Positions 1 to 55,244 of a stretch of 55,244 nt of DNA are shown here, in pieces. The position numbers were made by a program, and so were the translations under genes. The DNA lies in assembly GCA_021646415.1 (NCBI GenBank), contig SOEU01000022.1, positions 1 to 55,244 of the forward strand. Reading direction: 5' to 3'. The notes below the pieces were generated by a model. That model made no database searches, was not told where the DNA came from, and saw only the letters and a program-made list of their open reading frames with translations. The stretch's first letter is position 1. The number at the start of each line of letters is the position of its first letter. Source of the stretch: Candidatus Brocadia sp. (GTDB lineage Bacteria > Planctomycetota > Brocadiia > Brocadiales > Brocadiaceae).

Positions 1-371
1 AATCGTCCCTACGGGACTGTATTTCTCTTTGATAAAAATACAGGCAATAAATTGCCTGCCTATTGCCTCACGTCCCTATAGGGACTTAAAAAGCACAACT
101 CATCTTTCAAAAAACTAAACTGTTTCTATCTTTATTATATCATTTACAGATGCCAGATAAATATCTATATCCTTTGCCTTTTTCACGGTTCTGTTTATAA
201 ACGACTTTTCAAAACTGGAAAGTTTTTTATTACAACCTCGGTGTATTATTTTACTCGTTCAAGAACAATCCTTTTATCCATTTAAACAATTCCTCCGTTT
301 CATCAACCTTCCCTTTGTCTTCTGAGTCAGATCTCGTTGCTGAAAGGGAAGACAAAGAAGCGCTGAGCGAA
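1..371. other. intergenic, short palindromes and ORF remnants
   Basis: No intact gene is visible. Two similar small palindromes (gtccctacgggac near 5-17 and gtccctatagggac near 72-85) and a hairpin of aggcaat/attgcct around 42-57 lie at the left edge. On the minus strand an open frame without a start codon ends near 109 and reads like the C-terminus of a small protein (ending DIDIYLASVNDIIKIETV). A second short open frame ends near 258. Both look like remnants rather than genes. Confidence 0.4.
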
Positions 372-701
372 TTACTTACTAATTGTGTCAATCTTTGCCG
401 CCAGGATAAAATCGCTTTCTGTCAGCCCATTGATCTTATGGGTATAAATCTTAATATCTACTTTTCCCCAGGTTAGGGTGATTACGGGATGGTGTCCCTC
501 CTGTTCGGCAATCTCTCCTACCCGATTCACAAAATCCAGAGCCTTTCGAAAGTCGGGGAATTTAAAGGTCTTGAACAAGTGGTGTTCTTCCACCATATCC
601 CACCCTTCTACTTGCTTCTGCAAGGCTTGAAGCGCCTCACCTTTTAAGGGTGGCACCCCACCTTTACACGGTACGCATTTTTTAGAAGCCAGTTCAGACA
701 T
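372..701 (-). CDS. phhB: 4a-hydroxytetrahydrobiopterin dehydratase (PCD/DCoH family)
   Basis: Small pterin-4a-carbinolamine dehydratase, about 109 aa, normal for the family. It would dehydrate 4a-hydroxytetrahydrobiopterin in the cytoplasm during pterin recycling. The family core is clear in the C-terminal half: EGHHPVITLTWGKVDIKIYTH followed by GLTESDFILAAKID, including the active-site histidine pair. An N-terminal Cys-rich stretch (KKCVPCKGG) is typical of many bacterial homologues. I prefer the second ATG (701) to the one at 716, because GGAGGG lies at good spacing before it and the upstream ATG overlaps that ribosome binding site. No aromatic amino acid hydroxylase is nearby, so the physiological partner is unknown. 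It lies about 120 nt downstream of hutU on the same strand and may be co-transcribed. Confidence 0.9.
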   Translation of the reverse strand: MSELASKKCVPCKGGVPPLKGEALQALQKQVEGWDMVEEHHLFKTFKFPDFRKALDFVNRVGEIAEQEGHHPVITLTWGKVDIKIYTHKINGLTESDFILAAKIDTISK

Positions 702-837
702 ATGAGAACCCTCCAAAAAAGTTTCTATCTGTGTTTGATTTGATAAATAGAGAGAGAAACAACAAATTTACTTTGTATTCAGAAAAATCAAAGATAAAAA
801 GTAAAAGATGCATATCAAAATGTGAAAATTCCAAAAT

Positions 838-2523
838 TTATTCAGGTATCTGTACGTCCTTTTCCTTTGCTACCTGCATAGCCTCTTCGTAGCCTGCATC
901 CACGTGCCTCGCTATTCCAATCCCCGGGTCTGCCGTTAATACCTTTTCAAGTCTCGCATCTTTTTCCTTTGTGCCGTCGGCAACGATAACCATGCCCGCA
1001 TGGAGGGAGTTGCCGATTCCCACACCTCCCCCATGATGGAAACTTACCCAACTGGCACCATTTATGGCATTCAGGGCGAAGTTTATCAATGGCCAATCGG
1101 CGATGGCATCGCTGCCGTCTTTCATGTCCTCGGTCTCCCGATACGGAGATGCCACAGACCCGCAGTCGAGATGGTCTCTGCCGATAACTATTGGGGCTCT
1201 GACAAAGCCCTTTCTCACCATATCATTGATGATCAAACCCATCTTCGCGCGGTCACCGTATCCCAACCAGCAAATCCTTGCCGGTAGTCCCAATTGTGGC
1301 GCCTTTTCTTTGGCAAGCTTTATCCACCTTACAAGCGATGTATCATCAGAAAAGTTTTCAATGACTGCATCATCAATCTTTTCAATATCTGCCTTGTCAC
1401 CTGATAAAGCCACCCACCGGAATGGCCCTTTTCCCTGGCAAAATAATGGTCGTATAAATGCAGGTACAAAACCCGGATAGCGGTATCGCCCATTCGAGTC
1501 CCTCATGGCAACACCCGCCATCTCTGCCTGTGACCTCAGATTGTTGCCGTAATCGAAACACACGGCCCCATTCCTTTGCATTGCTAAAATGGCTTTTGCA
1601 TGATCGATAATGGCATCCAACACCTTTTCTTTATAGGCCCGTTTATTCCTTTCCTTCAGTTTGTCGAGATACTCCACATTACCAACCGGTACGTACGACA
1701 TCAGATCATGTGCGGGTGTTTGATCTGTGACAACATCAGGTACGATATTCCGTTTCAACAGTTCAGGATGTACTTCAGCAGCATTTCCCACCAAACCTAC
1801 CGATAGGGGTAATTGTCTGGCTTTTGCATCGAAGATCCATTGAAGAGCTTCATCGAGGTTATCCGTCATCTTATCACAATAGCCTTCTTTTACTTTTTTT
1901 TCTATTCGTTCCCTCCGTACTTCTACGCACAGAACCACTCCCTCGTTCATGGTTACGGCCAACGGCTGAGCGCCGCTCATACCTCCCATACCTGCTGTAA
2001 GCACAAATTTGCCCTTAAGGGTTTCTGCATTAAATGCCTTTTTGGCGAGGGCTGCAAAGGTTTCGTAAGTGCCTTGCAAAATGCCTTGCGTGCCTATATA
2101 AATCCAGCTCCCTGCCGTCATCTGGCCATACATCGCAAGGCCCATCTCATCGTATTTATCGAATACCTCCTGTTTGGCCCATGCAGGGACAAGGTTTGCA
2201 TTGGCAATAACAATACGCGGGGCCCATTCATGAGTTCTGGCAACATATACCGGCTTGCCTGATTGCACGCAGAGGGTCTCATCCTTTTTTAATATTTTCA
2301 GGATATTTACAATTCTTTGATATTCCTTCCAATTCCTTGCGGCACGGCCTGCACCTCCATAGACGATGAGTTCTTCCGGCTGAATGGCCACATCAGGGTC
2401 GAGATTGTTCATCAACATGCGCAGGGCCGCCTCGCTATCCCAGTTATTACAAGCAAGGGTAGCGCCCGTTGGTGCCTTGATAGGCGTCTGTGGTTTGAAT
2501 TCGTAAAACATTGGTCGCGTCAT
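838..2523 (-). CDS. hutU: urocanate hydratase (urocanase)
   Basis: Urocanase converts urocanate to 4-imidazolone-5-propionate, the second step of histidine degradation, using tightly bound NAD+ as an electrophile. At 561 aa it is full length. The family signature [14 protein letters not shown], with the catalytic cysteine, is present near residue 415. Glycine-rich NAD-binding segments ([18 protein letters not shown]) and the C-terminal [19 protein letters not shown] segment are also intact. AAGGAAT lies about 8 nt before the ATG. The other hut genes (hutH, hutI, hutG) are not in the window, so the gene stands alone here. phhB follows on the same strand. Confidence 0.97.
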
Positions 2524-2644
2524 AGATATGTATTCCTTATAAAATCAGGACACGGATTTTTCACAGATACACGCAGATAAATACTTTTTTATAATTTGTG
2601 TTGTTTGTGTCATCTGTGTACAAAATAACTATATTTTTTAATAC

Positions 2645-2812
2645 TTATACTTCGGGTAGAAATTTAGCCAATTCCTGCATCCATTTCCAGGTTTCGTTCT
2701 TTATTTCTTCGGCCTCAACTCCGTCTTTGAAGGAGTCTTCATTGTCTTCAATAAAGCAATAAATCTTCCCTAAAAATTCTTTCAACTCGGCAACTTGTTT
2801 CAGGATATCCAT
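2645..2812 (-). CDS. small acidic hypothetical protein (55 aa)
   Basis: A short open frame beginning MDILKQVAELKEFLGK and ending WKWMQELAKFLPEV. A strong ribosome binding site (GGAGGA) sits 8 nt before the ATG, which is the main reason to believe it. It is acidic, has no membrane segment, and looks mostly helical. I do not recognise a family. It lies about 120 nt upstream of hutU in the same direction, separated by a degenerate cacagat-type repeat, so it could share a transcript with hutU. Confidence 0.55.
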   Translation of the reverse strand: MDILKQVAELKEFLGKIYCFIEDNEDSFKDGVEAEEIKNETWKWMQELAKFLPEV

Positions 2813-2968
2813 ATATTATTTCCTCCGGAAATAGAAAAATGTTTTTTGTATTTCTGCGGATATTTAACCATAAAAATGCAAAAAATACAAAAGTATAGTA
2901 CTGGATATGAAAACAACCAACAACGGTGAGGTTTTCCTTCCATCCGATAACGACTATCAAGTTATACG

Positions 2969-3027
2969 GGTAGGGGTGGGCAATGCCCACCCCTACCTGA
3001 GGACACGGACAAACAAATTTGTCCGTG
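2969..3027. repeat. two adjacent perfect hairpins
   Basis: Arms ggtaggggtgggca (2969-2982) and its exact complement (2984-2997) are separated by one base. A few bases on, cacggacaaa (3004-3013) pairs with tttgtccgtg (3018-3027). Both look like dispersed intergenic palindromes rather than terminators, since no T-run follows. Confidence 0.8.
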
Positions 3028-3088
3028 CCACCCCGAATACCGCTTAAATGAAATGAAAATTCCTATACAATTAAATTAGGTCTTCAGC

Positions 3089-3228
3089 GGGAGCATTCCC
3101 GATTTTTTGTGACTTCCGCTGGTTTTGGTGAAATGTTGCAGAGTGTTAACCCTGACAGGGTTTAGAACCCTGTCAGGGTTGTGTCGTCCTGACCCCATGA
3201 ACAGTTACAAAAAATCGGGAATGCTCCC
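3089..3228. mobile_element. MITE-like element, 22-bp perfect TIRs, 9-bp target duplication
   Basis: The 140-bp element has perfect 22-bp terminal inverted repeats (3089-3110 and 3207-3228, beginning gggagcattcccgat). It is flanked by a 9-bp direct repeat, gtcttcagc, at 3080-3088 and 3229-3237. The interior holds a second perfect palindrome with 15-bp arms (3148-3162 and 3166-3180, beginning aaccctgacaggg). It encodes no protein. This is the structure of a non-autonomous transposable element mobilised by a transposase in trans. A 9-bp duplication would suit IS1- or IS4-superfamily enzymes. That assignment is inference. Confidence 0.8.
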
Positions 3229-3250
3229 GTCTTCAGCAACTTTCTCAATA

Positions 3251-3275
3251 TAGAGCGACGAGGCTCGTCGCTCTA
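3251..3275. repeat. dispersed palindrome, copy 1
   Basis: Twelve-bp perfect arms around one base (tagagcgacgag ... ctcgtcgctcta). A second copy with compensating changes in both arms lies at 19296-19320. Confidence 0.8.
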
Positions 3276-3366
3276 CAACCACAGCGTTGAAATTCCTTAT
3301 CATTGAATCAGGCATACTGAAGTTCGCGCTACAACTGCAACTTTGAATTTCCTAAGCATCAAGTTG

Positions 3367-3391
3367 GGCTGCCTTTGGCAGCGACTTTTAA
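3367..3391 (+). repeat. dispersed repeat ggctgcctttggcagc, copy 1
   Basis: A 25-bp sequence (ggctgcctttggcagc followed by gacttttaa). It recurs on the minus strand at 6997-7021 and, slightly diverged, on the plus strand at 17947-17970. Confidence 0.8.
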
Positions 3392-3560
3392 GCTCCCCTC
3401 TAAAAAGAGGGGCCGGGGGTGTGTTCCGGCAAATTTACACACCCCTGTATCCCCTCTTTCCAAAGGGGAATCATGAAAGATCAAAATTCCTTTGATAACA
3501 GGTATTGTCTTGTATCTGATCGAACCAACTTTTTGACGTTGTAAAATATCGACTCATTTG

Positions 3561-3919
3561 TATAATTATAGTATATAAGATTGCAGGGCAATCTTGTTGG
3601 TTTAATTTTCTGTTACATTTTTGGGAGTCCAGCCATGAACTGGGAAAAATACCTGTTACTCAGGTATGGGTGAGCATGCATGCTGAAGTGGCGGTGCCAT
3701 TTCCAGGTTCGATGGATAAGGTACGGACTCTCCATGATCATTCCCTAGTGCGTTTCTCAAGGTAGCAAGGCATCTTTTGCCCTGCGACTCATTTGTCATT
3801 CGGTAGGAAATCCAACCTTTATCCATCTCAGTATTATCCTGTAAGGAAAGACACTGTCCTTCTTCCAATAGTTAATTGGTTAGTTTTTTGTTTTTTTGAA
3901 TAACAAGCAGGAGGTGTTT
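3561..3919 (+). promoter_or_regulatory. promoter and candidate structured leader of corrinoid operon
   Basis: A tataat box at 3561-3566 precedes about 345 nt of non-coding leader before the corrinoid-protein gene. The leader can fold. gattgc/gcaatc forms a hairpin at 3579-3593. An outer helix pairs 3623-3630 (gggagtcc) with 3725-3733 (ggactctcc, one bulge) and encloses hairpins at 3649-3667 (atacctg/caggtat), 3673-3684 and 3689-3699. A longer-range pairing joins tggataagg (about 3713) with cctttatcca (about 3816). I searched for the B12-box and other cobalamin riboswitch landmarks and did not find them. A regulatory RNA is therefore inference from predicted pairing and position only. Confidence 0.35.
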
Positions 3920-4627
3920 ATGGAAAAGCCGGATATTTTACATGATCTGTCTCAGGCTGTAATTGATATGGATACAGCCCGTGCCAGCAGAGCGGCTGCA
4001 GAGGCAATAAGATGCAAAGTCGATCCTTATGAAGCCATCATGGACGGGCTTGCAAAGGGAATGGAAAAAGTCAACGAATTATTCGAGAACGAGGAATACT
4101 TTGTTCCGGAAATACTTCTCTGTGCCGATGCCATGTATGCCGGCATCGAAGTGCTCAGACCGTATCTTTCAAAGGAGGATGCGTGGAATAAGAAAAAGGT
4201 GGTTATTGGCGTCGTTAAGGGTGATACCCATGATATCGGGAAAAATCTCGTAAAGATCATGTTGGATAACGCCGGGTTTGAAATGCACGACCTTGGCAGA
4301 AATGTCCCGTATGCAACGTTTGTTGACACTGCCGGAGAGTTAAACGCGGACCTCGTTTGCCTTTCAACCCTCATGACCACAACAATGGACGGTATGCAAG
4401 TGGTTATTGAAGACCTTAAGAAAGCGGGGATAGCTTCCAGGATTATGATTGGTGGTGGTCCCATATCCCCGGGATTTGCAAGGAACATCGGTGCCGATGG
4501 CTATGCAAAGAATGCTGCTGAGGCAGTCAGGGTTGCAAGGAGCTTGTTCCAAACTATCCCGGTACAGCGAACTTTTAAAACTCCGGAATTGGTGAGCGTG
4601 AGGAAAAAACAGGGAGGTGCGCGATGA
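3920..4627 (+). CDS. corrinoid methyltransferase carrier protein (MtbC/MtmC-like)
   Basis: B12-binding protein of about 235 aa that carries a methyl group on cobalamin between two methyltransferases. The N-terminal helical cap domain (about residues 1-85) is followed by a Rossmann-like B12 domain holding the base-off/His-on motif GDTHDIGKNL, with downstream CLSTLMTTTM and IGGGP segments. The ATG at 3920 is preferred to 3896 because AGGAGGTG lies directly before it. The stop overlaps the next start (ATGA), so translation is coupled to the first UroD-like gene. The substrate cannot be read from the carrier itself. Relatives serve methylamines, methanol and methoxyaromatics. Confidence 0.92.
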   Translation: MEKPDILHDLSQAVIDMDTARASRAAAEAIRCKVDPYEAIMDGLAKGMEKVNELFENEEYFVPEILLCADAMYAGIEVLRPYLSKEDAWNKKKVVIGVVKGDTHDIGKNLVKIMLDNAGFEMHDLGRNVPYATFVDTAGELNADLVCLSTLMTTTMDGMQVVIEDLKKAGIASRIMIGGGPISPGFARNIGADGYAKNAAEAVRVARSLFQTIPVQRTFKTPELVSVRKKQGGAR

Positions 4628-5676
4628 ATTGTGCTGATGAAATGACACCCAAAGAGAGGATGCAGGCAATCCTGCAGGGGAAGGATGTTGATAGACTCCT
4701 GGTAAGTCCCCTGATCCTGAATTTTGCATCAAGAAGTTTAAATCTCACGGTAAAAAGTTTTTGCACAAATGGCAAAAACATGGGAGATGCCAATATCGCC
4801 TGCTTTAAAAAATACCGTCACGATATCGTTTATATTTTTTCTACCACCTCTACCCTGGCAGAAGCTATGGGAACGAAAATGTATTTCCCCGAAGATGACG
4901 CACCCCAGGTGGAAACCCCATTTATACAAACGCGGGAAGACCTTAAAAAATTAAGGCCAGTTGATCCGGAGAAGGATGGGAGGCTTCCGGTCTATCTGGA
5001 GGCAGTGAAGCGATGTGTAGACGCAATTGGAAACGAGGTCTTTATCGTGCCTGTCATCGGGGCCCCGTTTACGACATCTGCTGCTTTACGTGGAACGGAG
5101 ACCTTCATTAAAGAACTTTATACCGATCAGGAACTGATTCATACCGTGATGAAGGTTGCTACCCAGTCGGTCAAAAACCTAATCGATGCCTATGTAAAGG
5201 CTGGTGGTGTACCGGTTACCGTTGAACCCGTGGCCACGGGTTCTATGATAAGCGAAAAACACTTTCGGGAGTTTGTCTTTCCGTACCTCAAAGAGGTGTA
5301 TGCTCATATTCATTCGTATGGTCTCCCGGGTGTGCTCCATATTTGCGGTAAGACAAAAAGGGTAATACAGTGCATGGCTGAGAGCGGAGCTGATATCCTG
5401 AGTATCGATAACATTGATTTGTTTGAGGCCAAGGCACTGGTAGGCGATAAGGTCTGTTTAATGGGGAATGTAAGCCCTGCGGAAGGCATGCTCAAGGGAA
5501 ATCCGGAGGTTATAACCAATATGGTAAAGGATTGTGTGATTAAGGCATCCGACAACCCGAAGGGATTTGTACTGGCCACGGGATGTGAGGTTCCTATTAA
5601 GACACCCCATGAAAATCTGATCGCCTTTCTTGATGCCGGGAGAAGGTTTGCACGCCTTCCCATTAATTTAAATTAA
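4624..5676 (+). CDS. UroD/MtaA-family corrinoid methyltransferase 1
   Basis: 350-aa TIM-barrel protein of the uroporphyrinogen decarboxylase superfamily, methyltransferase branch. The zinc ligands of MtaA/MtbA-type enzymes are present: HICGKTK in the middle and the C-terminal cysteine in GCEVPIKTP. The family opening TPKERMQAILQGKDVDR is clear. It overlaps the corrinoid gene by 4 nt, indicating a functional pair. MtaA-type enzymes move methyl from the corrinoid protein to a thiol, or to folate in non-methanogens. UroD-like enzymes can also be the substrate-side demethylase, as in aryl-O-demethylases. Which role this one plays is not decided by sequence. Confidence 0.88.
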   Translation: MNCADEMTPKERMQAILQGKDVDRLLVSPLILNFASRSLNLTVKSFCTNGKNMGDANIACFKKYRHDIVYIFSTTSTLAEAMGTKMYFPEDDAPQVETPFIQTREDLKKLRPVDPEKDGRLPVYLEAVKRCVDAIGNEVFIVPVIGAPFTTSAALRGTETFIKELYTDQELIHTVMKVATQSVKNLIDAYVKAGGVPVTVEPVATGSMISEKHFREFVFPYLKEVYAHIHSYGLPGVLHICGKTKRVIQCMAESGADILSIDNIDLFEAKALVGDKVCLMGNVSPAEGMLKGNPEVITNMVKDCVIKASDNPKGFVLATGCEVPIKTPHENLIAFLDAGRRFARLPINLN

Positions 5677-5753
5677 TATTAACCACGAAGGCACAAAGAC
5701 ACGAAGAAAAACTTTGTATCTCGCAGGCTTTATGGCTATTTTTACATGCTAAT

Positions 5754-6785
5754 ATGACGGAAAAAGAAAGATTGTTAAAAGTCCTTCGTGGTGAGAAGGT
5801 TGATAGACCGCCGGTTATCAGTCCTGGTGGCATGATGACTATGGCCAGCAGAGAGGTTATGGAACGGACGGGTTGTCGCTGGCCGGCGGTACACAGGGAT
5901 GCAGAAAAGATGGCAGCACTTTCGATTGCCATGCACGATAAGTCAGGAATTGAAAACCTTGGCATCCCCTTCTGTATGACCGTAGAGGCCGAGGCCCTGG
6001 GCGGAGAAGTGGAGGATGGTGACGAGGTTACCGAGCCCCGTATAATAAATTATCCATTGAAATCCATTGAAGAGTGGAGGAGTTTAAAAGAATTAAATCC
6101 TTACAAAGATGGCCGTCTTCCCGTCATTCTTGCGTGTACTTCCCTATTGAACCAGAGGCATCCTGATATTCCCGTAATCGGGAACCTGGTAGGCCCCTTA
6201 AGTCTTGCCACTTCCCTGATAGATGCGACGACACTTTTTAAGGCGCTCAGACAGATGCCTGAAGAAGTTCACGGTATGCTTGGTTTTTTAACGGATAATG
6301 GTATCAGGTATGGCGAGGCGCTTATAAAGAGTGGCGCCGATCTTATCGTAATATCCGATCCCTCTGCAACGGGTGAAATACTTGGTCCGAATATGTTCAA
6401 TGAGTTTGCACTTCCCTATCTGAATAAAATGATAACCCGTGTGCATGCGCTTGGCAAACCGGTCATTGTGCATATCTGCGGGAATGTAAGCTCTGTCTAC
6501 GAACCTCTCAAAAGGCTCACCCCTGAATGCATCAGTGTGGATTCCGCAGTAAACATAAAAGAGGCAAAGGATTCTCTTCCAGACAAAAAGCTGATGGGTA
6601 ACGTAAGTACCATACTCCTGCAAAACGGGCCTGTTAGCAAAATACAAACGGTCTCAAAAAACCTTTTAGATTTCGGTATCGATATCCTTGCCCCTGCATG
6701 CGGTCTTAGTGCCAAAACGCCTGTCCGACATATCAAGGCCATGACAGACCAAGTCAAAATGACGTCAGGTAGCCGCATGTTTTAA
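5754..6785 (+). CDS. UroD/MtaA-family corrinoid methyltransferase 2
   Basis: 343-aa paralogue of the preceding protein. It opens MTEKERLLKVLRGEKVDRPP, carries HICGNVS and a C-terminal CGLSAKTPV, the expected zinc ligands. It differs substantially from its neighbour outside these motifs, so the pair is not a recent duplication and the two probably do different jobs (substrate side and acceptor side). A 77-nt gap containing an accacgaagg-type repeat separates it from gene 1. The ATG has only a weak Shine-Dalgarno sequence. Confidence 0.87.
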   Translation: MTEKERLLKVLRGEKVDRPPVISPGGMMTMASREVMERTGCRWPAVHRDAEKMAALSIAMHDKSGIENLGIPFCMTVEAEALGGEVEDGDEVTEPRIINYPLKSIEEWRSLKELNPYKDGRLPVILACTSLLNQRHPDIPVIGNLVGPLSLATSLIDATTLFKALRQMPEEVHGMLGFLTDNGIRYGEALIKSGADLIVISDPSATGEILGPNMFNEFALPYLNKMITRVHALGKPVIVHICGNVSSVYEPLKRLTPECISVDSAVNIKEAKDSLPDKKLMGNVSTILLQNGPVSKIQTVSKNLLDFGIDILAPACGLSAKTPVRHIKAMTDQVKMTSGSRMF

Positions 6786-6840
6786 CCTGCGTTTCAGACT
6801 CTCAAAAGTGGCGACTACTTGATGTTTGATTTCAAAGTTT

Positions 6841-6881
6841 ACCCATGGCATTCCCAAACAGAGTTTGGGAATGCCATGGGT
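6841..6881. repeat. perfect 19-bp-arm hairpin
   Basis: Arms 6841-6859 and 6863-6881 (beginning acccatggcattccc) are exactly complementary around a 3-base loop. It lies just after the second methyltransferase gene and before the activator gene, where it could attenuate transcription. No T-run follows, so it may simply be a REP-type element. Confidence 0.75.
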
Positions 6882-6996
6882 AAGAAACCCTGTTTCGAAA
6901 AATCAACCGGTAAAATTTCCGGTAGCTAAGCAGACATCCATGAAACAGAGTTTTATGGTAGCCTGGTGTTCCCAAACGGAGTTTAGGAACAAGCGG

Positions 6997-7021
6997 TCAA
7001 AAGTCGCTGCCAAAGGCAGCC
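6997..7021 (-). repeat. dispersed repeat ggctgcctttggcagc, copy 2
   Basis: Reverse-strand copy of the 25-bp repeat at 3367-3391, located about 35 nt before the RACE gene start. Confidence 0.8.
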
Positions 7022-7054
7022 TAATTAAAATAAAAATCCATATACAATAAATTT

Positions 7055-8845
7055 ATGACAGAGGGTGTTAAGATAACATTTTATCCTTCAAAGATTACAG
7101 GCGTAATACCAAAAGGGATCACCATACTTGATGCTGCAAGGAGCCTTGGTGTTGATATTGAGGGTCCATGCGGAGGCATCGGTAAATGTGGAAGGGATCT
7201 GGTACAGATAAGGAAAGAAGGAATCCTTCACACAGTTCTTGCCTGTAAAACTCCAGTAAAAACGGACATTGAGGTTATTCTCCCGTTACATGAAAAGAAG
7301 GCGCTGAAGATTATTGAGGGCTTTTACGCAAAGGGTGGCCGGGTTTGCGATATCGACCCTTTTGTAAGGAAAGAGTTGATACACAATGAACATAACCTTT
7401 GTTTTACAAATGTGTATGCCAACGATGATCTCCTTTTTGCAGAGAATGGTAATACAAAAGACCAGATCTATGGGATAGCTATAGACATCGGAACAACTAC
7501 GGTGGTTGCATCGCTGGTTGACCTTACTAGTGGCGAGGTATTGAACAGTTCGTCAACGCTGAATCCTCTGGTGTATTATGGTCACGATGTTATGTCGCGG
7601 ATAAAGTACTCTGCATCCCGACAGGATGGCCTTCTCTGGATGCACAGGGAACTCATTTCCGCCGTCAATCTTTTGATACAGGTTTTATCTTCTGAAAAAG
7701 CTGTGAGACCCGAGAATATCTATCAAATCGCAGGGGCTGGCAATACAACGATGCAGCATATCTTCTTAAACAAGGAGATAAAGGGAATCGGTGAGTATCC
7801 CTACCAGGCCGAAATCCTTGATGCCTGTACTACTACAGCACAGGAACTATCAATCGATGTTGCTGCAAATACCCCTGTAATGACCTTTCCGTGCATTTCT
7901 GCCTATGTGGGGGGTGATATCGTTTCCGGGCTTCTGGCCATTGACATAAAATCCATAGAGGCACCTGCCATTTTCCTTGACATAGGTACCAACGGTGAGA
8001 TTGCCCTTATCCTGAACGACAGCATCGTTGCATCGTCCACGGCAGCAGGTCCATGCTTTGAGGGAATGACCATAAGTTCTGGCATGAGGGCTGGTGAAGG
8101 TGCCATTGAGCGTGTCAGATTTGGGGATGAATTATCTTTGGAGGTTATCGGTGGTGGTCAGCCCAAAGGTATCTGTGGGAGCGGGCTTTTGGATTTGGTA
8201 TCGGAACTCGTCAGAATTGGTCTTGTGAACTCCCGGGGACGTTTGCAGTCTCCTGATAATGAAAATAGCGTCATTCAGCAAACCGCAACAAAATCCTCCC
8301 TGCCTAGCGACAATTCAGTATCCCGCCTGTCAATCCCCAATTTAATCCCCCTTAGCGAGGGGGGCGAAGGGGGGTGTAAAGATACTTGCACAAATGAGAA
8401 ACCTTTACACAGCAATATACTAAATTATAAAAAAAATCTATTTGAGAAAGACGGGAAGCGCCATTTTCGTTTGACGGATACGGTATCCATATCACAAGAA
8501 GATATACGGCAGGTTCAACTGGCAAAGGCCGCCATCAGGGCAGGGGTTGAAATTTTACTTGCCGGGTGTAACATCAAAGCCGGGGAACTAAAGACAATTA
8601 TCATTGCAGGGGGATTCGGTTACCACCTGAACGAAAAGAGCCTCTTCGGCATCGGTCTTTTTCCTGAGGCAATAAATGCAAGAATTTCTTTTGTGGGTAA
8701 TTCCAGCCTGGAAGGTGCCGTAAAGGTGCTCTTAGATAAAAAATTAATGAATGATGCGGTTCAAATTGCCAGGACCGCTCAGGTGGTGGAACTTTCTCAA
8801 ATTCCGGAGTTTGAAGGTGTTTTTATCAGCGAAATGCGTTTCTAA
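7055..8845 (+). CDS. RACE: reductive activator of corrinoid protein (2Fe-2S/ASKHA, DUF4445)
   Basis: 596-aa ATP-dependent activator that reduces inactive Co(II) corrinoid back to Co(I). An N-terminal ferredoxin-like domain (1-90) carries C39, C45 and C64 but Asp48 where the usual third cysteine of CGGxGxCGxC stands. A linker follows, then the ASKHA ATPase domain with IAIDIGTTTV (141-150), GAGNTTMQH (227-235), DIGTNGE (309-315) and the C-terminal IIIAGGFG phosphate/adenosine motif. Between GRLQ (about 398) and KRHFRL (about 468) the protein contains an unusual low-complexity stretch whose DNA matches the organism's intergenic repeats. It belongs functionally with the corrinoid genes upstream, some 270 nt away across repeats. 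Role high confidence; third ligand uncertain. Confidence 0.9.
   Translation: MTEGVKITFYPSKITGVIPKGITILDAARSLGVDIEGPCGGIGKCGRDLVQIRKEGILHTVLACKTPVKTDIEVILPLHEKKALKIIEGFYAKGGRVCDIDPFVRKELIHNEHNLCFTNVYANDDLLFAENGNTKDQIYGIAIDIGTTTVVASLVDLTSGEVLNSSSTLNPLVYYGHDVMSRIKYSASRQDGLLWMHRELISAVNLLIQVLSSEKAVRPENIYQIAGAGNTTMQHIFLNKEIKGIGEYPYQAEILDACTTTAQELSIDVAANTPVMTFPCISAYVGGDIVSGLLAIDIKSIEAPAIFLDIGTNGEIALILNDSIVASSTAAGPCFEGMTISSGMRAGEGAIERVRFGDELSLEVIGGGQPKGICGSGLLDLVSELVRIGLVNSRGRLQSPDNENSVIQQTATKSSLPSDNSVSRLSIPNLIPLSEGGEGGCKDTCTNEKPLHSNILNYKKNLFEKDGKRHFRLTDTVSISQEDIRQVQLAKAAIRAGVEILLAGCNIKAGELKTIIIAGGFGYHLNEKSLFGIGLFPEAINARISFVGNSSLEGAVKVLLDKKLMNDAVQIARTAQVVELSQIPEFEGVFISEMRF
8272..8431 (+). repeat. intergenic repeat inserted in frame within RACE gene
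   Basis: The segment contains accgcaacaaaatcctccc, a cccccttagcgagggggg hairpin and tttacacagcaatatac. These match, in the same order, the intergenic copies at 18072-18182 and 39947-40070 (ccgcaaccaaa, cccctt..aagggg, tttttacacagtaatat). The reading frame stays open through it. Confidence 0.65.
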
Positions 8846-9216
8846 GGGTTATATTTTGCGAGCGAATGAACAAGTATTTTCCTTGTTATTCTAATTCTTT
8901 CTTCCACAACTATGGCATTTATGAGCAGAGGATTTTCTGTGGGTTTCCACTAATTTGCCCATTTCATGTGATATTACTACCAATGTTGTGTCTGCATTAG
9001 GTAATAAATATTACGAGATCAAATAGCAGACTACTATTTTCCTTATTGATTTGAGATATAATTTTACTATGATACTGTATATATAGTATTTATGAAAAAT
9101 AAGATACACATCATACCTGGCGCAGTATAGCCGCAACGAATAATTCCTTTCTTTCCCTCATTCGCAGGGTGACAACATAAAACATTTTTTGTATTTCATT
9201 AATAAGGAGAAACAAA
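8846..9216. other. intergenic, partial dispersed repeat
   Basis: No gene seen in 371 bp. It is AT-rich and ends in a partial copy of the tagccgcaac repeat family (about 9127-9175, including attcgcagggtgac). AAGGAG at 9206-9211 is the ribosome binding site of the next gene. Confidence 0.5.
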
Positions 9217-9399
9217 ATGATTACAAAAGATATAGCCAAACAGGTAATCGATAATTTGCCAAATGAGGTAACTATGGATGATATTATGCATGCATTATAT
9301 ATAAGAACAAAATTTGATCACGGTAAACGTGAATTAAGAGAAGGGAAAGGTATTTCACACGAAGGGGCAAAACGGAATTTACAAAAGTGGTTAAAATAA
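9217..9399 (+). CDS. small type II antitoxin-like protein
   Basis: 60-aa protein opening MITKDIAKQVIDNLPNEVTM and ending GISHEGAKRNLQKWLK. The shape (short helical N-terminus, basic middle, GISHE...W at the end) matches antitoxins that precede ParE/RelE-type toxins. AAGGAG lies 8 nt before the ATG. A truncated toxin frame starts inside its 3' end, so this looks like the intact antitoxin half of a decayed pair. Family assignment from memory. Confidence 0.65.
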   Translation: MITKDIAKQVIDNLPNEVTMDDIMHALYIRTKFDHGKRELREGKGISHEGAKRNLQKWLK

Positions 9400-9527
9400 T
9401 TTGGTCACCTTCTGCGCCGGAAGATGCCAACTCAATTGCCGGGTTTATTGCCAGAGATTTGGTTGACCGGGATGCCCTTTTTGTTGCCTTGCAAAACGCT
9501 AGTGATAAAACGATTGATAAGGAATAA
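9387..9527 (+). pseudogene. truncated ParE/RelE-family toxin
   Basis: A 46-codon frame beginning at GTG (9387) inside the antitoxin gene reads VKIIWSPSAPEDANSIAGFI and ends DKTIDKE. The opening is typical of ParE/RelE toxins (IIWSP.A..D...I..FIARD). Full-length members run to about 90-100 aa, so the catalytic/ribosome-contacting C-terminal half is missing. Probably inactive. Confidence 0.6.
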
Positions 9528-9641
9528 TCCGGTCATACTAATATGTCTAACGGCTGGTTCATGCTTGTAGCCTGAACCAGGACATTTGGAGTGTTCTCAA
9601 AGCCTTTGCTGTTTTATTCTGTTGAAGTCTAAAAACATTTC

Positions 9642-9664
9642 GGTTCAATCTGCAAGATTGAACC
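9642..9664. terminator. hairpin at 3' end of small gene
   Basis: ggttcaatct, loop gca, agattgaacc: a perfect 10-bp stem overlapping the stop codon of the minus-strand gene. There is no clear U-run on the minus strand, so terminator function is tentative. Confidence 0.35.
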
Positions 9665-9854
9665 AGCGAAGGCAATCTAAGATATGGATTCTGTATATAC
9701 TGCCCTCTCTAAATTGAAGCTTTCCCACATGAATTGCTTTCATGATATCATTTTGTGTCAATCCAAATTCTTCAAAAGTAGTTTTGTCGTTTAGAGTGCC
9801 TCCCTTTTTTGTCCATTCATAATTTACATCGTCGTAAGACATAGAATTTCTCAA
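9645..9854 (-). CDS. small hypothetical protein (about 65-69 aa)
   Basis: Short protein with the core TFEEFGLTQNDIMKAIHVGK and end ILDCLRWFNLAD. The composition suggests a small helix-turn-helix or excisionase-like fold, but I do not recognise it securely. MSYDDVNYEW, four residues in, is an alternative start. The stop sits within a perfect 10-bp-arm hairpin (9642-9664). Confidence 0.45.
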   Translation of the reverse strand: MRNSMSYDDVNYEWTKKGGTLNDKTTFEEFGLTQNDIMKAIHVGKLQFREGSIYRIHILDCLRWFNLAD

Positions 9855-9974
9855 AACGTCTCAATTTCTCATTGTTCCTGCGCCCAACGATTGAGTCCGG
9901 CTGCATCTTGCGAGTAAGCGAAGCGCTGCTTACAAGGCACAGACTGGAACGAAAAGGGTGTGCATGGATTCGGA

Positions 9975-11363
9975 CTAAGCGACCGGCTTGATGTTCTGAT
10001 TCAAGCGGAAAAGGTTCGTGGGGTCGTATTTGCGCTTCAGTTGAACCAGCCGTTGGTAGTTTGACCCATAGGCCGCCGGAATGCGGTTGGCCTCATCTTG
10101 TGTAAGAAAATTAACGTATACGCCACCTGTCGCGTATGGCGCAGTTGCATTGGAGAACTCACGAGCCCAGGAAATACACGTCTTATCATCTTCGCGTTTC
10201 TCCCAGCGGCTATGCGCGTTGAGGACAAACTTTGTGTCTCGCTGAGCGTACGCTGTAGCATCCTTCGGTACGCGGTTCGCTTGCCCACTCAGAAGCCCGA
10301 TAAAGAGCTCGCATTGAGATGTCGGAAGCTTGGCTGCATACTCGATCATTGAGTCGATGGCATTGTCGCTGAGTTCCGAGAAGTTGTGCGACTTCCAATA
10401 ATTTCGCACACCGGCGATGAGCAAGGGGTCGAATGTTTTTTGCCACGCCGTGTATGGCTGCGACCCGATATGTTCGCCATGCGGCTGACCAAAACTGCGC
10501 AGAGGTTCGATCGCCCGCATTCCCGCCTCGATATCTCCGACGTAGAGAAACGGAAAGACAACGACTTCCTTCCCGTGAACCTCCGCGGGAAGGAACGGCA
10601 ACGGCGGCGCCTGACGTAATATCACCCAAACGTTCAAATCCTCGGAAATCTGATCCACGAACTCACGGTACTTCACGAGCAGGGTCTTGGCTTGCGTGAA
10701 GGGGAAAACGATGATCCCGCTCAACACGTCGGGTCCTACCGGATGCAACTGAAACTCGAACAGGGTAACGACGCCGAAGTTTCCTCCTCCTCCGCGAATC
10801 GCCCAGAACAAATCGGGATTCTCCTGTGCATTTGCCCGCACAAGCTTGCCTTCAGCTGTGATTACGTCTGCAGACAGAAGGTTGTCGATGGACAATCCGT
10901 ATTTGCGGGTAAGCCAACCGAAACCGCCGCCCAGGGTAAGTCCAGCCACACCCGTAGTCGAGTTGATTCCCAGCGGGGTTGCCAGCCCGAAGGTCTGTGC
11001 TTCGTGGTCGAAGTCCGCAAGGGTGGCCCCGGGTTCGACGTAAGCGCGACATGTTTCCGGATTCACCCGAACTGATTTCATAGCGGAGAGATCGATCATC
11101 AACCCATCGTCGCAGACCGCGTTTCCGGCGATATTGTGACCTCCACCCCGGACAGACAACAGCAAGTCGTGATCGCGCGCCAGTACGACTGAACGAATCA
11201 CGTCAGCTACACCTGCACACCATACAATTAGGCCGGGTTTGCGATCTATCATGGCGTTCCAGACCGTGCGCGCGGTATCAAATCCCGGTTCGCCTGGCAG
11301 CAGGACCTTACCTCTTACCTGCGATTTGAATTTTTCGATCACTTCATTCTGAATTCCAGCCAT
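9975..11363 (-). CDS. FAD-linked oxidase with BBE domain
   Basis: 462-aa flavoprotein of the vanillyl-alcohol oxidase/berberine-bridge type. The N-terminal FAD_binding_4 domain carries VRGGGHNIAG, whose histidine is the usual 8-alpha FAD attachment point, and GLTLGGGFGWLTRKYGL. The cysteine that makes a second flavin bond in bicovalent members (CPTVG) is replaced by STTG, so a single covalent link is expected. The C-terminal BBE motif YDPTNLFRLNQNI is intact. Substrate unknown; relatives oxidise alcohols, sugars or alkaloids. The ATG at 11363 is preferred over 11396 because GGGGGG lies just before it. The gene is visibly richer in G+C than its neighbours, suggesting horizontal acquisition. 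Confidence 0.9.
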   Translation of the reverse strand: MAGIQNEVIEKFKSQVRGKVLLPGEPGFDTARTVWNAMIDRKPGLIVWCAGVADVIRSVVLARDHDLLLSVRGGGHNIAGNAVCDDGLMIDLSAMKSVRVNPETCRAYVEPGATLADFDHEAQTFGLATPLGINSTTGVAGLTLGGGFGWLTRKYGLSIDNLLSADVITAEGKLVRANAQENPDLFWAIRGGGGNFGVVTLFEFQLHPVGPDVLSGIIVFPFTQAKTLLVKYREFVDQISEDLNVWVILRQAPPLPFLPAEVHGKEVVVFPFLYVGDIEAGMRAIEPLRSFGQPHGEHIGSQPYTAWQKTFDPLLIAGVRNYWKSHNFSELSDNAIDSMIEYAAKLPTSQCELFIGLLSGQANRVPKDATAYAQRDTKFVLNAHSRWEKREDDKTCISWAREFSNATAPYATGGVYVNFLTQDEANRIPAAYGSNYQRLVQLKRKYDPTNLFRLNQNIKPVA

Positions 11364-11439
11364 AATGAAGGCCCCCCTTTCTTTAACGATACCCAATGTA
11401 AACTATATGTCCGTTTGGGTATTGGGTATATAGTAAAGT

Positions 11440-11706
11440 TCACGAAAACCAATGTCTCTGCATTTCTCTCAGGAATTCAACCGTAATAGGATATCCTAAT
11501 TTCGATCCAATTACTGAATCAATTCCACATCGTGGACACAATGCGGTTTGCCCAACTCCTTTTTCGTCTTTGTCGATCCATTTCTCAATTTCTGGTGGTT
11601 GGAAAACCGCTGTGCAGTAAAAGCACCCGCATTGGTTACTTGCCAATGCTTTATCGCGGTGATTGTTCGAGTGTTTGTGCGCACTAAGGTAATCGGGTTT
11701 AGTCAT
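11440..11706 (-). CDS. small zinc-ribbon-like cytoplasmic protein
   Basis: 88-aa protein with paired cysteine knuckles, CGCFYC near residue 26 and CPRCGIDSVIG near residue 57, likely one zinc site. The opening (MTKPDYLSAHKHS) and the segment YPITVEFLREM match a widespread, uncharacterised family of short cytoplasmic proteins. No strong ribosome binding site is visible. It lies between the FAD oxidase and a row of antitoxin remnants, in the same direction. Confidence 0.75.
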   Translation of the reverse strand: MTKPDYLSAHKHSNNHRDKALASNQCGCFYCTAVFQPPEIEKWIDKDEKGVGQTALCPRCGIDSVIGSKLGYPITVEFLREMQRHWFS

Positions 11707-11873
11707 AGTGCCGTCAGTACGAACAGTTATTTTTATTCTATGGCAGTACTTGTGTTAAAGTAATGGAAGCTGTTTTATTCTGTAAATCCTGCCAAAATGG
11801 ATATTCTTATGTAACACAATTACTTCGTCGTTACCATCATTGTTTTTCTTCCCCCAATTTTCTATGACCTTTA

Positions 11874-12050
11874 TCAATAGGAAATTTTTCGTGGGTTTCT
11901 GTGGTATGCCTCCAGTCGTTCATCGACTATCTTTTTCTCTTCCTCGATTAATTCAACGGAGTCCGCTTCAGCTGCTATGATATCCCAAATATTCTCAACG
12001 AGTTGAATCCTTTCCGGGATTAATAAATCAAGAATATCAGTTGTGGTCAT
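11874..12050 (-). CDS. addiction-module antitoxin (Unstab_antitox type)
   Basis: 58-aa open frame beginning MTTTDILDLLIPERIQLVEN, with IWDIIAAEAD and EEEKKIVDERLEAYHRNP. This is the conserved core of the putative addiction-module component family (TIGR02574/PF09720 as I recall it). Members usually run to about 70-75 aa and end in a W-E-E motif. Here the frame ends RKISY, so the C-terminus that binds toxin looks lost. No partner toxin follows. Confidence 0.6.
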   Translation of the reverse strand: MTTTDILDLLIPERIQLVENIWDIIAAEADSVELIEEEKKIVDERLEAYHRNPRKISY

Positions 12051-12085
12051 TTTTTTTCATGCGATTAAGCTCTTTCATACTTTAA

Positions 12086-12199
12086 TTATTTCAGCCGACA
12101 TTTATTTGGATTCAGACTTCTTAGAATGGAATCAACCACTATTGCTCTTTCTTCAACTGGCAGCGATAGTGCTTCTGCCATCAAGCTTTTCGTTTTCAT
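12086..12199 (-). pseudogene. truncated addiction-module antitoxin
   Basis: A 37-aa frame, MKTKSLMAEALSLPVEERA followed by IVVDSILRSLNP, preceded by a good AGGAG. It matches the N-terminal half of another Unstab_antitox member and then runs into unrelated residues and a stop. The start at 12199 is chosen over an in-frame ATG at 12283, because the latter lies inside the neighbouring toxin remnant. Confidence 0.6.
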
Positions 12200-12209
12200 C
12201 ACGGTTCTC

Positions 12210-12481
12210 CTATGGAAATATCCTGTATATATCTTTGCGATGTGCGGCACGTTGACAAACAAGTATTTGGTTATTTTTATCAATGGTTATTCCAATTCTA
12301 TAATCTCCCAGATGGATTTTGTATTTGTCTGGGTAACCTGTCATGCGTTCAATATATCCGAGCTCAAATGGATGGAAGATAACAACTCATCAAAAACTAT
12401 CTTTTCAGCCTTAACCTGTATGTCTTTGGGCAACCTGGAGAGTTCTTTAAGAAAACGTTTTGTATATTCAACTTTCCACAT
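12210..12481 (-). pseudogene. frameshifted RelE/ParE-type toxin
   Basis: The first frame reads MWKVEYTKRFLKELSRLPKD and continues to FDELLSS. One frame over the protein resumes as PFELGYIERMTGYPDKYKI and LGDYRIGITIDK, ending RKDIYRIFP. Joined, these give a normal-length RelE-superfamily mRNA interferase. The 272-nt span is not a multiple of three. The break is near 12360. It follows the antitoxin remnant at 12483-12675 by one base, in usual antitoxin-toxin order. Confidence 0.7.
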
Positions 12482-12482
12482 G

Positions 12483-12675
12483 CTATTTTAACGATTGATA
12501 ATATTTTCTTGCATCCTCAATTGAAAATCGCTCATCATCTTTTGCCTCATCCATTAATTTTGATAATCCATAATTTTCTATTATCTCTTCTAACCGTACA
12601 AATTTCAATTGGTATTTGAACAGCAACAGGATTTTGATTTTCATCAATAACTATTTTTTTGTGAATTTTTAACAT
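12483..12675 (-). pseudogene. frameshifted antitoxin partner of RelE-type toxin
   Basis: The gene opens MLKIHKKIVIDENQNPVAVQ after an excellent GGAGGTG site, then shifts frame near aaatttg (about 12602) and continues as FVRLEEIIENYG, KLMDEAKDDERFSIEDARKY, ending YQSLK. The 193-nt span implies one extra base. It is an acidic antitoxin of the kind found directly before RelE-type toxins. Both members of the pair are broken, so either the locus is dead or homopolymer errors affect the assembly. Confidence 0.65.
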
Positions 12676-12703
12676 TTACACCTCCACAAGGTATTTGTTT
12701 ATA

Positions 12704-13642
12704 TTATTTATCACAAAATGTATTTTTCTTCTCTTGGATTCCCAACCTGAATTTGAGGGATTTTAAAGTGTTTTTCATCAGCATGGTAATAGTCATGGGC
12801 CCAACACCACCGGGAACAGGGGTTATGTATCCGGCAATTTCTTTAGCCGCATCAAAATCAACGTCACCTTTTAAAATGGGAACCATCTTTTTGGGGTCAT
12901 CTTTACTGGGCTTTTCACCGACTCTGTTAACACCTACATCAATGACGCATGCACCTGGCTTGATCCATTCCGGCTTTACTAGGCCTGGAACACCCGCGGC
13001 AACGATTAAGATGTCTGCACGTTTGCAATGATCGGCTAGATTTTTGGTTTTTGTGTGGACAACGGTTACCGTTGCATCAGCTCCTCTTCCCTTCTGAACC
13101 AGCATATTGGCAATCGGCTTTCCCACGATATTTGAGCGTCCAACAACGACGGCCTCAGCCCCGCTTGTTTCAATGCCGGAACGTACAATCAGTTCCTGAA
13201 TGCCGGCTGGCGTGCAAGGCGGGAATTTTACCTCATCACCGCCGATCATAAGGCGTCCGACATTGACGGGATGAAAACCGTCGACATCCTTATCAGGATC
13301 AATGGCATTGAGCACCTTTTTTTCATCGATGTGTTTTGGTAGGGGGAGCTGTACAAGGATACCATGAACTGAATCATCTTTGTTGTATTTATCAATAAGT
13401 GCGAGAAGGTCTTTCTCTGAAATATCGACGGGCTGATTATCCTGTATCTCTTTAAAACCTAACCTGTGAGCAGTTTTAATTTTTAAAGTAACATATGATA
13501 CTGAAGCAGGATTTTGACCTACCAGAATGGTTACCAGTCCTGGCACAACGCCATATTTTCCTTTAATATGTACTACTTCTGTGGCGATTTCCTGGAGAAT
13601 TTGTTCTCCGATTTCAGTTCCCTTGATTAATTTTGCAGCCAT
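12704..13642 (-). CDS. folD: bifunctional methylenetetrahydrofolate dehydrogenase/cyclohydrolase
   Basis: 312-aa cytoplasmic enzyme interconverting 5,10-methylene-THF and 10-formyl-THF. The family landmarks are intact: YVTLKIKTA with the catalytic lysine, GILVQLPLPKH, DPDKDVDGFHPVNVG, the NADP site VVVGRSNIVGKP, and the C-terminal TPVPGGVGPMTI. The length is slightly above the usual 280-300 aa because of a short KPSKDDPKK loop and tail. It could feed one-carbon units from the corrinoid system to THF metabolism, but it is not linked to that cluster. It stands alone between accessory DNA and the TPR gene. Confidence 0.97.
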   Translation of the reverse strand: MAAKLIKGTEIGEQILQEIATEVVHIKGKYGVVPGLVTILVGQNPASVSYVTLKIKTAHRLGFKEIQDNQPVDISEKDLLALIDKYNKDDSVHGILVQLPLPKHIDEKKVLNAIDPDKDVDGFHPVNVGRLMIGGDEVKFPPCTPAGIQELIVRSGIETSGAEAVVVGRSNIVGKPIANMLVQKGRGADATVTVVHTKTKNLADHCKRADILIVAAGVPGLVKPEWIKPGACVIDVGVNRVGEKPSKDDPKKMVPILKGDVDFDAAKEIAGYITPVPGGVGPMTITMLMKNTLKSLKFRLGIQEKKNTFCDK

Positions 13643-13784
13643 GAACTTACAATATTCCTTTCTAAAATATGCTTAAAGAAAACTCAGATATACGTAACAA
13701 ATATCTTGTATTTAAGATTTGTGCCAAATTATCCGAATTAATACTATTTGTCAAGCCAGAATAAACCCAAGACAAAATCCGGAA

Positions 13785-16190
13785 TTACTTTTTACTTCTG
13801 CCTTCCTCTATCCCTTTTTCAGGTATTATATTGGAAGATGGGGTAAGGCTTCCGCTCGTTTCCAACTGAATTCCTTTTGATCCCTCCAAAAGTTCGAGTG
13901 TTGCTTTTTCAATATCCGCTTCCAATCCACCAACTTTAAGTTTCGTTAATTGAGGGAGGAGAAAACTTACCAGAGTGAATGCAAAAAATAATGGAGCCAA
14001 AACTGCAAAGGTTGTTTCGCTGATATTAGTCTTTACATACTTCAAGGGTGCTGCATAAAGCATCCATAAACCAATCATTTGCACGATCCCCAGGGCTGCA
14101 AGGACTTTGCCCATTTTTTCCAGCGTTTTGGTTCTTCGTCCCAAAAGTAAGGTTCGGAACCGTTCCAGATTTCGTCTGGCTGCCCAGTGTTCCTTATTGA
14201 GATTAACACAATGTTCAAAATCATTTTCTGAAGCTTCATATTGTTTCATATAAGAGTGAATGATCCCGCGTTTAAAATAAAGTTCAGCCTTACGGCTATC
14301 AGGAGCTCCTGATAGCGCCTTGTCGACTGCTGTTAATGCCTCATCATAATAAATCTTATCGCCTCGTTTATTTCCTAAGCAGATAAAAAGGTCTACGAGT
14401 GTTTCGTGAATGATCCAGAGGTCTTGCGCGGCAATCTTTGTGTGCATTTTCGATTCTGCCAAGGATCTTAATAGACGTTCTGCTTCATCAAATTGTTCTA
14501 AACGCATCAGACTGAGTGTAAGTCCTTGTTGTGCTCTGACATTTTTAGGATTTATTCGGACAGCTTGCCGATACTGAGGAACGGCTTCAGCATATTTGCC
14601 TTGCCTATAATAAAATCGTCCCAGCTCGTTATAGCCTTCGTCGTCTTTAGGATCGAGTTTTACCGCTTCTTTAAGAGAAGTTTCAGCTTGATTATAAAGT
14701 TCCAATGATGTTAGCAGCGAACCAAGATTTCGGTGTGCAGACGCCCCTTTTTTATTTAGCTCAATTGCTTTACAAAAGAACCGTTCTGCGTCCTCATACC
14801 TTTCCTGAACTGCTGCTATAAGGCCCAGCCAATTGTTGGTCTCGGCATCGGATGGATTAATTGCAATGGCCATTTCAAACTCAGCCTTAGCTGTGTCATA
14901 ATCTTCTTGGTCATAGAATAATCCACCCAGGCCAGCGTGCGCCAGGTAGTAATCTTCCTTGAGGTTGAGTGCAGTGCGAAACTCCCTCTCCGCTTCTGAA
15001 TAGCGTTTGAGTGCTTGCAGTGTCAGCCCTATGTTGTAATGATAAGCCGGTTCCTGGGTATTTAGTTCACTGGCCTTACGGAATGACTTCTCGGCATCCT
15101 CATAGTGAGCCTGAACCAGTGCCACACGACCCAGCCAATTATGGGTCTCGGCATCGGTTGGGTTGATTGCAATGGCCTTTTCAAACTCAGTTTTTGCCTC
15201 TTCATAGCGTTCCTGGTCAAAGGACAACCCTCCCAGGCCGGCGTGCGCCGGGGAGTAGTCTTCCTTGAGATTAAGTGCAGCGCGGAACTCCCTTTCCGCT
15301 TCTGAATAACGTTTGAGATTCAGTAATACCAGTCCAAGATTGCTGTGATAAGCCGGTTCCTCAGGTTTTAGTTCACTGGCCTTACGGAATGACTTCTCGG
15401 CATCCTCATAGTGAGCCTGAACCAGCGCCACACGACCCAGCCAATTATGGGTCTCGGCATCGGTTGGGTTGATTGCAATGGCCTTTTCAAACTCAGTTTT
15501 TGCCTCTTCATAGCGTTCCTGGTCAAAGGACAATCCTCCCAGGCCGGCGTGCGCCGGGGAGTAGTCTTCCTTGAGATTAAGTGCAGCGCGGAACTCCCTT
15601 TCCGCTTCTGAATAACGTTTGAGTGCTTGCAATGCCAACCCTATGTTGTAATGATAGACCGGTTCCTCAGGTTTGAGTTTACTGGCCCTGCAGAATGACT
15701 TTTCGGCATCTCCATATCGCTCCTGAACCATTGCCACACGGCCCAGCCAGTTATGGGTCTCGGCATCAGTTGGGTTGATTGCAATGGCCTTTTCAAACTC
15801 AGTCTGTGCCTCTTCGTAGTGTCCCTGGTCAAAGGACAATCCTCCCAGGCCGGCGTGCGCCGGGGAGTAGTTTTCCTTGAGGTTAAGTGCAGCGCGGAAC
15901 TCCCTTTCCGCTTCTGAGTAACGTTTGAGTGCTTGCAATGCCAACCCTATGTTGTAATGATAGACCGGTTCCTCAGGTTTGAGTTCACTGGCCTTGCGGA
16001 ACGACTTTTCGGCATCTTCATATCGCACCTGAACCAGTGCCACAAGACCCAACCCCTTGTGTGCCTCGTGATTATCTGGATTGATTTCACATACACTTTC
16101 AAATTCCTTTTTTGCTTCGCTATAGTTTCCCTGTTGAAAAAAAGCGTTACCCGATTGCAAATGAAGCTGTTCCTCAAAGTGGTTTTCCAT
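13785..16190 (-). CDS. large TPR-repeat protein with C-terminal membrane anchor
   Basis: 801 aa. Residues about 8-660 are an array of 34-residue tetratricopeptide repeats (recurring A.HNWLGRVA..Q..YEDAEKSF, EREFRAALNLK). Two membrane segments follow at about 696-714 and 727-747, then a charged tail. The array therefore lies on one side of a membrane and probably acts as a protein-assembly scaffold. The DNA contains a 306-bp (102-aa, three-TPR) unit repeated about four times, with the anchor sequence gcgtgcgcc at regular 306-bp steps (about 14933, 15239, 15545, 15851). The central two copies are almost identical, so copy number may vary. Specific partners are unknown. Confidence 0.85.
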   Translation of the reverse strand: MENHFEEQLHLQSGNAFFQQGNYSEAKKEFESVCEINPDNHEAHKGLGLVALVQVRYEDAEKSFRKASELKPEEPVYHYNIGLALQALKRYSEAEREFRAALNLKENYSPAHAGLGGLSFDQGHYEEAQTEFEKAIAINPTDAETHNWLGRVAMVQERYGDAEKSFCRASKLKPEEPVYHYNIGLALQALKRYSEAEREFRAALNLKEDYSPAHAGLGGLSFDQERYEEAKTEFEKAIAINPTDAETHNWLGRVALVQAHYEDAEKSFRKASELKPEEPAYHSNLGLVLLNLKRYSEAEREFRAALNLKEDYSPAHAGLGGLSFDQERYEEAKTEFEKAIAINPTDAETHNWLGRVALVQAHYEDAEKSFRKASELNTQEPAYHYNIGLTLQALKRYSEAEREFRTALNLKEDYYLAHAGLGGLFYDQEDYDTAKAEFEMAIAINPSDAETNNWLGLIAAVQERYEDAERFFCKAIELNKKGASAHRNLGSLLTSLELYNQAETSLKEAVKLDPKDDEGYNELGRFYYRQGKYAEAVPQYRQAVRINPKNVRAQQGLTLSLMRLEQFDEAERLLRSLAESKMHTKIAAQDLWIIHETLVDLFICLGNKRGDKIYYDEALTAVDKALSGAPDSRKAELYFKRGIIHSYMKQYEASENDFEHCVNLNKEHWAARRNLERFRTLLLGRRTKTLEKMGKVLAALGIVQMIGLWMLYAAPLKYVKTNISETTFAVLAPLFFAFTLVSFLLPQLTKLKVGGLEADIEKATLELLEGSKGIQLETSGSLTPSSNIIPEKGIEEGRSKK
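14931..15960. repeat. tandem 306-bp repeats within TPR gene
   Basis: A landmark (gcc[g/a]gcgtgcgcc) recurs at 14931, 15237, 15543 and 15849, exactly 306 bp apart. Sequence between 15105-15305 and 15411-15611 differs at only a few bases. Recent duplication or gene conversion inside the coding region is indicated. Confidence 0.85.
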
Positions 16191-16324
16191 TTTTAGAACC
16201 TTTACTTGTTATTTGGAGATTATAAGTGTTCATTTTATAACAAATTCAGGATAGGAGTTGGATGAATATCCGTCCATTTTGCATTCATCACATTCTCCAT
16301 AGTAAATAAAGGCTGGCGGATTCT

Positions 16325-16672
16325 TTAACCTGTCTTCATAAAGATATGTAAGTTTTTTATATTCATTTTCATGGGCATTCCAGTTCCACAGTTGTGCACC
16401 AGAATGATTTCTGCCATGATACTGACTGCAAGTTCTTCCGGTGTAATAGCGCCGATGTTCAGTCCTATTGGGGCATACACTTCACGTAAACGTTCCGGTG
16501 GTACCTTTTCCTTCAGAAGGTTTTTATAGATCTCAAGCGTTTTCCGCTTGCTCCCTAATAATCCTTTGTAGCGGGCCGGAGTTCGGATGGCAGCAGCCAG
16601 CGCTAAATCATCATACCGATGACCGCGTGTGGCCACAACAATATAAGTGTTTGAATTGACCCTGAATCCCAA
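16325..16672 (-). pseudogene. C-terminal fragment of XdhC/CoxI-family protein
   Basis: The 115-aa frame contains the XdhC Rossmann-fold C-terminal half: VVATRGHRYDDLALAAAI, RYKGLLGSKRKTLEIYKNL, VYAPIGLNIGAITPEELAVS. Such proteins deliver sulfurated molybdenum cofactor to xanthine-dehydrogenase-type enzymes. Full-length members are at least 250 aa and begin with a separate domain, which is missing here. The sequence upstream does not resemble it, so this is a truncated gene. Confidence 0.75.
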
Positions 16673-16889
16673 GACATAAGAAGTTAAAAGGTAAAAAAGT
16701 TAATAAAATAGCGGGATAAGACTTGATTATTTTATGCTTTATGATACCCTTCCAAGACACGGGAGAAAAACCAGAAAACATCCTTTATTTTGGAGGTCTT
16801 ATCCTTGCCTACAGACGCAAAAGATAAAAAAGAAATTAATAAATTTCCAACTCTGCGGTGGGAAGACCACCCCATAGACAGACTTCGAA

Positions 16890-17275
16890 TCCTTCATCGC
16901 GAAAACCATATCCCTGCTTCCTGAAAACTGCTGGCTCAGCCGGGTACGGTTAGACAGGGGATTTTTCTCTGAAGATACCTGCCTGTTCTTTGAGGCAAAG
17001 GGAACTATTACGTATTACCTCAAGGTAGTGGTAAATCCAAAGATGCATAATTACTTTGCCCGTATCCCTGAAGAACAGTTTACCCATATCGAGGGTACAC
17101 CTTTTGATCTGGCCGCGGTGTACTATCGCCCTGATGCTTAGGGTAAGGAACGGAGATTTATCGTCATACGAAAACTTATCCCTGTCAGATCAAAGGATAA
17201 ACGCCAAAAATCACTCTTTGAGCCGCCGCCTCATGTATAAGTATGAGGCGATTGTTACCAATGCCAAGGTTTTCC
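16890..17275 (+). pseudogene. IS1380-type transposase remnant
   Basis: An open stretch from about 16893 reads LLPENCWLSRVRLDRGFFSE, LFFEAKGTTYYLKVVVNP and DLAAVYYRPDA before a stop at 17139-17141. It then continues GKERRFIVIRKLIPVR, and in another frame MYKYEAIVTN. VRLDRGFF and the later basic strand pattern match IS1380-family transposases around the second catalytic Asp. Both ends are missing and there are stops and frame changes. The upstream part of this gap (16680-16890) shows nothing else. Confidence 0.6.
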
Positions 17276-17283
17276 TTTGTTTT

Positions 17284-17925
17284 TTATTCCCTGGTATCAC
17301 CTTCTAAATCATACGTCCAGGAATAATCGTGAGTGGCATCGAAGATCACCTTTTTGAATCCTATATTTTTCAAGGTGGGGAGAAAACCGGTACCATTCAC
17401 TACCCGATATACAAGGGGACGCGACCAGAACATGTACTCCATCCGCAAAATCGTCTTTTCCTCTCCCTCTAATTCCACATGGACGTACATATCTTTACCC
17501 ACAAAATACCTCTCAAGTTTCCCTACCACCTCTTCACGCTGCTTTTTCAAATACCTGTGGGTCAGGATTGCCGATATTCTTTCGATTTCTGCCTCTCTCC
17601 GCGTTACTTCGGCCAATAACCTTTGTGCTTCGGCGTAATCCGGGGAATCATCTTTGATTGCCTCAAGGTGTATCCGTGCATCGTAAACCCTTCCCCACGA
17701 AGTTTTTGCCAGGTCTTCATCCGGTCTGTATCCATCCATTAATGCCTGCTTTGCTTCCATCAGGTGGTCGTGGGGAGTTAGTTCTCCTGGTTTAATTTCG
17801 TTAACCAACGCAGGCTGTTTGGTGTTTTTTGTATTCCATGTGACCATAACAAAAAGAATACTTGCGCCGATAATAAACGAGACGATCGCCCACCATCTTT
17901 TGTCAAGGGGTTTTGATGGATACAT
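17284..17925 (-). CDS. single-pass membrane protein, unknown function
   Basis: 213 aa. A membrane segment at about 12-31 (AIVSFIIGASILFVMVTW) anchors a mostly hydrophilic domain. The middle (about 75-135) is helical and TPR-like (AKTSWGRVYDARIHLEAIKD, YAEAQRLLAEVTRREAEIER). The C-terminal part (about 145-213) is beta-rich (MYVHVELEGEEKTILRMEY). I recognise no family. The N-in topology places the C-terminal domain outside the cytoplasm. It abuts the transposase remnant at its 3' end. Confidence 0.75.
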   Translation of the reverse strand: MYPSKPLDKRWWAIVSFIIGASILFVMVTWNTKNTKQPALVNEIKPGELTPHDHLMEAKQALMDGYRPDEDLAKTSWGRVYDARIHLEAIKDDSPDYAEAQRLLAEVTRREAEIERISAILTHRYLKKQREEVVGKLERYFVGKDMYVHVELEGEEKTILRMEYMFWSRPLVYRVVNGTGFLPTLKNIGFKKVIFDATHDYSWTYDLEGDTRE

Positions 17926-17946
17926 ATTTTCAGCCTATTAAAATTA

Positions 17947-18182
17947 GGCTGCTTTGGCAGCAACTTTTAATTTCTTGTCATTAAATCAGGTCTTCGACAA
18001 TTTTTTTCAACCACCAAGACCCCAAGACACGAAGGTTTTCTTTGTGACTCTGTGGTAATTGAAATTCCTAAGCATGCAGCATAGCCGCAACCAAACCACC
18101 CCTCTCTTTCTCCCCTTCGCAAGGGGAAAATACAAGAGGGGCAAAAACTTTTCAAAAAAGAAGTTTTTACACAGTAATATTA
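17947..18182. repeat. intergenic cluster of dispersed repeats
   Basis: Three repeats are packed between two membrane-protein genes. They are ggctgctttggcagc at 17947-17970, an accaccaagaccccaagac-type repeat at about 18010-18055, and the long family copy at 18072-18182 (tagccgcaaccaaaccacccc, cccctt/aagggg hairpin, tttttacacagtaatat). The last is the best complete example of the family inserted into the RACE gene. Confidence 0.7.
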
Positions 18183-18183
18183 T

Positions 18184-19047
18184 TCATTGTTTAGCCGGGA
18201 TCGATCGCCCCACGAGTTTGCAGAAATGGTAAAAGCAAAAGTACTCCCACGCAAAGGGCCCAAAACCCAGAAATCCAGCTACCGGCATCTCGAAGATCTT
18301 TACATCTTTCATAAAAGGTGCGGTGTACACCCATTTTGATGCAGCCCAGTAATTCCAGAACTCCCACAGGAAACCGCAGATGTAACCTGCTATGAAGAGA
18401 CTTAATATGCGAGAAAGTCTCCCTTCTTCCAAATCCTTTAACAACGAATCCCCTTTGCTGCAATATACAATGGGATCGAATATCATGACATATCCCGTCC
18501 AGACCAGCCCAAAAAGATAGCGGGCATAGTCTCTGCTGATAAGTAGTGGAGCCATGATAAAAAAGAATCCCAGGACAATACTGCTGTATATAATCCTGTT
18601 TGAAACGTGGAGATTGGCAATTCGAAACCGATCAAAAAATTTCAGGGTTTCGATGAGTTCTGTGGTCTGGAATATCCCCGGCATGATCATGGCAAAGGCC
18701 AGTCCCATCCCGATACAGAGTTCTATCCTGTTGTTCGGCAAACCCTGATATTCCCAGTTTGCAAGATGAAGGTTGTAGAATTCAAATAAAAGCCAGAAGG
18801 CGATGGATAGTGGCATCTGAATGTAAAACTCCCGTCTCCGGTTACAGAGGAGTGAATTCCCTTTGAGCTTGAAAATAACCGCATCCAAAAGCATCACGTA
18901 GCCCAACCAGCACAAGGGTGTTGCCCAGATGCTGATTTTATACGCAAAGTAACTGCGATGCTGGATGAGTAAGCAGAACTCCACAAGGCAGATTAATCCA
19001 ATACCCAGCCAGCCATGGTGCTTAAATGTGAAGGATGTGTTCTTCAT
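18184..19047 (-). CDS. polytopic membrane protein with internal duplication
   Basis: 287 aa, about seven to eight hydrophobic segments. The two halves share a pattern. WLGYVMLLDAVIFKLKGNSL with FWLLFEFYNLHLANWEY in the first half matches WTGYVMIFDPIVYCSKGDSL with CGFLWEFWNYWAASKWVY in the second. A fused tandem of one four-helix unit is therefore likely. The conserved GY.M..D, KG.SLL and EF.N....W.Y residues face the same places in both copies and could form a pseudo-symmetric active site. Function unknown. A distant likeness to membrane lycopene-cyclase-type domains crossed my mind but is not supported by a motif I can verify. Confidence 0.75.
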   Translation of the reverse strand: MKNTSFTFKHHGWLGIGLICLVEFCLLIQHRSYFAYKISIWATPLCWLGYVMLLDAVIFKLKGNSLLCNRRREFYIQMPLSIAFWLLFEFYNLHLANWEYQGLPNNRIELCIGMGLAFAMIMPGIFQTTELIETLKFFDRFRIANLHVSNRIIYSSIVLGFFFIMAPLLISRDYARYLFGLVWTGYVMIFDPIVYCSKGDSLLKDLEEGRLSRILSLFIAGYICGFLWEFWNYWAASKWVYTAPFMKDVKIFEMPVAGFLGFGPFAWEYFCFYHFCKLVGRSIPAKQ

Positions 19048-19375
19048 GGAATAATGGTTATGAAAGGTTGAAAAATCATACCTGAACGGAAATAATGATT
19101 CAAGATATTTTATTTTTTTTCGTTATAGTTCACCGCAGAAGGCACAGAGAACACGGGGAAAAACCACATACTTTTATCTTTTTATCCTCCGATAAAGGGG
19201 AGGTCTTCCACAAATTATTTAAATAAATCCGCGCAGCTACCAGATAGCCAGAAAAACTGCATAAATAAAATGAAGATTTCCTATACTTTTCAATATAGAG
19301 CGAAGAGCCTCTTCGCTCTACATATATTTGCGCAGGTATATTCGTTTTTAGATAACCCAAACAAAGAGGCTGTGA
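19048..19375. other. intergenic with one dispersed palindrome
   Basis: No gene seen. It holds a caccgcagaaggcacagag-type repeat near 19131 and the palindrome at 19296-19320. Confidence 0.5.
19296..19320. repeat. dispersed palindrome, copy 2
   Basis: tagagcgaagag, c, ctcttcgctcta: perfect 12-bp arms. It corresponds to 3251-3275 with paired substitutions in both arms. Confidence 0.8.
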
Positions 19376-20519
19376 ATGCAGTACATCAATACATATTATT
19401 TCAAGAACAAGGTTCTTCGGAAATATATTGTATGGTATTTTGTCATTTTTATCCTGGCTTTTGTTTCACATGCTCGTGCCGACGATAGAGAAATTGCCTC
19501 CCTGTTTACCCCGGTTGCTTTAAAAAACGAATCAGTGGTTACTGCGGCAATTCCTGAGAGTTATCAGGATATCATTGTTAACGCTGCCCTTTTGAAAACG
19601 GAAAGTGAGGAGCAGTACAGGATACGAATCGATTTTCTGCACCAATCGATTATGGGGGGCGTTATACCTCCTGAATATGAACTACAGAAAAAAATGGACG
19701 TCATACCTGGTGTTTCTCAGGGTATTGATGGCGGCACATTCTTTGATGTGCTTGTCCTGTATACCAAGGGCTTTGCAGAGACATATCCAGGAGATGAGCT
19801 TTATGCGCAGATCTCGTTACCTTGCTGAGGGCCTTTACTGATACGAACGATGTGTGTGGTCTTGCATGGCAGATGACATCACTCAGCAGTTCATTTGAAA
19901 GGTTTGCTTATTCAGTGGTTCAAGTAGGCAGAATTAGTTTTGGGGGCGGTTTTAAGTTTTGCACAGACCAGACCTTGCCCATGAAATGGGACACAATATA
20001 GGCTGTGCCCATGAGGATGGAAGCGGTGCCGTGTTCGATCATTCAAAGGGACACGTGTTTCCACCCTATATGTCGGTTATGGCCATAAGCGGCTGGACGA
20101 GGGTCAGTCAGTTCTCTAATCCGGACGTATCTTATTTGGGACTTGTTACTGGCACAAACGACGCAGATAACGCGCGTTCAATAACCAGGGTCAAATTGAC
20201 TGTTTCTCAGTTTCGGGATTCGAAATGTTTGGGATCGATGACCGCGACTCCTGATAGGCTGTCCCTGAATCGGGAGGAGAGCAGCGAAGTGATAATTACC
20301 ATGACAGGCGAGTACGATTACCCAGTTGAAGGCAAAGAGGTAAAGGCAAATGTTAATAAGGAAGGAAAAAGGCGCATATCAGTTTCACCATCCAGTGGTA
20401 TCACAGACTCTAATGGACAGACCACATTTACCATAACTTCCGGGAAGAAGAAAGGGAATGCAAAGATCAAATTTAAGACAGACTGCCTCAAGAAATCAGT
20501 GAAAGTAACGGTTGAGTAG
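19376..20519 (+). pseudogene. secreted zinc metalloprotease, disrupted
   Basis: The N-terminal part (150 aa) has a signal-type hydrophobic segment (YIVWYFVIFILAFVSHARAD), a prodomain-like stretch and the catalytic-domain start GTFFDVLVLYTKGFAETYPG. The frame then jumps from YAQI to VTLLRAFTDTNDVCGLAWQM, skipping a piece of the expected domain. It shifts again at CTDQT to reach DLAHEMGHNIGCAHED, the HExxH...H zinc site of reprolysin-like proteases. The last frame continues SNPDVSYLGLVTGTNDADNA and ends in an Ig-like domain (about 20245-20519). Intact relatives are extracellular peptidases. At least one internal deletion and one frameshift are needed, so it is probably non-functional. Confidence 0.75.
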
Positions 20520-21013
20520 AATAGTACATGAGTATTTTAATCAAAAAGAAGTAAATGGGAAGCCATTATCGTGTTATTAACTTTATTTTTCATTGAAATA
20601 GGTTTGTAATTTTTTTAGTATAACGTCTGAACGATGCCGCAGGCAATGGCCTATCCACACAAGTGATTTGTTATCCTTCTTCTGCCATTGCCTTTTTCAG
20701 TTGTGTAGACAGGGGGGGGTGTCTATTACAGGAAAGAGTGTTATTTTATCAATAACGCGAGTATACAAGAGAAGGTTTGAAATTAGTATATATTTCCAGC
20801 AGACGCTGCGGCTATGCGGCGCACGCTTTCATGTAAGATACCTTGCAACACCACAAAAGCTCGATACAGGTACAAACGTCAAATTCATACCCGCTCCGCG
20901 CGCGTCCGACAGCAGCCGCTTGTCAGGCTTATTTTTACCAACCTTCCCCCTTTTTGACGTCGAAAATTTTGCCACACCTTTCTACACTGCTGCCAACCCG
21001 CCGCACTTCCTCA
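20520..21013. other. intergenic, nothing convincing
   Basis: About 490 bp without a credible gene. The inverted pair aggcaatggc/gccattgcct (around 20642 and 20684) forms a stem. The right part is GC-rich. An open plus-strand frame here has no family features or ribosome binding site. Confidence 0.4.
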
Positions 21014-22195
21014 CTAATGAGCCCAGCTTACGTGCCCCAGCTTCTCTTTCTCATCGCGACGTCTTGTTAATTCGCTGGCCAGGTCAGGGCTAATTTGTCC
21101 TGTCTCGAAAACCGACTGATACATCTTCGATTCAAGGGCGTTGCGCCCCTTTTGGCTCCTCTCGTAGGCGATCTTACGGGCAGTCCCAAACTCGGTAGCA
21201 GGTTCCTTGACGCTGTTCTTCCTGTCATGAACCCAATTGCCGGGATTGGCCCCCATCTCGGAAGCAAGGATCGCCCACATTCTTGCCTCTTCGGAATCTG
21301 CACCCGTTTTGGGAAACGTGATTGTACCAACCAGCTTTTTATGCCCTTCTTCCCATCGGTCGGTAAGCTCGCGCGTCGGTGTTTCGTCCTCACTCAGAAA
21401 TGGTATCCAGTAGAGCAGAAATTCGATATCGCCTTCGCCTTGTCTCTTCTTCCAGTCCTCCGAGAAGTGGCGCTCACCAGGACGGAATTCGGGGCGACGG
21501 TTTTCGTCATGAGTCGGCACCAGTGTAAATTTGCCTGCTCTGCCACTAACCTCTTCAATGCCAGTCCAGTATGTCTGATAAGCAGTACTAGAATTGAACG
21601 TGCGAATCGTTTGTTTGACGATATGGGCAAGGGTCTTTCCGGCTTTTAACCATCCCATCCGTTCTTTAAGTGCGATAGCGAATTCTTTCTGTTCAGCAAG
21701 GAGATTACCGATGTCGTATTCTCCCCAGTCACCAATGAGCGGGATTTTTGCTCCGGCAGACGCTGCGGTGGCATGAAGTACATCTATGAAATCCCTGTGG
21801 TTGTCCGTCGGAGCAGTTGGGTCGTTGATGCCAAGAAAGTCGACGCGATGGCCGTCCTTCGTTTGAAACGCTACCATAATACCGAGGAAGTCCGGGTTCG
21901 TTTCGATGTGGGGCATGCCAAGCCCCGTCGAAATCCGGCCAATGCCAAAATACTCTGCTTTCGGCTCAAAGAGCCCGACACCTTCTAATTCCGAAGGAAG
22001 GACGTCAGCAACCTTGAACACAACCTTGCTACCTGCTATTTGATATTGGTGGGCCACACGGTCAGGCAGGTGAAGATCCTTATGGTTGTTGAGCAGTTTT
22101 CTCTGTATGTCTTGCACCTCAGAAACATCTTCCGCAATAGCTCTCAGGTCTTCTGAGTTAGGCCTGAAAGGTATCCAGGATTTAGCTTTACTCAT
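21014..22195 (-). CDS. catalase-family haem protein, uncharacterised
   Basis: 393 aa. The N-terminal half resembles the catalase core: a His in RVAHQYQ (about 49), GRISTGLG (about 86) in the place of catalase ARFSTG, then FLGIMVAFQTKDG and NDPTAPTDNHRDFIDVL. The C-terminal part resembles minimal catalase-like proteins, with GKFTLVPTH, EEARMWAILASEMGANPGNW and ARKIAYERSQKGR; the tyrosine there is a candidate proximal haem ligand. It is shorter and more diverged than true catalases, so peroxidase or lipid-peroxide chemistry is as likely as H2O2 dismutation. The gene is GC-richer than its surroundings. AAGGAG lies shortly before the ATG. Confidence 0.6.
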   Translation of the reverse strand: MSKAKSWIPFRPNSEDLRAIAEDVSEVQDIQRKLLNNHKDLHLPDRVAHQYQIAGSKVVFKVADVLPSELEGVGLFEPKAEYFGIGRISTGLGMPHIETNPDFLGIMVAFQTKDGHRVDFLGINDPTAPTDNHRDFIDVLHATAASAGAKIPLIGDWGEYDIGNLLAEQKEFAIALKERMGWLKAGKTLAHIVKQTIRTFNSSTAYQTYWTGIEEVSGRAGKFTLVPTHDENRRPEFRPGERHFSEDWKKRQGEGDIEFLLYWIPFLSEDETPTRELTDRWEEGHKKLVGTITFPKTGADSEEARMWAILASEMGANPGNWVHDRKNSVKEPATEFGTARKIAYERSQKGRNALESKMYQSVFETGQISPDLASELTRRRDEKEKLGHVSWAH

Positions 22196-22484
22196 AACTG
22201 TTCTCCTTAAGTTACAATTTGGTTATCATGTGATGCACATCCGATTTGAATCAAATATTTTACGTACGGGTGCGCGCCTGCGGCAAGATACTTTCATCTC
22301 TCTTTTTCTCTTTCGCCTTTATGGTTCCAGCCAAGAGGGTAGTTGCCCTTCCATCCGGTTTTTTCTTGTGAGTGAAGCTTGTTCCATTTGATCAAATGAC
22401 AATAAGTCTGTTCCGTGCGGCTATTGTAATAACGTAGAGAGATGATAATAAATTGTTTTTTCCTTTAAAAGTGTTGTTTCAAAT
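22196..22484. other. intergenic
   Basis: About 290 bp. I see no gene or clear repeat. Confidence 0.4.
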
Positions 22485-23729
22485 TTATTTAGTAGAAAGT
22501 TCACCAGCACCGGAGTCTAAATAGAGTTCATCCACTATAAGCTGTGTGTTGAAAAGCATCTTCTCATATTGAGTATATACGCCGTGCCCAAAAAGAGTTT
22601 TATGAGCATTCCACCAGAACCAACTGTTGTCTTTATAATCTACCAAAAGGGTTTTACCATAGTGAGGGACACGCATTTTTACTTCTGCATTTTTTTTCCA
22701 GGAATTAATATTACAACCATCACCCAATAAAATATCAAGTTTTTTGTTTTCTTCTTCTTTTTGTAAAACAAAACTATCTGAGCCGGCAATTCCCCATTGT
22801 TGTATATAATCGCCGTCTTTAGTCCAAAGCACGCCCTCAAGACTACCACCAGTATATTCTTTCCCACGATGATTGATGATATTCAATAAACGGTAGTTTC
22901 CATCTCCCCAGCCGTAACGAGGGGGTGTGCCAAAGGTAACAATATCTAATTGAACCTGACGAATTTTTTGCAAACATTCATCAAAGTTAGCAATATCTTC
23001 TTTATTATCCTGACAATTAACTTTATCAAAATTAATAATATTACGAAGATCTTTTATTCCGGGTGACTGCGCCAGAAAATTTGTCAGAAGAGCAAATAAT
23101 TGCCCAGCATGACTATGTCCTATAAGCAAGATGCGTTCTCCCGGTGTTGGCACCCTTTGATTGATATCCCATGCTAGAGCTTTTGTCAGACACACAACAC
23201 CTTCCAAGCGGGCCAGGTGGTAATTTGCTGAAGACCATATAAAGTTTTCACAATGAATTTTATTACCGATAGCCTTTTTAAAAAGACCGACATACCCGTC
23301 CGTATAATTACCCACATCAGCATATGTTTTATCATTAACCTTTTTGATAAAATTGGTTATCGTTTTTTCATATTCAGGGCTTAATTCAGGATAAACATAT
23401 TGTTTAACCCATGAAATAGTTTCGGCAGGATCGTTGCCAACAAAGGTACCGTGCACAAAATAAACTGAACGTACTTTAGCAAGTTCTAACTGCTGTCCCA
23501 AAGCACTCATTGCACTTCTCCACTTTTCAGGCTGATCTTCCAGCCTGAATGATTTTTTGTTAAAAGGTGCTATTTTGTTAAATTCATACATGAGAACAGG
23601 ATTAGAGGGGGGAATGTTAATATATTTCTGAGGCGTAAGGTCTGCCTTTACTGCATGTTCTTGAACAAATAAAGCAAACAAGAGCAAAATAAAAAGCAAG
23701 ACAATAAAACTTTTCTGCTGAGTATACAT
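22485..23729 (-). CDS. secreted alpha/beta-hydrolase (lipase-like)
   Basis: 414 aa. An N-terminal signal sequence (SFIVLLFILLLFALFVQE) is followed by an alpha/beta-hydrolase fold. VYFVHGTFVGND suits the oxyanion region and ILLIGHSHAGQLFALL contains the nucleophile elbow GHSHAG. Candidate acid and histidine lie in QLDIVTFGTPPRYGWG and near the C-terminal TLFGHGVYTQYE. AAGGAGG sits about 5 nt before the ATG. Substrate unknown; GHSHAG and FGTP are typical of triacylglycerol-lipase/PGAP1-like enzymes. Confidence 0.75.
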   Translation of the reverse strand: MYTQQKSFIVLLFILLLFALFVQEHAVKADLTPQKYINIPPSNPVLMYEFNKIAPFNKKSFRLEDQPEKWRSAMSALGQQLELAKVRSVYFVHGTFVGNDPAETISWVKQYVYPELSPEYEKTITNFIKKVNDKTYADVGNYTDGYVGLFKKAIGNKIHCENFIWSSANYHLARLEGVVCLTKALAWDINQRVPTPGERILLIGHSHAGQLFALLTNFLAQSPGIKDLRNIINFDKVNCQDNKEDIANFDECLQKIRQVQLDIVTFGTPPRYGWGDGNYRLLNIINHRGKEYTGGSLEGVLWTKDGDYIQQWGIAGSDSFVLQKEEENKKLDILLGDGCNINSWKKNAEVKMRVPHYGKTLLVDYKDNSWFWWNAHKTLFGHGVYTQYEKMLFNTQLIVDELYLDSGAGELSTK

Positions 23730-23745
23730 CTTAACCTCCTTCTCT

Positions 23746-23980
23746 TTTCGTGTCGGTCATCTGAACCAGCATTTTCAGAGTTGCAGAACTTCTCCAAAAT
23801 AATTGAGACATGTTTAGTGAGGATGGAAACTCTATAATGGGCAATCCCCTCTTTTGCCTGGGCACTTAGGTATTTAATTATTTGCCTGTCTTTCTTCTCC
23901 GGCCGCTCTTTCAACAAAATTCGGTTGGCCGGTTTTTTGTCTTTTTTGACATCTTGCCATTCCGTAAATTGCCGTTTCAT
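23746..23980 (-). other. possible small protein upstream of lipase-like gene
   Basis: A minus-strand frame starting at 23980 (MKRQFTEWQDVKKDKKPANR) stays open and overlaps the lipase-like gene start in another frame, ending near 23648. The first 80 residues are basic and helical without a known motif. GAGGG lies close to the ATG. Possibly a small gene with a damaged 3' end. Weak. Confidence 0.25.
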
Positions 23981-24154
23981 GATACCCTCGCACTTTTGAT
24001 CCAAATAAAGTGATCATGACGACGGACGTTGAACTTTAAAAAAAACCGTTTGTGCAAGGCGGCGAATTTAAATGAATACCGAGATTCTTTCCCATCTTGT
24101 GCTTTGCCAAAAAGCGTTCCTGTCCAGAGAACGATTCGCAACGTAACCCGGGAA

Positions 24155-24385
24155 TCACTGCGGGGTCCGAAGCGCCAGAGTCAAAACTCCGGTAACGCCC
24201 GGAACTTGAGCAAATGCGCTGAGGGCATTGTCAAGATCAACAAGAGATTCCGCATTAATATGCAGAATCACGCCAAACCCATATGCGTTTCCGACCACCA
24301 ATTGTTTGGCGTTCCCCAGAGAAATGCTCCTGAGAGTTTCTTCACTCACGTTTTGTCCTTCGATTAAAACCAAACTCAGCATCAT
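24155..24385 (-). CDS. small ferredoxin-fold protein (76 aa)
   Basis: MMLSLVLIEGQNVSEETLRS, then GNAYGFGVILHINAESLVDL, ending in FAQVPGVTGVLTLALRTPQ. The alternating strand-helix pattern and the closing PGV..V..LAL resemble the small alpha-beta ligand-binding (RAM/Lrp) fold, but without any DNA-binding domain. AGGAGG 7 nt before the ATG supports expression. The region to 24591 on its left holds no other gene. Confidence 0.6.
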   Translation of the reverse strand: MMLSLVLIEGQNVSEETLRSISLGNAKQLVVGNAYGFGVILHINAESLVDLDNALSAFAQVPGVTGVLTLALRTPQ

Positions 24386-24591
24386 GTTGTTTCCTCCTAA
24401 CAGTTAATTTCAATCATTGTAACTACTTTCATATCAGGCTTTCTGCATTTTTCGCCAATCGCCCATTCCGGATTATACAGGATGTATAATCCTGCCTATA
24501 ATCCATCAACCAGGTTTCGGACGCAGCGACCTCTTTTGCTCAAAACATGGGGCGTAGATTATCGTCGTGCTGACATCTTTGGCAAAGACAA

Positions 24592-25962
24592 TCAGGGATT
24601 GTCATTTACCGTTTTGCAATGTTCACCTTGCATTTCCATAAGCATCCTGGCGCTTTTGTCAATTGGAACAAGCTCCTCGATTTCCTTCTTACTCCCGGCA
24701 CCGAGCGCTTCGAACTTTCGCACGGAGGGGAGCACACGTCCTTCGAATGATGCCACAGCTGAGTTGAATGCCTCCACTGCCTTCCCAAGAGTTCCACCGA
24801 GCCTTGTGAGATGTTCAACCATCGTTGCAACGCGTTCATGGAGTTCTTGTCCGAGTTCACTAATCTTCCTGGTATTCTCTGACATCTGTTCCTGCCGCCA
24901 GCCGTAGTACACGGCACGCAGGAGTGCGATCAGGGTTGTTGGCGTTGCCAGGATGACATGCTGCTTCGCTCCTTCTTCAATTAATGCGGGATCCAATTCG
25001 AGGGCCGCGCTGAAAAAGGTTTCGCCAGGCAGAAAAAGAACCACAAATTCCGGTGTAGGTTGAAATTGTTCCCAGTAAGATTTTGCGCTCAATTTTGTCA
25101 TGTGAGACCGAATCTGTTGTGCATGGCCCTTGAGCTTTGATAATCGCAGTTCATCGCTTGCAGATTCTAATGCATCTAAATAAGCCTGAAGAGGTGTTTT
25201 TGCGTCAACAACAATATTTTTTCCTCCGGGCAATCGTACGAGCATATCGGGCCGCAATCGTCCATCTTCCGTTGTTACCGTTTGCTGCCGGTAAAAATCG
25301 CAGTATTCCAGCATACCTGCAATCTCGACTACCCGCTTGAGTTGTATTTCTCCCCAGTGGCCTCGAACCGCCGGTGTCCGAAGGGCCTTGACCAGATTGC
25401 CTGTTTCAGACTGTAATTTCTCCTGCGTATAAATTAAGGATTTCACCTGCTCCGTTAGACTTCCGTACGCCTGCTGACGGGCTTTTTCTAATTCCTGGAT
25501 CTGGGTATCTACCTTCTCCAGGGACTGCTTGATAGGTGTGACGAGTTGTTCAACGGCCTTCTGTCTCTGTTCGAGGTCTCCCTTTGCCTCGGTCTGATAT
25601 TTTTCCAGGGTAATTTTTGCCAGCTCCAGGAAGGATTGGTTGTTACTCCTCAGCGCTTCAGATGAAAGTGCCTTAAAGGCATCACCCAGCTTCAGGGTAG
25701 CATGATTAAGGATGTCCAATTTTTCATAAGATGCCTTACGCTCGTGTTCGAGAATGGTCTCCAGTCGCACGATTTCCTGATTGAGCTGAGAAACTGTTTC
25801 ATTCTTCAGGTCAAGATCGGCCCGTGTATTCGTCAGATCCTGTTGGGTTGTGATGAATTGTTCATTGAGCGTAGCAATGCGTACCCTGCAAAACAGCCAG
25901 GTGATAGCAGTTCCCGCAAAAATCCCGGCAATTATTGCAATAATCAACCACTGCATTTCCAT
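24592..25962 (-). CDS. rmuC: DNA recombination protein RmuC
   Basis: 456 aa with an N-terminal membrane segment (LIIAIIAGIFAGTAITWLFC), a long coiled coil (about 30-180) and the RmuC nuclease-like core: RGHWGEIQLKRVVEIAGM, RPDMLVRLPGGKNIVVDAKT, FVVLFLPGETFFSAAL. The D..V..PGG...VVDAK pattern is that of PD-(D/E)XK folds. RmuC limits inversions at short repeats, notable in so repeat-rich a genome. It starts 5 nt after the glmS stop and is the last gene of the envelope operon. Confidence 0.93.
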   Translation of the reverse strand: MEMQWLIIAIIAGIFAGTAITWLFCRVRIATLNEQFITTQQDLTNTRADLDLKNETVSQLNQEIVRLETILEHERKASYEKLDILNHATLKLGDAFKALSSEALRSNNQSFLELAKITLEKYQTEAKGDLEQRQKAVEQLVTPIKQSLEKVDTQIQELEKARQQAYGSLTEQVKSLIYTQEKLQSETGNLVKALRTPAVRGHWGEIQLKRVVEIAGMLEYCDFYRQQTVTTEDGRLRPDMLVRLPGGKNIVVDAKTPLQAYLDALESASDELRLSKLKGHAQQIRSHMTKLSAKSYWEQFQPTPEFVVLFLPGETFFSAALELDPALIEEGAKQHVILATPTTLIALLRAVYYGWRQEQMSENTRKISELGQELHERVATMVEHLTRLGGTLGKAVEAFNSAVASFEGRVLPSVRKFEALGAGSKKEIEELVPIDKSARMLMEMQGEHCKTVNDNP

Positions 25963-25967
25963 AGGAA

Positions 25968-27794
25968 TTATTCAACCGTCACACTTTTGGCGAGGTTTCT
26001 GGGTTTATCGACATCACACCCCCGCATGACTGCCATATGATAGGCCATTAATTGCAGCGGTATTACGGAAAGGATTGGCGTCAGGCAGTCGGACGTCTTG
26101 GGTATGTAAAAGACATGGTCGACCTTCTCTACAATCTGCTCATCACCTTCAGTTGCAATTGCAATCAGCCTTCCACCCCTGGATCTGACCTCTGCAATAT
26201 TACTTAAGATCTTTCCGTAGACGCTATCTTTTGTAGCGATAAAGACCACGGGCATATTCTTGTTAATGAGGGCAATGGGACCATGCTTCATCTCTGCCGC
26301 CGGATAGCCCTCGGCATGGATATAGGATATTTCCTTGAGTTTTAACGCACCTTCAAGCGCTACCGGATAATTGTATCCTCTCCCCAAATAGAGGGCGTTT
26401 TCACTATCCTTATATATCCTTGCAAGTTCCACAATCTTCTCTTCCATGCTGAGAATGGTCTGAACCTTATCCGGTATTGATTGAATGACCTTGATCATAT
26501 CGGAAGGTATCGGAGCGTGGGGATACTTCAGGTTCATCATGTAAATGGTAAACAGATATAAAACGGTAATCTGCGCGGTAAACGCCTTGGTGGATGCAAC
26601 TCCTATCTCCGGGCCGATATGTAAATAAATCCCGCAATCAGCCTCCCTGGCAATGGTACTGCCAACGACATTACAGACAGAAAGCAACTTTGCGCCTTTG
26701 TGTTTAGCCTCGCGCATTGCTGCAAGGGTATCTGCCGTCTCACCTGACTGGCTTATGGCAATCACTACCGTACCTTCTTCAATAACGGGATTCCGGTACC
26801 GAAATTCTGAGGCATATTCTACCTCAACGGGTATGCGTGCCAGCTCTTCCAGCATATACTCACCCACAAGCCCTGCATGCCAGGACGTGCCACAGGCGAC
26901 GATAACGATGCGTTTCGCCTCTCTGAGTTCCTTTTCACAACTCATTAATCCACCCAGTTTTATTAAACCGCTATTACTTTCAATTCTTCCGCGCATTACA
27001 TTTCGTAGTGCTTGAGGTTGTTCATGGATCTCTTTGAGCATAAAATGTTCATAGCCACCCTTTTCGATCATATCAATATTCCACAGTACCTCTTCCACCT
27101 TTTTATATGTGGGAATATTTTGCATGGTCTTGGTTTCGTAATGGTTCAAAGTAAGAATAGCCACCTCGTTGTCATCCAGATATACCACATCCCTCGTATG
27201 CTCCAGCGAAGCAGAAACATCTGAGGTAATAAAATATTCCTGATTCCCAATTCCTATTACAAGAGGCGATCCCTTTCTCGCCGCTACAATTTTCTGCGGG
27301 TCCTTCGTAGAGATTACTGCAATGCCATAGGTTCCTTCGACCTCTTTTAACGCCTCCATAACGGCCATTTCAAGATTACCCTGAAAGTACTTTTCGATGA
27401 GATGCGCCAGTACTTCTGTATCTGTTTCACTCTTGAAGGTATGACCTTCCCGTTTTAATCTTGATTTTAAATAATCAAAATTTTCAATAATTCCATTATG
27501 TACCACGGCAATCTCATGGTGACAATCCGTATGAGGATGGGCATTCTCCATCGTTGGCGCACCATGCGTTGCCCATCGTGTATGGACAATTCCTGCATGG
27601 GTATTGGAATTGTTCCCATCAAGTATCTTCTCTAATTCGGCGATCTTACCAACGGCCTTTTCGCACTTCAGAACACCGTTCTCAACGAATGCAATCCCGG
27701 AAGAATCATACCCACGGTATTCAAGTCTTTTAATACCGTCTAATAGCACCCTGACAGCCTTGTTATGTCCAATATATCCTACAATTCCACACAT
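25968..27794 (-). CDS. glmS: glutamine-fructose-6-phosphate aminotransferase
   Basis: 608 aa. Makes glucosamine-6-phosphate, the entry to peptidoglycan and lipid A amino sugars. The start at 27794 exposes the catalytic Cys as residue 2 (MCGIVGYIGHNKA); an in-frame ATG 5 codons upstream would mask it. The glutaminase domain has RWATHG and HNGIIENF. Two SIS domains carry VACGTSWHAG, ISQSGETADTLAA and the C-terminal KSVTVE. It lies 17 nt after lpxD and 5 nt before rmuC, so it is operonic. I see no glmS ribozyme in the short leader. Confidence 0.97.
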   Translation of the reverse strand: MCGIVGYIGHNKAVRVLLDGIKRLEYRGYDSSGIAFVENGVLKCEKAVGKIAELEKILDGNNSNTHAGIVHTRWATHGAPTMENAHPHTDCHHEIAVVHNGIIENFDYLKSRLKREGHTFKSETDTEVLAHLIEKYFQGNLEMAVMEALKEVEGTYGIAVISTKDPQKIVAARKGSPLVIGIGNQEYFITSDVSASLEHTRDVVYLDDNEVAILTLNHYETKTMQNIPTYKKVEEVLWNIDMIEKGGYEHFMLKEIHEQPQALRNVMRGRIESNSGLIKLGGLMSCEKELREAKRIVIVACGTSWHAGLVGEYMLEELARIPVEVEYASEFRYRNPVIEEGTVVIAISQSGETADTLAAMREAKHKGAKLLSVCNVVGSTIAREADCGIYLHIGPEIGVASTKAFTAQITVLYLFTIYMMNLKYPHAPIPSDMIKVIQSIPDKVQTILSMEEKIVELARIYKDSENALYLGRGYNYPVALEGALKLKEISYIHAEGYPAAEMKHGPIALINKNMPVVFIATKDSVYGKILSNIAEVRSRGGRLIAIATEGDEQIVEKVDHVFYIPKTSDCLTPILSVIPLQLMAYHMAVMRGCDVDKPRNLAKSVTVE

Positions 27795-27811
27795 ACGTTT
27801 GTCCCTCAAAA

Positions 27812-28822
27812 TTATTGTGATGTTTTCACAAGTCTTTTCATTGTATTATATATTTCCGGTAATTTTTTGATCAATACCTGGATACGTTTTTCTTCAGTAA
27901 TGGGCTTGGCTGGTGAACCCCACACAACAGAACCGGCCTCCAGGCTCTTGTAAACATTAGAACCCCCACCAATAATACAGTTATCGCCTATAGATGCATG
28001 ATCGGTAACGCCGACATCTTCTGCAATCAGGACATGCTTCCCAATTTTAGTGCTTCCTGCAATCTTGGCATATGCAATGAGCATGGAGTTGTCCCCTATG
28101 GTAACATTGTGGGCAATATGGGAATGATTGTCTATCTTTACGCCGTTTCCAATAATCGTTTTATCGAGTGCAGCGCGGCAGATCGTTACCATGGAGCCAA
28201 TTTCCACATCGTCTCCTATTTCCACTGCTCCAATCTGCGGTATCTTGACGTGTCTTTTCTCTATTTGAAGATAGCCAAATCCATCGTCTCCAATAACGCT
28301 GTTGCAATGGATAATAACCCGTTTGCCAATGATACTATTTTCTCTTATAGATACATTGGCATAGATGATGGTATCGTCTCCAAGGTAACTCTCCTTGCCA
28401 ATAAACGTGTTTGGATAAATCGTAACATAATTTCCTATCCTTACGTTATCTTCAATGACAACATGAGCACCAATGGAAACATCGTTCCCAATGATAGCAG
28501 CCTTACTGATAACAGCCGTAGGGTGAATACCGATAGGGCGCATATATCGTTCTTTTGCCACGACTTCCATAAATTTCGTGAAGGCAAGATAAGGATTTTC
28601 AATGACGATTTGTGGTTTTTTAAGTGCTTGTATTTCGCGATGTAAAATTATTGCGGAAGCCTTGGATGCCATGGCCTGGGGAGCTAGCGTATCATTCTTG
28701 ATGAATGTTATATCCCCTTCTTTTGCGACTTCAACGCTGGCAATACCCGTGATGCAGGTATCTCCATTGCCAATGACTTTTCCGCCAATAACAGATTGAA
28801 TTTCATCAAGCGTAAATTTCAT
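27812..28822 (-). CDS. lpxD: UDP-3-O-acylglucosamine N-acyltransferase
   Basis: 336-aa left-handed beta-helix acyltransferase of lipid A synthesis. It uses acyl-ACP, fitting its place just after acpP-fabF. An N-terminal substrate-binding domain (FTLDEIQSVIGGKVIG) is followed by hexapeptide repeats (IGNDVSIGAHVVIEDNVRIG). The catalytic His lies in IDNHSHIAHNVTIG. A C-terminal helix (LIKKLPEIYNTMKRLVK) is present. Presence of lpxD implies a lipid A-bearing outer membrane. Confidence 0.96.
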   Translation of the reverse strand: MKFTLDEIQSVIGGKVIGNGDTCITGIASVEVAKEGDITFIKNDTLAPQAMASKASAIILHREIQALKKPQIVIENPYLAFTKFMEVVAKERYMRPIGIHPTAVISKAAIIGNDVSIGAHVVIEDNVRIGNYVTIYPNTFIGKESYLGDDTIIYANVSIRENSIIGKRVIIHCNSVIGDDGFGYLQIEKRHVKIPQIGAVEIGDDVEIGSMVTICRAALDKTIIGNGVKIDNHSHIAHNVTIGDNSMLIAYAKIAGSTKIGKHVLIAEDVGVTDHASIGDNCIIGGGSNVYKSLEAGSVVWGSPAKPITEEKRIQVLIKKLPEIYNTMKRLVKTSQ

Positions 28823-28919
28823 GTTCTGTAAATCTTCAATTTAAAGGGGAGGCAGGAAAAGCAGTTCTAAAATGATGAAAAAGTTGTTGTCGTATGATAA
28901 TTGTGTTTATTTTGTATGC

Positions 28920-30164
28920 CTATACCCGTCCAAGGATGACGCTGGCATTGTGTCCGCCAAAACCGAATGAATTGGAAAGGGACTTCCCAACCTTCCTTTC
29001 TCGGGCCACGTTGGGGATGAAATCCAATCCGGAGCATTCAGGATCCGGTGCCTCATAATTGATCGTTGGGGGAAGAACCCCTTTCTTAATTACTAAGGCG
29101 CAGATGATAACTTCGACACTTCCCGAAGCTCCGAGTTGATGCCCCAGCATAGACTTTGTAGAACTAACGGGGATTTTGGGTGCGTTGAGCCCAAAAACAT
29201 TCTTTACGGCCTTCATTTCGATGTTGTCACCAATAGGGGTTGATGTAGCATGGGCGTTGATATAATCAATCTCTTCGGGATTGCACTGTGCGTCTTTCAG
29301 GGCACTTGTCATACACCGCATTGCTCCTTCGCCGTTGGGTTCAGGCGCTGCGATATGGTACGCATCTGAATTGAGACCGTAACCGAGTACTTCTGCATAA
29401 ATATTAGCGCCTCGTTTTTTTGCTATCTCAAAATCTTCAAGCACAACGACACCAGCCCCTTCGGAAAGAACGAAACCGTCCCGGTCTTTATCAAAAGGAC
29501 GGCTGGCCTTTTGTGGTTCCTTATTGCGGGTAGAGAGGGCTTTCATAGAGCTAAAACCACCAAGGGCTAAAGGGGTAATTACGGCCTCTGAGCTTCCTGC
29601 AAGCATAATATCTGCATCCCCTCTTTGGATAATACGGACAGCCTCCCCTATGGCATTGACTCCCGTAGTGCATGCTGTAACCAGTGCATAATTGGGGCCC
29701 TTGAGTCCGAATCGTATTGCAATCTGTGCAGAAGCAGCGTTAACCATCAATTTAGGAATCAGAAAAGGGGATATCCTTGAAGGCCCCTTTTTTAAAAGAA
29801 TTTCATGCTGCGCTTCAAGTTCTATCAAACCACCCATACCTGAGCCAATTACAACCCCACCCCTTGTTTTGTCGAAGCTTTCCGTATTTAGTTCGGCATC
29901 TTTCACAGCCTGGATAGAAGCAACTATAGCAAACTGAGAGAACCGATCGAGTCGCCGCGCTTCTTTGACATCAAACCACTGAACAGGGTCAAAATCGCTG
30001 ACTTCCCCCCCGAAATGGACATCAAAAGCAGAGGTATCAAAAGCGGTGATGGGTTTTATTCCACTTTTCCCTTCGCACAATGCCAACCAGATTTGGTTTA
30101 TTTTCTGCCCTAGGGGGGTAATCGCCCCAACACCGGTAATAACGACCCTTCGCCGTTTCTGCAT
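28920..30164 (-). CDS. fabF: 3-oxoacyl-ACP synthase II
   Basis: 414-aa condensing enzyme elongating acyl-ACP with malonyl-ACP. The Cys-His-His triad is seen in VTACTTGVNAIGEA, INAHATSTPIGD and STKSMLGHQLGASG. The C-terminal NSFGFGGHNAS motif is intact. It begins immediately after the acpP stop codon with no spacer, so its ribosome binding site lies inside acpP and translation is presumably coupled. Confidence 0.97.
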   Translation of the reverse strand: MQKRRRVVITGVGAITPLGQKINQIWLALCEGKSGIKPITAFDTSAFDVHFGGEVSDFDPVQWFDVKEARRLDRFSQFAIVASIQAVKDAELNTESFDKTRGGVVIGSGMGGLIELEAQHEILLKKGPSRISPFLIPKLMVNAASAQIAIRFGLKGPNYALVTACTTGVNAIGEAVRIIQRGDADIMLAGSSEAVITPLALGGFSSMKALSTRNKEPQKASRPFDKDRDGFVLSEGAGVVVLEDFEIAKKRGANIYAEVLGYGLNSDAYHIAAPEPNGEGAMRCMTSALKDAQCNPEEIDYINAHATSTPIGDNIEMKAVKNVFGLNAPKIPVSSTKSMLGHQLGASGSVEVIICALVIKKGVLPPTINYEAPDPECSGLDFIPNVARERKVGKSLSNSFGFGGHNASVILGRV

Positions 30165-30398
30165 TTATTTGTGTTCCTCGATGTATTTAATAGCGTCTCC
30201 CACCGTCCGTATCTTTTCTGCATCTTCATCAGGAATATTCATATCGAATGCGTCTTCAAATTCCATGATAAGCTCTACGGTATCCAGCGAATCAGCTCCC
30301 AGATCATTAATAAATGATGTATCTTTTGTAATCTGTTCGGCTTTTACCCCCATTTGTTTTGTAATAATCTCTTTAACCTTATCTTCAACTGCTGACAC
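30165..30398 (-). CDS. acpP: acyl carrier protein
   Basis: 77 aa, acidic, with the phosphopantetheine serine in [18 protein letters not shown]. It carries growing acyl chains for FASII, PlsX and LpxD. AGGAGG lies upstream of the ATG. It sits directly between fabD (23 nt) and fabF (0 nt); fabG, which normally precedes acpP, is absent. Confidence 0.98.
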
Positions 30399-30421
30399 GG
30401 TTTTACCTCCTTATGCTAAAA

Positions 30422-31363
30422 TTAATTCGATTTTCCTATATTTTCAAAGGCCTCTACTGTGTCAATGTTTTTGATTTCCTGAGTAGAGTCAATCCTTTTC
30501 ATGAGCCCCGATAAAGTTTTCCCTGGACCGATCTCATAAAACTGATTAAATCCGTTTTGTATCAGCATAGAGATCGACTGATGCCACCGCACTGGACTAT
30601 TTAATTGTTTTGTCAACGATACTTTTATCTCGTCGGGCTCTCTCACATATGTTGCAATGATATTTGCTACAACGGGGATATTTGGTTTTGAAATTGGTGT
30701 TGCTTCCAGTTCCTTCGAAAGCTTATCACTTGCAGGGATCATTAAATCTGAATGAAACGCCCCATCTACCTTCAAAGGTACAACCATTCTCGCGCCTCGT
30801 TCCCTGGCAAGAACGGATGCCTTTTCTAACAAAGGCTTTTCGCCTGAGATAACAACCTGTCCAGGACTATTATAATTTGCAGCACAGATAACTCCCAACG
30901 GACTCATCTCTGCGCAAAGCTGTTCTACTTTTTCGTCTGCCAATCCAATTACAGAAACCATTCCGCCAGGATTTGCATTACACGCCTCTTGCATAAACAG
31001 ACCCCGCTTATACACCAGCCTCACGGCATCTTTAAAGGCCATAGAGCCAGCAGACACATGGGCTGTATACTCTCCCAAACTCAGCCCGGCTGCTGCAAAA
31101 CAGGTGTTTCCCTGAATTACTGAATTTCTTTTTAAGACTTCCAGTATTGCCAGGCTATTCACAAGTATGGCCGGCTGACAAACTGAGGTCTTGTTTAATT
31201 CCTCCTGTTTTCCGTGGAAACAAAGTTCAGCTATATCAAATCCCAGAATCTCATTCGCCTGATTGAATATCTCTTGCGCCTCTTTGAAACATGTATAAAA
31301 ATCCTTACCCATTCCCACATATTGAGTGCCCTGACCTGGAAAAAGTAATGCCGTCTTTCGCAT
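30422..31363 (-). CDS. fabD: malonyl-CoA:ACP transacylase
   Basis: 313-aa enzyme loading malonyl groups onto ACP. TALLFPGQGTQYVGMG opens the protein, GLSLGEYTA holds the serine nucleophile, and GAFHSDLM supplies the catalytic His. I prefer the ATG at 31363, which starts 5 nt after the fabH stop. The in-frame ATG at 31396 lies inside fabH and adds residues foreign to the family. Confidence 0.96.
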   Translation of the reverse strand: MRKTALLFPGQGTQYVGMGKDFYTCFKEAQEIFNQANEILGFDIAELCFHGKQEELNKTSVCQPAILVNSLAILEVLKRNSVIQGNTCFAAAGLSLGEYTAHVSAGSMAFKDAVRLVYKRGLFMQEACNANPGGMVSVIGLADEKVEQLCAEMSPLGVICAANYNSPGQVVISGEKPLLEKASVLARERGARMVVPLKVDGAFHSDLMIPASDKLSKELEATPISKPNIPVVANIIATYVREPDEIKVSLTKQLNSPVRWHQSISMLIQNGFNQFYEIGPGKTLSGLMKRIDSTQEIKNIDTVEAFENIGKSN

Positions 31364-31368
31364 GCTTT

Positions 31369-32358
31369 CTACCACCGGATGACCGAGGATCCCCACGTTA
31401 ATCCTCCTCCAAACGCCACCAGCATAACAATATCGCCTTTGGAGAGACGACCTTCCTTTCTGGCCTCATCAATTGCGATGGGAATAGAGGCTGAGGATGT
31501 GTTTCCGTATTTATCTATGTTTACAAACGCCTTTTCCATAGGCAATCCAAGTTTTTCCATGGTCGCCTCAATGATTCTCAGATTGCTCTGATGGGGGATA
31601 ATCAAGTCGATATCTTCCAGGCAGAGGCCATTCTTATTTACCGTTTCTATAATCAAGTTCGTTATATTATTAATTGCCAGTTTGAATACTTCTTTACCTT
31701 TAAATTGAATATAATGGGTTCTTTCCTGAACCGATTCTAAAGAAGCAGGGTTCTTTGCCCCCCCTCCGGGCATGATCAGCACATCTGCCTGTGACCCATC
31801 TGCAGCCAGGTTCGTAGAAAGAATTTCGTGTTTTGTGCTGCTTTTTTGTATAATAACGGCACCGGCACCATCTCCAAACAACACGCACGTTGAGCGATCA
31901 GTATAGTCTGTAATCTTTGACAAACACTCCGCTCCTACCACGAGGACAGTTTCCATTGCCCCTGAATTTACAAAGCTTTGTCCAATAGACATTGCATAAA
32001 TAAATCCGGCGCATGCCGCCAATATATCAAAAGCGCTAGCCCTGCTTGCCCCTATTTTCTGTTGTATATAACACGATGTCGCAGGAAAGATATGATCGGG
32101 TGTAATTGTCGATGTGATAATCATGTCTAAATCTTCGGGAGAAACTCCGGCATCCTCCATTGCTCGTAAGGATGCCTGGGTAGCAAGATCAGACGTTATT
32201 TGACCATTTTCAACGATACGGCGTTCTCTAATACCTGTCCGTTGGATAATCCAGTCGTCGCTGGTATCAACCATTTTTTCTAAATCATAATTGGTCAAAA
32301 CCTTACCTGGCAGATAGGATCCTATACCTGTAATAGATGCCCTTTGATTTTGTTGCAT
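31369..32358 (-). CDS. fabH: 3-oxoacyl-ACP synthase III
   Basis: 329-aa initiator condensing enzyme joining acyl-CoA and malonyl-ACP. The catalytic Cys116 (ILAACAGFIYAMS), His (LIIPHQSNLRI) and Asn (YGNTSSASIPIA) are present. RTGIRERRI near residue 40 is characteristic. It lies in the rpmF-plsX-fabH-fabD-acpP-fabF series. Confidence 0.97.
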   Translation of the reverse strand: MQQNQRASITGIGSYLPGKVLTNYDLEKMVDTSDDWIIQRTGIRERRIVENGQITSDLATQASLRAMEDAGVSPEDLDMIITSTITPDHIFPATSCYIQQKIGASRASAFDILAACAGFIYAMSIGQSFVNSGAMETVLVVGAECLSKITDYTDRSTCVLFGDGAGAVIIQKSSTKHEILSTNLAADGSQADVLIMPGGGAKNPASLESVQERTHYIQFKGKEVFKLAINNITNLIIETVNKNGLCLEDIDLIIPHQSNLRIIEATMEKLGLPMEKAFVNIDKYGNTSSASIPIAIDEARKEGRLSKGDIVMLVAFGGGLTWGSSVIRW

Positions 32359-32403
32359 GTGAGTTCTTAATTACCCAGAGGAGGTTAATTGGAGGCTAAT
32401 CGG

Positions 32404-33420
32404 TTACGTAACACTTGCCACAGGTGCATTGGCCTTTTCCAGTTCGGAAACAATATGCTCGTTGACTTTGTTTTTTGATAACTGCAATGCAACTCTTACG
32501 GCATTTTGGATAGCCTTGGAATCAGACCTGCCATGGCATATAATACAAACACCATTAACACCCAGCAAAGGAACACCGCCGTATTCGGTAAAGTCCATTT
32601 TAGCCCTCAATGGACCAAAGGCTGGTTTGCACAAAAATAAACCCAACTTCGTCCAGAAGCTCTTCATTGCTTCTGCTTTAATCGTCGATAGAAGGCTCAT
32701 GGAAAGCCCTTCCCCGAATTTCAACAGAACATTTCCCACAAATCCTTCGCAAACAACAATGTCGGCCTTACCATCAAATATTTCACGACCTTCTACATTT
32801 CCCACAAAATTTAACTGTGAATTGGAAAGAAGGATAAACGTTTCTTTCGCAAGATCATTCCCCTTTGCGTTCTCTTCACCGATATTCAGAAGTCCTACCC
32901 GCGGATCTTTGATACCGAAGATATATTTACTAAATATCGCTGCCATCACACCATATTGGTAGAGATGTATTGGTTTACAGGCAATATTTGCTCCCACGTC
33001 AATAACCAGACATGTACCAAGCCGTGTCGGAAAGGGAGCTGCAATACCAGGGCGGCGTACCCCTTTAAGAGTTCGCAAATGCATTGCCGATGCAGCAACC
33101 GTCGCACCCGTGTGCCCTGCACTAACTACGGCTGCAGCTTCTCCATTCGCAACAAGTTTGACGCTTCGTGTAATTGATGAATTAACCTTTTGACGTATGG
33201 AATAAGTCGCAGGGTCATCCATATCAACTACTTGAGATGCATGATGAATGGTAATATTCTTCGGGGTTATTCCGCAAGAGCCTAGTTCGTGGCGTATCGC
33301 TTTTTCATCGCCGACCAATAAAATCTCGCTATCCGGAAATTGCTGTGCGGCAAGGACCGACCCCTTAACAACCTCGTGAGGAGCCTTATCCCCGCCCATT
33401 GCATCTACCGCAACTCTCAT
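32404..33420 (-). CDS. plsX: phosphate acyltransferase PlsX
   Basis: 338-aa enzyme converting acyl-ACP to acyl-phosphate for phospholipid synthesis. It opens VAVDAMGGDKAPHEVVKGSV and contains SAGHTGATVAAS and VCEGFVGNVLLKFGEG, the family hallmarks. It follows rpmF by 4 nt, the standard arrangement. Confidence 0.97.
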   Translation of the reverse strand: MRVAVDAMGGDKAPHEVVKGSVLAAQQFPDSEILLVGDEKAIRHELGSCGITPKNITIHHASQVVDMDDPATYSIRQKVNSSITRSVKLVANGEAAAVVSAGHTGATVAASAMHLRTLKGVRRPGIAAPFPTRLGTCLVIDVGANIACKPIHLYQYGVMAAIFSKYIFGIKDPRVGLLNIGEENAKGNDLAKETFILLSNSQLNFVGNVEGREIFDGKADIVVCEGFVGNVLLKFGEGLSMSLLSTIKAEAMKSFWTKLGLFLCKPAFGPLRAKMDFTEYGGVPLLGVNGVCIICHGRSDSKAIQNAVRVALQLSKNKVNEHIVSELEKANAPVASVT

Positions 33421-33424
33421 AGAC

Positions 33425-33652
33425 CTACTTTCCTACAGAAATAACTTGCTTACCTCGGTAATAGCCGCAGTTGTGACAAACCGTGTGGGGTTGGTTTACC
33501 TGCTTGCAATGTGAGCAAATATAACGCTTTGAGCGTACACCGGTGCCTTTCCCTATGTTTTCAGCAAGGGGAATAACAGGCGGGGTTAACTTGTCGTGCG
33601 TACGTCTTTTGCGAGTTCTTGAGTTTGAAAACCTCCTCTTTGGATTAGGCAT
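33425..33652 (-). CDS. rpmF: 50S ribosomal protein L32
   Basis: 75 aa with the typical MPNPKRRFSNSRTRKRR start and a four-cysteine zinc knuckle (CSHC ... CHNC). It is slightly longer than the usual 55-65 aa because of a C-terminal GYYRGKQVISVGK extension. It is the first gene of the lipid operon. The usual partner upstream, yceD (DUF177), is not seen. Confidence 0.96.
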   Translation of the reverse strand: MPNPKRRFSNSRTRKRRTHDKLTPPVIPLAENIGKGTGVRSKRYICSHCKQVNQPHTVCHNCGYYRGKQVISVGK

Positions 33653-33942
33653 TTATCACCTCTATAAAAGTTCCATATAAATTTCACAAAAAGGTGTATC
33701 GAAAACGCAAAATACCGGAAGCATTTTTTTAAGGCCGGCATCTTGGTATTCCATCATAAACTGCTTCTACTTTCTGATGTAAATATATTATTTTGTTTCA
33801 ATTAGTATTCCATAATATATTATATACACATCACTTTCAAACCAAAAATTCTATAGAGAGACACCTTCATTGTCAAGCGAAAACTTAGAGGTGGCGAAGC
33901 GTATAGACATTCACAATTAACCTGCCAGTACTTTTTGTTCTA
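33653..33942. other. intergenic, likely lipid-operon promoter region
   Basis: 290 AT-rich bases between alaS (3' end) and rpmF (5' end). The rpmF-operon promoter must lie here on the minus strand (AT-rich part 33780-33840), but no clean hexamer pair stands out. No gene. Confidence 0.4.
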
Positions 33943-36603
33943 TTACGCGTCAACACCATTGAGTATTTTTTTGCTTATCAACTCTACTGCAAAGCCCAGC
34001 GCCTCATCTAATTTTTCCACATATTGCCCGCCAGCCTGAGCCATATCAGGTCTGCCTCCCCCTCCACCACCGACTATCTTTGCCACCTCCCTTGAGATAT
34101 TCCCTGCGTGTAAACCGCGCTTGACCAAAAGAGGACTCATGGCGGCAACTATCGTTACACGGCCATTTTGTGTGGCACCCAGTACGATAGCCATCTCCTT
34201 GGCAGATCTCATTAATATATCCACCGTTTTTCTCAAATCGTCTATGGTTGCATCCTCTATTTTCCTTGTAATAATTTTTACCCCTGAAACTTCTTTGGCG
34301 TTTTCAAAAAAAGATTCAACCTTGCCATGTATCTCTTTTTGTTTGACCTTGTGGAGCTCTTTTTGAAGATTCTTTAATTCGTGTAACAATTCCTGCGCTT
34401 TTGTCAGCAACTTATCCTCATTGGTATTCAGGATACTACACATATCCTGAATAACTCTTTCTTTTTCCCTACCCCTGTGTAATGCAGCTATGCCTGTAAT
34501 TGCTTCAATACGCCTGATTCCTGCCGCAACGGAGGATTCACCAACGATTCTAAACAATCCAATTTCCCCTGAATAATTTACATGTGTCCCACCGCACAAC
34601 TCTTTGCTGAAATCACCAACAGAAGCCATCCTGACAAGTTCTCCATATTTTTCCCCAAACAGGGCCATAGCACCGGCATTCCTTGCCTCCTGGATAGGTA
34701 ATTCTTTTACCGACACAGGTACATTCTCCAAAATTATCTCATTGACCATATCTTCGACCCGTACTATTTCTTCTCTTGTCAACCCGGAGAAATGGTGAAA
34801 ATCAAAGCGAAGGCGGTCGGGGGCTACCAGGGAACCAGACTGTTCTGCGTGCTGGCCGATCACTTTTCGCAAGACATAATGGAGTATATGCGTTGTCGAG
34901 TGGTTCCTCCGAATGGAATTCCTTCGCTGGACATCAATTCTGGCATGAACCAAACTACCCGTCCTGAGTTCCCCTTTTGTCACCTTTCCTATGTGCAGAA
35001 CAAACTCATTATTCTTCTTTGTATCGGTAATACGGATGTGATTCCCTCCTGCTTCAAAAACACCTGTATCACCAACTTGTCCACCCGATTCACCGTAAAA
35101 TGGTGTTCGGTCCAAAATCACCGTAACTTCACTTCCGGCTGTGACCGCATCAACAAGTTGGTCACCCTGGATAATGGCAACTACCCTTCCTTCACATTCG
35201 CATTTCTCATAGCCAAGAAATTCCGTACCTTTCGAAATATCTTTAATCTTGCTCAGCGGACCAGTGTCAAAGACCTGGCCTGTCATTTGAGACGATGTCC
35301 TTGCCTGCAACCGCTGCCTTTTGAGTTCGTTCTCAAAGCCATCCTTATCCACTACGAATCCTTTCTCACCGAGAATCGATTCAGTCATATCTAAAGGAAA
35401 ACCATAGGTGTCGTACAATTTAAAGGCTTCCTGACCAGAAAGGATTTTTTGGTTGTTCCTTTGCAAAGCGTCCATGAGTTCTTTCAGTCTGGTCGTTCCC
35501 TGTTCCAGGGTCTCATGAAATTTCTCTTCTTCACTTTTCACAATCCGGGCAATATTCTCTCTGCGCTGCTTAATATCGGGATAATGTTCCTGCATCACAT
35601 TGCTTACAATTGGTACCAGTTTGTACAAAAAGCAGTCTTTTATACCCAGTTGTGTACCATCCCTTATAGCGCGCCGCAACAACCGCCTCTCGACATATCC
35701 ACGCCCTTCGTTGCTAGGCAGGACGCCGTCAGAAATACAAAACACACACGCCTTCACATGATCAGCAATGCGGCGCATGAGTACGGCATACCCTTGTTGT
35801 CCGTTATATTTTAACTGTGTGATTTCTTCCAGGGATTTGATAATAGGACTGAAGATATCGATATCGAAGTTGGTTTGTACCCCTTGCATGACACGCGCCA
35901 TTCTTTCCAGCCCCATACCCGTATCTACGTTTCTGTTTGGTAAAGGTACCAGCTTGCCTCCTTCTGTGCGGTCGTATTGTGTGAATACAAGGTTCCATAT
36001 TTCTACGAACCGGTCACAATCGCAGGCAGGCTCACATTCTTTTCGCCCACAACCGATTTTTTCTCCCTGGTCGAAAAATATCTCAGAACATGGGCCACAA
36101 GGTCCATTAGGACCCAAGTGCGGTGCGTTTGCTGGCCAAAAGTTGTCCTTTTCACCGTATTGATAAATCTTTGACCGGGGGACACCAATGTGTTTTTCCC
36201 AAATTTCGTATGACTCCTGATCGTCTTTATAAACGCTTACACACAGACGATCCTCTGCGATTTTTAACTCCTGAACCAGGAATTCCCATGCCCATTCAAT
36301 CGTTTCTTTCTTAAAATAATCTCCAAAGGAAAAATTCCCCAGCATCTCAAAAAAAGTATGATGGGAAGCAGTTTTACCTACATTATCAATATCCCCGGTA
36401 CGGAGACATTTCTGACAGGTAGTTGCCTTTTTAAAGTTTAAATTTCCTTTGCCCAAAAACATATCTTTAAACTGATTCATCCCCGCGCCGGTAAAGAGAA
36501 GTGTCGGGTCATTCTGCGGAACCAATGAGTCGCTGGGCCAGATTACATGAGACTTTTTTTCAAAAAATTTCAGAAATTTATTACGAATCTCGTTTGTCTT
36601 CAT
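33943..36603 (-). CDS. alaS: alanyl-tRNA synthetase
   Basis: 886 aa, full length. The class II catalytic core opens with FFEKKSHVIWPSDSLVPQND and includes the Arg-containing GTQLGI/RAIRDG helix. The editing domain has zinc ligands in RRNHSTTHILHYVLRKV and CGGTHVNYSGEIG. The C-terminal DHHA1 (C-Ala) domain ends with VGGGGGGRPDMAQAGG. A small Cys cluster at CGRKECEPACDCDRF is an unusual but known insertion in some lineages. It starts 9 nt after the recA stop, so the two are co-transcribed. Confidence 0.98.
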   Translation of the reverse strand: MKTNEIRNKFLKFFEKKSHVIWPSDSLVPQNDPTLLFTGAGMNQFKDMFLGKGNLNFKKATTCQKCLRTGDIDNVGKTASHHTFFEMLGNFSFGDYFKKETIEWAWEFLVQELKIAEDRLCVSVYKDDQESYEIWEKHIGVPRSKIYQYGEKDNFWPANAPHLGPNGPCGPCSEIFFDQGEKIGCGRKECEPACDCDRFVEIWNLVFTQYDRTEGGKLVPLPNRNVDTGMGLERMARVMQGVQTNFDIDIFSPIIKSLEEITQLKYNGQQGYAVLMRRIADHVKACVFCISDGVLPSNEGRGYVERRLLRRAIRDGTQLGIKDCFLYKLVPIVSNVMQEHYPDIKQRRENIARIVKSEEEKFHETLEQGTTRLKELMDALQRNNQKILSGQEAFKLYDTYGFPLDMTESILGEKGFVVDKDGFENELKRQRLQARTSSQMTGQVFDTGPLSKIKDISKGTEFLGYEKCECEGRVVAIIQGDQLVDAVTAGSEVTVILDRTPFYGESGGQVGDTGVFEAGGNHIRITDTKKNNEFVLHIGKVTKGELRTGSLVHARIDVQRRNSIRRNHSTTHILHYVLRKVIGQHAEQSGSLVAPDRLRFDFHHFSGLTREEIVRVEDMVNEIILENVPVSVKELPIQEARNAGAMALFGEKYGELVRMASVGDFSKELCGGTHVNYSGEIGLFRIVGESSVAAGIRRIEAITGIAALHRGREKERVIQDMCSILNTNEDKLLTKAQELLHELKNLQKELHKVKQKEIHGKVESFFENAKEVSGVKIITRKIEDATIDDLRKTVDILMRSAKEMAIVLGATQNGRVTIVAAMSPLLVKRGLHAGNISREVAKIVGGGGGGRPDMAQAGGQYVEKLDEALGFAVELISKKILNGVDA

Positions 36604-36612
36604 ACAATTAAA

Positions 36613-37704
36613 TTACTTTTCACCCTTTTTAGAGGCAGATTCTGCCTTCGTCTTTTCGGAAGCTTTTTCAGGGGGTTTTTCTGTAATCAATTCCGGTTTT
36701 ATCTTTTTTAGGATAGCATGCTCAATTTCCTTCATCAATTCAGGCTTTCCTTCGACAAACTGCCTGGAATTTTCCCTGCCCTGCCCCAACCGGATTTCAC
36801 CATAGGAAAACCAGGTACCGGACTTGTCGATAATTTGATGTTCGACCCCAAGGTCAATAATATCTCCGGCACGCGATATGCCCGTGTTATACAGGATATC
36901 AAACTCCGCCCTTTTAAACGGTGCCGCGACCTTATTTTTGGCGATGGTAGCGCGAACCCTATTCCCGATGGTCACGTCACCGTCTTTTATGCTCCCGATT
37001 CTCCGGATATCGATACGCACGGAGGAGTAAAACTTCAACGCCCTGCCACCCGGGGTTGTCTCCGGGTTCCCCCCATACATAACACCGATCTTCTCCCGAA
37101 TCTGATTAATAAAAACAACACAGGTCTGAGATTTTGAAATACAACCAGTCAACTTGCGCAATGCCTGCGACATCAACCTTGCCTGCAACCCCACGTGTGC
37201 ATCGCCCATTTCCCCTTCAATCTCCGCGCGGGGGACAAGGGCTGCCACAGAATCAATCGCGACGATATCTACCGCATTACTCCTCACCAGCAATTCCGCA
37301 ATCTCAAGCGCCTGCTCCCCGGTATCGGGCTGATTAACCATGAGATTGTTTAAATCTACCCCCAATTTCCTGGCATAGTCAGGGTCCAGCGCATGTTCGG
37401 CATCAATAAAGGCAGCAGTGCCACCCCCCTTCTGGGCGTTAGCAATAATATGGAGAGTCAGGGTGGTTTTCCCCGAGGATTCCGGGCCAAATATTTCAAC
37501 GATTCTTCCGCGCGGGATACCCCCCACACCGAGCGCAATGTCGAGAGATAATGCCCCGGTCGAGATGGTAGGAACGTCCACCCTCGTCTCGCCTCCCAGC
37601 TTCATGATCGTTCCTCTCCCGTACTGTTTTTCGATCTGCGAAATTGCTCTTTCTAATGCTTGCTGTCGTTTTTCCTTTTCTGCATCCTCTGGTTTCGATA
37701 TCAT
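36613..37704 (-). CDS. recA: recombinase RecA
   Basis: 363 aa. Walker A is [13 protein letters not shown], Walker B is [16 protein letters not shown], and loop L2 contains QALRKLTG and [18 protein letters not shown]-like sequence. A basic/acidic tail of about 30 aa ([20 protein letters not shown]) closes it. It makes strand-exchange filaments for homologous recombination. alaS follows and thpR precedes by 28 nt. No LexA box was identified upstream. Confidence 0.98.
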
Positions 37705-37732
37705 AATTCACCCATACGAAAAGTCACACCTA

Positions 37733-38296
37733 TTAAATTAAATCAACACTATGTAACTTCGTATATATGGGTCCCTCCGGCGAAAGGTCACTCTTCATTA
37801 AAACCACCTGCGACACATGTTCTGAACCAAAATCAAACCCATTGTACGAATTCAGATTCTCGATAAGCTTTCTTACATTCCTGCGCGTTTTTATCCGTCC
37901 CACCGTCAGGTGGGCTTCAAAGTTACGATCCTCATGCTCCACACCCAACGCCATTAATTGATTGTCCAGTCTCTCGTGGATCTTTGCCAAAACTCCACCT
38001 GGATCAATTACATCTGCAAAGATGACCCGTGGATTTTTCTCCGTTGGGAGAGTACCTATTCCTCTGTAATCAAGATCAAACGGTCTTATATGAGTCACGG
38101 AATCTTTTATTATGTTAGTAACTGCCTCAATTTTTTCTTCGTCAATAGCGCCAATAAACTTTAAAGTAATATGGAGATTTTCAGGAGCCACCCAACTGAC
38201 GTCTGCATCCACTTTTTTGAGCTTATCCTGAAATTCCGCTAATTTTTTTCTGATTTCCCCGGTAATTTCAACTGCGACAAAAAGCCTTACGTTCAT
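37733..38296 (-). CDS. thpR: RNA 2',3'-cyclic phosphodiesterase (2H superfamily)
   Basis: 187 aa. Both catalytic motifs are intact: ENLHITLKFIG near residue 44 and FEAHLTVGRIK near residue 128. The opening MNVRLFVAVEITGEIRKKL is typical of the ThpR/LigT branch. It probably hydrolyses 2',3'-cyclic phosphate ends of RNA. It commonly sits beside recA, as here. Confidence 0.94.
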   Translation of the reverse strand: MNVRLFVAVEITGEIRKKLAEFQDKLKKVDADVSWVAPENLHITLKFIGAIDEEKIEAVTNIIKDSVTHIRPFDLDYRGIGTLPTEKNPRVIFADVIDPGGVLAKIHERLDNQLMALGVEHEDRNFEAHLTVGRIKTRRNVRKLIENLNSYNGFDFGSEHVSQVVLMKSDLSPEGPIYTKLHSVDLI

Positions 38297-38409
38297 ATGA
38301 TAAACAACCCTGATAACTCAAAAACATAAAACCACAGATTGCACAGACAACACAGATTGTAGGATATAAAAAATCTGTGGATCTGCATAATCTGTGGTTG
38401 CTTTTAAAA
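38297..38409. repeat. aaccacagatt-type inverted repeat
   Basis: aaccacagattgcacagac at about 38330 and the reverse-complementary ending aatctgtggtt at about 38389-38400 face each other. Similar degenerate copies lie near 2560-2630. It occupies the gap between thpR and gltX. Confidence 0.55.
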
Positions 38410-39774
38410 TCAAAACCTCATTGCTTCTGATGTTTCGCACCGATTTTTTATGGCGTAGTCGAGCCTTTTTAGGGTTTTTTCCTTTCCCAATAGCTCCATG
38501 GTTTCAAAAATACCAGCGCTCACACTCTTTCCCGTAATGGCTACCCTCATGGGTTGTGCAAGCTTGGAAAACCCAACACCAAGCCTTTCGGTCAAAGCCC
38601 GCAGGGAGTCTTCTAGCGTTTTTTTATCAAAAGCATCTACCCGGGAAATAGCCGAGTGCACCTCTTTTAACAACTCACCAACCCCTTCCTTCTTGAGGAA
38701 TTTGTTTACAGCGGCCTGATCGTATTCGATCGTATCGGTAAAGAAGAACCTCGTCTGGTCTAGCAAATCCCGGAAGGTCTTGAAGCGTTCGTGATACAAT
38801 TTTACGAAATCGAGCAGCCACTCTGGAGTAATTTTTGCCATATCAATACCCGATTTTTCAAAAAATTTCCTCACCTCAGGTATTAACTGTTCAACAGGGG
38901 TATTTTTGATATATTGGCCGTTCATCCAATCCAGTTTTATGTTGTTGAATTGTGCGCTCGTTTTATTTGCACGCTTTAAGGTAAACTTCTCAATCATTTC
39001 CGGTATCGATATAATCTCCACATCGTTTCCAGGTGACCATCCCAGGAGGGCAAGGAAATTTACCAGGGCATGAGGCAAATAGCCCTTGTCCCGATATTCA
39101 GTAACGGAGGTTGCCCCATGACGTTTGCTCAACCTCGACCCGTCTTCCCCCAGTATCATTGGGATATGTGCAAATTCCGGCACTTTAAATCCAAATGCCT
39201 TGTAAAGGGCGATCTGTTTGGGGGTATTCGATATGTGGTCATCTCCCCGGAGAATATGGGTAATCCCCATCTCGGCATCATCCACGACACAGGCAAAATT
39301 ATAGGTTGGAAAGCCATCGGCCTTGAGTATGACAAAATCTTCGATAAGGGATGTATCAAAGGTAATGGTGCCGTGGATAAGGTCGTTAATTTCCGTTACC
39401 CCATCCTGCATCTTAAAACGAATCGCCTTACGCCCCTCGGCATCGACATCGTAAAACGCCTTCCCCTCTGCCACCAATTTCTCTGCATATTGCTTATAGA
39501 TAGGTAGTCGTTGGCTTTGGAAGTACGGACCTTCATCCCAGTCTAACCCCAGCCATTTCATGCTATCGAGGATGGCCTGTGTGGCCTCTTCGGTGGAGCG
39601 CTGCTGGTCGGTATCTTCTATCCGTAATAGGAAAACACCCTTATTATGCCGTGCAAAAAGCCAGTTAAAAAGCGCCGTCCGTGCCCCGCCGATATGGAGG
39701 TAACCCGTAGGACTGGGCGCAAAACGAACCTTAACGTGAGAACTCAAATCTTCTTCCTTAACTATAAAATTCAA
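38410..39774 (-). CDS. gltX: glutamyl-tRNA synthetase
   Basis: 454 aa class I synthetase. The HIGH-type motif is APSPTGYLHIGGARTALFNW, and the KMSKS-type motif is SRLSKRHGATS. The usual zinc-binding cysteines are not evident, as in many bacterial forms. An alternative start is TTG at 39747 (L10), which has AAGGAAG just upstream and would give the more typical short N-terminus before VKVRFAPSPTG. Whether the enzyme is discriminating or also charges tRNA-Gln cannot be told here; no gatCAB is in the window. Confidence 0.96.
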   Translation of the reverse strand: MNFIVKEEDLSSHVKVRFAPSPTGYLHIGGARTALFNWLFARHNKGVFLLRIEDTDQQRSTEEATQAILDSMKWLGLDWDEGPYFQSQRLPIYKQYAEKLVAEGKAFYDVDAEGRKAIRFKMQDGVTEINDLIHGTITFDTSLIEDFVILKADGFPTYNFACVVDDAEMGITHILRGDDHISNTPKQIALYKAFGFKVPEFAHIPMILGEDGSRLSKRHGATSVTEYRDKGYLPHALVNFLALLGWSPGNDVEIISIPEMIEKFTLKRANKTSAQFNNIKLDWMNGQYIKNTPVEQLIPEVRKFFEKSGIDMAKITPEWLLDFVKLYHERFKTFRDLLDQTRFFFTDTIEYDQAAVNKFLKKEGVGELLKEVHSAISRVDAFDKKTLEDSLRALTERLGVGFSKLAQPMRVAITGKSVSAGIFETMELLGKEKTLKRLDYAIKNRCETSEAMRF

Positions 39775-40219
39775 TGAAATTTATAAAACAATATGATAAC
39801 GAATCTGGAATAAAAGTGTCAAGCGATTTATTGGTTGGTAACGGACGGCTGAGTAAGAACTGTATGAGGATTGTTTTTAAAAAGGGATTTCTTATCACCA
39901 CCCTGCTGGAAAGTCTTATCTATTTTCAATACATTTCGAGCGGCGTAACCGCAACCAAATTAACCACCCCTGTATCCCCTCCTTCGCAAGGATGGGACTT
40001 CGTCGCGAGATCAGTCGAACGATCAAGGGGAGGTAAACAACTTACTAAAAAGAGAAGATTTTACAAGATAAACATCCATGAGCCATAATAGCTCACGAAA
40101 AAGCATGAAAATATATCACCCTCCCTTAGCCTCTGCGAAGGAATGGAAAGTTCCCTCGCCCCTTGTGGGAGAGGGTCTGGGTGAGGGGTATTTTCGTGCC
40201 AATACTATAGGGGATAGTT
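39775..40219. other. intergenic repeats
   Basis: No convincing gene in about 445 bp. From 39947 to 40070 lies a long-family repeat copy (ggcgtaaccgcaaccaaatt ... cccctccttcgcaagg). At 40158-40190 is another hairpin-like repeat (ctcgccccttgtgggagag). An open plus-strand frame at 39774-40088 runs straight through the repeat and is not believed. Confidence 0.5.
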
Positions 40220-40499
40220 ATGTCAAAGATAATTATAAATAAAACCTGATGGTACTGAAGAATTAAAAACTCTGGTAAAAGGCACATTGGAAAATGAGAT
40301 AAGGCTCATTATGATTGGACTCAAAAAAACAAGGGAAAATCTAAGAAATTACGAAGAAAAATTCAAGATGGATAGCGAAACATTTTATAAACAATATGTA
40401 TCTGGAGAAGTAGGGAATGATTTTGAGTATATCAGGTGGGCAGGAGAAATAGAGACATTAAAGAAACTGGAAAAAAATCTTAAAAATTTGCAGGTATAG
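40220..40499 (+). pseudogene. antitoxin, frameshifted near its start
   Basis: ATG at 40220 reads MSKIIINKT then stop. One base over, the frame continues PDGTEELKTLVKGTLENEIR and runs LIMIGLKKTRENLRNYEEKF, GNDFEYIRWAGEIETLKKLE to 40499. The helical EIR...GL.KTR......EKF.M...F and G.VGNDFEYIRWAGE pattern matches antitoxins found before DUF6516-type toxins, as I recall them. One extra A in a run of four explains the break. Internal initiation at 40287 could still make a 70-aa product. Confidence 0.55.
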
Positions 40500-40633
40500 A
40501 CATCGTTCCCCATTATAGAAATATTGAAACATTTCCACATCACAAACATGTGGGTAATAACAAGGTAGCAGCCCCAAAAGAGGCTTCTCTGAAAGAAGTA
40601 TTGTATGAGATAGAAAAAATACTGTTGAAGTAA
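40490..40633 (+). pseudogene. C-terminal remnant of DUF6516-type toxin
   Basis: A frame running through the antitoxin stop reads IDIVPHYRNIETFPHHKHV, NNKVAAPKEASLKEVLYEIE, KILLK. The HY..IETFPHHKHVG...V..S.E segment is the conserved C-terminal part of this toxin family. The first half or more is missing, apparently by a deletion joining it to the antitoxin's end. Confidence 0.55.
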
Positions 40634-41171
40634 TAGCCACATCATAAAAAACAGCAAAAAAACAAGACTTGACACCACACAACCATTTTCGTCTTTTACC
40701 ATTGATTCCAAGATTGCTTTTGATACAATGCAGAAAATTTCAGGAAAGCTCAGGAATAAATTATCGTGAGATAGAGAATTTTTTTCGCAATTCGATAAGT
40801 ATTGAGGGATTATTTCTGTATAATTAATATCAGTCCGCTCACGCCGCTGGAGATAGCAGCTATGACAAAGATGAGAGCACTAAGCACAGGCATCCAGGCG
40901 ACCTTCCGACAGATGTCCTGGCCAGCACAGTTGAAATCGTGGATTGTACTGGCGAGGGAGACGATCATGAATGGCACTTGGCAAAACCTGAGCGGTTACC
41001 ACGGGCGCTAATAACTGAAGAACCATCCGCAGCCAGTTTGGTTCCATCCATTTTAGCAACTCGTGAGGGAACCCCTGGGCTAACCATTCAATGAACCGGA
41101 CGGCAGAATAGCAGGGTTGATTTTTTTCCGATACGCAGTGGCCGCCGGTTACTTTTATCATTAGTTTTCGC
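40634..41171. other. region of remnants, locally GC-rich
   Basis: No intact gene. The left part is AT-rich. From about 40830 to 41160 the DNA is clearly GC-richer. On the minus strand a short frame (40968-40810) encodes a hydrophobic segment, listed separately. Confidence 0.4.
40810..40968 (-). pseudogene. hydrophobic C-terminal fragment of a membrane protein
   Basis: A 52-codon frame: MIVSLASTIHDFNCAGQDIC, then a membrane-helix-like MPVLSALIFVIAAISSGVSG and LILIIQK. It resembles the end of a polytopic membrane protein rather than a complete gene. No ribosome binding site or family motif was identified. Confidence 0.25.
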
Positions 41172-41699
41172 ATGGGGGCATCTCGACAAATGTCGCTCGA
41201 AGATTTGATAAATAACAACCAAACGGCGTTTTTAACTTTCATTGGTACTATTTCTGGGGTGGGTATTACACAAGCGGCAAACCTGTTCTTTAGGTGGATT
41301 GATCATAGAAACAATCTGAAAATCAAGAGACTGGACTTAGCCATAGAGCTAGAAAAGAAATACCTGATTGATCCAGTAGTTTCCTTCATTGACAAGGATT
41401 TAAAGTCAATGCAGAAAACCTATGCGCTAGTATTCAATTCAAAAGAAGGCAGACCGAACTTTGACTTGGATAAGGAACATGTTTTTGTGCTGTCTTCCAT
41501 ACAAGCCAGAATAAAGGGATTAGGTGATAGCCATCTAAGTGAAAAGTTCGAGGAATTTTCCAGAGCACGAGTTGGCATAGGAACCGCCGTTTCCGATGCT
41601 GAAGTAAACGCCGCGTATAAAAAACTTGATGGAGCCATAAAATTAGCGGGAGAGATTCTTGAGCTATTGTTTAAAAAGCTAAGGAAAATCGAAAAATAA
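41172..41699 (+). CDS. hypothetical protein with N-terminal membrane segment
   Basis: 175 aa. A hydrophobic segment (TAFLTFIGTISGVGITQAAN, about 18-38) is followed by a helical domain with heptad-like character (KIKRLDLAIELEKKYLIDPV, ending LELLFKKLRKIEK). It resembles small phage-defence or accessory-region proteins in general build only; I recognise no family. MSLEDL at 41190 is an alternative start. A copy of the ggtcttgctatt repeat begins 22 nt after its stop. Confidence 0.55.
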   Translation: MGASRQMSLEDLINNNQTAFLTFIGTISGVGITQAANLFFRWIDHRNNLKIKRLDLAIELEKKYLIDPVVSFIDKDLKSMQKTYALVFNSKEGRPNFDLDKEHVFVLSSIQARIKGLGDSHLSEKFEEFSRARVGIGTAVSDAEVNAAYKKLDGAIKLAGEILELLFKKLRKIEK

Positions 41700-41720
41700 C
41701 TTTGCCTTCAACAGAAAATC

Positions 41721-41772
41721 GATTGGAGGCAGGTCTTGCTATTTGCTGTTTTATAATAAAGGGGTGATCGAA
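41721..41772 (+). repeat. ggtcttgctattt repeat, copy 1
   Basis: A 52-bp sequence starting gattggaggcaggtcttgct. It is almost identical to 43091-43142, and its first part recurs at 44522-44543. The ggtcttgc core resembles repeats that accompany REP-associated tyrosine transposases in other genomes (from memory). Confidence 0.8.
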
Positions 41773-41906
41773 AGAGGTCATAGGGCCATATTATCATACC
41801 TTCATATTTCAATTGCCAAATATGAGCTGACCCTTATTTTTCTTTTCTGTATTCTTAAATGTTAGGGGTGAAAGTATTGAATACGTACAAATAAAGGTCA
41901 AAAGAA

Positions 41907-42662
41907 ATGATAAAACAATTTCAAAAGATAATCTCCGAAAAAGCACATGAAGAATTCCAGAAATGGCGTGAAGAAAATCCTGAAGGATTTCTTTTAAATG
42001 TGAAATCAAAATCATCTGGAATGATTCATCGATCCATATGTGCTCATCTTGGAAATACAGAATGGCAGGCGGGTCAACCTGGCGATCTAGGAAAACAAAT
42101 GAAAGTTTGTTCACAGAATTTGAAAGAAATTCATAATTGGGCAACACAAAATGGAATCACCCATATAACTGAATGTTCCGACTGCAAACCCATTGATGAT
42201 CAAAGAATAATGTCGGAAATAGCAGAAACCATATTTAACAAAGATGAATTTGATCCAGATATAGTTGTTGATGAAAGGAGAAAAACACTTCACGATATTG
42301 TTTTAAGACAAGGACAACCTGCATTTAGAAAGTCATTGCTTGATGCATACGGGGGACGTTGTGCCATTACGGAATGTGATGTTGTCCACGTTTTAGAATC
42401 TGCCCATATCTATCCATATCAAGGCGAAGAGACAAATACCGTTACGAACGGTCTCTTGCTGCGATCTGATATTCATACGCTGTTTGATCTGCACATAATC
42501 ACAGTTCATCCAGAAACCCTGAAAATACACATTAATCCAACATTAAAAGATTCTCTTTACTGGGAATTGAATGAGAAAACATTGCGTGAACCAATAGACG
42601 AGGCAAGCAGGCCAAGCAAATTAGCATTAAGAAAGCATTTTGATTCAAGTGGAATCGAATAA
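41907..42662 (+). CDS. HNH endonuclease with novel-looking N-terminal domain
   Basis: 251 aa. Residues about 125-215 form an HNH_2-type nuclease domain: RQGQPAFRKSLLDAYGGRCA, then VLESAHIYPYQG and NGLLLRSDIHTLFDLH, which provide the H-N-H residues. Residues 1-110 are a separate domain (GFLLNVKSKSSGMIHRSICA, ITHITECSDCKPI). It has a cysteine/histidine-containing hairpin and reads like a modified-nucleic-acid sensor or adaptor, but I cannot name it. It lies with the ASCH gene between two copies of a 52-bp direct repeat. A defensive restriction role is plausible. The ATG has only a weak ribosome binding site. Confidence 0.8.
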   Translation: MIKQFQKIISEKAHEEFQKWREENPEGFLLNVKSKSSGMIHRSICAHLGNTEWQAGQPGDLGKQMKVCSQNLKEIHNWATQNGITHITECSDCKPIDDQRIMSEIAETIFNKDEFDPDIVVDERRKTLHDIVLRQGQPAFRKSLLDAYGGRCAITECDVVHVLESAHIYPYQGEETNTVTNGLLLRSDIHTLFDLHIITVHPETLKIHINPTLKDSLYWELNEKTLREPIDEASRPSKLALRKHFDSSGIE

Positions 42663-42710
42663 GAAAATAAATCAATCCGTAACATTAGGCGTCATTCGCG
42701 CACACTTACA

Positions 42711-43079
42711 ATGAAAGCACTCAGCATTCAGCAACCGTGGGCATGGGCGATTATCCATGCAGGCAAGAACATCGAGAACCGAACTTGGAATACTCATTTT
42801 CGAGGCACCTTCGCTGTCCATGCTTCCGGCAAGATTATGCGAGACGCCGAGCTCCCACGACGGTCTCCGCAACCAGAACCAGAAGACTTGGTTACGAGCG
42901 CTATCATCGGTTTCGTCGATCTCGTCGACGTCGTTAAGGAGCATCCCTCGAAGTGGTTCGGTGGGCCGATTGGATTCGTTCTCGCCAACCCACGATCACT
43001 TCGCACCCCAGTGCCATGCAAGGGCAAGCTAGGATTTTGGGAGATTCCGCCTAAGATTCTGCGACGCTGCCGTTTATGA
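42711..43079 (+). CDS. ASCH-domain protein
   Basis: 122 aa. The opening MKALSIQQPWAWAIIHAGKN with IENRTWNTHFRGTFAVHAS is the ASCH (PUA-like) RNA/modified-base-binding fold. The family's closing F-W-E-I-P is also present. ASCH proteins bind RNA or hydrolyse N4-acetylcytidine. It is GC-richer than the HNH gene 48 nt upstream, so the two did not necessarily arrive together. A ggtcttgctattt repeat copy begins 12 nt after its stop. Confidence 0.85.
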   Translation: MKALSIQQPWAWAIIHAGKNIENRTWNTHFRGTFAVHASGKIMRDAELPRRSPQPEPEDLVTSAIIGFVDLVDVVKEHPSKWFGGPIGFVLANPRSLRTPVPCKGKLGFWEIPPKILRRCRL

Positions 43080-43090
43080 TTTTTCTAGCG

Positions 43091-43142
43091 ATTGGGGCCG
43101 GGTCTTGCTATTTGCTGTTTTATAATAAAGGGGTGATCGAAG
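43091..43142 (+). repeat. ggtcttgctattt repeat, copy 2
   Basis: Matches 41721-41772 at about 49 of 52 positions, same orientation. The two bracket 1.3 kb carrying the HNH and ASCH genes. Confidence 0.8.
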
Positions 43143-43473
43143 AAACATCCATGAGATTTCATTAAGCAGTGCTAACTTTCAGGCGTTTTTCCCAAAGCAA
43201 CTGTTACACATTTAAGAAGAAGTGGGGCCAGTGTCTTGGCTTGTGAATTTTTGATAAATTATTAGGGAACGAAGTTCAAAACGGATTCCTCACATGACAA
43301 ATTTCCGAATCTTTGCTGAAAATACACAATGACCTTTCTTCCGGTCTTCTCTACGCCTATACCCGCATCAACCACAACACAAAAAAAGTCCCTCTTTTTT
43401 CGGTTTCGGTGTGGCAACCTTAGAACCTTTTTGTTATTATTGAGAACAATTTTATCCGTTAAGGAGGTGTAGA
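43143..43473. other. intergenic
   Basis: No gene seen. A short sequence around 43349 (ctatacccgcatcaacc) recurs diverged near 43774 (ccatacccgcattaacg), so another diffuse repeat flanks the DUF433 gene. Confidence 0.4.
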
Positions 43474-43698
43474 ATGTTTGTAAGCACCCAACATCTATAT
43501 ATCGAAAAAGACCCCGGCAAATATGAGGGTAAAGCCGTTATTAAAGGCACAAGGATCCCCGTTGCATCAATTGTAAATCACTACCGCTCGGGCATGGGCA
43601 TAGAGGAGATACTTGATGGTTATCCAAATTTAACTCCAGCGCAGTTATTTGATGCCCTTAGCTATTATTTTGACAACAAAGAAGAGATTGAAAAATAA
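43474..43698 (+). CDS. DUF433 family antitoxin
   Basis: 74 aa. The core EGKAVIKGTRIPVASIVNHY, IEEILDGYPNLTPAQLFDAL, SYYFDN matches DUF433 closely, a helix-turn-helix-like fold that acts as the antitoxin to PIN-type toxins. AAGGAGGTG lies directly before the ATG. No PIN-domain toxin gene follows in the next 290 bases, so it is orphaned here. Confidence 0.88.
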   Translation: MFVSTQHLYIEKDPGKYEGKAVIKGTRIPVASIVNHYRSGMGIEEILDGYPNLTPAQLFDALSYYFDNKEEIEK

Positions 43699-43986
43699 TT
43701 TATTCTGGATTTGATAAGAGGCTCGAAGGGGAAATCCTCCCTTTGGCAAAACGACCTTTCCTTCAGCCTCTTTTGTGTCCATACCCGCATTAACGATAAC
43801 ACCAGAAAATCTCTGGAGGCTGCTTCATTTCTATAGACCTCCCAGAAATTATGTAACTATGGTTTTGATTGAGGAGAAGTTTGGGTGACCCATTAAGCCC
43901 TCTTTTTGTACGGTAATTTTTAGAGGAGGGGAATCGTGAAGCTCCTCTCAATCTGAAAGCAGAAAAATTAAAAAAGGAGATTTGTT
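43699..43986. other. intergenic
   Basis: About 290 bases without a gene. AAAGGAG at 43974-43980 is the ribosome binding site for the next gene. Confidence 0.4.
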
Positions 43987-44496
43987 ATGAAGGGCAGAAG
44001 ATTATCATGGTCATTCATGTTTTTCAGCATGGCAATAATTCTGATGGGCGTGTCGCGTCAGTCAGAGGCAGGGAAAAACAGATTTGTTGGTACGTACTTT
44101 ACGATAGGCAATGAAGACGGAATACCTACCCCAGTAATCGTACAAATCGGAAAAGATGGCTCTTATACTACGGTGTTTGGGATACAGAATACTACGTTAG
44201 CCGGAATTGTCTTTACTAACGATGTCGGCACATGGAAAAGGACCGGCAAGAATGAGATTATAGCAAAGACATTCTCCATATCAGCTTTACCTCCAACTGA
44301 ATCCTCCCCAGGAGAAGTGGTGGGTAACTGTATAGCCGATCATGTAATAACATTTTCTAACAATTTTGAGGAAATCAGTTTAACGGTGTCCGGCAAGTGT
44401 TACGCACCTGATGTGAATCCGGCAGATCCGGACGATGCACCTTTTGTCAGCGAGTTTAGTGGCAGCTTTCAGGGCAAACGCCTTAATATACCTTAA
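43987..44496 (+). CDS. secreted hypothetical protein
   Basis: 169 aa. A signal peptide (LSWSFMFFSMAIILMGVSRQ, cleavage near SEAG) precedes a beta-rich domain: GTYFTIGNEDGIPTPVIVQI, GSYTTVFGIQ, DVGTWKRTGKNEIIAKTFSI. The pattern of signal plus repeated antiparallel strands suggests a small lipocalin-like barrel, inference only. Two cysteines (NCIADH and GKCYAP) could form a disulfide. Strong AAAGGAG before the ATG. Confidence 0.75.
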   Translation: MKGRRLSWSFMFFSMAIILMGVSRQSEAGKNRFVGTYFTIGNEDGIPTPVIVQIGKDGSYTTVFGIQNTTLAGIVFTNDVGTWKRTGKNEIIAKTFSISALPPTESSPGEVVGNCIADHVITFSNNFEEISLTVSGKCYAPDVNPADPDDAPFVSEFSGSFQGKRLNIP

Positions 44497-44521
44497 TGGG
44501 AAAAGGGATAGGAGAAGAATC

Positions 44522-44543
44522 GATCGGAGTCAGGTCTTGCTAT
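44522..44543 (+). repeat. ggtcttgctat repeat, copy 3 (partial)
   Basis: gatcggagtcaggtcttgct plus at. Matches the first 22 bases of the repeat at 41721 and again lies just downstream of a gene. Confidence 0.7.
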
Positions 44544-44711
44544 AATTGACGACTAAAAAAAATTGTCATTACCCGTATCAGGTACGGGGCAGGCTCTGCG
44601 AAAGCTGGAATCCAGTATTCTCCTGTTCTACTTTATTTTTATGGATTTCCGCTTTTGTGGCAAACTCGTGCACCTTTATACTGATGATTTAGGAACCAAC
44701 TATTAACTCTT

Positions 44712-45791
44712 ATGAAGACTATACGTGTTAACTTATCCTCCAATAGTTACAATATCTCCATTGACAAAGGCATCCTCGGGAAAATTGGTGACATCCTAGT
44801 TAAAGAGAAAGAACCGTGCAAGACACTCCTGATTACCGACAAAAACATAGAAAAGGTTTACGGCAATATCGTATCGGAAAGTCTGGTGCGGAATAAATTT
44901 GATGTCAGGCTTATCCCACTGAAACCCGGTGAAGAGCAGAAAACCATGGAAACAGCACTGGCACTTTACGATGCATGTTTCGATCATAAGCTGGACAGGA
45001 GTTCCCTTATCGTTGCATTAGGCGGAGGCGTGGTGGGTGACATCAGCGGTTTTGTGGCTGCAACGTTTATGCGGGGTATCCCTTTTATTCAGGTACCGAC
45101 AACACTCCTCGCACAGGTTGACAGCAGTATTGGAGGCAAGGTAGCCGTGAACCACCCGAAAGGGAAAAATATGATCGGGAGTTTTTATCAACCCAGGGCT
45201 GTTTTTATCGATACCGATACACTCTCCACATTACCGGCGGCAGAACTGGTAGCAGGGCTTGTGGAGGTTATCAAGTACGGAGTCATCAGAGACGCTGAAT
45301 TATTTGAATACATAGAAAAGTCCCTTTATGACATATTGCAATTGAACGATACCGCCCTTCTCAAAATTATCGCCATGTCATGTCAGATCAAGGCACATGT
45401 CGTGGAAGAAGACGAAAAAGAAACACACCTGCGCGCCATATTAAACTACGGACATACCATTGGCCATGCCATCGAAACGGTCACCGACTACAAAAAATAC
45501 AGACATGGGGAGGCAGTAGCCATTGGCATGCTTTACGCCACGAGGATTGCCATTGAAATGGGATTGACAGATCATGTGGTACTGGAACGACAACTTTCAT
45601 TAATACAACGATTGGGATTGCCGCTTCATACAGGATTAAAATCCGAGGATATTGTAAAAGCACTGTACACCGATAAAAAGGTTATTTCCGGCAGGCTGCG
45701 TTTTATACTACCCATAAAAATAGGTGAGGTTATTATATCGGATCGGGTAACCGAGGAAATTTTATACCTCGTATTGAATAAGCCTCTTTAA
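44712..45791 (+). CDS. aroB: 3-dehydroquinate synthase
   Basis: 359 aa NAD-dependent, metal-binding enzyme of the shikimate pathway. Markers include PLKPGEEQKTMETALALYDA, LGGGVVGDISGFVAATFMRG, VPTTLLAQVDSSIGGKVAVN, and the metal ligands in KYGVIRD(A)E, YGHTIGHAIE and RHGEAVAIGM. No clear ribosome binding site precedes the ATG. The gene is alone between repeat-rich gaps. Confidence 0.97.
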   Translation: MKTIRVNLSSNSYNISIDKGILGKIGDILVKEKEPCKTLLITDKNIEKVYGNIVSESLVRNKFDVRLIPLKPGEEQKTMETALALYDACFDHKLDRSSLIVALGGGVVGDISGFVAATFMRGIPFIQVPTTLLAQVDSSIGGKVAVNHPKGKNMIGSFYQPRAVFIDTDTLSTLPAAELVAGLVEVIKYGVIRDAELFEYIEKSLYDILQLNDTALLKIIAMSCQIKAHVVEEDEKETHLRAILNYGHTIGHAIETVTDYKKYRHGEAVAIGMLYATRIAIEMGLTDHVVLERQLSLIQRLGLPLHTGLKSEDIVKALYTDKKVISGRLRFILPIKIGEVIISDRVTEEILYLVLNKPL

Positions 45792-46073
45792 TGTATTGTT
45801 TAGAAATTTTGTATCAATTTAGCTTTTTTGAAAAAAGTTTTTTGTCCAGGGGCTTATACCCCTGGCTATACACTTTCTGCCCTTCAGGCATTTATACCAG
45901 TGTTTTCCTAAACCGTGTTTTTAACAAGATTTGTATTTTGGTGACATATTAGGAACATAAATTTTCAAAAAACTAAACTATTACGAAATTTTTAAATCAC
46001 CTATGTAGTGGCAAGGCGCGCCTTGCCACTACTGTTATAAAAGCCGCCGAAGATCTACTTTAAGGAAACTACA
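45792..46073. other. intergenic with two hairpins
   Basis: A hairpin at 45846-45865 (ccagggg/cccctgg) lies after aroB and may terminate it, though no T-run follows closely. A perfect 28-nt palindrome lies at 46005-46032. AAGGAA at 46062-46067 is the dprA ribosome binding site. Confidence 0.5.
46005..46032. repeat. perfect 28-nt palindrome
   Basis: gtagtggcaaggcg followed immediately by its exact reverse complement. Located about 40 nt before the dprA start. Confidence 0.8.
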
Positions 46074-47174
46074 TTGACAGAATTTGAGGCCCTCTTACGT
46101 CTGAACATGACGAAGGGGATTGGGATACGAACATACAAAACACTTTTAGAAAGGTTCGGCTCTTCGGAGGCCATCCTCAGTGCCACCAAATCAGAATTAG
46201 AGGCAGTACCGGGCATCGGTCCAAAGTTAGCAAACGCCATCGTCGAGGAATCCAAAAACATTGACATTTCAAATGAAATGAATCTGGCCAAAGAAAAGGA
46301 CGTTCAGATCCTGCCTTACACGAGCGAACAGTATCCGAAACACCTCAAGACCATCTACGACCCGCCACTTGTCCTTTACGTAAAGGGTAATATCCTTGAA
46401 ATGGACATCCTTGCCCTCGCTGTTGTAGGTGCGCGACGTTGCACCTATTATGGTCTCTCGCAGGCAGAGCGCTTTAGCCGGCTCCTTGCCCAGAAGGGAC
46501 TTTGTATTGTAAGCGGTATGGCACGGGGGATAGATGCGGCTGCACACCGCGGCGCCATTAAATCCAACGGACGTACCATTGCCGTGCTCGGCTGTGGTCT
46601 TGGGGTTATTTACCCCCGGGAAAATATCGAACTGGCAGAACAAATCGCCCGGCACGGCGCTCTGGTATCTGAGTTTCCCATGAATACACCGCCAGACTTT
46701 CGCAATTTCCCGCCGAGAAACAGGCTGATAAGCGGCTTGTCGCTGGGGGTGCTTGTGGTTGAATCAGCGCTGAACAGCGGTTCTCTGATAACCGCACAAT
46801 GGGCACTGGAACAGGGGAAAGAGGTCTTTGCCATTCCAGGCAATATTGACAACATTTACAGCCGGGGCACACACAAACTCATCAAGGAAGGCGCAAAACT
46901 CGTCGAGGATATTACCGATATCATTCAGGAGCTAGGACCACTGGCAGAAACCCTGAGGACATCCGATGAGTCTGCAACAAACGACCCGAGAAGCCTGTCG
47001 CTGAACTCTCAGGAAAAAAAGATATTCTCACTCTTATCCAGCAGCCCGAAAGACATAGATGAAATTATACGCATCGCCAGGCTCCCCACCTCAGTCGTCT
47101 CGAGCACCCTCATGATCCTCGAAATAAAGAAACTGGTAAAGCAGCTCTCTGGCAAAAGGTTTGTCAAGGCGTAA
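46074..47174 (+). CDS. dprA: DNA processing protein DprA
   Basis: 366 aa. It loads RecA on incoming single-stranded DNA. A helix-hairpin-helix region (VPGIGPKLANAIVEE, about 44-60) precedes the Rossmann-like DprA core: VVGARRCTYYGLSQAERFSR, IVSGMARGIDAAAHRGAIKS, PPRNRLISGLSLGVLVVESA, SGSLITAQWALEQGKEVFAI PGN. A C-terminal winged helix (about 305-366) completes it. The start is TTG with AAGGAA at proper spacing. Together with recA in the window it suggests natural DNA uptake is possible, but no com genes are here. Confidence 0.96.
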   Translation: MTEFEALLRLNMTKGIGIRTYKTLLERFGSSEAILSATKSELEAVPGIGPKLANAIVEESKNIDISNEMNLAKEKDVQILPYTSEQYPKHLKTIYDPPLVLYVKGNILEMDILALAVVGARRCTYYGLSQAERFSRLLAQKGLCIVSGMARGIDAAAHRGAIKSNGRTIAVLGCGLGVIYPRENIELAEQIARHGALVSEFPMNTPPDFRNFPPRNRLISGLSLGVLVVESALNSGSLITAQWALEQGKEVFAIPGNIDNIYSRGTHKLIKEGAKLVEDITDIIQELGPLAETLRTSDESATNDPRSLSLNSQEKKIFSLLSSSPKDIDEIIRIARLPTSVVSSTLMILEIKKLVKQLSGKRFVKA

Positions 47175-47415
47175 TTATAAAGAATGGTATTGAGTTGGCT
47201 CAGCAAAACAACAATTTGCCACACTTATACTGCCCAAGATCTTACTGCTTATGTCGGCTTGCTGAGGAAATTCAATAAGCATCAAAGAATTATAGCACAT
47301 CACGGCAGGAACCACCTCCTGAAGACAACCGGCAATCCATAACGGTGTACAAAAAACACAGTCGCCAACTGGGGTCGGCTTCTTACGGAAACACCAACGA
47401 TTAGACAGTATCTTG

Positions 47416-48561
47416 TTATTTCTTGCCCACCAGTAACGATTGTACCGCAGAGATCCCTTTCCCTAATGCCAGGGCATATCCAGCTTCGTAAAATCCTTTT
47501 TCAAGCGCAGCAATGGCAACAATGATGTCGAAATCATTTACATAACCCATGTGGCCAATCCTGATAATTTTTCCTTTCAATTCGTCTTGTCCACCGGTAA
47601 AGGTTATCCCTGTTTCATCCCGGAGTTTTTTGATAATCTTATCAACATCCACCCCTTTGGGCGCCTTAATTGCGGTCAGCACATTGCTTGAATATTCGCC
47701 GGCAAAGAGTTCCAGGCCAAGCGCCTTTGCGCCTTCCCTCGTGGCATTGGCAAGGCGGGCGTGCCTCTTCCACACATTCTCAATCCCTTCCTTTTTAATC
47801 ATATCCATGGCTGTCTTCATCGCCAGAACCAGAGAAACCGCCGGAGTAAAAGGGGTCGTTTTGTTCTTAAGCTCTTTTCGCATCTTCCTGAAATCCCAAT
47901 AATATCTGGGCAAATCAGCCTTATCAATAACACCCCAGGCGCTGCTGTTGACACAAACAAAGGCCAGGCCAGGCGGCATCATGCACCCCTTCTGAGAACC
48001 AGTAATAGCAACATCAATATTCCATTCGTCCATGAAAAATTCATGGACACCGATCCCCGTAATGGAATCAACGACCATGAGTGCCCCATATTTCTTCACG
48101 ATGGACGAAATGGCCTTTATATCATGTACCACACCCGTAGAGGTCTCACATTGGGTTGTAAATACTGCGGAAATTCCCGGTGTCTTTTTGAGTGCTGCCT
48201 CAATGTCAGCCGGATTCACGGACTTGCCATTTTCAACATCAATCGTAATAGTCTCAATGCCAAAACACTTACACAACTCTGCCCAGCGCTCACCGAATTT
48301 TCCGCTGACCACCACCAGCGCCTTATTACCTTTTGACAAGACATTCGCAACACAGGACTCCATGGCGCCTGTTCCCGATGACATGAGAGTAAAGACCTCG
48401 CCTGTCTTTGTCTGGAATAAGTACTTTAAATCTTCACTTAGCTCGTAAAAGATTTGTGAAAACTGTGGTGTCCTGTGATGGATCATGGGTTGCGCCTCGG
48501 CCAATGCGACCTCAGATGGCACCATTGTTGGACCGGGCGTAAACAGATAATTTTTTTTCAT
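47416..48561 (-). CDS. PLP-dependent alanine-glyoxylate/serine-pyruvate-type aminotransferase
   Basis: 381 aa class V aminotransferase. It opens NYLFTPGPTMVPSEVALAEA. Asp165 (LMVVDSITGIG) and the PLP lysine Lys191 (AITGSQKGCMMPPGLAFV) are in place, as is FTTQCETSTGVVHDI. Likely substrates are serine or alanine with glyoxylate or pyruvate; the family also includes the PucG and phosphoserine/2-AEP branches, so the exact donor is uncertain. It stands alone on the minus strand between dprA and the helicase. Confidence 0.9.
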   Translation of the reverse strand: MKKNYLFTPGPTMVPSEVALAEAQPMIHHRTPQFSQIFYELSEDLKYLFQTKTGEVFTLMSSGTGAMESCVANVLSKGNKALVVVSGKFGERWAELCKCFGIETITIDVENGKSVNPADIEAALKKTPGISAVFTTQCETSTGVVHDIKAISSIVKKYGALMVVDSITGIGVHEFFMDEWNIDVAITGSQKGCMMPPGLAFVCVNSSAWGVIDKADLPRYYWDFRKMRKELKNKTTPFTPAVSLVLAMKTAMDMIKKEGIENVWKRHARLANATREGAKALGLELFAGEYSSNVLTAIKAPKGVDVDKIIKKLRDETGITFTGGQDELKGKIIRIGHMGYVNDFDIIVAIAALEKGFYEAGYALALGKGISAVQSLLVGKK

Positions 48562-48778
48562 GGTATTATTTCCTTTCAGAGATTAAAGAAAAATTTATTA
48601 TATGCAAACATGAAAAAGAGTCAAGCGATAAAACAAAAGGTGATTATCTTGACACCAGGATACCAGACGCAAAGGGATTAACAATCTGATAGCTTTAATG
48701 AACAAATGATGTCAGAAAAATCGTTCTTCAATTATTGTGTCTTTGTGCCTGGTGGTCAAATAAACCTGTTTTTAATTG

Positions 48779-48784
48779 TATAAT
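48779..48784 (+). promoter_or_regulatory. possible -10 box of helicase gene
   Basis: tataat lies 28 nt before the ATG of the JAB-DinG gene in an AT-rich tract. No good -35 hexamer is visible at 17 nt, so support is weak. Confidence 0.3.
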
Positions 48785-48811
48785 ATGCATATTTTGTTTT
48801 ATACTTGAGTC

Positions 48812-51409
48812 ATGAAAACGACTAAATGGTTAGCCAGGGAATTTATAACGCCTGATGCTATCTCATCTATCCGTGACGCCATTGAAAAGACGGGTGGAAA
48901 CGAGGTATTTCTGGTCGGCAGACTGAACGATGAGCATCTGGTGACCGATGTGGATGTTTACGCCATGGGAAACAGAGGTGCTGTGCCTGCTATCATCAAA
49001 GAGGCAAAATATGGGGACGTTATTATCCACAATCATCCGGACGGTATCCTGGCTCCCTCCGATGCGGACATTGAAATTGCATCCTACATGGGATCACTCG
49101 GGGTGGGATGCTATATCGTGGATAACAGCGCAGAATATCTGTACCCGGTGGTAAAGGTCAGGAAAGAGCGGGTATGTGAGCAGCTAAACTTCAAAGAATT
49201 ATCCGCACAATTCCAGCCCGGAGGAAATTTCGCACAACACTTATCTCAATACGAATATCGCAAACCCCAGGTTGAGATGCTGAAGTCGGTAGTTGATGCC
49301 TTTAATGCAGACAAGATTGCCGTGATTGAGGCGGGGACAGGGACGGGAAAATCCCTGGCATATCTTGTCCCCGCCGTTTTCTGGAGTATAAAAAATCAGG
49401 AACGTGTAGTAGTTTCTACCCATACAATAAACCTTCAGGAACAGTTAATTGAAAAGGACATCCCTGTCCTCAAGAAATGTTGCGGGCTCAATTTTAAGAG
49501 TGTGTTGGTGAAAGGCAGGAATAATTACCTATGCCTGAGGAAGGTGTATACTTTACGTTCTGAGGGCGGCACATTGGTTGAGGACAAAGATCGGCAGCAA
49601 CTGAACGACCTGTTAGAGTGGACAACAAAGACACGGGATGGGAGCAAGGCAGACCTCAATTTTGTGCCACAGGACGACGTCTGGGAAGCAATACAGTCAG
49701 AGGCCGATCAGTGCACACGATTAAAGTGCCGGTTTTATGATGAGTGCTTTTTTTATATTGCCCGGAGAAAAGCGGCCAGCGCCGATGTGTTGGTAGTAAA
49801 TCATTATCTCCTGATGGCTGATTTGATCGTACGTAAGGAAACAAAGGGTTACGACACGGTAGCCATCCTGCCACCCTTTAAGAAAATCATTATTGACGAG
49901 GCACACCACCTTGAAGATGTGGCAACAGCGAATCTGAGCTGTACAATCTCGAGGCTACGAATAATAAAGCTTTTGGGAAGATTGATCAACATAAAGGATA
50001 GTAGAAAAGGCCTTTTGCAGTACCTTAAAAGCAAACTCAAAGAAATGAGTTCGATTCACGACAAGTCTATTGCCGCGGAAATTAACGACAGAATCAATAC
50101 AGAAATCCTGGAGGCAAGGCAGCATCTCTATGATACTGTTCAAGAAATCTTTGAAAACATCTCCAGGGCAATAAGCGTGTATACGAGAAATAAAAATTTT
50201 CACAGAGAGGATCCTAAAGAAAATGAGACCAAATTACGTATCACGGAAAGCCTGATTTCTACCGCCCTGTGGCAAGATGTTATAGAGGCCGGGCTCAAGA
50301 CATTAAGCGTGGGCATTCTTAAATTCGTCTCATTATTAAGAGCGCTGTTAGATGAGTTCGGAGAACTCTCCAGGAAGTCACAGGATATCCTTTCATCCGT
50401 GCTGATAGATATTGTATCCTGCAAGACGCGTCTGAAATTGGTAGCAAGCGATCTTGCTTCTTTCATTACGGGGGACGAAAAGATTTGCAAATGGATGGAA
50501 ATCAAAAAGTACGGAGGGGGGCCTGTTATTCGGTTTTGCGCAGCGCCACTCTCTATTTCTCATGATTTGAAGGCATGCCTGTATGATAATTATACCTCGA
50601 TATTACTGACATCGGCCACCCTGGCGATCAGCAGGACTTTTAAATTCTTTAAAGACAGTATTGGTTTGCATCAAATTCCAGAAGACCGCTTGTCCGAATT
50701 AATCTTAGATTCTCCATTTGACTACAAGAGACAATCTATGATTGGCATCCCCACGGACATTTCAGAACCTGACAAGCCGAGTTATGTTTCGACCCTCGAA
50801 GAGAATATCTTGAAGACCGTAGAAATTTCAGAAGGACGCGCATTAATCCTGTTTACATCTTACAGTCTTCTTGATAACCTCTACCGAAGGCTAGAACCGC
50901 AGGTTACACATCTCGGTTATACCTGTTTGAAACAGGGGATGGATAACCGTCACAACCTTCTAGAAACCTTTAAGAAGGACAAGACGTCAGTGCTCTTCGC
51001 CACGGACAGTTTTTGGGAGGGGATCGATGTCAAGGGTGATGCACTGGAATGTGTCATTCTTACCCGATTACCCTTTAAGGTGCCTACGCAACCTATTATT
51101 GAGGCACGGGCGGAGGCCATTGAAAGGGCTGGTGGTGATGCCTTTTACAATTATTCCTTACCGATGGCAGTAATTAAATTTAAACAGGGCTTTGGAAGGC
51201 TTATACGCAGTTGCGAGGACAAGGGGGTTGTGGTAATCTTTGATCGCAGAGTAGTTACCAAAAAGTATGGACATATTTTTCTTCAGTCACTTCCGGACGT
51301 TAGGTACATCAAGGATAAAGGCGATGTTGTTTTTAAAGAAATGAGACTGTTTTTAGGTAAAAGTGTTACTCCCTCCCATCAGGAAGGGAAAGTGCCAAAT
51401 ATCGAATGA
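48812..51409 (+). CDS. JAB-domain/DinG-type DNA helicase fusion
   Basis: 865 aa. Residues about 1-120 are a RadC/JAB metallo-fold with the JAMM signature H73-x-H75, S83 and D86 (IIHNHPDGILAPSDADIEIA) and a candidate Glu31 (NEVFLVG). Residues about 145-850 are an XPD/DinG-family superfamily 2 helicase. Walker A is GTGTGKS (175-181), DEAH is 362-365, and four cysteines (C241, C301, C306, C312) are placed to hold the 4Fe-4S cluster. The helicase C-terminal motifs include ILLTSATLAIS, FATDSFWEGIDVKGD and QGFGRLIRS. DinG unwinds 5'-3' and resolves R-loops and G-quadruplexes. In E. coli-type DinG the N-terminal part is absent. The JAB part could be a nuclease or isopeptidase. Confidence 0.93.
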   Translation: MKTTKWLAREFITPDAISSIRDAIEKTGGNEVFLVGRLNDEHLVTDVDVYAMGNRGAVPAIIKEAKYGDVIIHNHPDGILAPSDADIEIASYMGSLGVGCYIVDNSAEYLYPVVKVRKERVCEQLNFKELSAQFQPGGNFAQHLSQYEYRKPQVEMLKSVVDAFNADKIAVIEAGTGTGKSLAYLVPAVFWSIKNQERVVVSTHTINLQEQLIEKDIPVLKKCCGLNFKSVLVKGRNNYLCLRKVYTLRSEGGTLVEDKDRQQLNDLLEWTTKTRDGSKADLNFVPQDDVWEAIQSEADQCTRLKCRFYDECFFYIARRKAASADVLVVNHYLLMADLIVRKETKGYDTVAILPPFKKIIIDEAHHLEDVATANLSCTISRLRIIKLLGRLINIKDSRKGLLQYLKSKLKEMSSIHDKSIAAEINDRINTEILEARQHLYDTVQEIFENISRAISVYTRNKNFHREDPKENETKLRITESLISTALWQDVIEAGLKTLSVGILKFVSLLRALLDEFGELSRKSQDILSSVLIDIVSCKTRLKLVASDLASFITGDEKICKWMEIKKYGGGPVIRFCAAPLSISHDLKACLYDNYTSILLTSATLAISRTFKFFKDSIGLHQIPEDRLSELILDSPFDYKRQSMIGIPTDISEPDKPSYVSTLEENILKTVEISEGRALILFTSYSLLDNLYRRLEPQVTHLGYTCLKQGMDNRHNLLETFKKDKTSVLFATDSFWEGIDVKGDALECVILTRLPFKVPTQPIIEARAEAIERAGGDAFYNYSLPMAVIKFKQGFGRLIRSCEDKGVVVIFDRRVVTKKYGHIFLQSLPDVRYIKDKGDVVFKEMRLFLGKSVTPSHQEGKVPNIE

Positions 51410-51612
51410 ATTCGAATGAACAAATTCCTAATGACTGTGATACATAAGGTGTTTGAAATTTCGAAAATCCATTCCTGCAGAACTTGCTTCTGACAATCTC
51501 AAGAGTTCAGGAACTGAAATTTGGAAATTATTTGAGATTTGAATTTGGAATTTAAATTTTATTGTAAAAACTCGTTTGGGTTTGCTTTATCCAGATTAAG
51601 GAATAATAGACA

Positions 51613-52506
51613 ATGAAGATATTTTTAACAGGTAGTACAGGTTTTGTTGGAAAACAAATACTTCAGAATTTGCTCGAAAATAAATATCAGGTCAGATGCA
51701 TCGTTCGACAGGATTCCGAACAAAAGCTTGCGCATTACAAAGATGTTGAGAGTGTACAAGGTGATATTACAGATGCAAGCAGTTTAATTGGCAAATTAGC
51801 CGGATGTGATGCTGTTATTAACCTCGTTGGAATTATCAGAGAGTTCCCCGGAAAGGGGATTACCTTTGAAAGATTGCATTACGAGGGGACGGCAAATCTT
51901 GTCAGGGCAGCCCGAGAACAGGGGGTTAGGCGATTCATCCAGATGAGCGCACTGGGGGCACGTCCGGACGGCAAGACCCAATATCAACAAACCAAGTTTC
52001 GTGCGGAAGAATTTGCAAGGAACAGTGGGCTTGACTACACGATCTTTCGTCCATCAATTATATTTGGGCCAGGAGATAAATTTGTCAATCTGTTTGCTGG
52101 TATGCTAAAAACCCAACAATTTGTGCCCGTAATAGGCAACGGAAGATATAAGATGCAACCCGTGGCAGTGGAAAATGTTTCGATGGGCTTTATCAAATCG
52201 ATAGAACAAAAAGATGCCATTGGCAAGACTTTTAATGTGGGCGGGCCAGAAAAGATTGAGTTTAATCGAATCATTGATATCATTGGTGACGTCCTCTGTG
52301 TACCACCGCACAAGCTACACATCCCTGTATTCATCATGAACCTGACAGCAGAAATGCTTGATTGGTTACCCTCCTTCCCCATTACAAAAGAGCAAATTAT
52401 TATGTTACTGGAGGGTAATACCTGTGACGAAAAACCATTTTTCGAACACTTTGGGATCGAACCCGTTTGCTTTAAACCAGGGATAACCAGGTACCTTACC
52501 GTCTAG
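51613..52506 (+). CDS. NAD(P)-binding atypical SDR (NDUFA9-like)
   Basis: 297 aa. The Rossmann start MKIFLTGSTGFVGKQILQNL and the segments VINLVGIIREFPGKG, FIQMSALGARPDGKTQYQQT, FRPSIIFGPGDKFVN place it in the atypical SDR group related to mitochondrial complex I subunit NDUFA9. The active-site lysine pattern Y..TK is replaced by YQQTK. It may act in quinone or hopanoid-type metabolism, or as an assembly factor. The gap upstream (51410-51612) contains nothing else. A methyltransferase follows in the same direction. Confidence 0.85.
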   Translation: MKIFLTGSTGFVGKQILQNLLENKYQVRCIVRQDSEQKLAHYKDVESVQGDITDASSLIGKLAGCDAVINLVGIIREFPGKGITFERLHYEGTANLVRAAREQGVRRFIQMSALGARPDGKTQYQQTKFRAEEFARNSGLDYTIFRPSIIFGPGDKFVNLFAGMLKTQQFVPVIGNGRYKMQPVAVENVSMGFIKSIEQKDAIGKTFNVGGPEKIEFNRIIDIIGDVLCVPPHKLHIPVFIMNLTAEMLDWLPSFPITKEQIIMLLEGNTCDEKPFFEHFGIEPVCFKPGITRYLTV

Positions 52507-52530
52507 CCCAGCGGATATGCAATCAAAAAG

Positions 52531-52602
52531 AGGCAGTAGACAGTAGGCAGTTGGCGGTAAAGTTCACCACTTTTGCGTACTGGCAACTGCCTACTGCCTG
52601 CC
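52531..52602. repeat. imperfect inverted repeat
   Basis: ggcagtagacagtaggcagt at about 52531 and aactgcctactgcctgcc at about 52585 pair with a few mismatches. It separates the SDR gene and the methyltransferase. At 52633-52660 the end motif of the long dispersed family (gaagtttttatacagtaata) is also present. Confidence 0.6.
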
Positions 52603-52687
52603 GGGTAAACAAATGAGATTATTGCCAAAAGACTTAAAAAAAAGAAGTTTTTATACAGTAATACGATAAAGGATATTTCATACGACA

Positions 52688-53698
52688 ATGACCCATCCGA
52701 ACTATTCAGATGTTGATTACCTCTTGCAACTCAGTTGTGGTTACTGGAAATCCCAGATACTCTTTACGGCTGTCGAATTTGACATATTTACGCTTATTAA
52801 CAAGGGCAGGCTTACCGCCAAAGAAATTTCTCAGGCCATCCATACCAATGAACGGGCAACCGAGATGCTCCTCAACGCACTCGTTTCCCTTGAAATACTG
52901 GCCAAAGAGGAAAACTCTTACAAAAATTCTCACCTATCGGATCCTTACCTGATCAAAGGAAAGCCACATTATCTAGGAGATTTTATCCACCATTTCCATA
53001 ACATGACGGACAACTGGGCAATGCTTCGGGAAACCATCGAAACAGGGAAGCCTGTTTCATTGAAGGACTTGCCTGAAGAAGTCGACTCGCATGACCTCAG
53101 GGACTTTATTACGGCAATGCATAATATAGCCTCTGTAAAAGCTGAGGAACTTTGCAGGAAAATTGATCTAAAAAGATCAAAGAAGCTGCTTGATATCGCC
53201 GGTGGCCCCGGCACTTACGCCATTGCACTTGCAAAGGCTAATCCGCATCTGCATGCCGTTGTCTTTGATCTAGGACACGTGATCAAACTCACCCGGGAAT
53301 TTATTACGGCAGCAGATATGGAAGACCGTGTTAGCACACAAGCGGGCAATTGCCTGGGGGACACCTTTGGGGAAAATACCTACGATGCGATCCTTGCCTC
53401 AAACCTTTTACATATATACAATCCCGCAAACAACACTATGATCCTCAGGAAATGCTGGGATGCCTTAAGAGAAGGCGGTCAGGTTATTATTCATGAATTT
53501 GTGCTGGACGAAACCAGGACACATCCACAATTTGCAGCCCTCTTCAGCCTTAACATGCTCATTGGTACACAGGAGGGGGCATCATACAGTGAGTCTGAAT
53601 ATCGGGAATGGCTTGTAAAGAGCGGCTTTAAGGATATAAAGAGGATAGATTTAGAATCCAATTCAACCTTGATAATTGGTAAGAAATGTTTGTCTTAA
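52688..53698 (+). CDS. SAM-dependent O-methyltransferase (HIOMT/OMT family)
   Basis: 336 aa. The N-terminal winged-helix dimerisation domain (about 15-95) is followed by the class I methyltransferase fold. SAM-binding LLDIAGGPGTYAIALAKANP (motif I) is near 168, VVFDLGHVIK near 190 and DAILASNLLHIYNP (motif IV) near 235. IHEFVLDETRTHPQFAALFS is also seen. Relatives methylate hydroxyls of aromatic or quinone-type metabolites, including steps in bacteriochlorophyll and carminomycin synthesis. The substrate here is unknown. The next gene begins 13 nt before its stop, suggesting coupling. Confidence 0.88.
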   Translation: MTHPNYSDVDYLLQLSCGYWKSQILFTAVEFDIFTLINKGRLTAKEISQAIHTNERATEMLLNALVSLEILAKEENSYKNSHLSDPYLIKGKPHYLGDFIHHFHNMTDNWAMLRETIETGKPVSLKDLPEEVDSHDLRDFITAMHNIASVKAEELCRKIDLKRSKKLLDIAGGPGTYAIALAKANPHLHAVVFDLGHVIKLTREFITAADMEDRVSTQAGNCLGDTFGENTYDAILASNLLHIYNPANNTMILRKCWDALREGGQVIIHEFVLDETRTHPQFAALFSLNMLIGTQEGASYSESEYREWLVKSGFKDIKRIDLESNSTLIIGKKCLS

Positions 53699-54280
53699 AA
53701 AAGATTATTGCACAATTATTATGTCCTGTTCCTTTATGCCAGGGAATATTGATTGTGGGATTATTTCTACTTTTGTTTTCCCGAAAACAAAGGATTGGAA
53801 AATTTATCGTTACAGTTGGAGTACTGTTATTTGCAATCCTGAGTTACAGGGGTATTCCAAACATACTTTTAAGACCGTTAGAGCATCATTATCTACCACT
53901 TGGCATAACTGCAACATCTGATACACCCGGCAGCGACCTTATATCTTCAGTAAAGTGGATCGTTGTTTTGGGCGGAGGACACACTTCCGACCCAAACATT
54001 CCTGTTACCAGCAAGATCTCTGATGCGTCGTTAGTTCGTCTGATAGAAGGCGTAAGGCTCCACAATGAAATACCGGGAAGTAAACTTATTTTAGCTGGGG
54101 GAAAGGTTTTTGATGCAGTCGCCGAGGCAGAAAACCTGGAGAAGGTTGCCACGGCTATCGGTGTAAAGCAAGAAGACATTAATCCTGGAGTCTGATTCAA
54201 AAGATACAGTTGACCAGACACAACTCATGAAACCGATCGTTGGTGATTACGGGGTTTATGTCATAACATCGATAACTTAA
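53686..54280 (+). pseudogene. DUF218 (YdcF/ElyC/SanA-type) membrane protein, broken
   Basis: The first 169 codons encode two membrane segments (about 13-31 and 40-57), then the DUF218 start WIVVLGGGHTSDPN and IPGSKLILAGGKVFDAVAEA. The frame ends at 54193-54195. One base over the domain resumes as ILESDSKDTVDQTQLMKPIV and GDYGVYVITS before a stop at 54278-54280, just where the conserved A.HM.R segment should follow. A single extra base near 54180 plus a truncation at a rearrangement explain this. ElyC-type proteins act in envelope/peptidoglycan homeostasis. Confidence 0.75.
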
Positions 54281-54298
54281 AAAATATCATAACATCGA
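54261..54298. repeat. 12-bp direct repeat at rearrangement junction
   Basis: tcataacatcga occurs at 54261-54272 and 54287-54298, exactly at the point where the DUF218 gene loses homology. A hairpin cttccaaaa/ttttggaag follows at about 54325-54344. Confidence 0.6.
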
Positions 54299-54356
54299 AA
54301 ACTCGGTAAGAATCGTCTAGACTTCTTCCAAAAACTTTTGGAAGGAGAAATCGGCG

Positions 54357-54530
54357 GTGAAGGATCAAAAAGAATATGAGAAGCGGTGTAAGGCGATTCA
54401 GTTGTATGAAGAAGGTTACGGCTTCAATAAGATACTCGGGATGGTACAAAGAAGTAGATTTTGGCTTTCTAAGTGGCTGAAACGATATAAGGAACAAGGC
54501 GGCAAAGGTTCTGTCAACGGTTCTGGTAAT
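54357..54530 (+). pseudogene. transposase N-terminal helix-turn-helix fragment
   Basis: From GTG at 54357 (AAGGAG upstream) the frame reads KDQKEYEKRCKAIQLYEEGY, GFNKILGMVQRSRFWLSKWL, KRYKEQGGKG. This is a typical helix-turn-helix start of an IS transposase. After about residue 55 the open frame runs antisense through hsdM and is meaningless, so only the first part of the IS gene survives. Confidence 0.6.
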
Positions 54531-54534
54531 GCGT

Positions 54535-54788
54535 TTCATGAAGAATTGGGTGGCAGCATCCATATCGACATGCCGTACAAGGGTAAGCCCCTGGGGCCTT
54601 TTGGTCGGCAAACTGGCTTCAATGTCATCTTTTACCACCAGATACCGGCTGTAGGCATGACGCAAAAATACCAGACCCATCACCGGCATAAAATATTCAT
54701 TGCTGGCGTAATTGGAGTTAGCCCTGAGGGTATCCGCGGCGCTCCAGAGCCTTTTTTCTATTGCTTCAATGTTTTCAAGCTGTGGCAT
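54535..54788 (-). pseudogene. hsdM: type I restriction-modification methyltransferase (HsdM) N-terminal fragment
   Basis: The frame from 54788 opens MPQLENIEAIEKRLWSAADT, LRANSNYASNEYFMPVMGLV, FLRHAYSRYLVVKDDIEAS, the N-terminal helical domain of HsdM N6-adenine methyltransferases. Homology is lost after about residue 65, and the protein then runs antisense into the transposase fragment. The SAM-binding and NPPF motifs are absent. It begins 5 nt after the RadC-like gene. Confidence 0.75.
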
Positions 54789-54793
54789 AGTTT

Positions 54794-55228
54794 TTATCTA
54801 AAAAGTACTCCTTTCTCCTTAAAACTGATATAGCCGTTGTCGGTAATAATATGATCCAGCACTTCAATATCAAGAATGGTTCCTGATTGAATCAGTTTTT
54901 CTGTGAGTTTCATGTCTGCCTCTGACACCTCCATGTTTTTTGACGGATGGTTATGCGCAAGGATAACTGAGGATGCAAGGTGACGAATAGCCGGCTCAAA
55001 GACCTCGCGCGGATACGCCAGGGTTTCTGTTAGCGTCCCAATGGAGATAGTCTCTTTATGAACCAACTGCTTGCGGGCATTGAGATAGAGCGCCAAAAAA
55101 TGCTCTTTTTGCTTGCCCCGCAAATACGCGGAGAGCCCAGAGCTGGCAAAGCTGATCAACCTGCTCGTTATCCCTGGAACAGGCCTCGTGCCAGCTGTTG
55201 AAACCGGTCGTACCGATATTGCTGGCAT
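54794..55228 (-). CDS. RadC-like JAB-domain protein
   Basis: 144 aa. The MPN/JAB fold is clear: KQKEHFLALYLNARKQLVHK, ISIGTLTETLAYPREVFEPA, and the JAMM motif HNHPSKNMEVSEADMKLTEK (H-x-H, S-x2-D). DHIITDNGYISFKEKG closes it. Such genes often lie beside hsdM and in integrating elements. The first 30 residues do not look like the family. Another frame at 55244-55190 (IGNVNASNIGTTGFNSW) may be the true N-terminus, so a frameshift and extension past the window edge are possible. Biochemical role of RadC proteins is unsettled. Confidence 0.75.
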   Translation of the reverse strand: MPAISVRPVSTAGTRPVPGITSRLISFASSGLSAYLRGKQKEHFLALYLNARKQLVHKETISIGTLTETLAYPREVFEPAIRHLASSVILAHNHPSKNMEVSEADMKLTEKLIQSGTILDIEVLDHIITDNGYISFKEKGVLFR

Positions 55229-55244
55229 TTACATTCCCGATTTG

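Follow-up and report, generated by a model that had tools for sequence, protein, structure and literature searches.

A JAMM metalloprotease-fold domain attached to a YoaA-type iron-sulfur helicase in Candidatus Brocadia

In a window of 55,244 nucleotides from Candidatus Brocadia sp. (the whole stretch of DNA that was analysed) we find a single open reading frame encoding one protein, which begins with a JAB/JAMM domain and continues into a complete iron-sulfur helicase. The protein is almost certainly a RadC-like DinG, that is, a single-copy chromosomal YoaA-type FeS SF2 helicase to which a JAMM zinc-hydrolase domain is attached. Joining this identity to a protein-cleaving mechanism gives our best overall explanation, which we hold at a probability of roughly 0.45; the mechanism taken by itself, in which the helicase would deliver a zinc peptidase to protein bound on DNA, is a tentative proposal with somewhat less than even odds.

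Results

The fusion and its family assignment

An earlier sequence-only reading had placed a JAMM set at residues 31, 73, 75, 83 and 86, in front of a complete FeS SF2 helicase. Both points are borne out: the five residues read E, H, H, S and D, and behind them lie Pfam Helicase_C_2 (6.8e-49 with the whole protein), DEAD and DEAD_2 together with four FeS cysteines (Table 1). The fusion of a JAMM domain to an FeS helicase in Candidatus Brocadia is confirmed as real.

Table 1. Positions of the fusion, its landmarks and the neighbouring RadC-type gene in the window.
Feature	Position	Strand	Remarks
RadC-like DinG gene	48812..51409	+	865 aa, ATG start, stop codon included
JAB/JAMM domain	48812..49165	+	residues 1-118 approximately; structurally matched part 9-115
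E31, JAMM glutamate, putative general base	48902..48904	+	directly before strand 32-38
H73-N-H75, putative zinc-ligand histidines, HNHP motif	49028..49036	+	model and alignment
S83 and D86 of JAMM motif	49058..49069	+	start of helix 84-95
Linker	49166..49225	+	residues 119-138
DinG/YoaA-type SF2 helicase	49226..51358	+	residues 139-849 approximately
Walker A GTGTGKS	49334..49354	+	residues 175-181
C241, first of four FeS cysteines	49532..49534	+	invariant in alignment
C301, C306 and C312, other three FeS cysteines	49712..49747	+	invariant in alignment
DEAH box	49895..49906	+	residues 362-365
Helicase motif VI QGFGRLIR	51185..51208	+	residues 792-799
Stand-alone RadC-type JAB, not part of the system	54794..55228	-	144 aa, without N-terminal RadC region

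That the fusion was created by assembly or gene calling is vanishingly improbable. Such a reading could appeal to Candidatus Brocadia carolinensis (L014, L039), in which the ORF is split into frames of 362 and 591 aa by a frameshift that is either real or a sequencing error, and to the broken copy in genome G004. In the latter, however, the neighbouring genes are broken too, which points to an indel-rich assembly and led us to reject true gene loss there. The same continuous ORF recurs in dozens of independent genomes, some of them single-contig assemblies, and this recurrence refutes the artefact.

The helicase part is closest to YoaA, the best NCBIfam match of the protein, although its 590 bits fall below the equivalog cut-off of 680. 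The RadC-like JAB family of Pfam scores weakly against the whole protein (20.8 bits, cut-off 22.1) and passes the cut-off when residues 1-141 are taken alone (25.6 bits); the Pfam RadC model is also matched by all 46 of the homologues of the fused JAB domain. The RadC-family model PRK00024 and the equivalog for Csf4, the CasDinG of type IV CRISPR systems, lie below their cut-offs (19.7 against 180 bits and 112.7 against 400 bits, respectively). Membership of a defence system was considered and rejected, the PADLOC matches, type IV DinG foremost, covering helicase parts only. The motif E ... H-x-H-P-x6-S-x2-D is present on an MPN fold, the combination by which the JAMM metalloprotease fold is recognised.

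The predicted structure of the JAMM domain

AlphaFold2 models the JAB domain alone with a pLDDT of 88 and the full-length protein with a pLDDT of 86.4 and a pTM of 0.81. Among solved structures the top Foldseek match of the domain is RadC (2qlc), which a profile search with the domain also finds (7.9e-7), and CSN5 and PfJAMM1 are among the other JAMM/MPN structures in its best matches. When the domain model is re-aligned, Rpn11 (Z 9.3), BubCD (Z 9.2) and RadC (Z 8.8) are effectively tied. The full-length model is closest to E. coli DinG with single-stranded DNA (6fwr, E 4e-39). It contains a C-terminal helix at residues 837-849, described here from the model alone; a C-terminal alpha-7 helix in MD2 is a feature of the group described in Cheng 2025.

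Within the modelled domain, E31 stands before the strand formed by residues 32-38, H73 ends the strand 70-74 with H75 right behind it, and S83 and D86 lie at the head of the helix 84-95, an arrangement like that of JAMM sites. From these secondary-structure positions, and from the superposition of the model on JAMM folds including zinc-bound Rpn11 (4o8x), the metal residues would be expected to cluster.

The fold comparison bears on two alternative activities. By analogy with ExoDinG and EndoDinG, the domain might be a metal-dependent nuclease that trims the unwound strand, and other DinG subgroups do have N-terminal nuclease domains (PMC11981726, main text). An ExoDinG-like protein (L158) also occurs in related genomes, as does a second DinG-like helicase whose N-terminal domain differs (L202, G075:C2:480000-484500, Geomonas silvestris). 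Against this, the fold matches of the domain are JAMM/MPN proteins and none is a nuclease; the DALI matches reported for the RadC-like domain in the main text of PMC11981726 are likewise metalloproteases, with no nucleases. Our search, which covered the open literature, found no nuclease assay of RadC. We consider a nuclease decidedly unlikely, and a protease-type activity appears to suit the model-based fold comparison better. A further second DinG-like helicase with a different N-terminal domain was seen in a KSB1 MAG (L203, G077:C337:12000-16500); it and its Geomonas counterpart are perhaps members of the EndoDinG subgroup.

Given its structural similarity to Rpn11, PfJAMM1 and BubCD, the domain might instead strip a ubiquitin-like modifier from proteins bound to DNA. 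It is compact, however, at about 115 aa and without long insertions, a shape that we take to speak against ubiquitin binding, and deconjugation of this kind seems to us improbable, at long odds. The family Prok-E2_B gave no match in 29 genomes, a result made uninformative by a control that was likewise silent.

Conservation of the JAMM site

The five JAMM residues are invariant in all 50 aligned full-length homologues, which are 37-86% identical to the window protein, as are the four FeS cysteines, the Walker A core, D362 and E363 of the DEAH box and the motif VI residues. Only 16 of 111 columns are invariant, and the probability that all five JAMM residues fall among them by chance is 3.4e-5; most of these homologues were gathered with patterns including HNHP, so that the histidines are partly ascertained. 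Outside the Brocadiaceae the two parts of the protein diverge about equally, with a mean identity of 48.6% for the JAB domain and 44.9% for the helicase.

A motif-independent set was obtained by running a helicase-core query over the order to which the Desulfuromonas genome G076 belongs, where 92 of 98 genomes matched. The 50 loci then read comprised the 30 best matches and 20 others, mostly among the weaker ones. The full JAMM motif is kept in 49 of these 50 Desulfuromonadales helicases (L193 confirmed), far more than chance would give. The remaining locus, the divergent L204 (G111:C1:219500-220500), carries a degenerate site before the helicase, reading GNALYCIG...HNHPSGDLSPTAAE, in which E31 has become A, S83 has become T and D86 has become E, so that JAMM activity is dispensable in at least one lineage. 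Judged from these alignments, the JAMM site is under strong selection yet not indispensable. Conservation of this order strongly suggests a working metal site, and the domain is probably catalytically competent, catalysis being favoured because the putative catalytic glutamate is strictly conserved.

A catalytic domain has to be weighed against a purely structural or protein-binding module, comparable to MPN-minus domains, which would dock the helicase on a partner and replace recruitment by HolC/SSB. The main text of PMC11981726 relates that HolC recruits YoaA to forks. HolC was found in none of the 44 genomes searched, our own among them, with a positive E. coli control, and because the helicase is YoaA-like a different recruiter may be needed. 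The L204 lineage, which lost E, S and D but kept the fusion, is also consistent with docking. The five JAMM residues would not be needed for such a role, however, and they are invariant in the 50 alignable homologues and intact in 49 of the 50 loci collected independently of the motif. We think a non-catalytic docking module unlikely, while taking it seriously; with HolC absent, the JAMM domain could supply recruitment or catalysis.

Distribution and gene context

Nearly every Brocadiaceae genome has the fusion, and among named relatives the nearest is Brocadia sp. AMX1, at 89% in the domain. Of 33 Brocadiaceae genomes, 30 encode the fusion and no other Helicase_C_2 protein; the remaining three, namely G004 and two incomplete genomes, show none. 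In family f4 of the same order the helicases that were read begin directly at the helicase and are DinG proteins without JAB.

In a collection of species genomes, 386 stretches encode relatives. The best 80 of these 386 come from Brocadiaceae, Geobacteraceae and other Desulfuromonadales, and their record titles also include Nitrospinota, Sumerlaeota, Auribacterota, KSB1, Spirochaetes, Clostridia and Chloroflexi. In all but one of these 80 the domain runs on into the helicase, the exception stopping at a contig edge; among the best 80 of 386 relatives, this type of JAB was thus found only fused to a helicase. The contig titled Chloroflexi (L068, JADFVC010000151.1) has both the fusion and radC, and in the helicase tree it falls within Desulfuromonadaceae; on this placement it is probably misbinned, and other MAG titles may be wrong too. 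Geobacter and Geomonas isolates carry the fusion.

Searches of plasmid and phage collections gave no match to the fusion, and viral contigs gave one weak match. An origin on a mobile element was rejected on these results, and the fusion behaves as a chromosomal gene. No operon partner common to Brocadiaceae and Desulfuromonadota was clear, each clade having mostly its own neighbours.

Regulation by the SOS response was examined and is likewise not supported. No LexA-type box was found upstream of the fusion in Brocadia or its relatives when compared with shuffled controls, and 81 homologues show no upstream enrichment of known LexA-box patterns. The lexA promoter of the same genome (G000:C42:10126-10139, L164) contains a perfect palindrome, TTGGTGAACACGTGTTCACCAA, which is a candidate Brocadia LexA box. 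Elsewhere it occurs only as copies with 2 mismatches, no more often than a reversed control, and nothing similar precedes the fusion, which gives damage induction no support.

Relation to RadC

The sequence-only reading also took a stand-alone RadC-like protein 3.4 kb away as a hint of joint function, an argument that fails in Brocadia. The RadC of the window is one of four copies in the genome, lies where the contig ends, next to a truncated HsdM, and has no counterpart adjacent to the fusion in relatives: where both genes sit on one long contig (G002, G005, G020, G021, G022), the distance between them is at least about 0.5 Mb, also when taken around the circle. Their proximity in Brocadia is chance. 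The HsdM remnant is an N-terminal fragment (minus strand, 54261-54833) overlapped by a transposase-like HTH ORF on the plus strand; the restriction-modification gene there has apparently been cut by an insertion element.

A weaker form of the argument survives in five loci of Desulfuromonadaceae type (L068, L080, L100, L101, L103). There radC follows the fusion on the same strand, two or three genes further downstream, and several of these loci have a GDSL-type lipase-like ORF between the two; the arrangement may be no more than clade-level synteny.

The earlier assignment of the fused domain to the RadC type holds in part. Fold and motif agree with it, but the HPREVF insertion and the LDHIIIG segment of RadC are missing, and in a tree the fused JAB domain forms a clade of its own, apart from true RadC, with 100/100 support. 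In the tree of the helicase core a branch with SH-aLRT 86 sets all JAB fusions to one side; with few outgroups, and those on long branches, this topology no more than suggests a single origin of the fusion.

A further JAB protein was noticed in the same genome. At L001 (G000:C18:47661-47999) a Prok-JAB protein adjoins a cysteine synthase-like ORF, which suggests a cysteine pathway of the CysO/Mec type.

Discussion

Characterised JAMM enzymes cut peptide or isopeptide bonds, and it is for this reason that we favour a protein on DNA as the substrate. According to the protein-cleaving mechanism, the helicase would use the single-stranded DNA of forks, gaps or R-loops as its loading site and, as its DinG/XPD relatives suggest, travel 5' to 3'. 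In doing so it would carry the JAMM site up to a DNA-bound protein, which might be crosslinked or might be a replication or transcription factor that has stalled; cleavage of a peptide or isopeptide bond there would clear the track. Zinc binding, a peptide or isopeptide bond as the target and a DNA-bound substrate are each inferred parts of this scheme. A more ambitious version, which we regard as doubtful, is that a bacterial helicase and protease combined in one polypeptide clears DNA-protein crosslinks or stalled complexes, as a functional counterpart of SPRTN-type repair. If true, this role would fall to the one helicase of DinG/XPD type that anammox bacteria have.

JAB proteins of the RadC type occur widely among bacteria. 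With the site kept in 49 of 50 loci and naturally lost in one, the permanent attachment to a helicase links a JAMM site to work on DNA, and RadC-like DinG offers clean point mutants for learning what JAMM cuts. Since the Geobacter and Geomonas isolates also have the fusion, such work is possible outside the hard-to-culture anammox bacteria.

Comparison with known systems

Among characterised helicases, YoaA (E. coli b1808) resembles the fusion as an FeS SF2 helicase and its best NCBIfam match; it differs in having no JAB domain and in working with HolC, whereas the fusion scores below the equivalog cut-off and HolC is absent from the genomes searched. ExoDinG proteins, for example that of S. 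aureus, are likewise DinG helicases with a hydrolase domain at the N terminus, but the domain is an exonuclease and not a JAMM domain. RadC/YicR shares the JAB fold and the HNHP...S..D motif, while its N-terminal region, its HPREVF-containing insertion and its LDHIIIG segment have no equivalent in the fused domain; according to a citation in PMC11981726, E. coli radC mutants are normally sensitive to damage. Rpn11, CSN5, PfJAMM1 and BubCD share the fold and the set of catalytic residues at about 12-21% identity in structural alignments, and PfJAMM1 and CsRpn11 are cited in PMC11981726.

The closest known system is that of Cheng 2025 (PMC11981726), whose main text names the architecture RadC-like DinG, gives Desulfuromonas soudanensis as an example, models Zn in the site and states that no experiments exist. 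The Brocadia protein shares with it an N-terminal RadC-like domain with E, two H and D, a helicase with the CCCC set of FeS ligands, a YoaA-like organisation and a host without HolC, and it belongs to this already described kind. The sequence-only reading had allowed that the architecture might prove common and characterised; judged by the main text of PMC11981726, it is already described but uncharacterised. Brocadia, Geobacter and Planctomycetes are not mentioned in that main text. Relative to it, the present analysis adds the distribution of the fusion, its status as sole helicase, the motif-independent conservation of the JAMM site, a variant that has lost the site and the separation of the fused domain from RadC.
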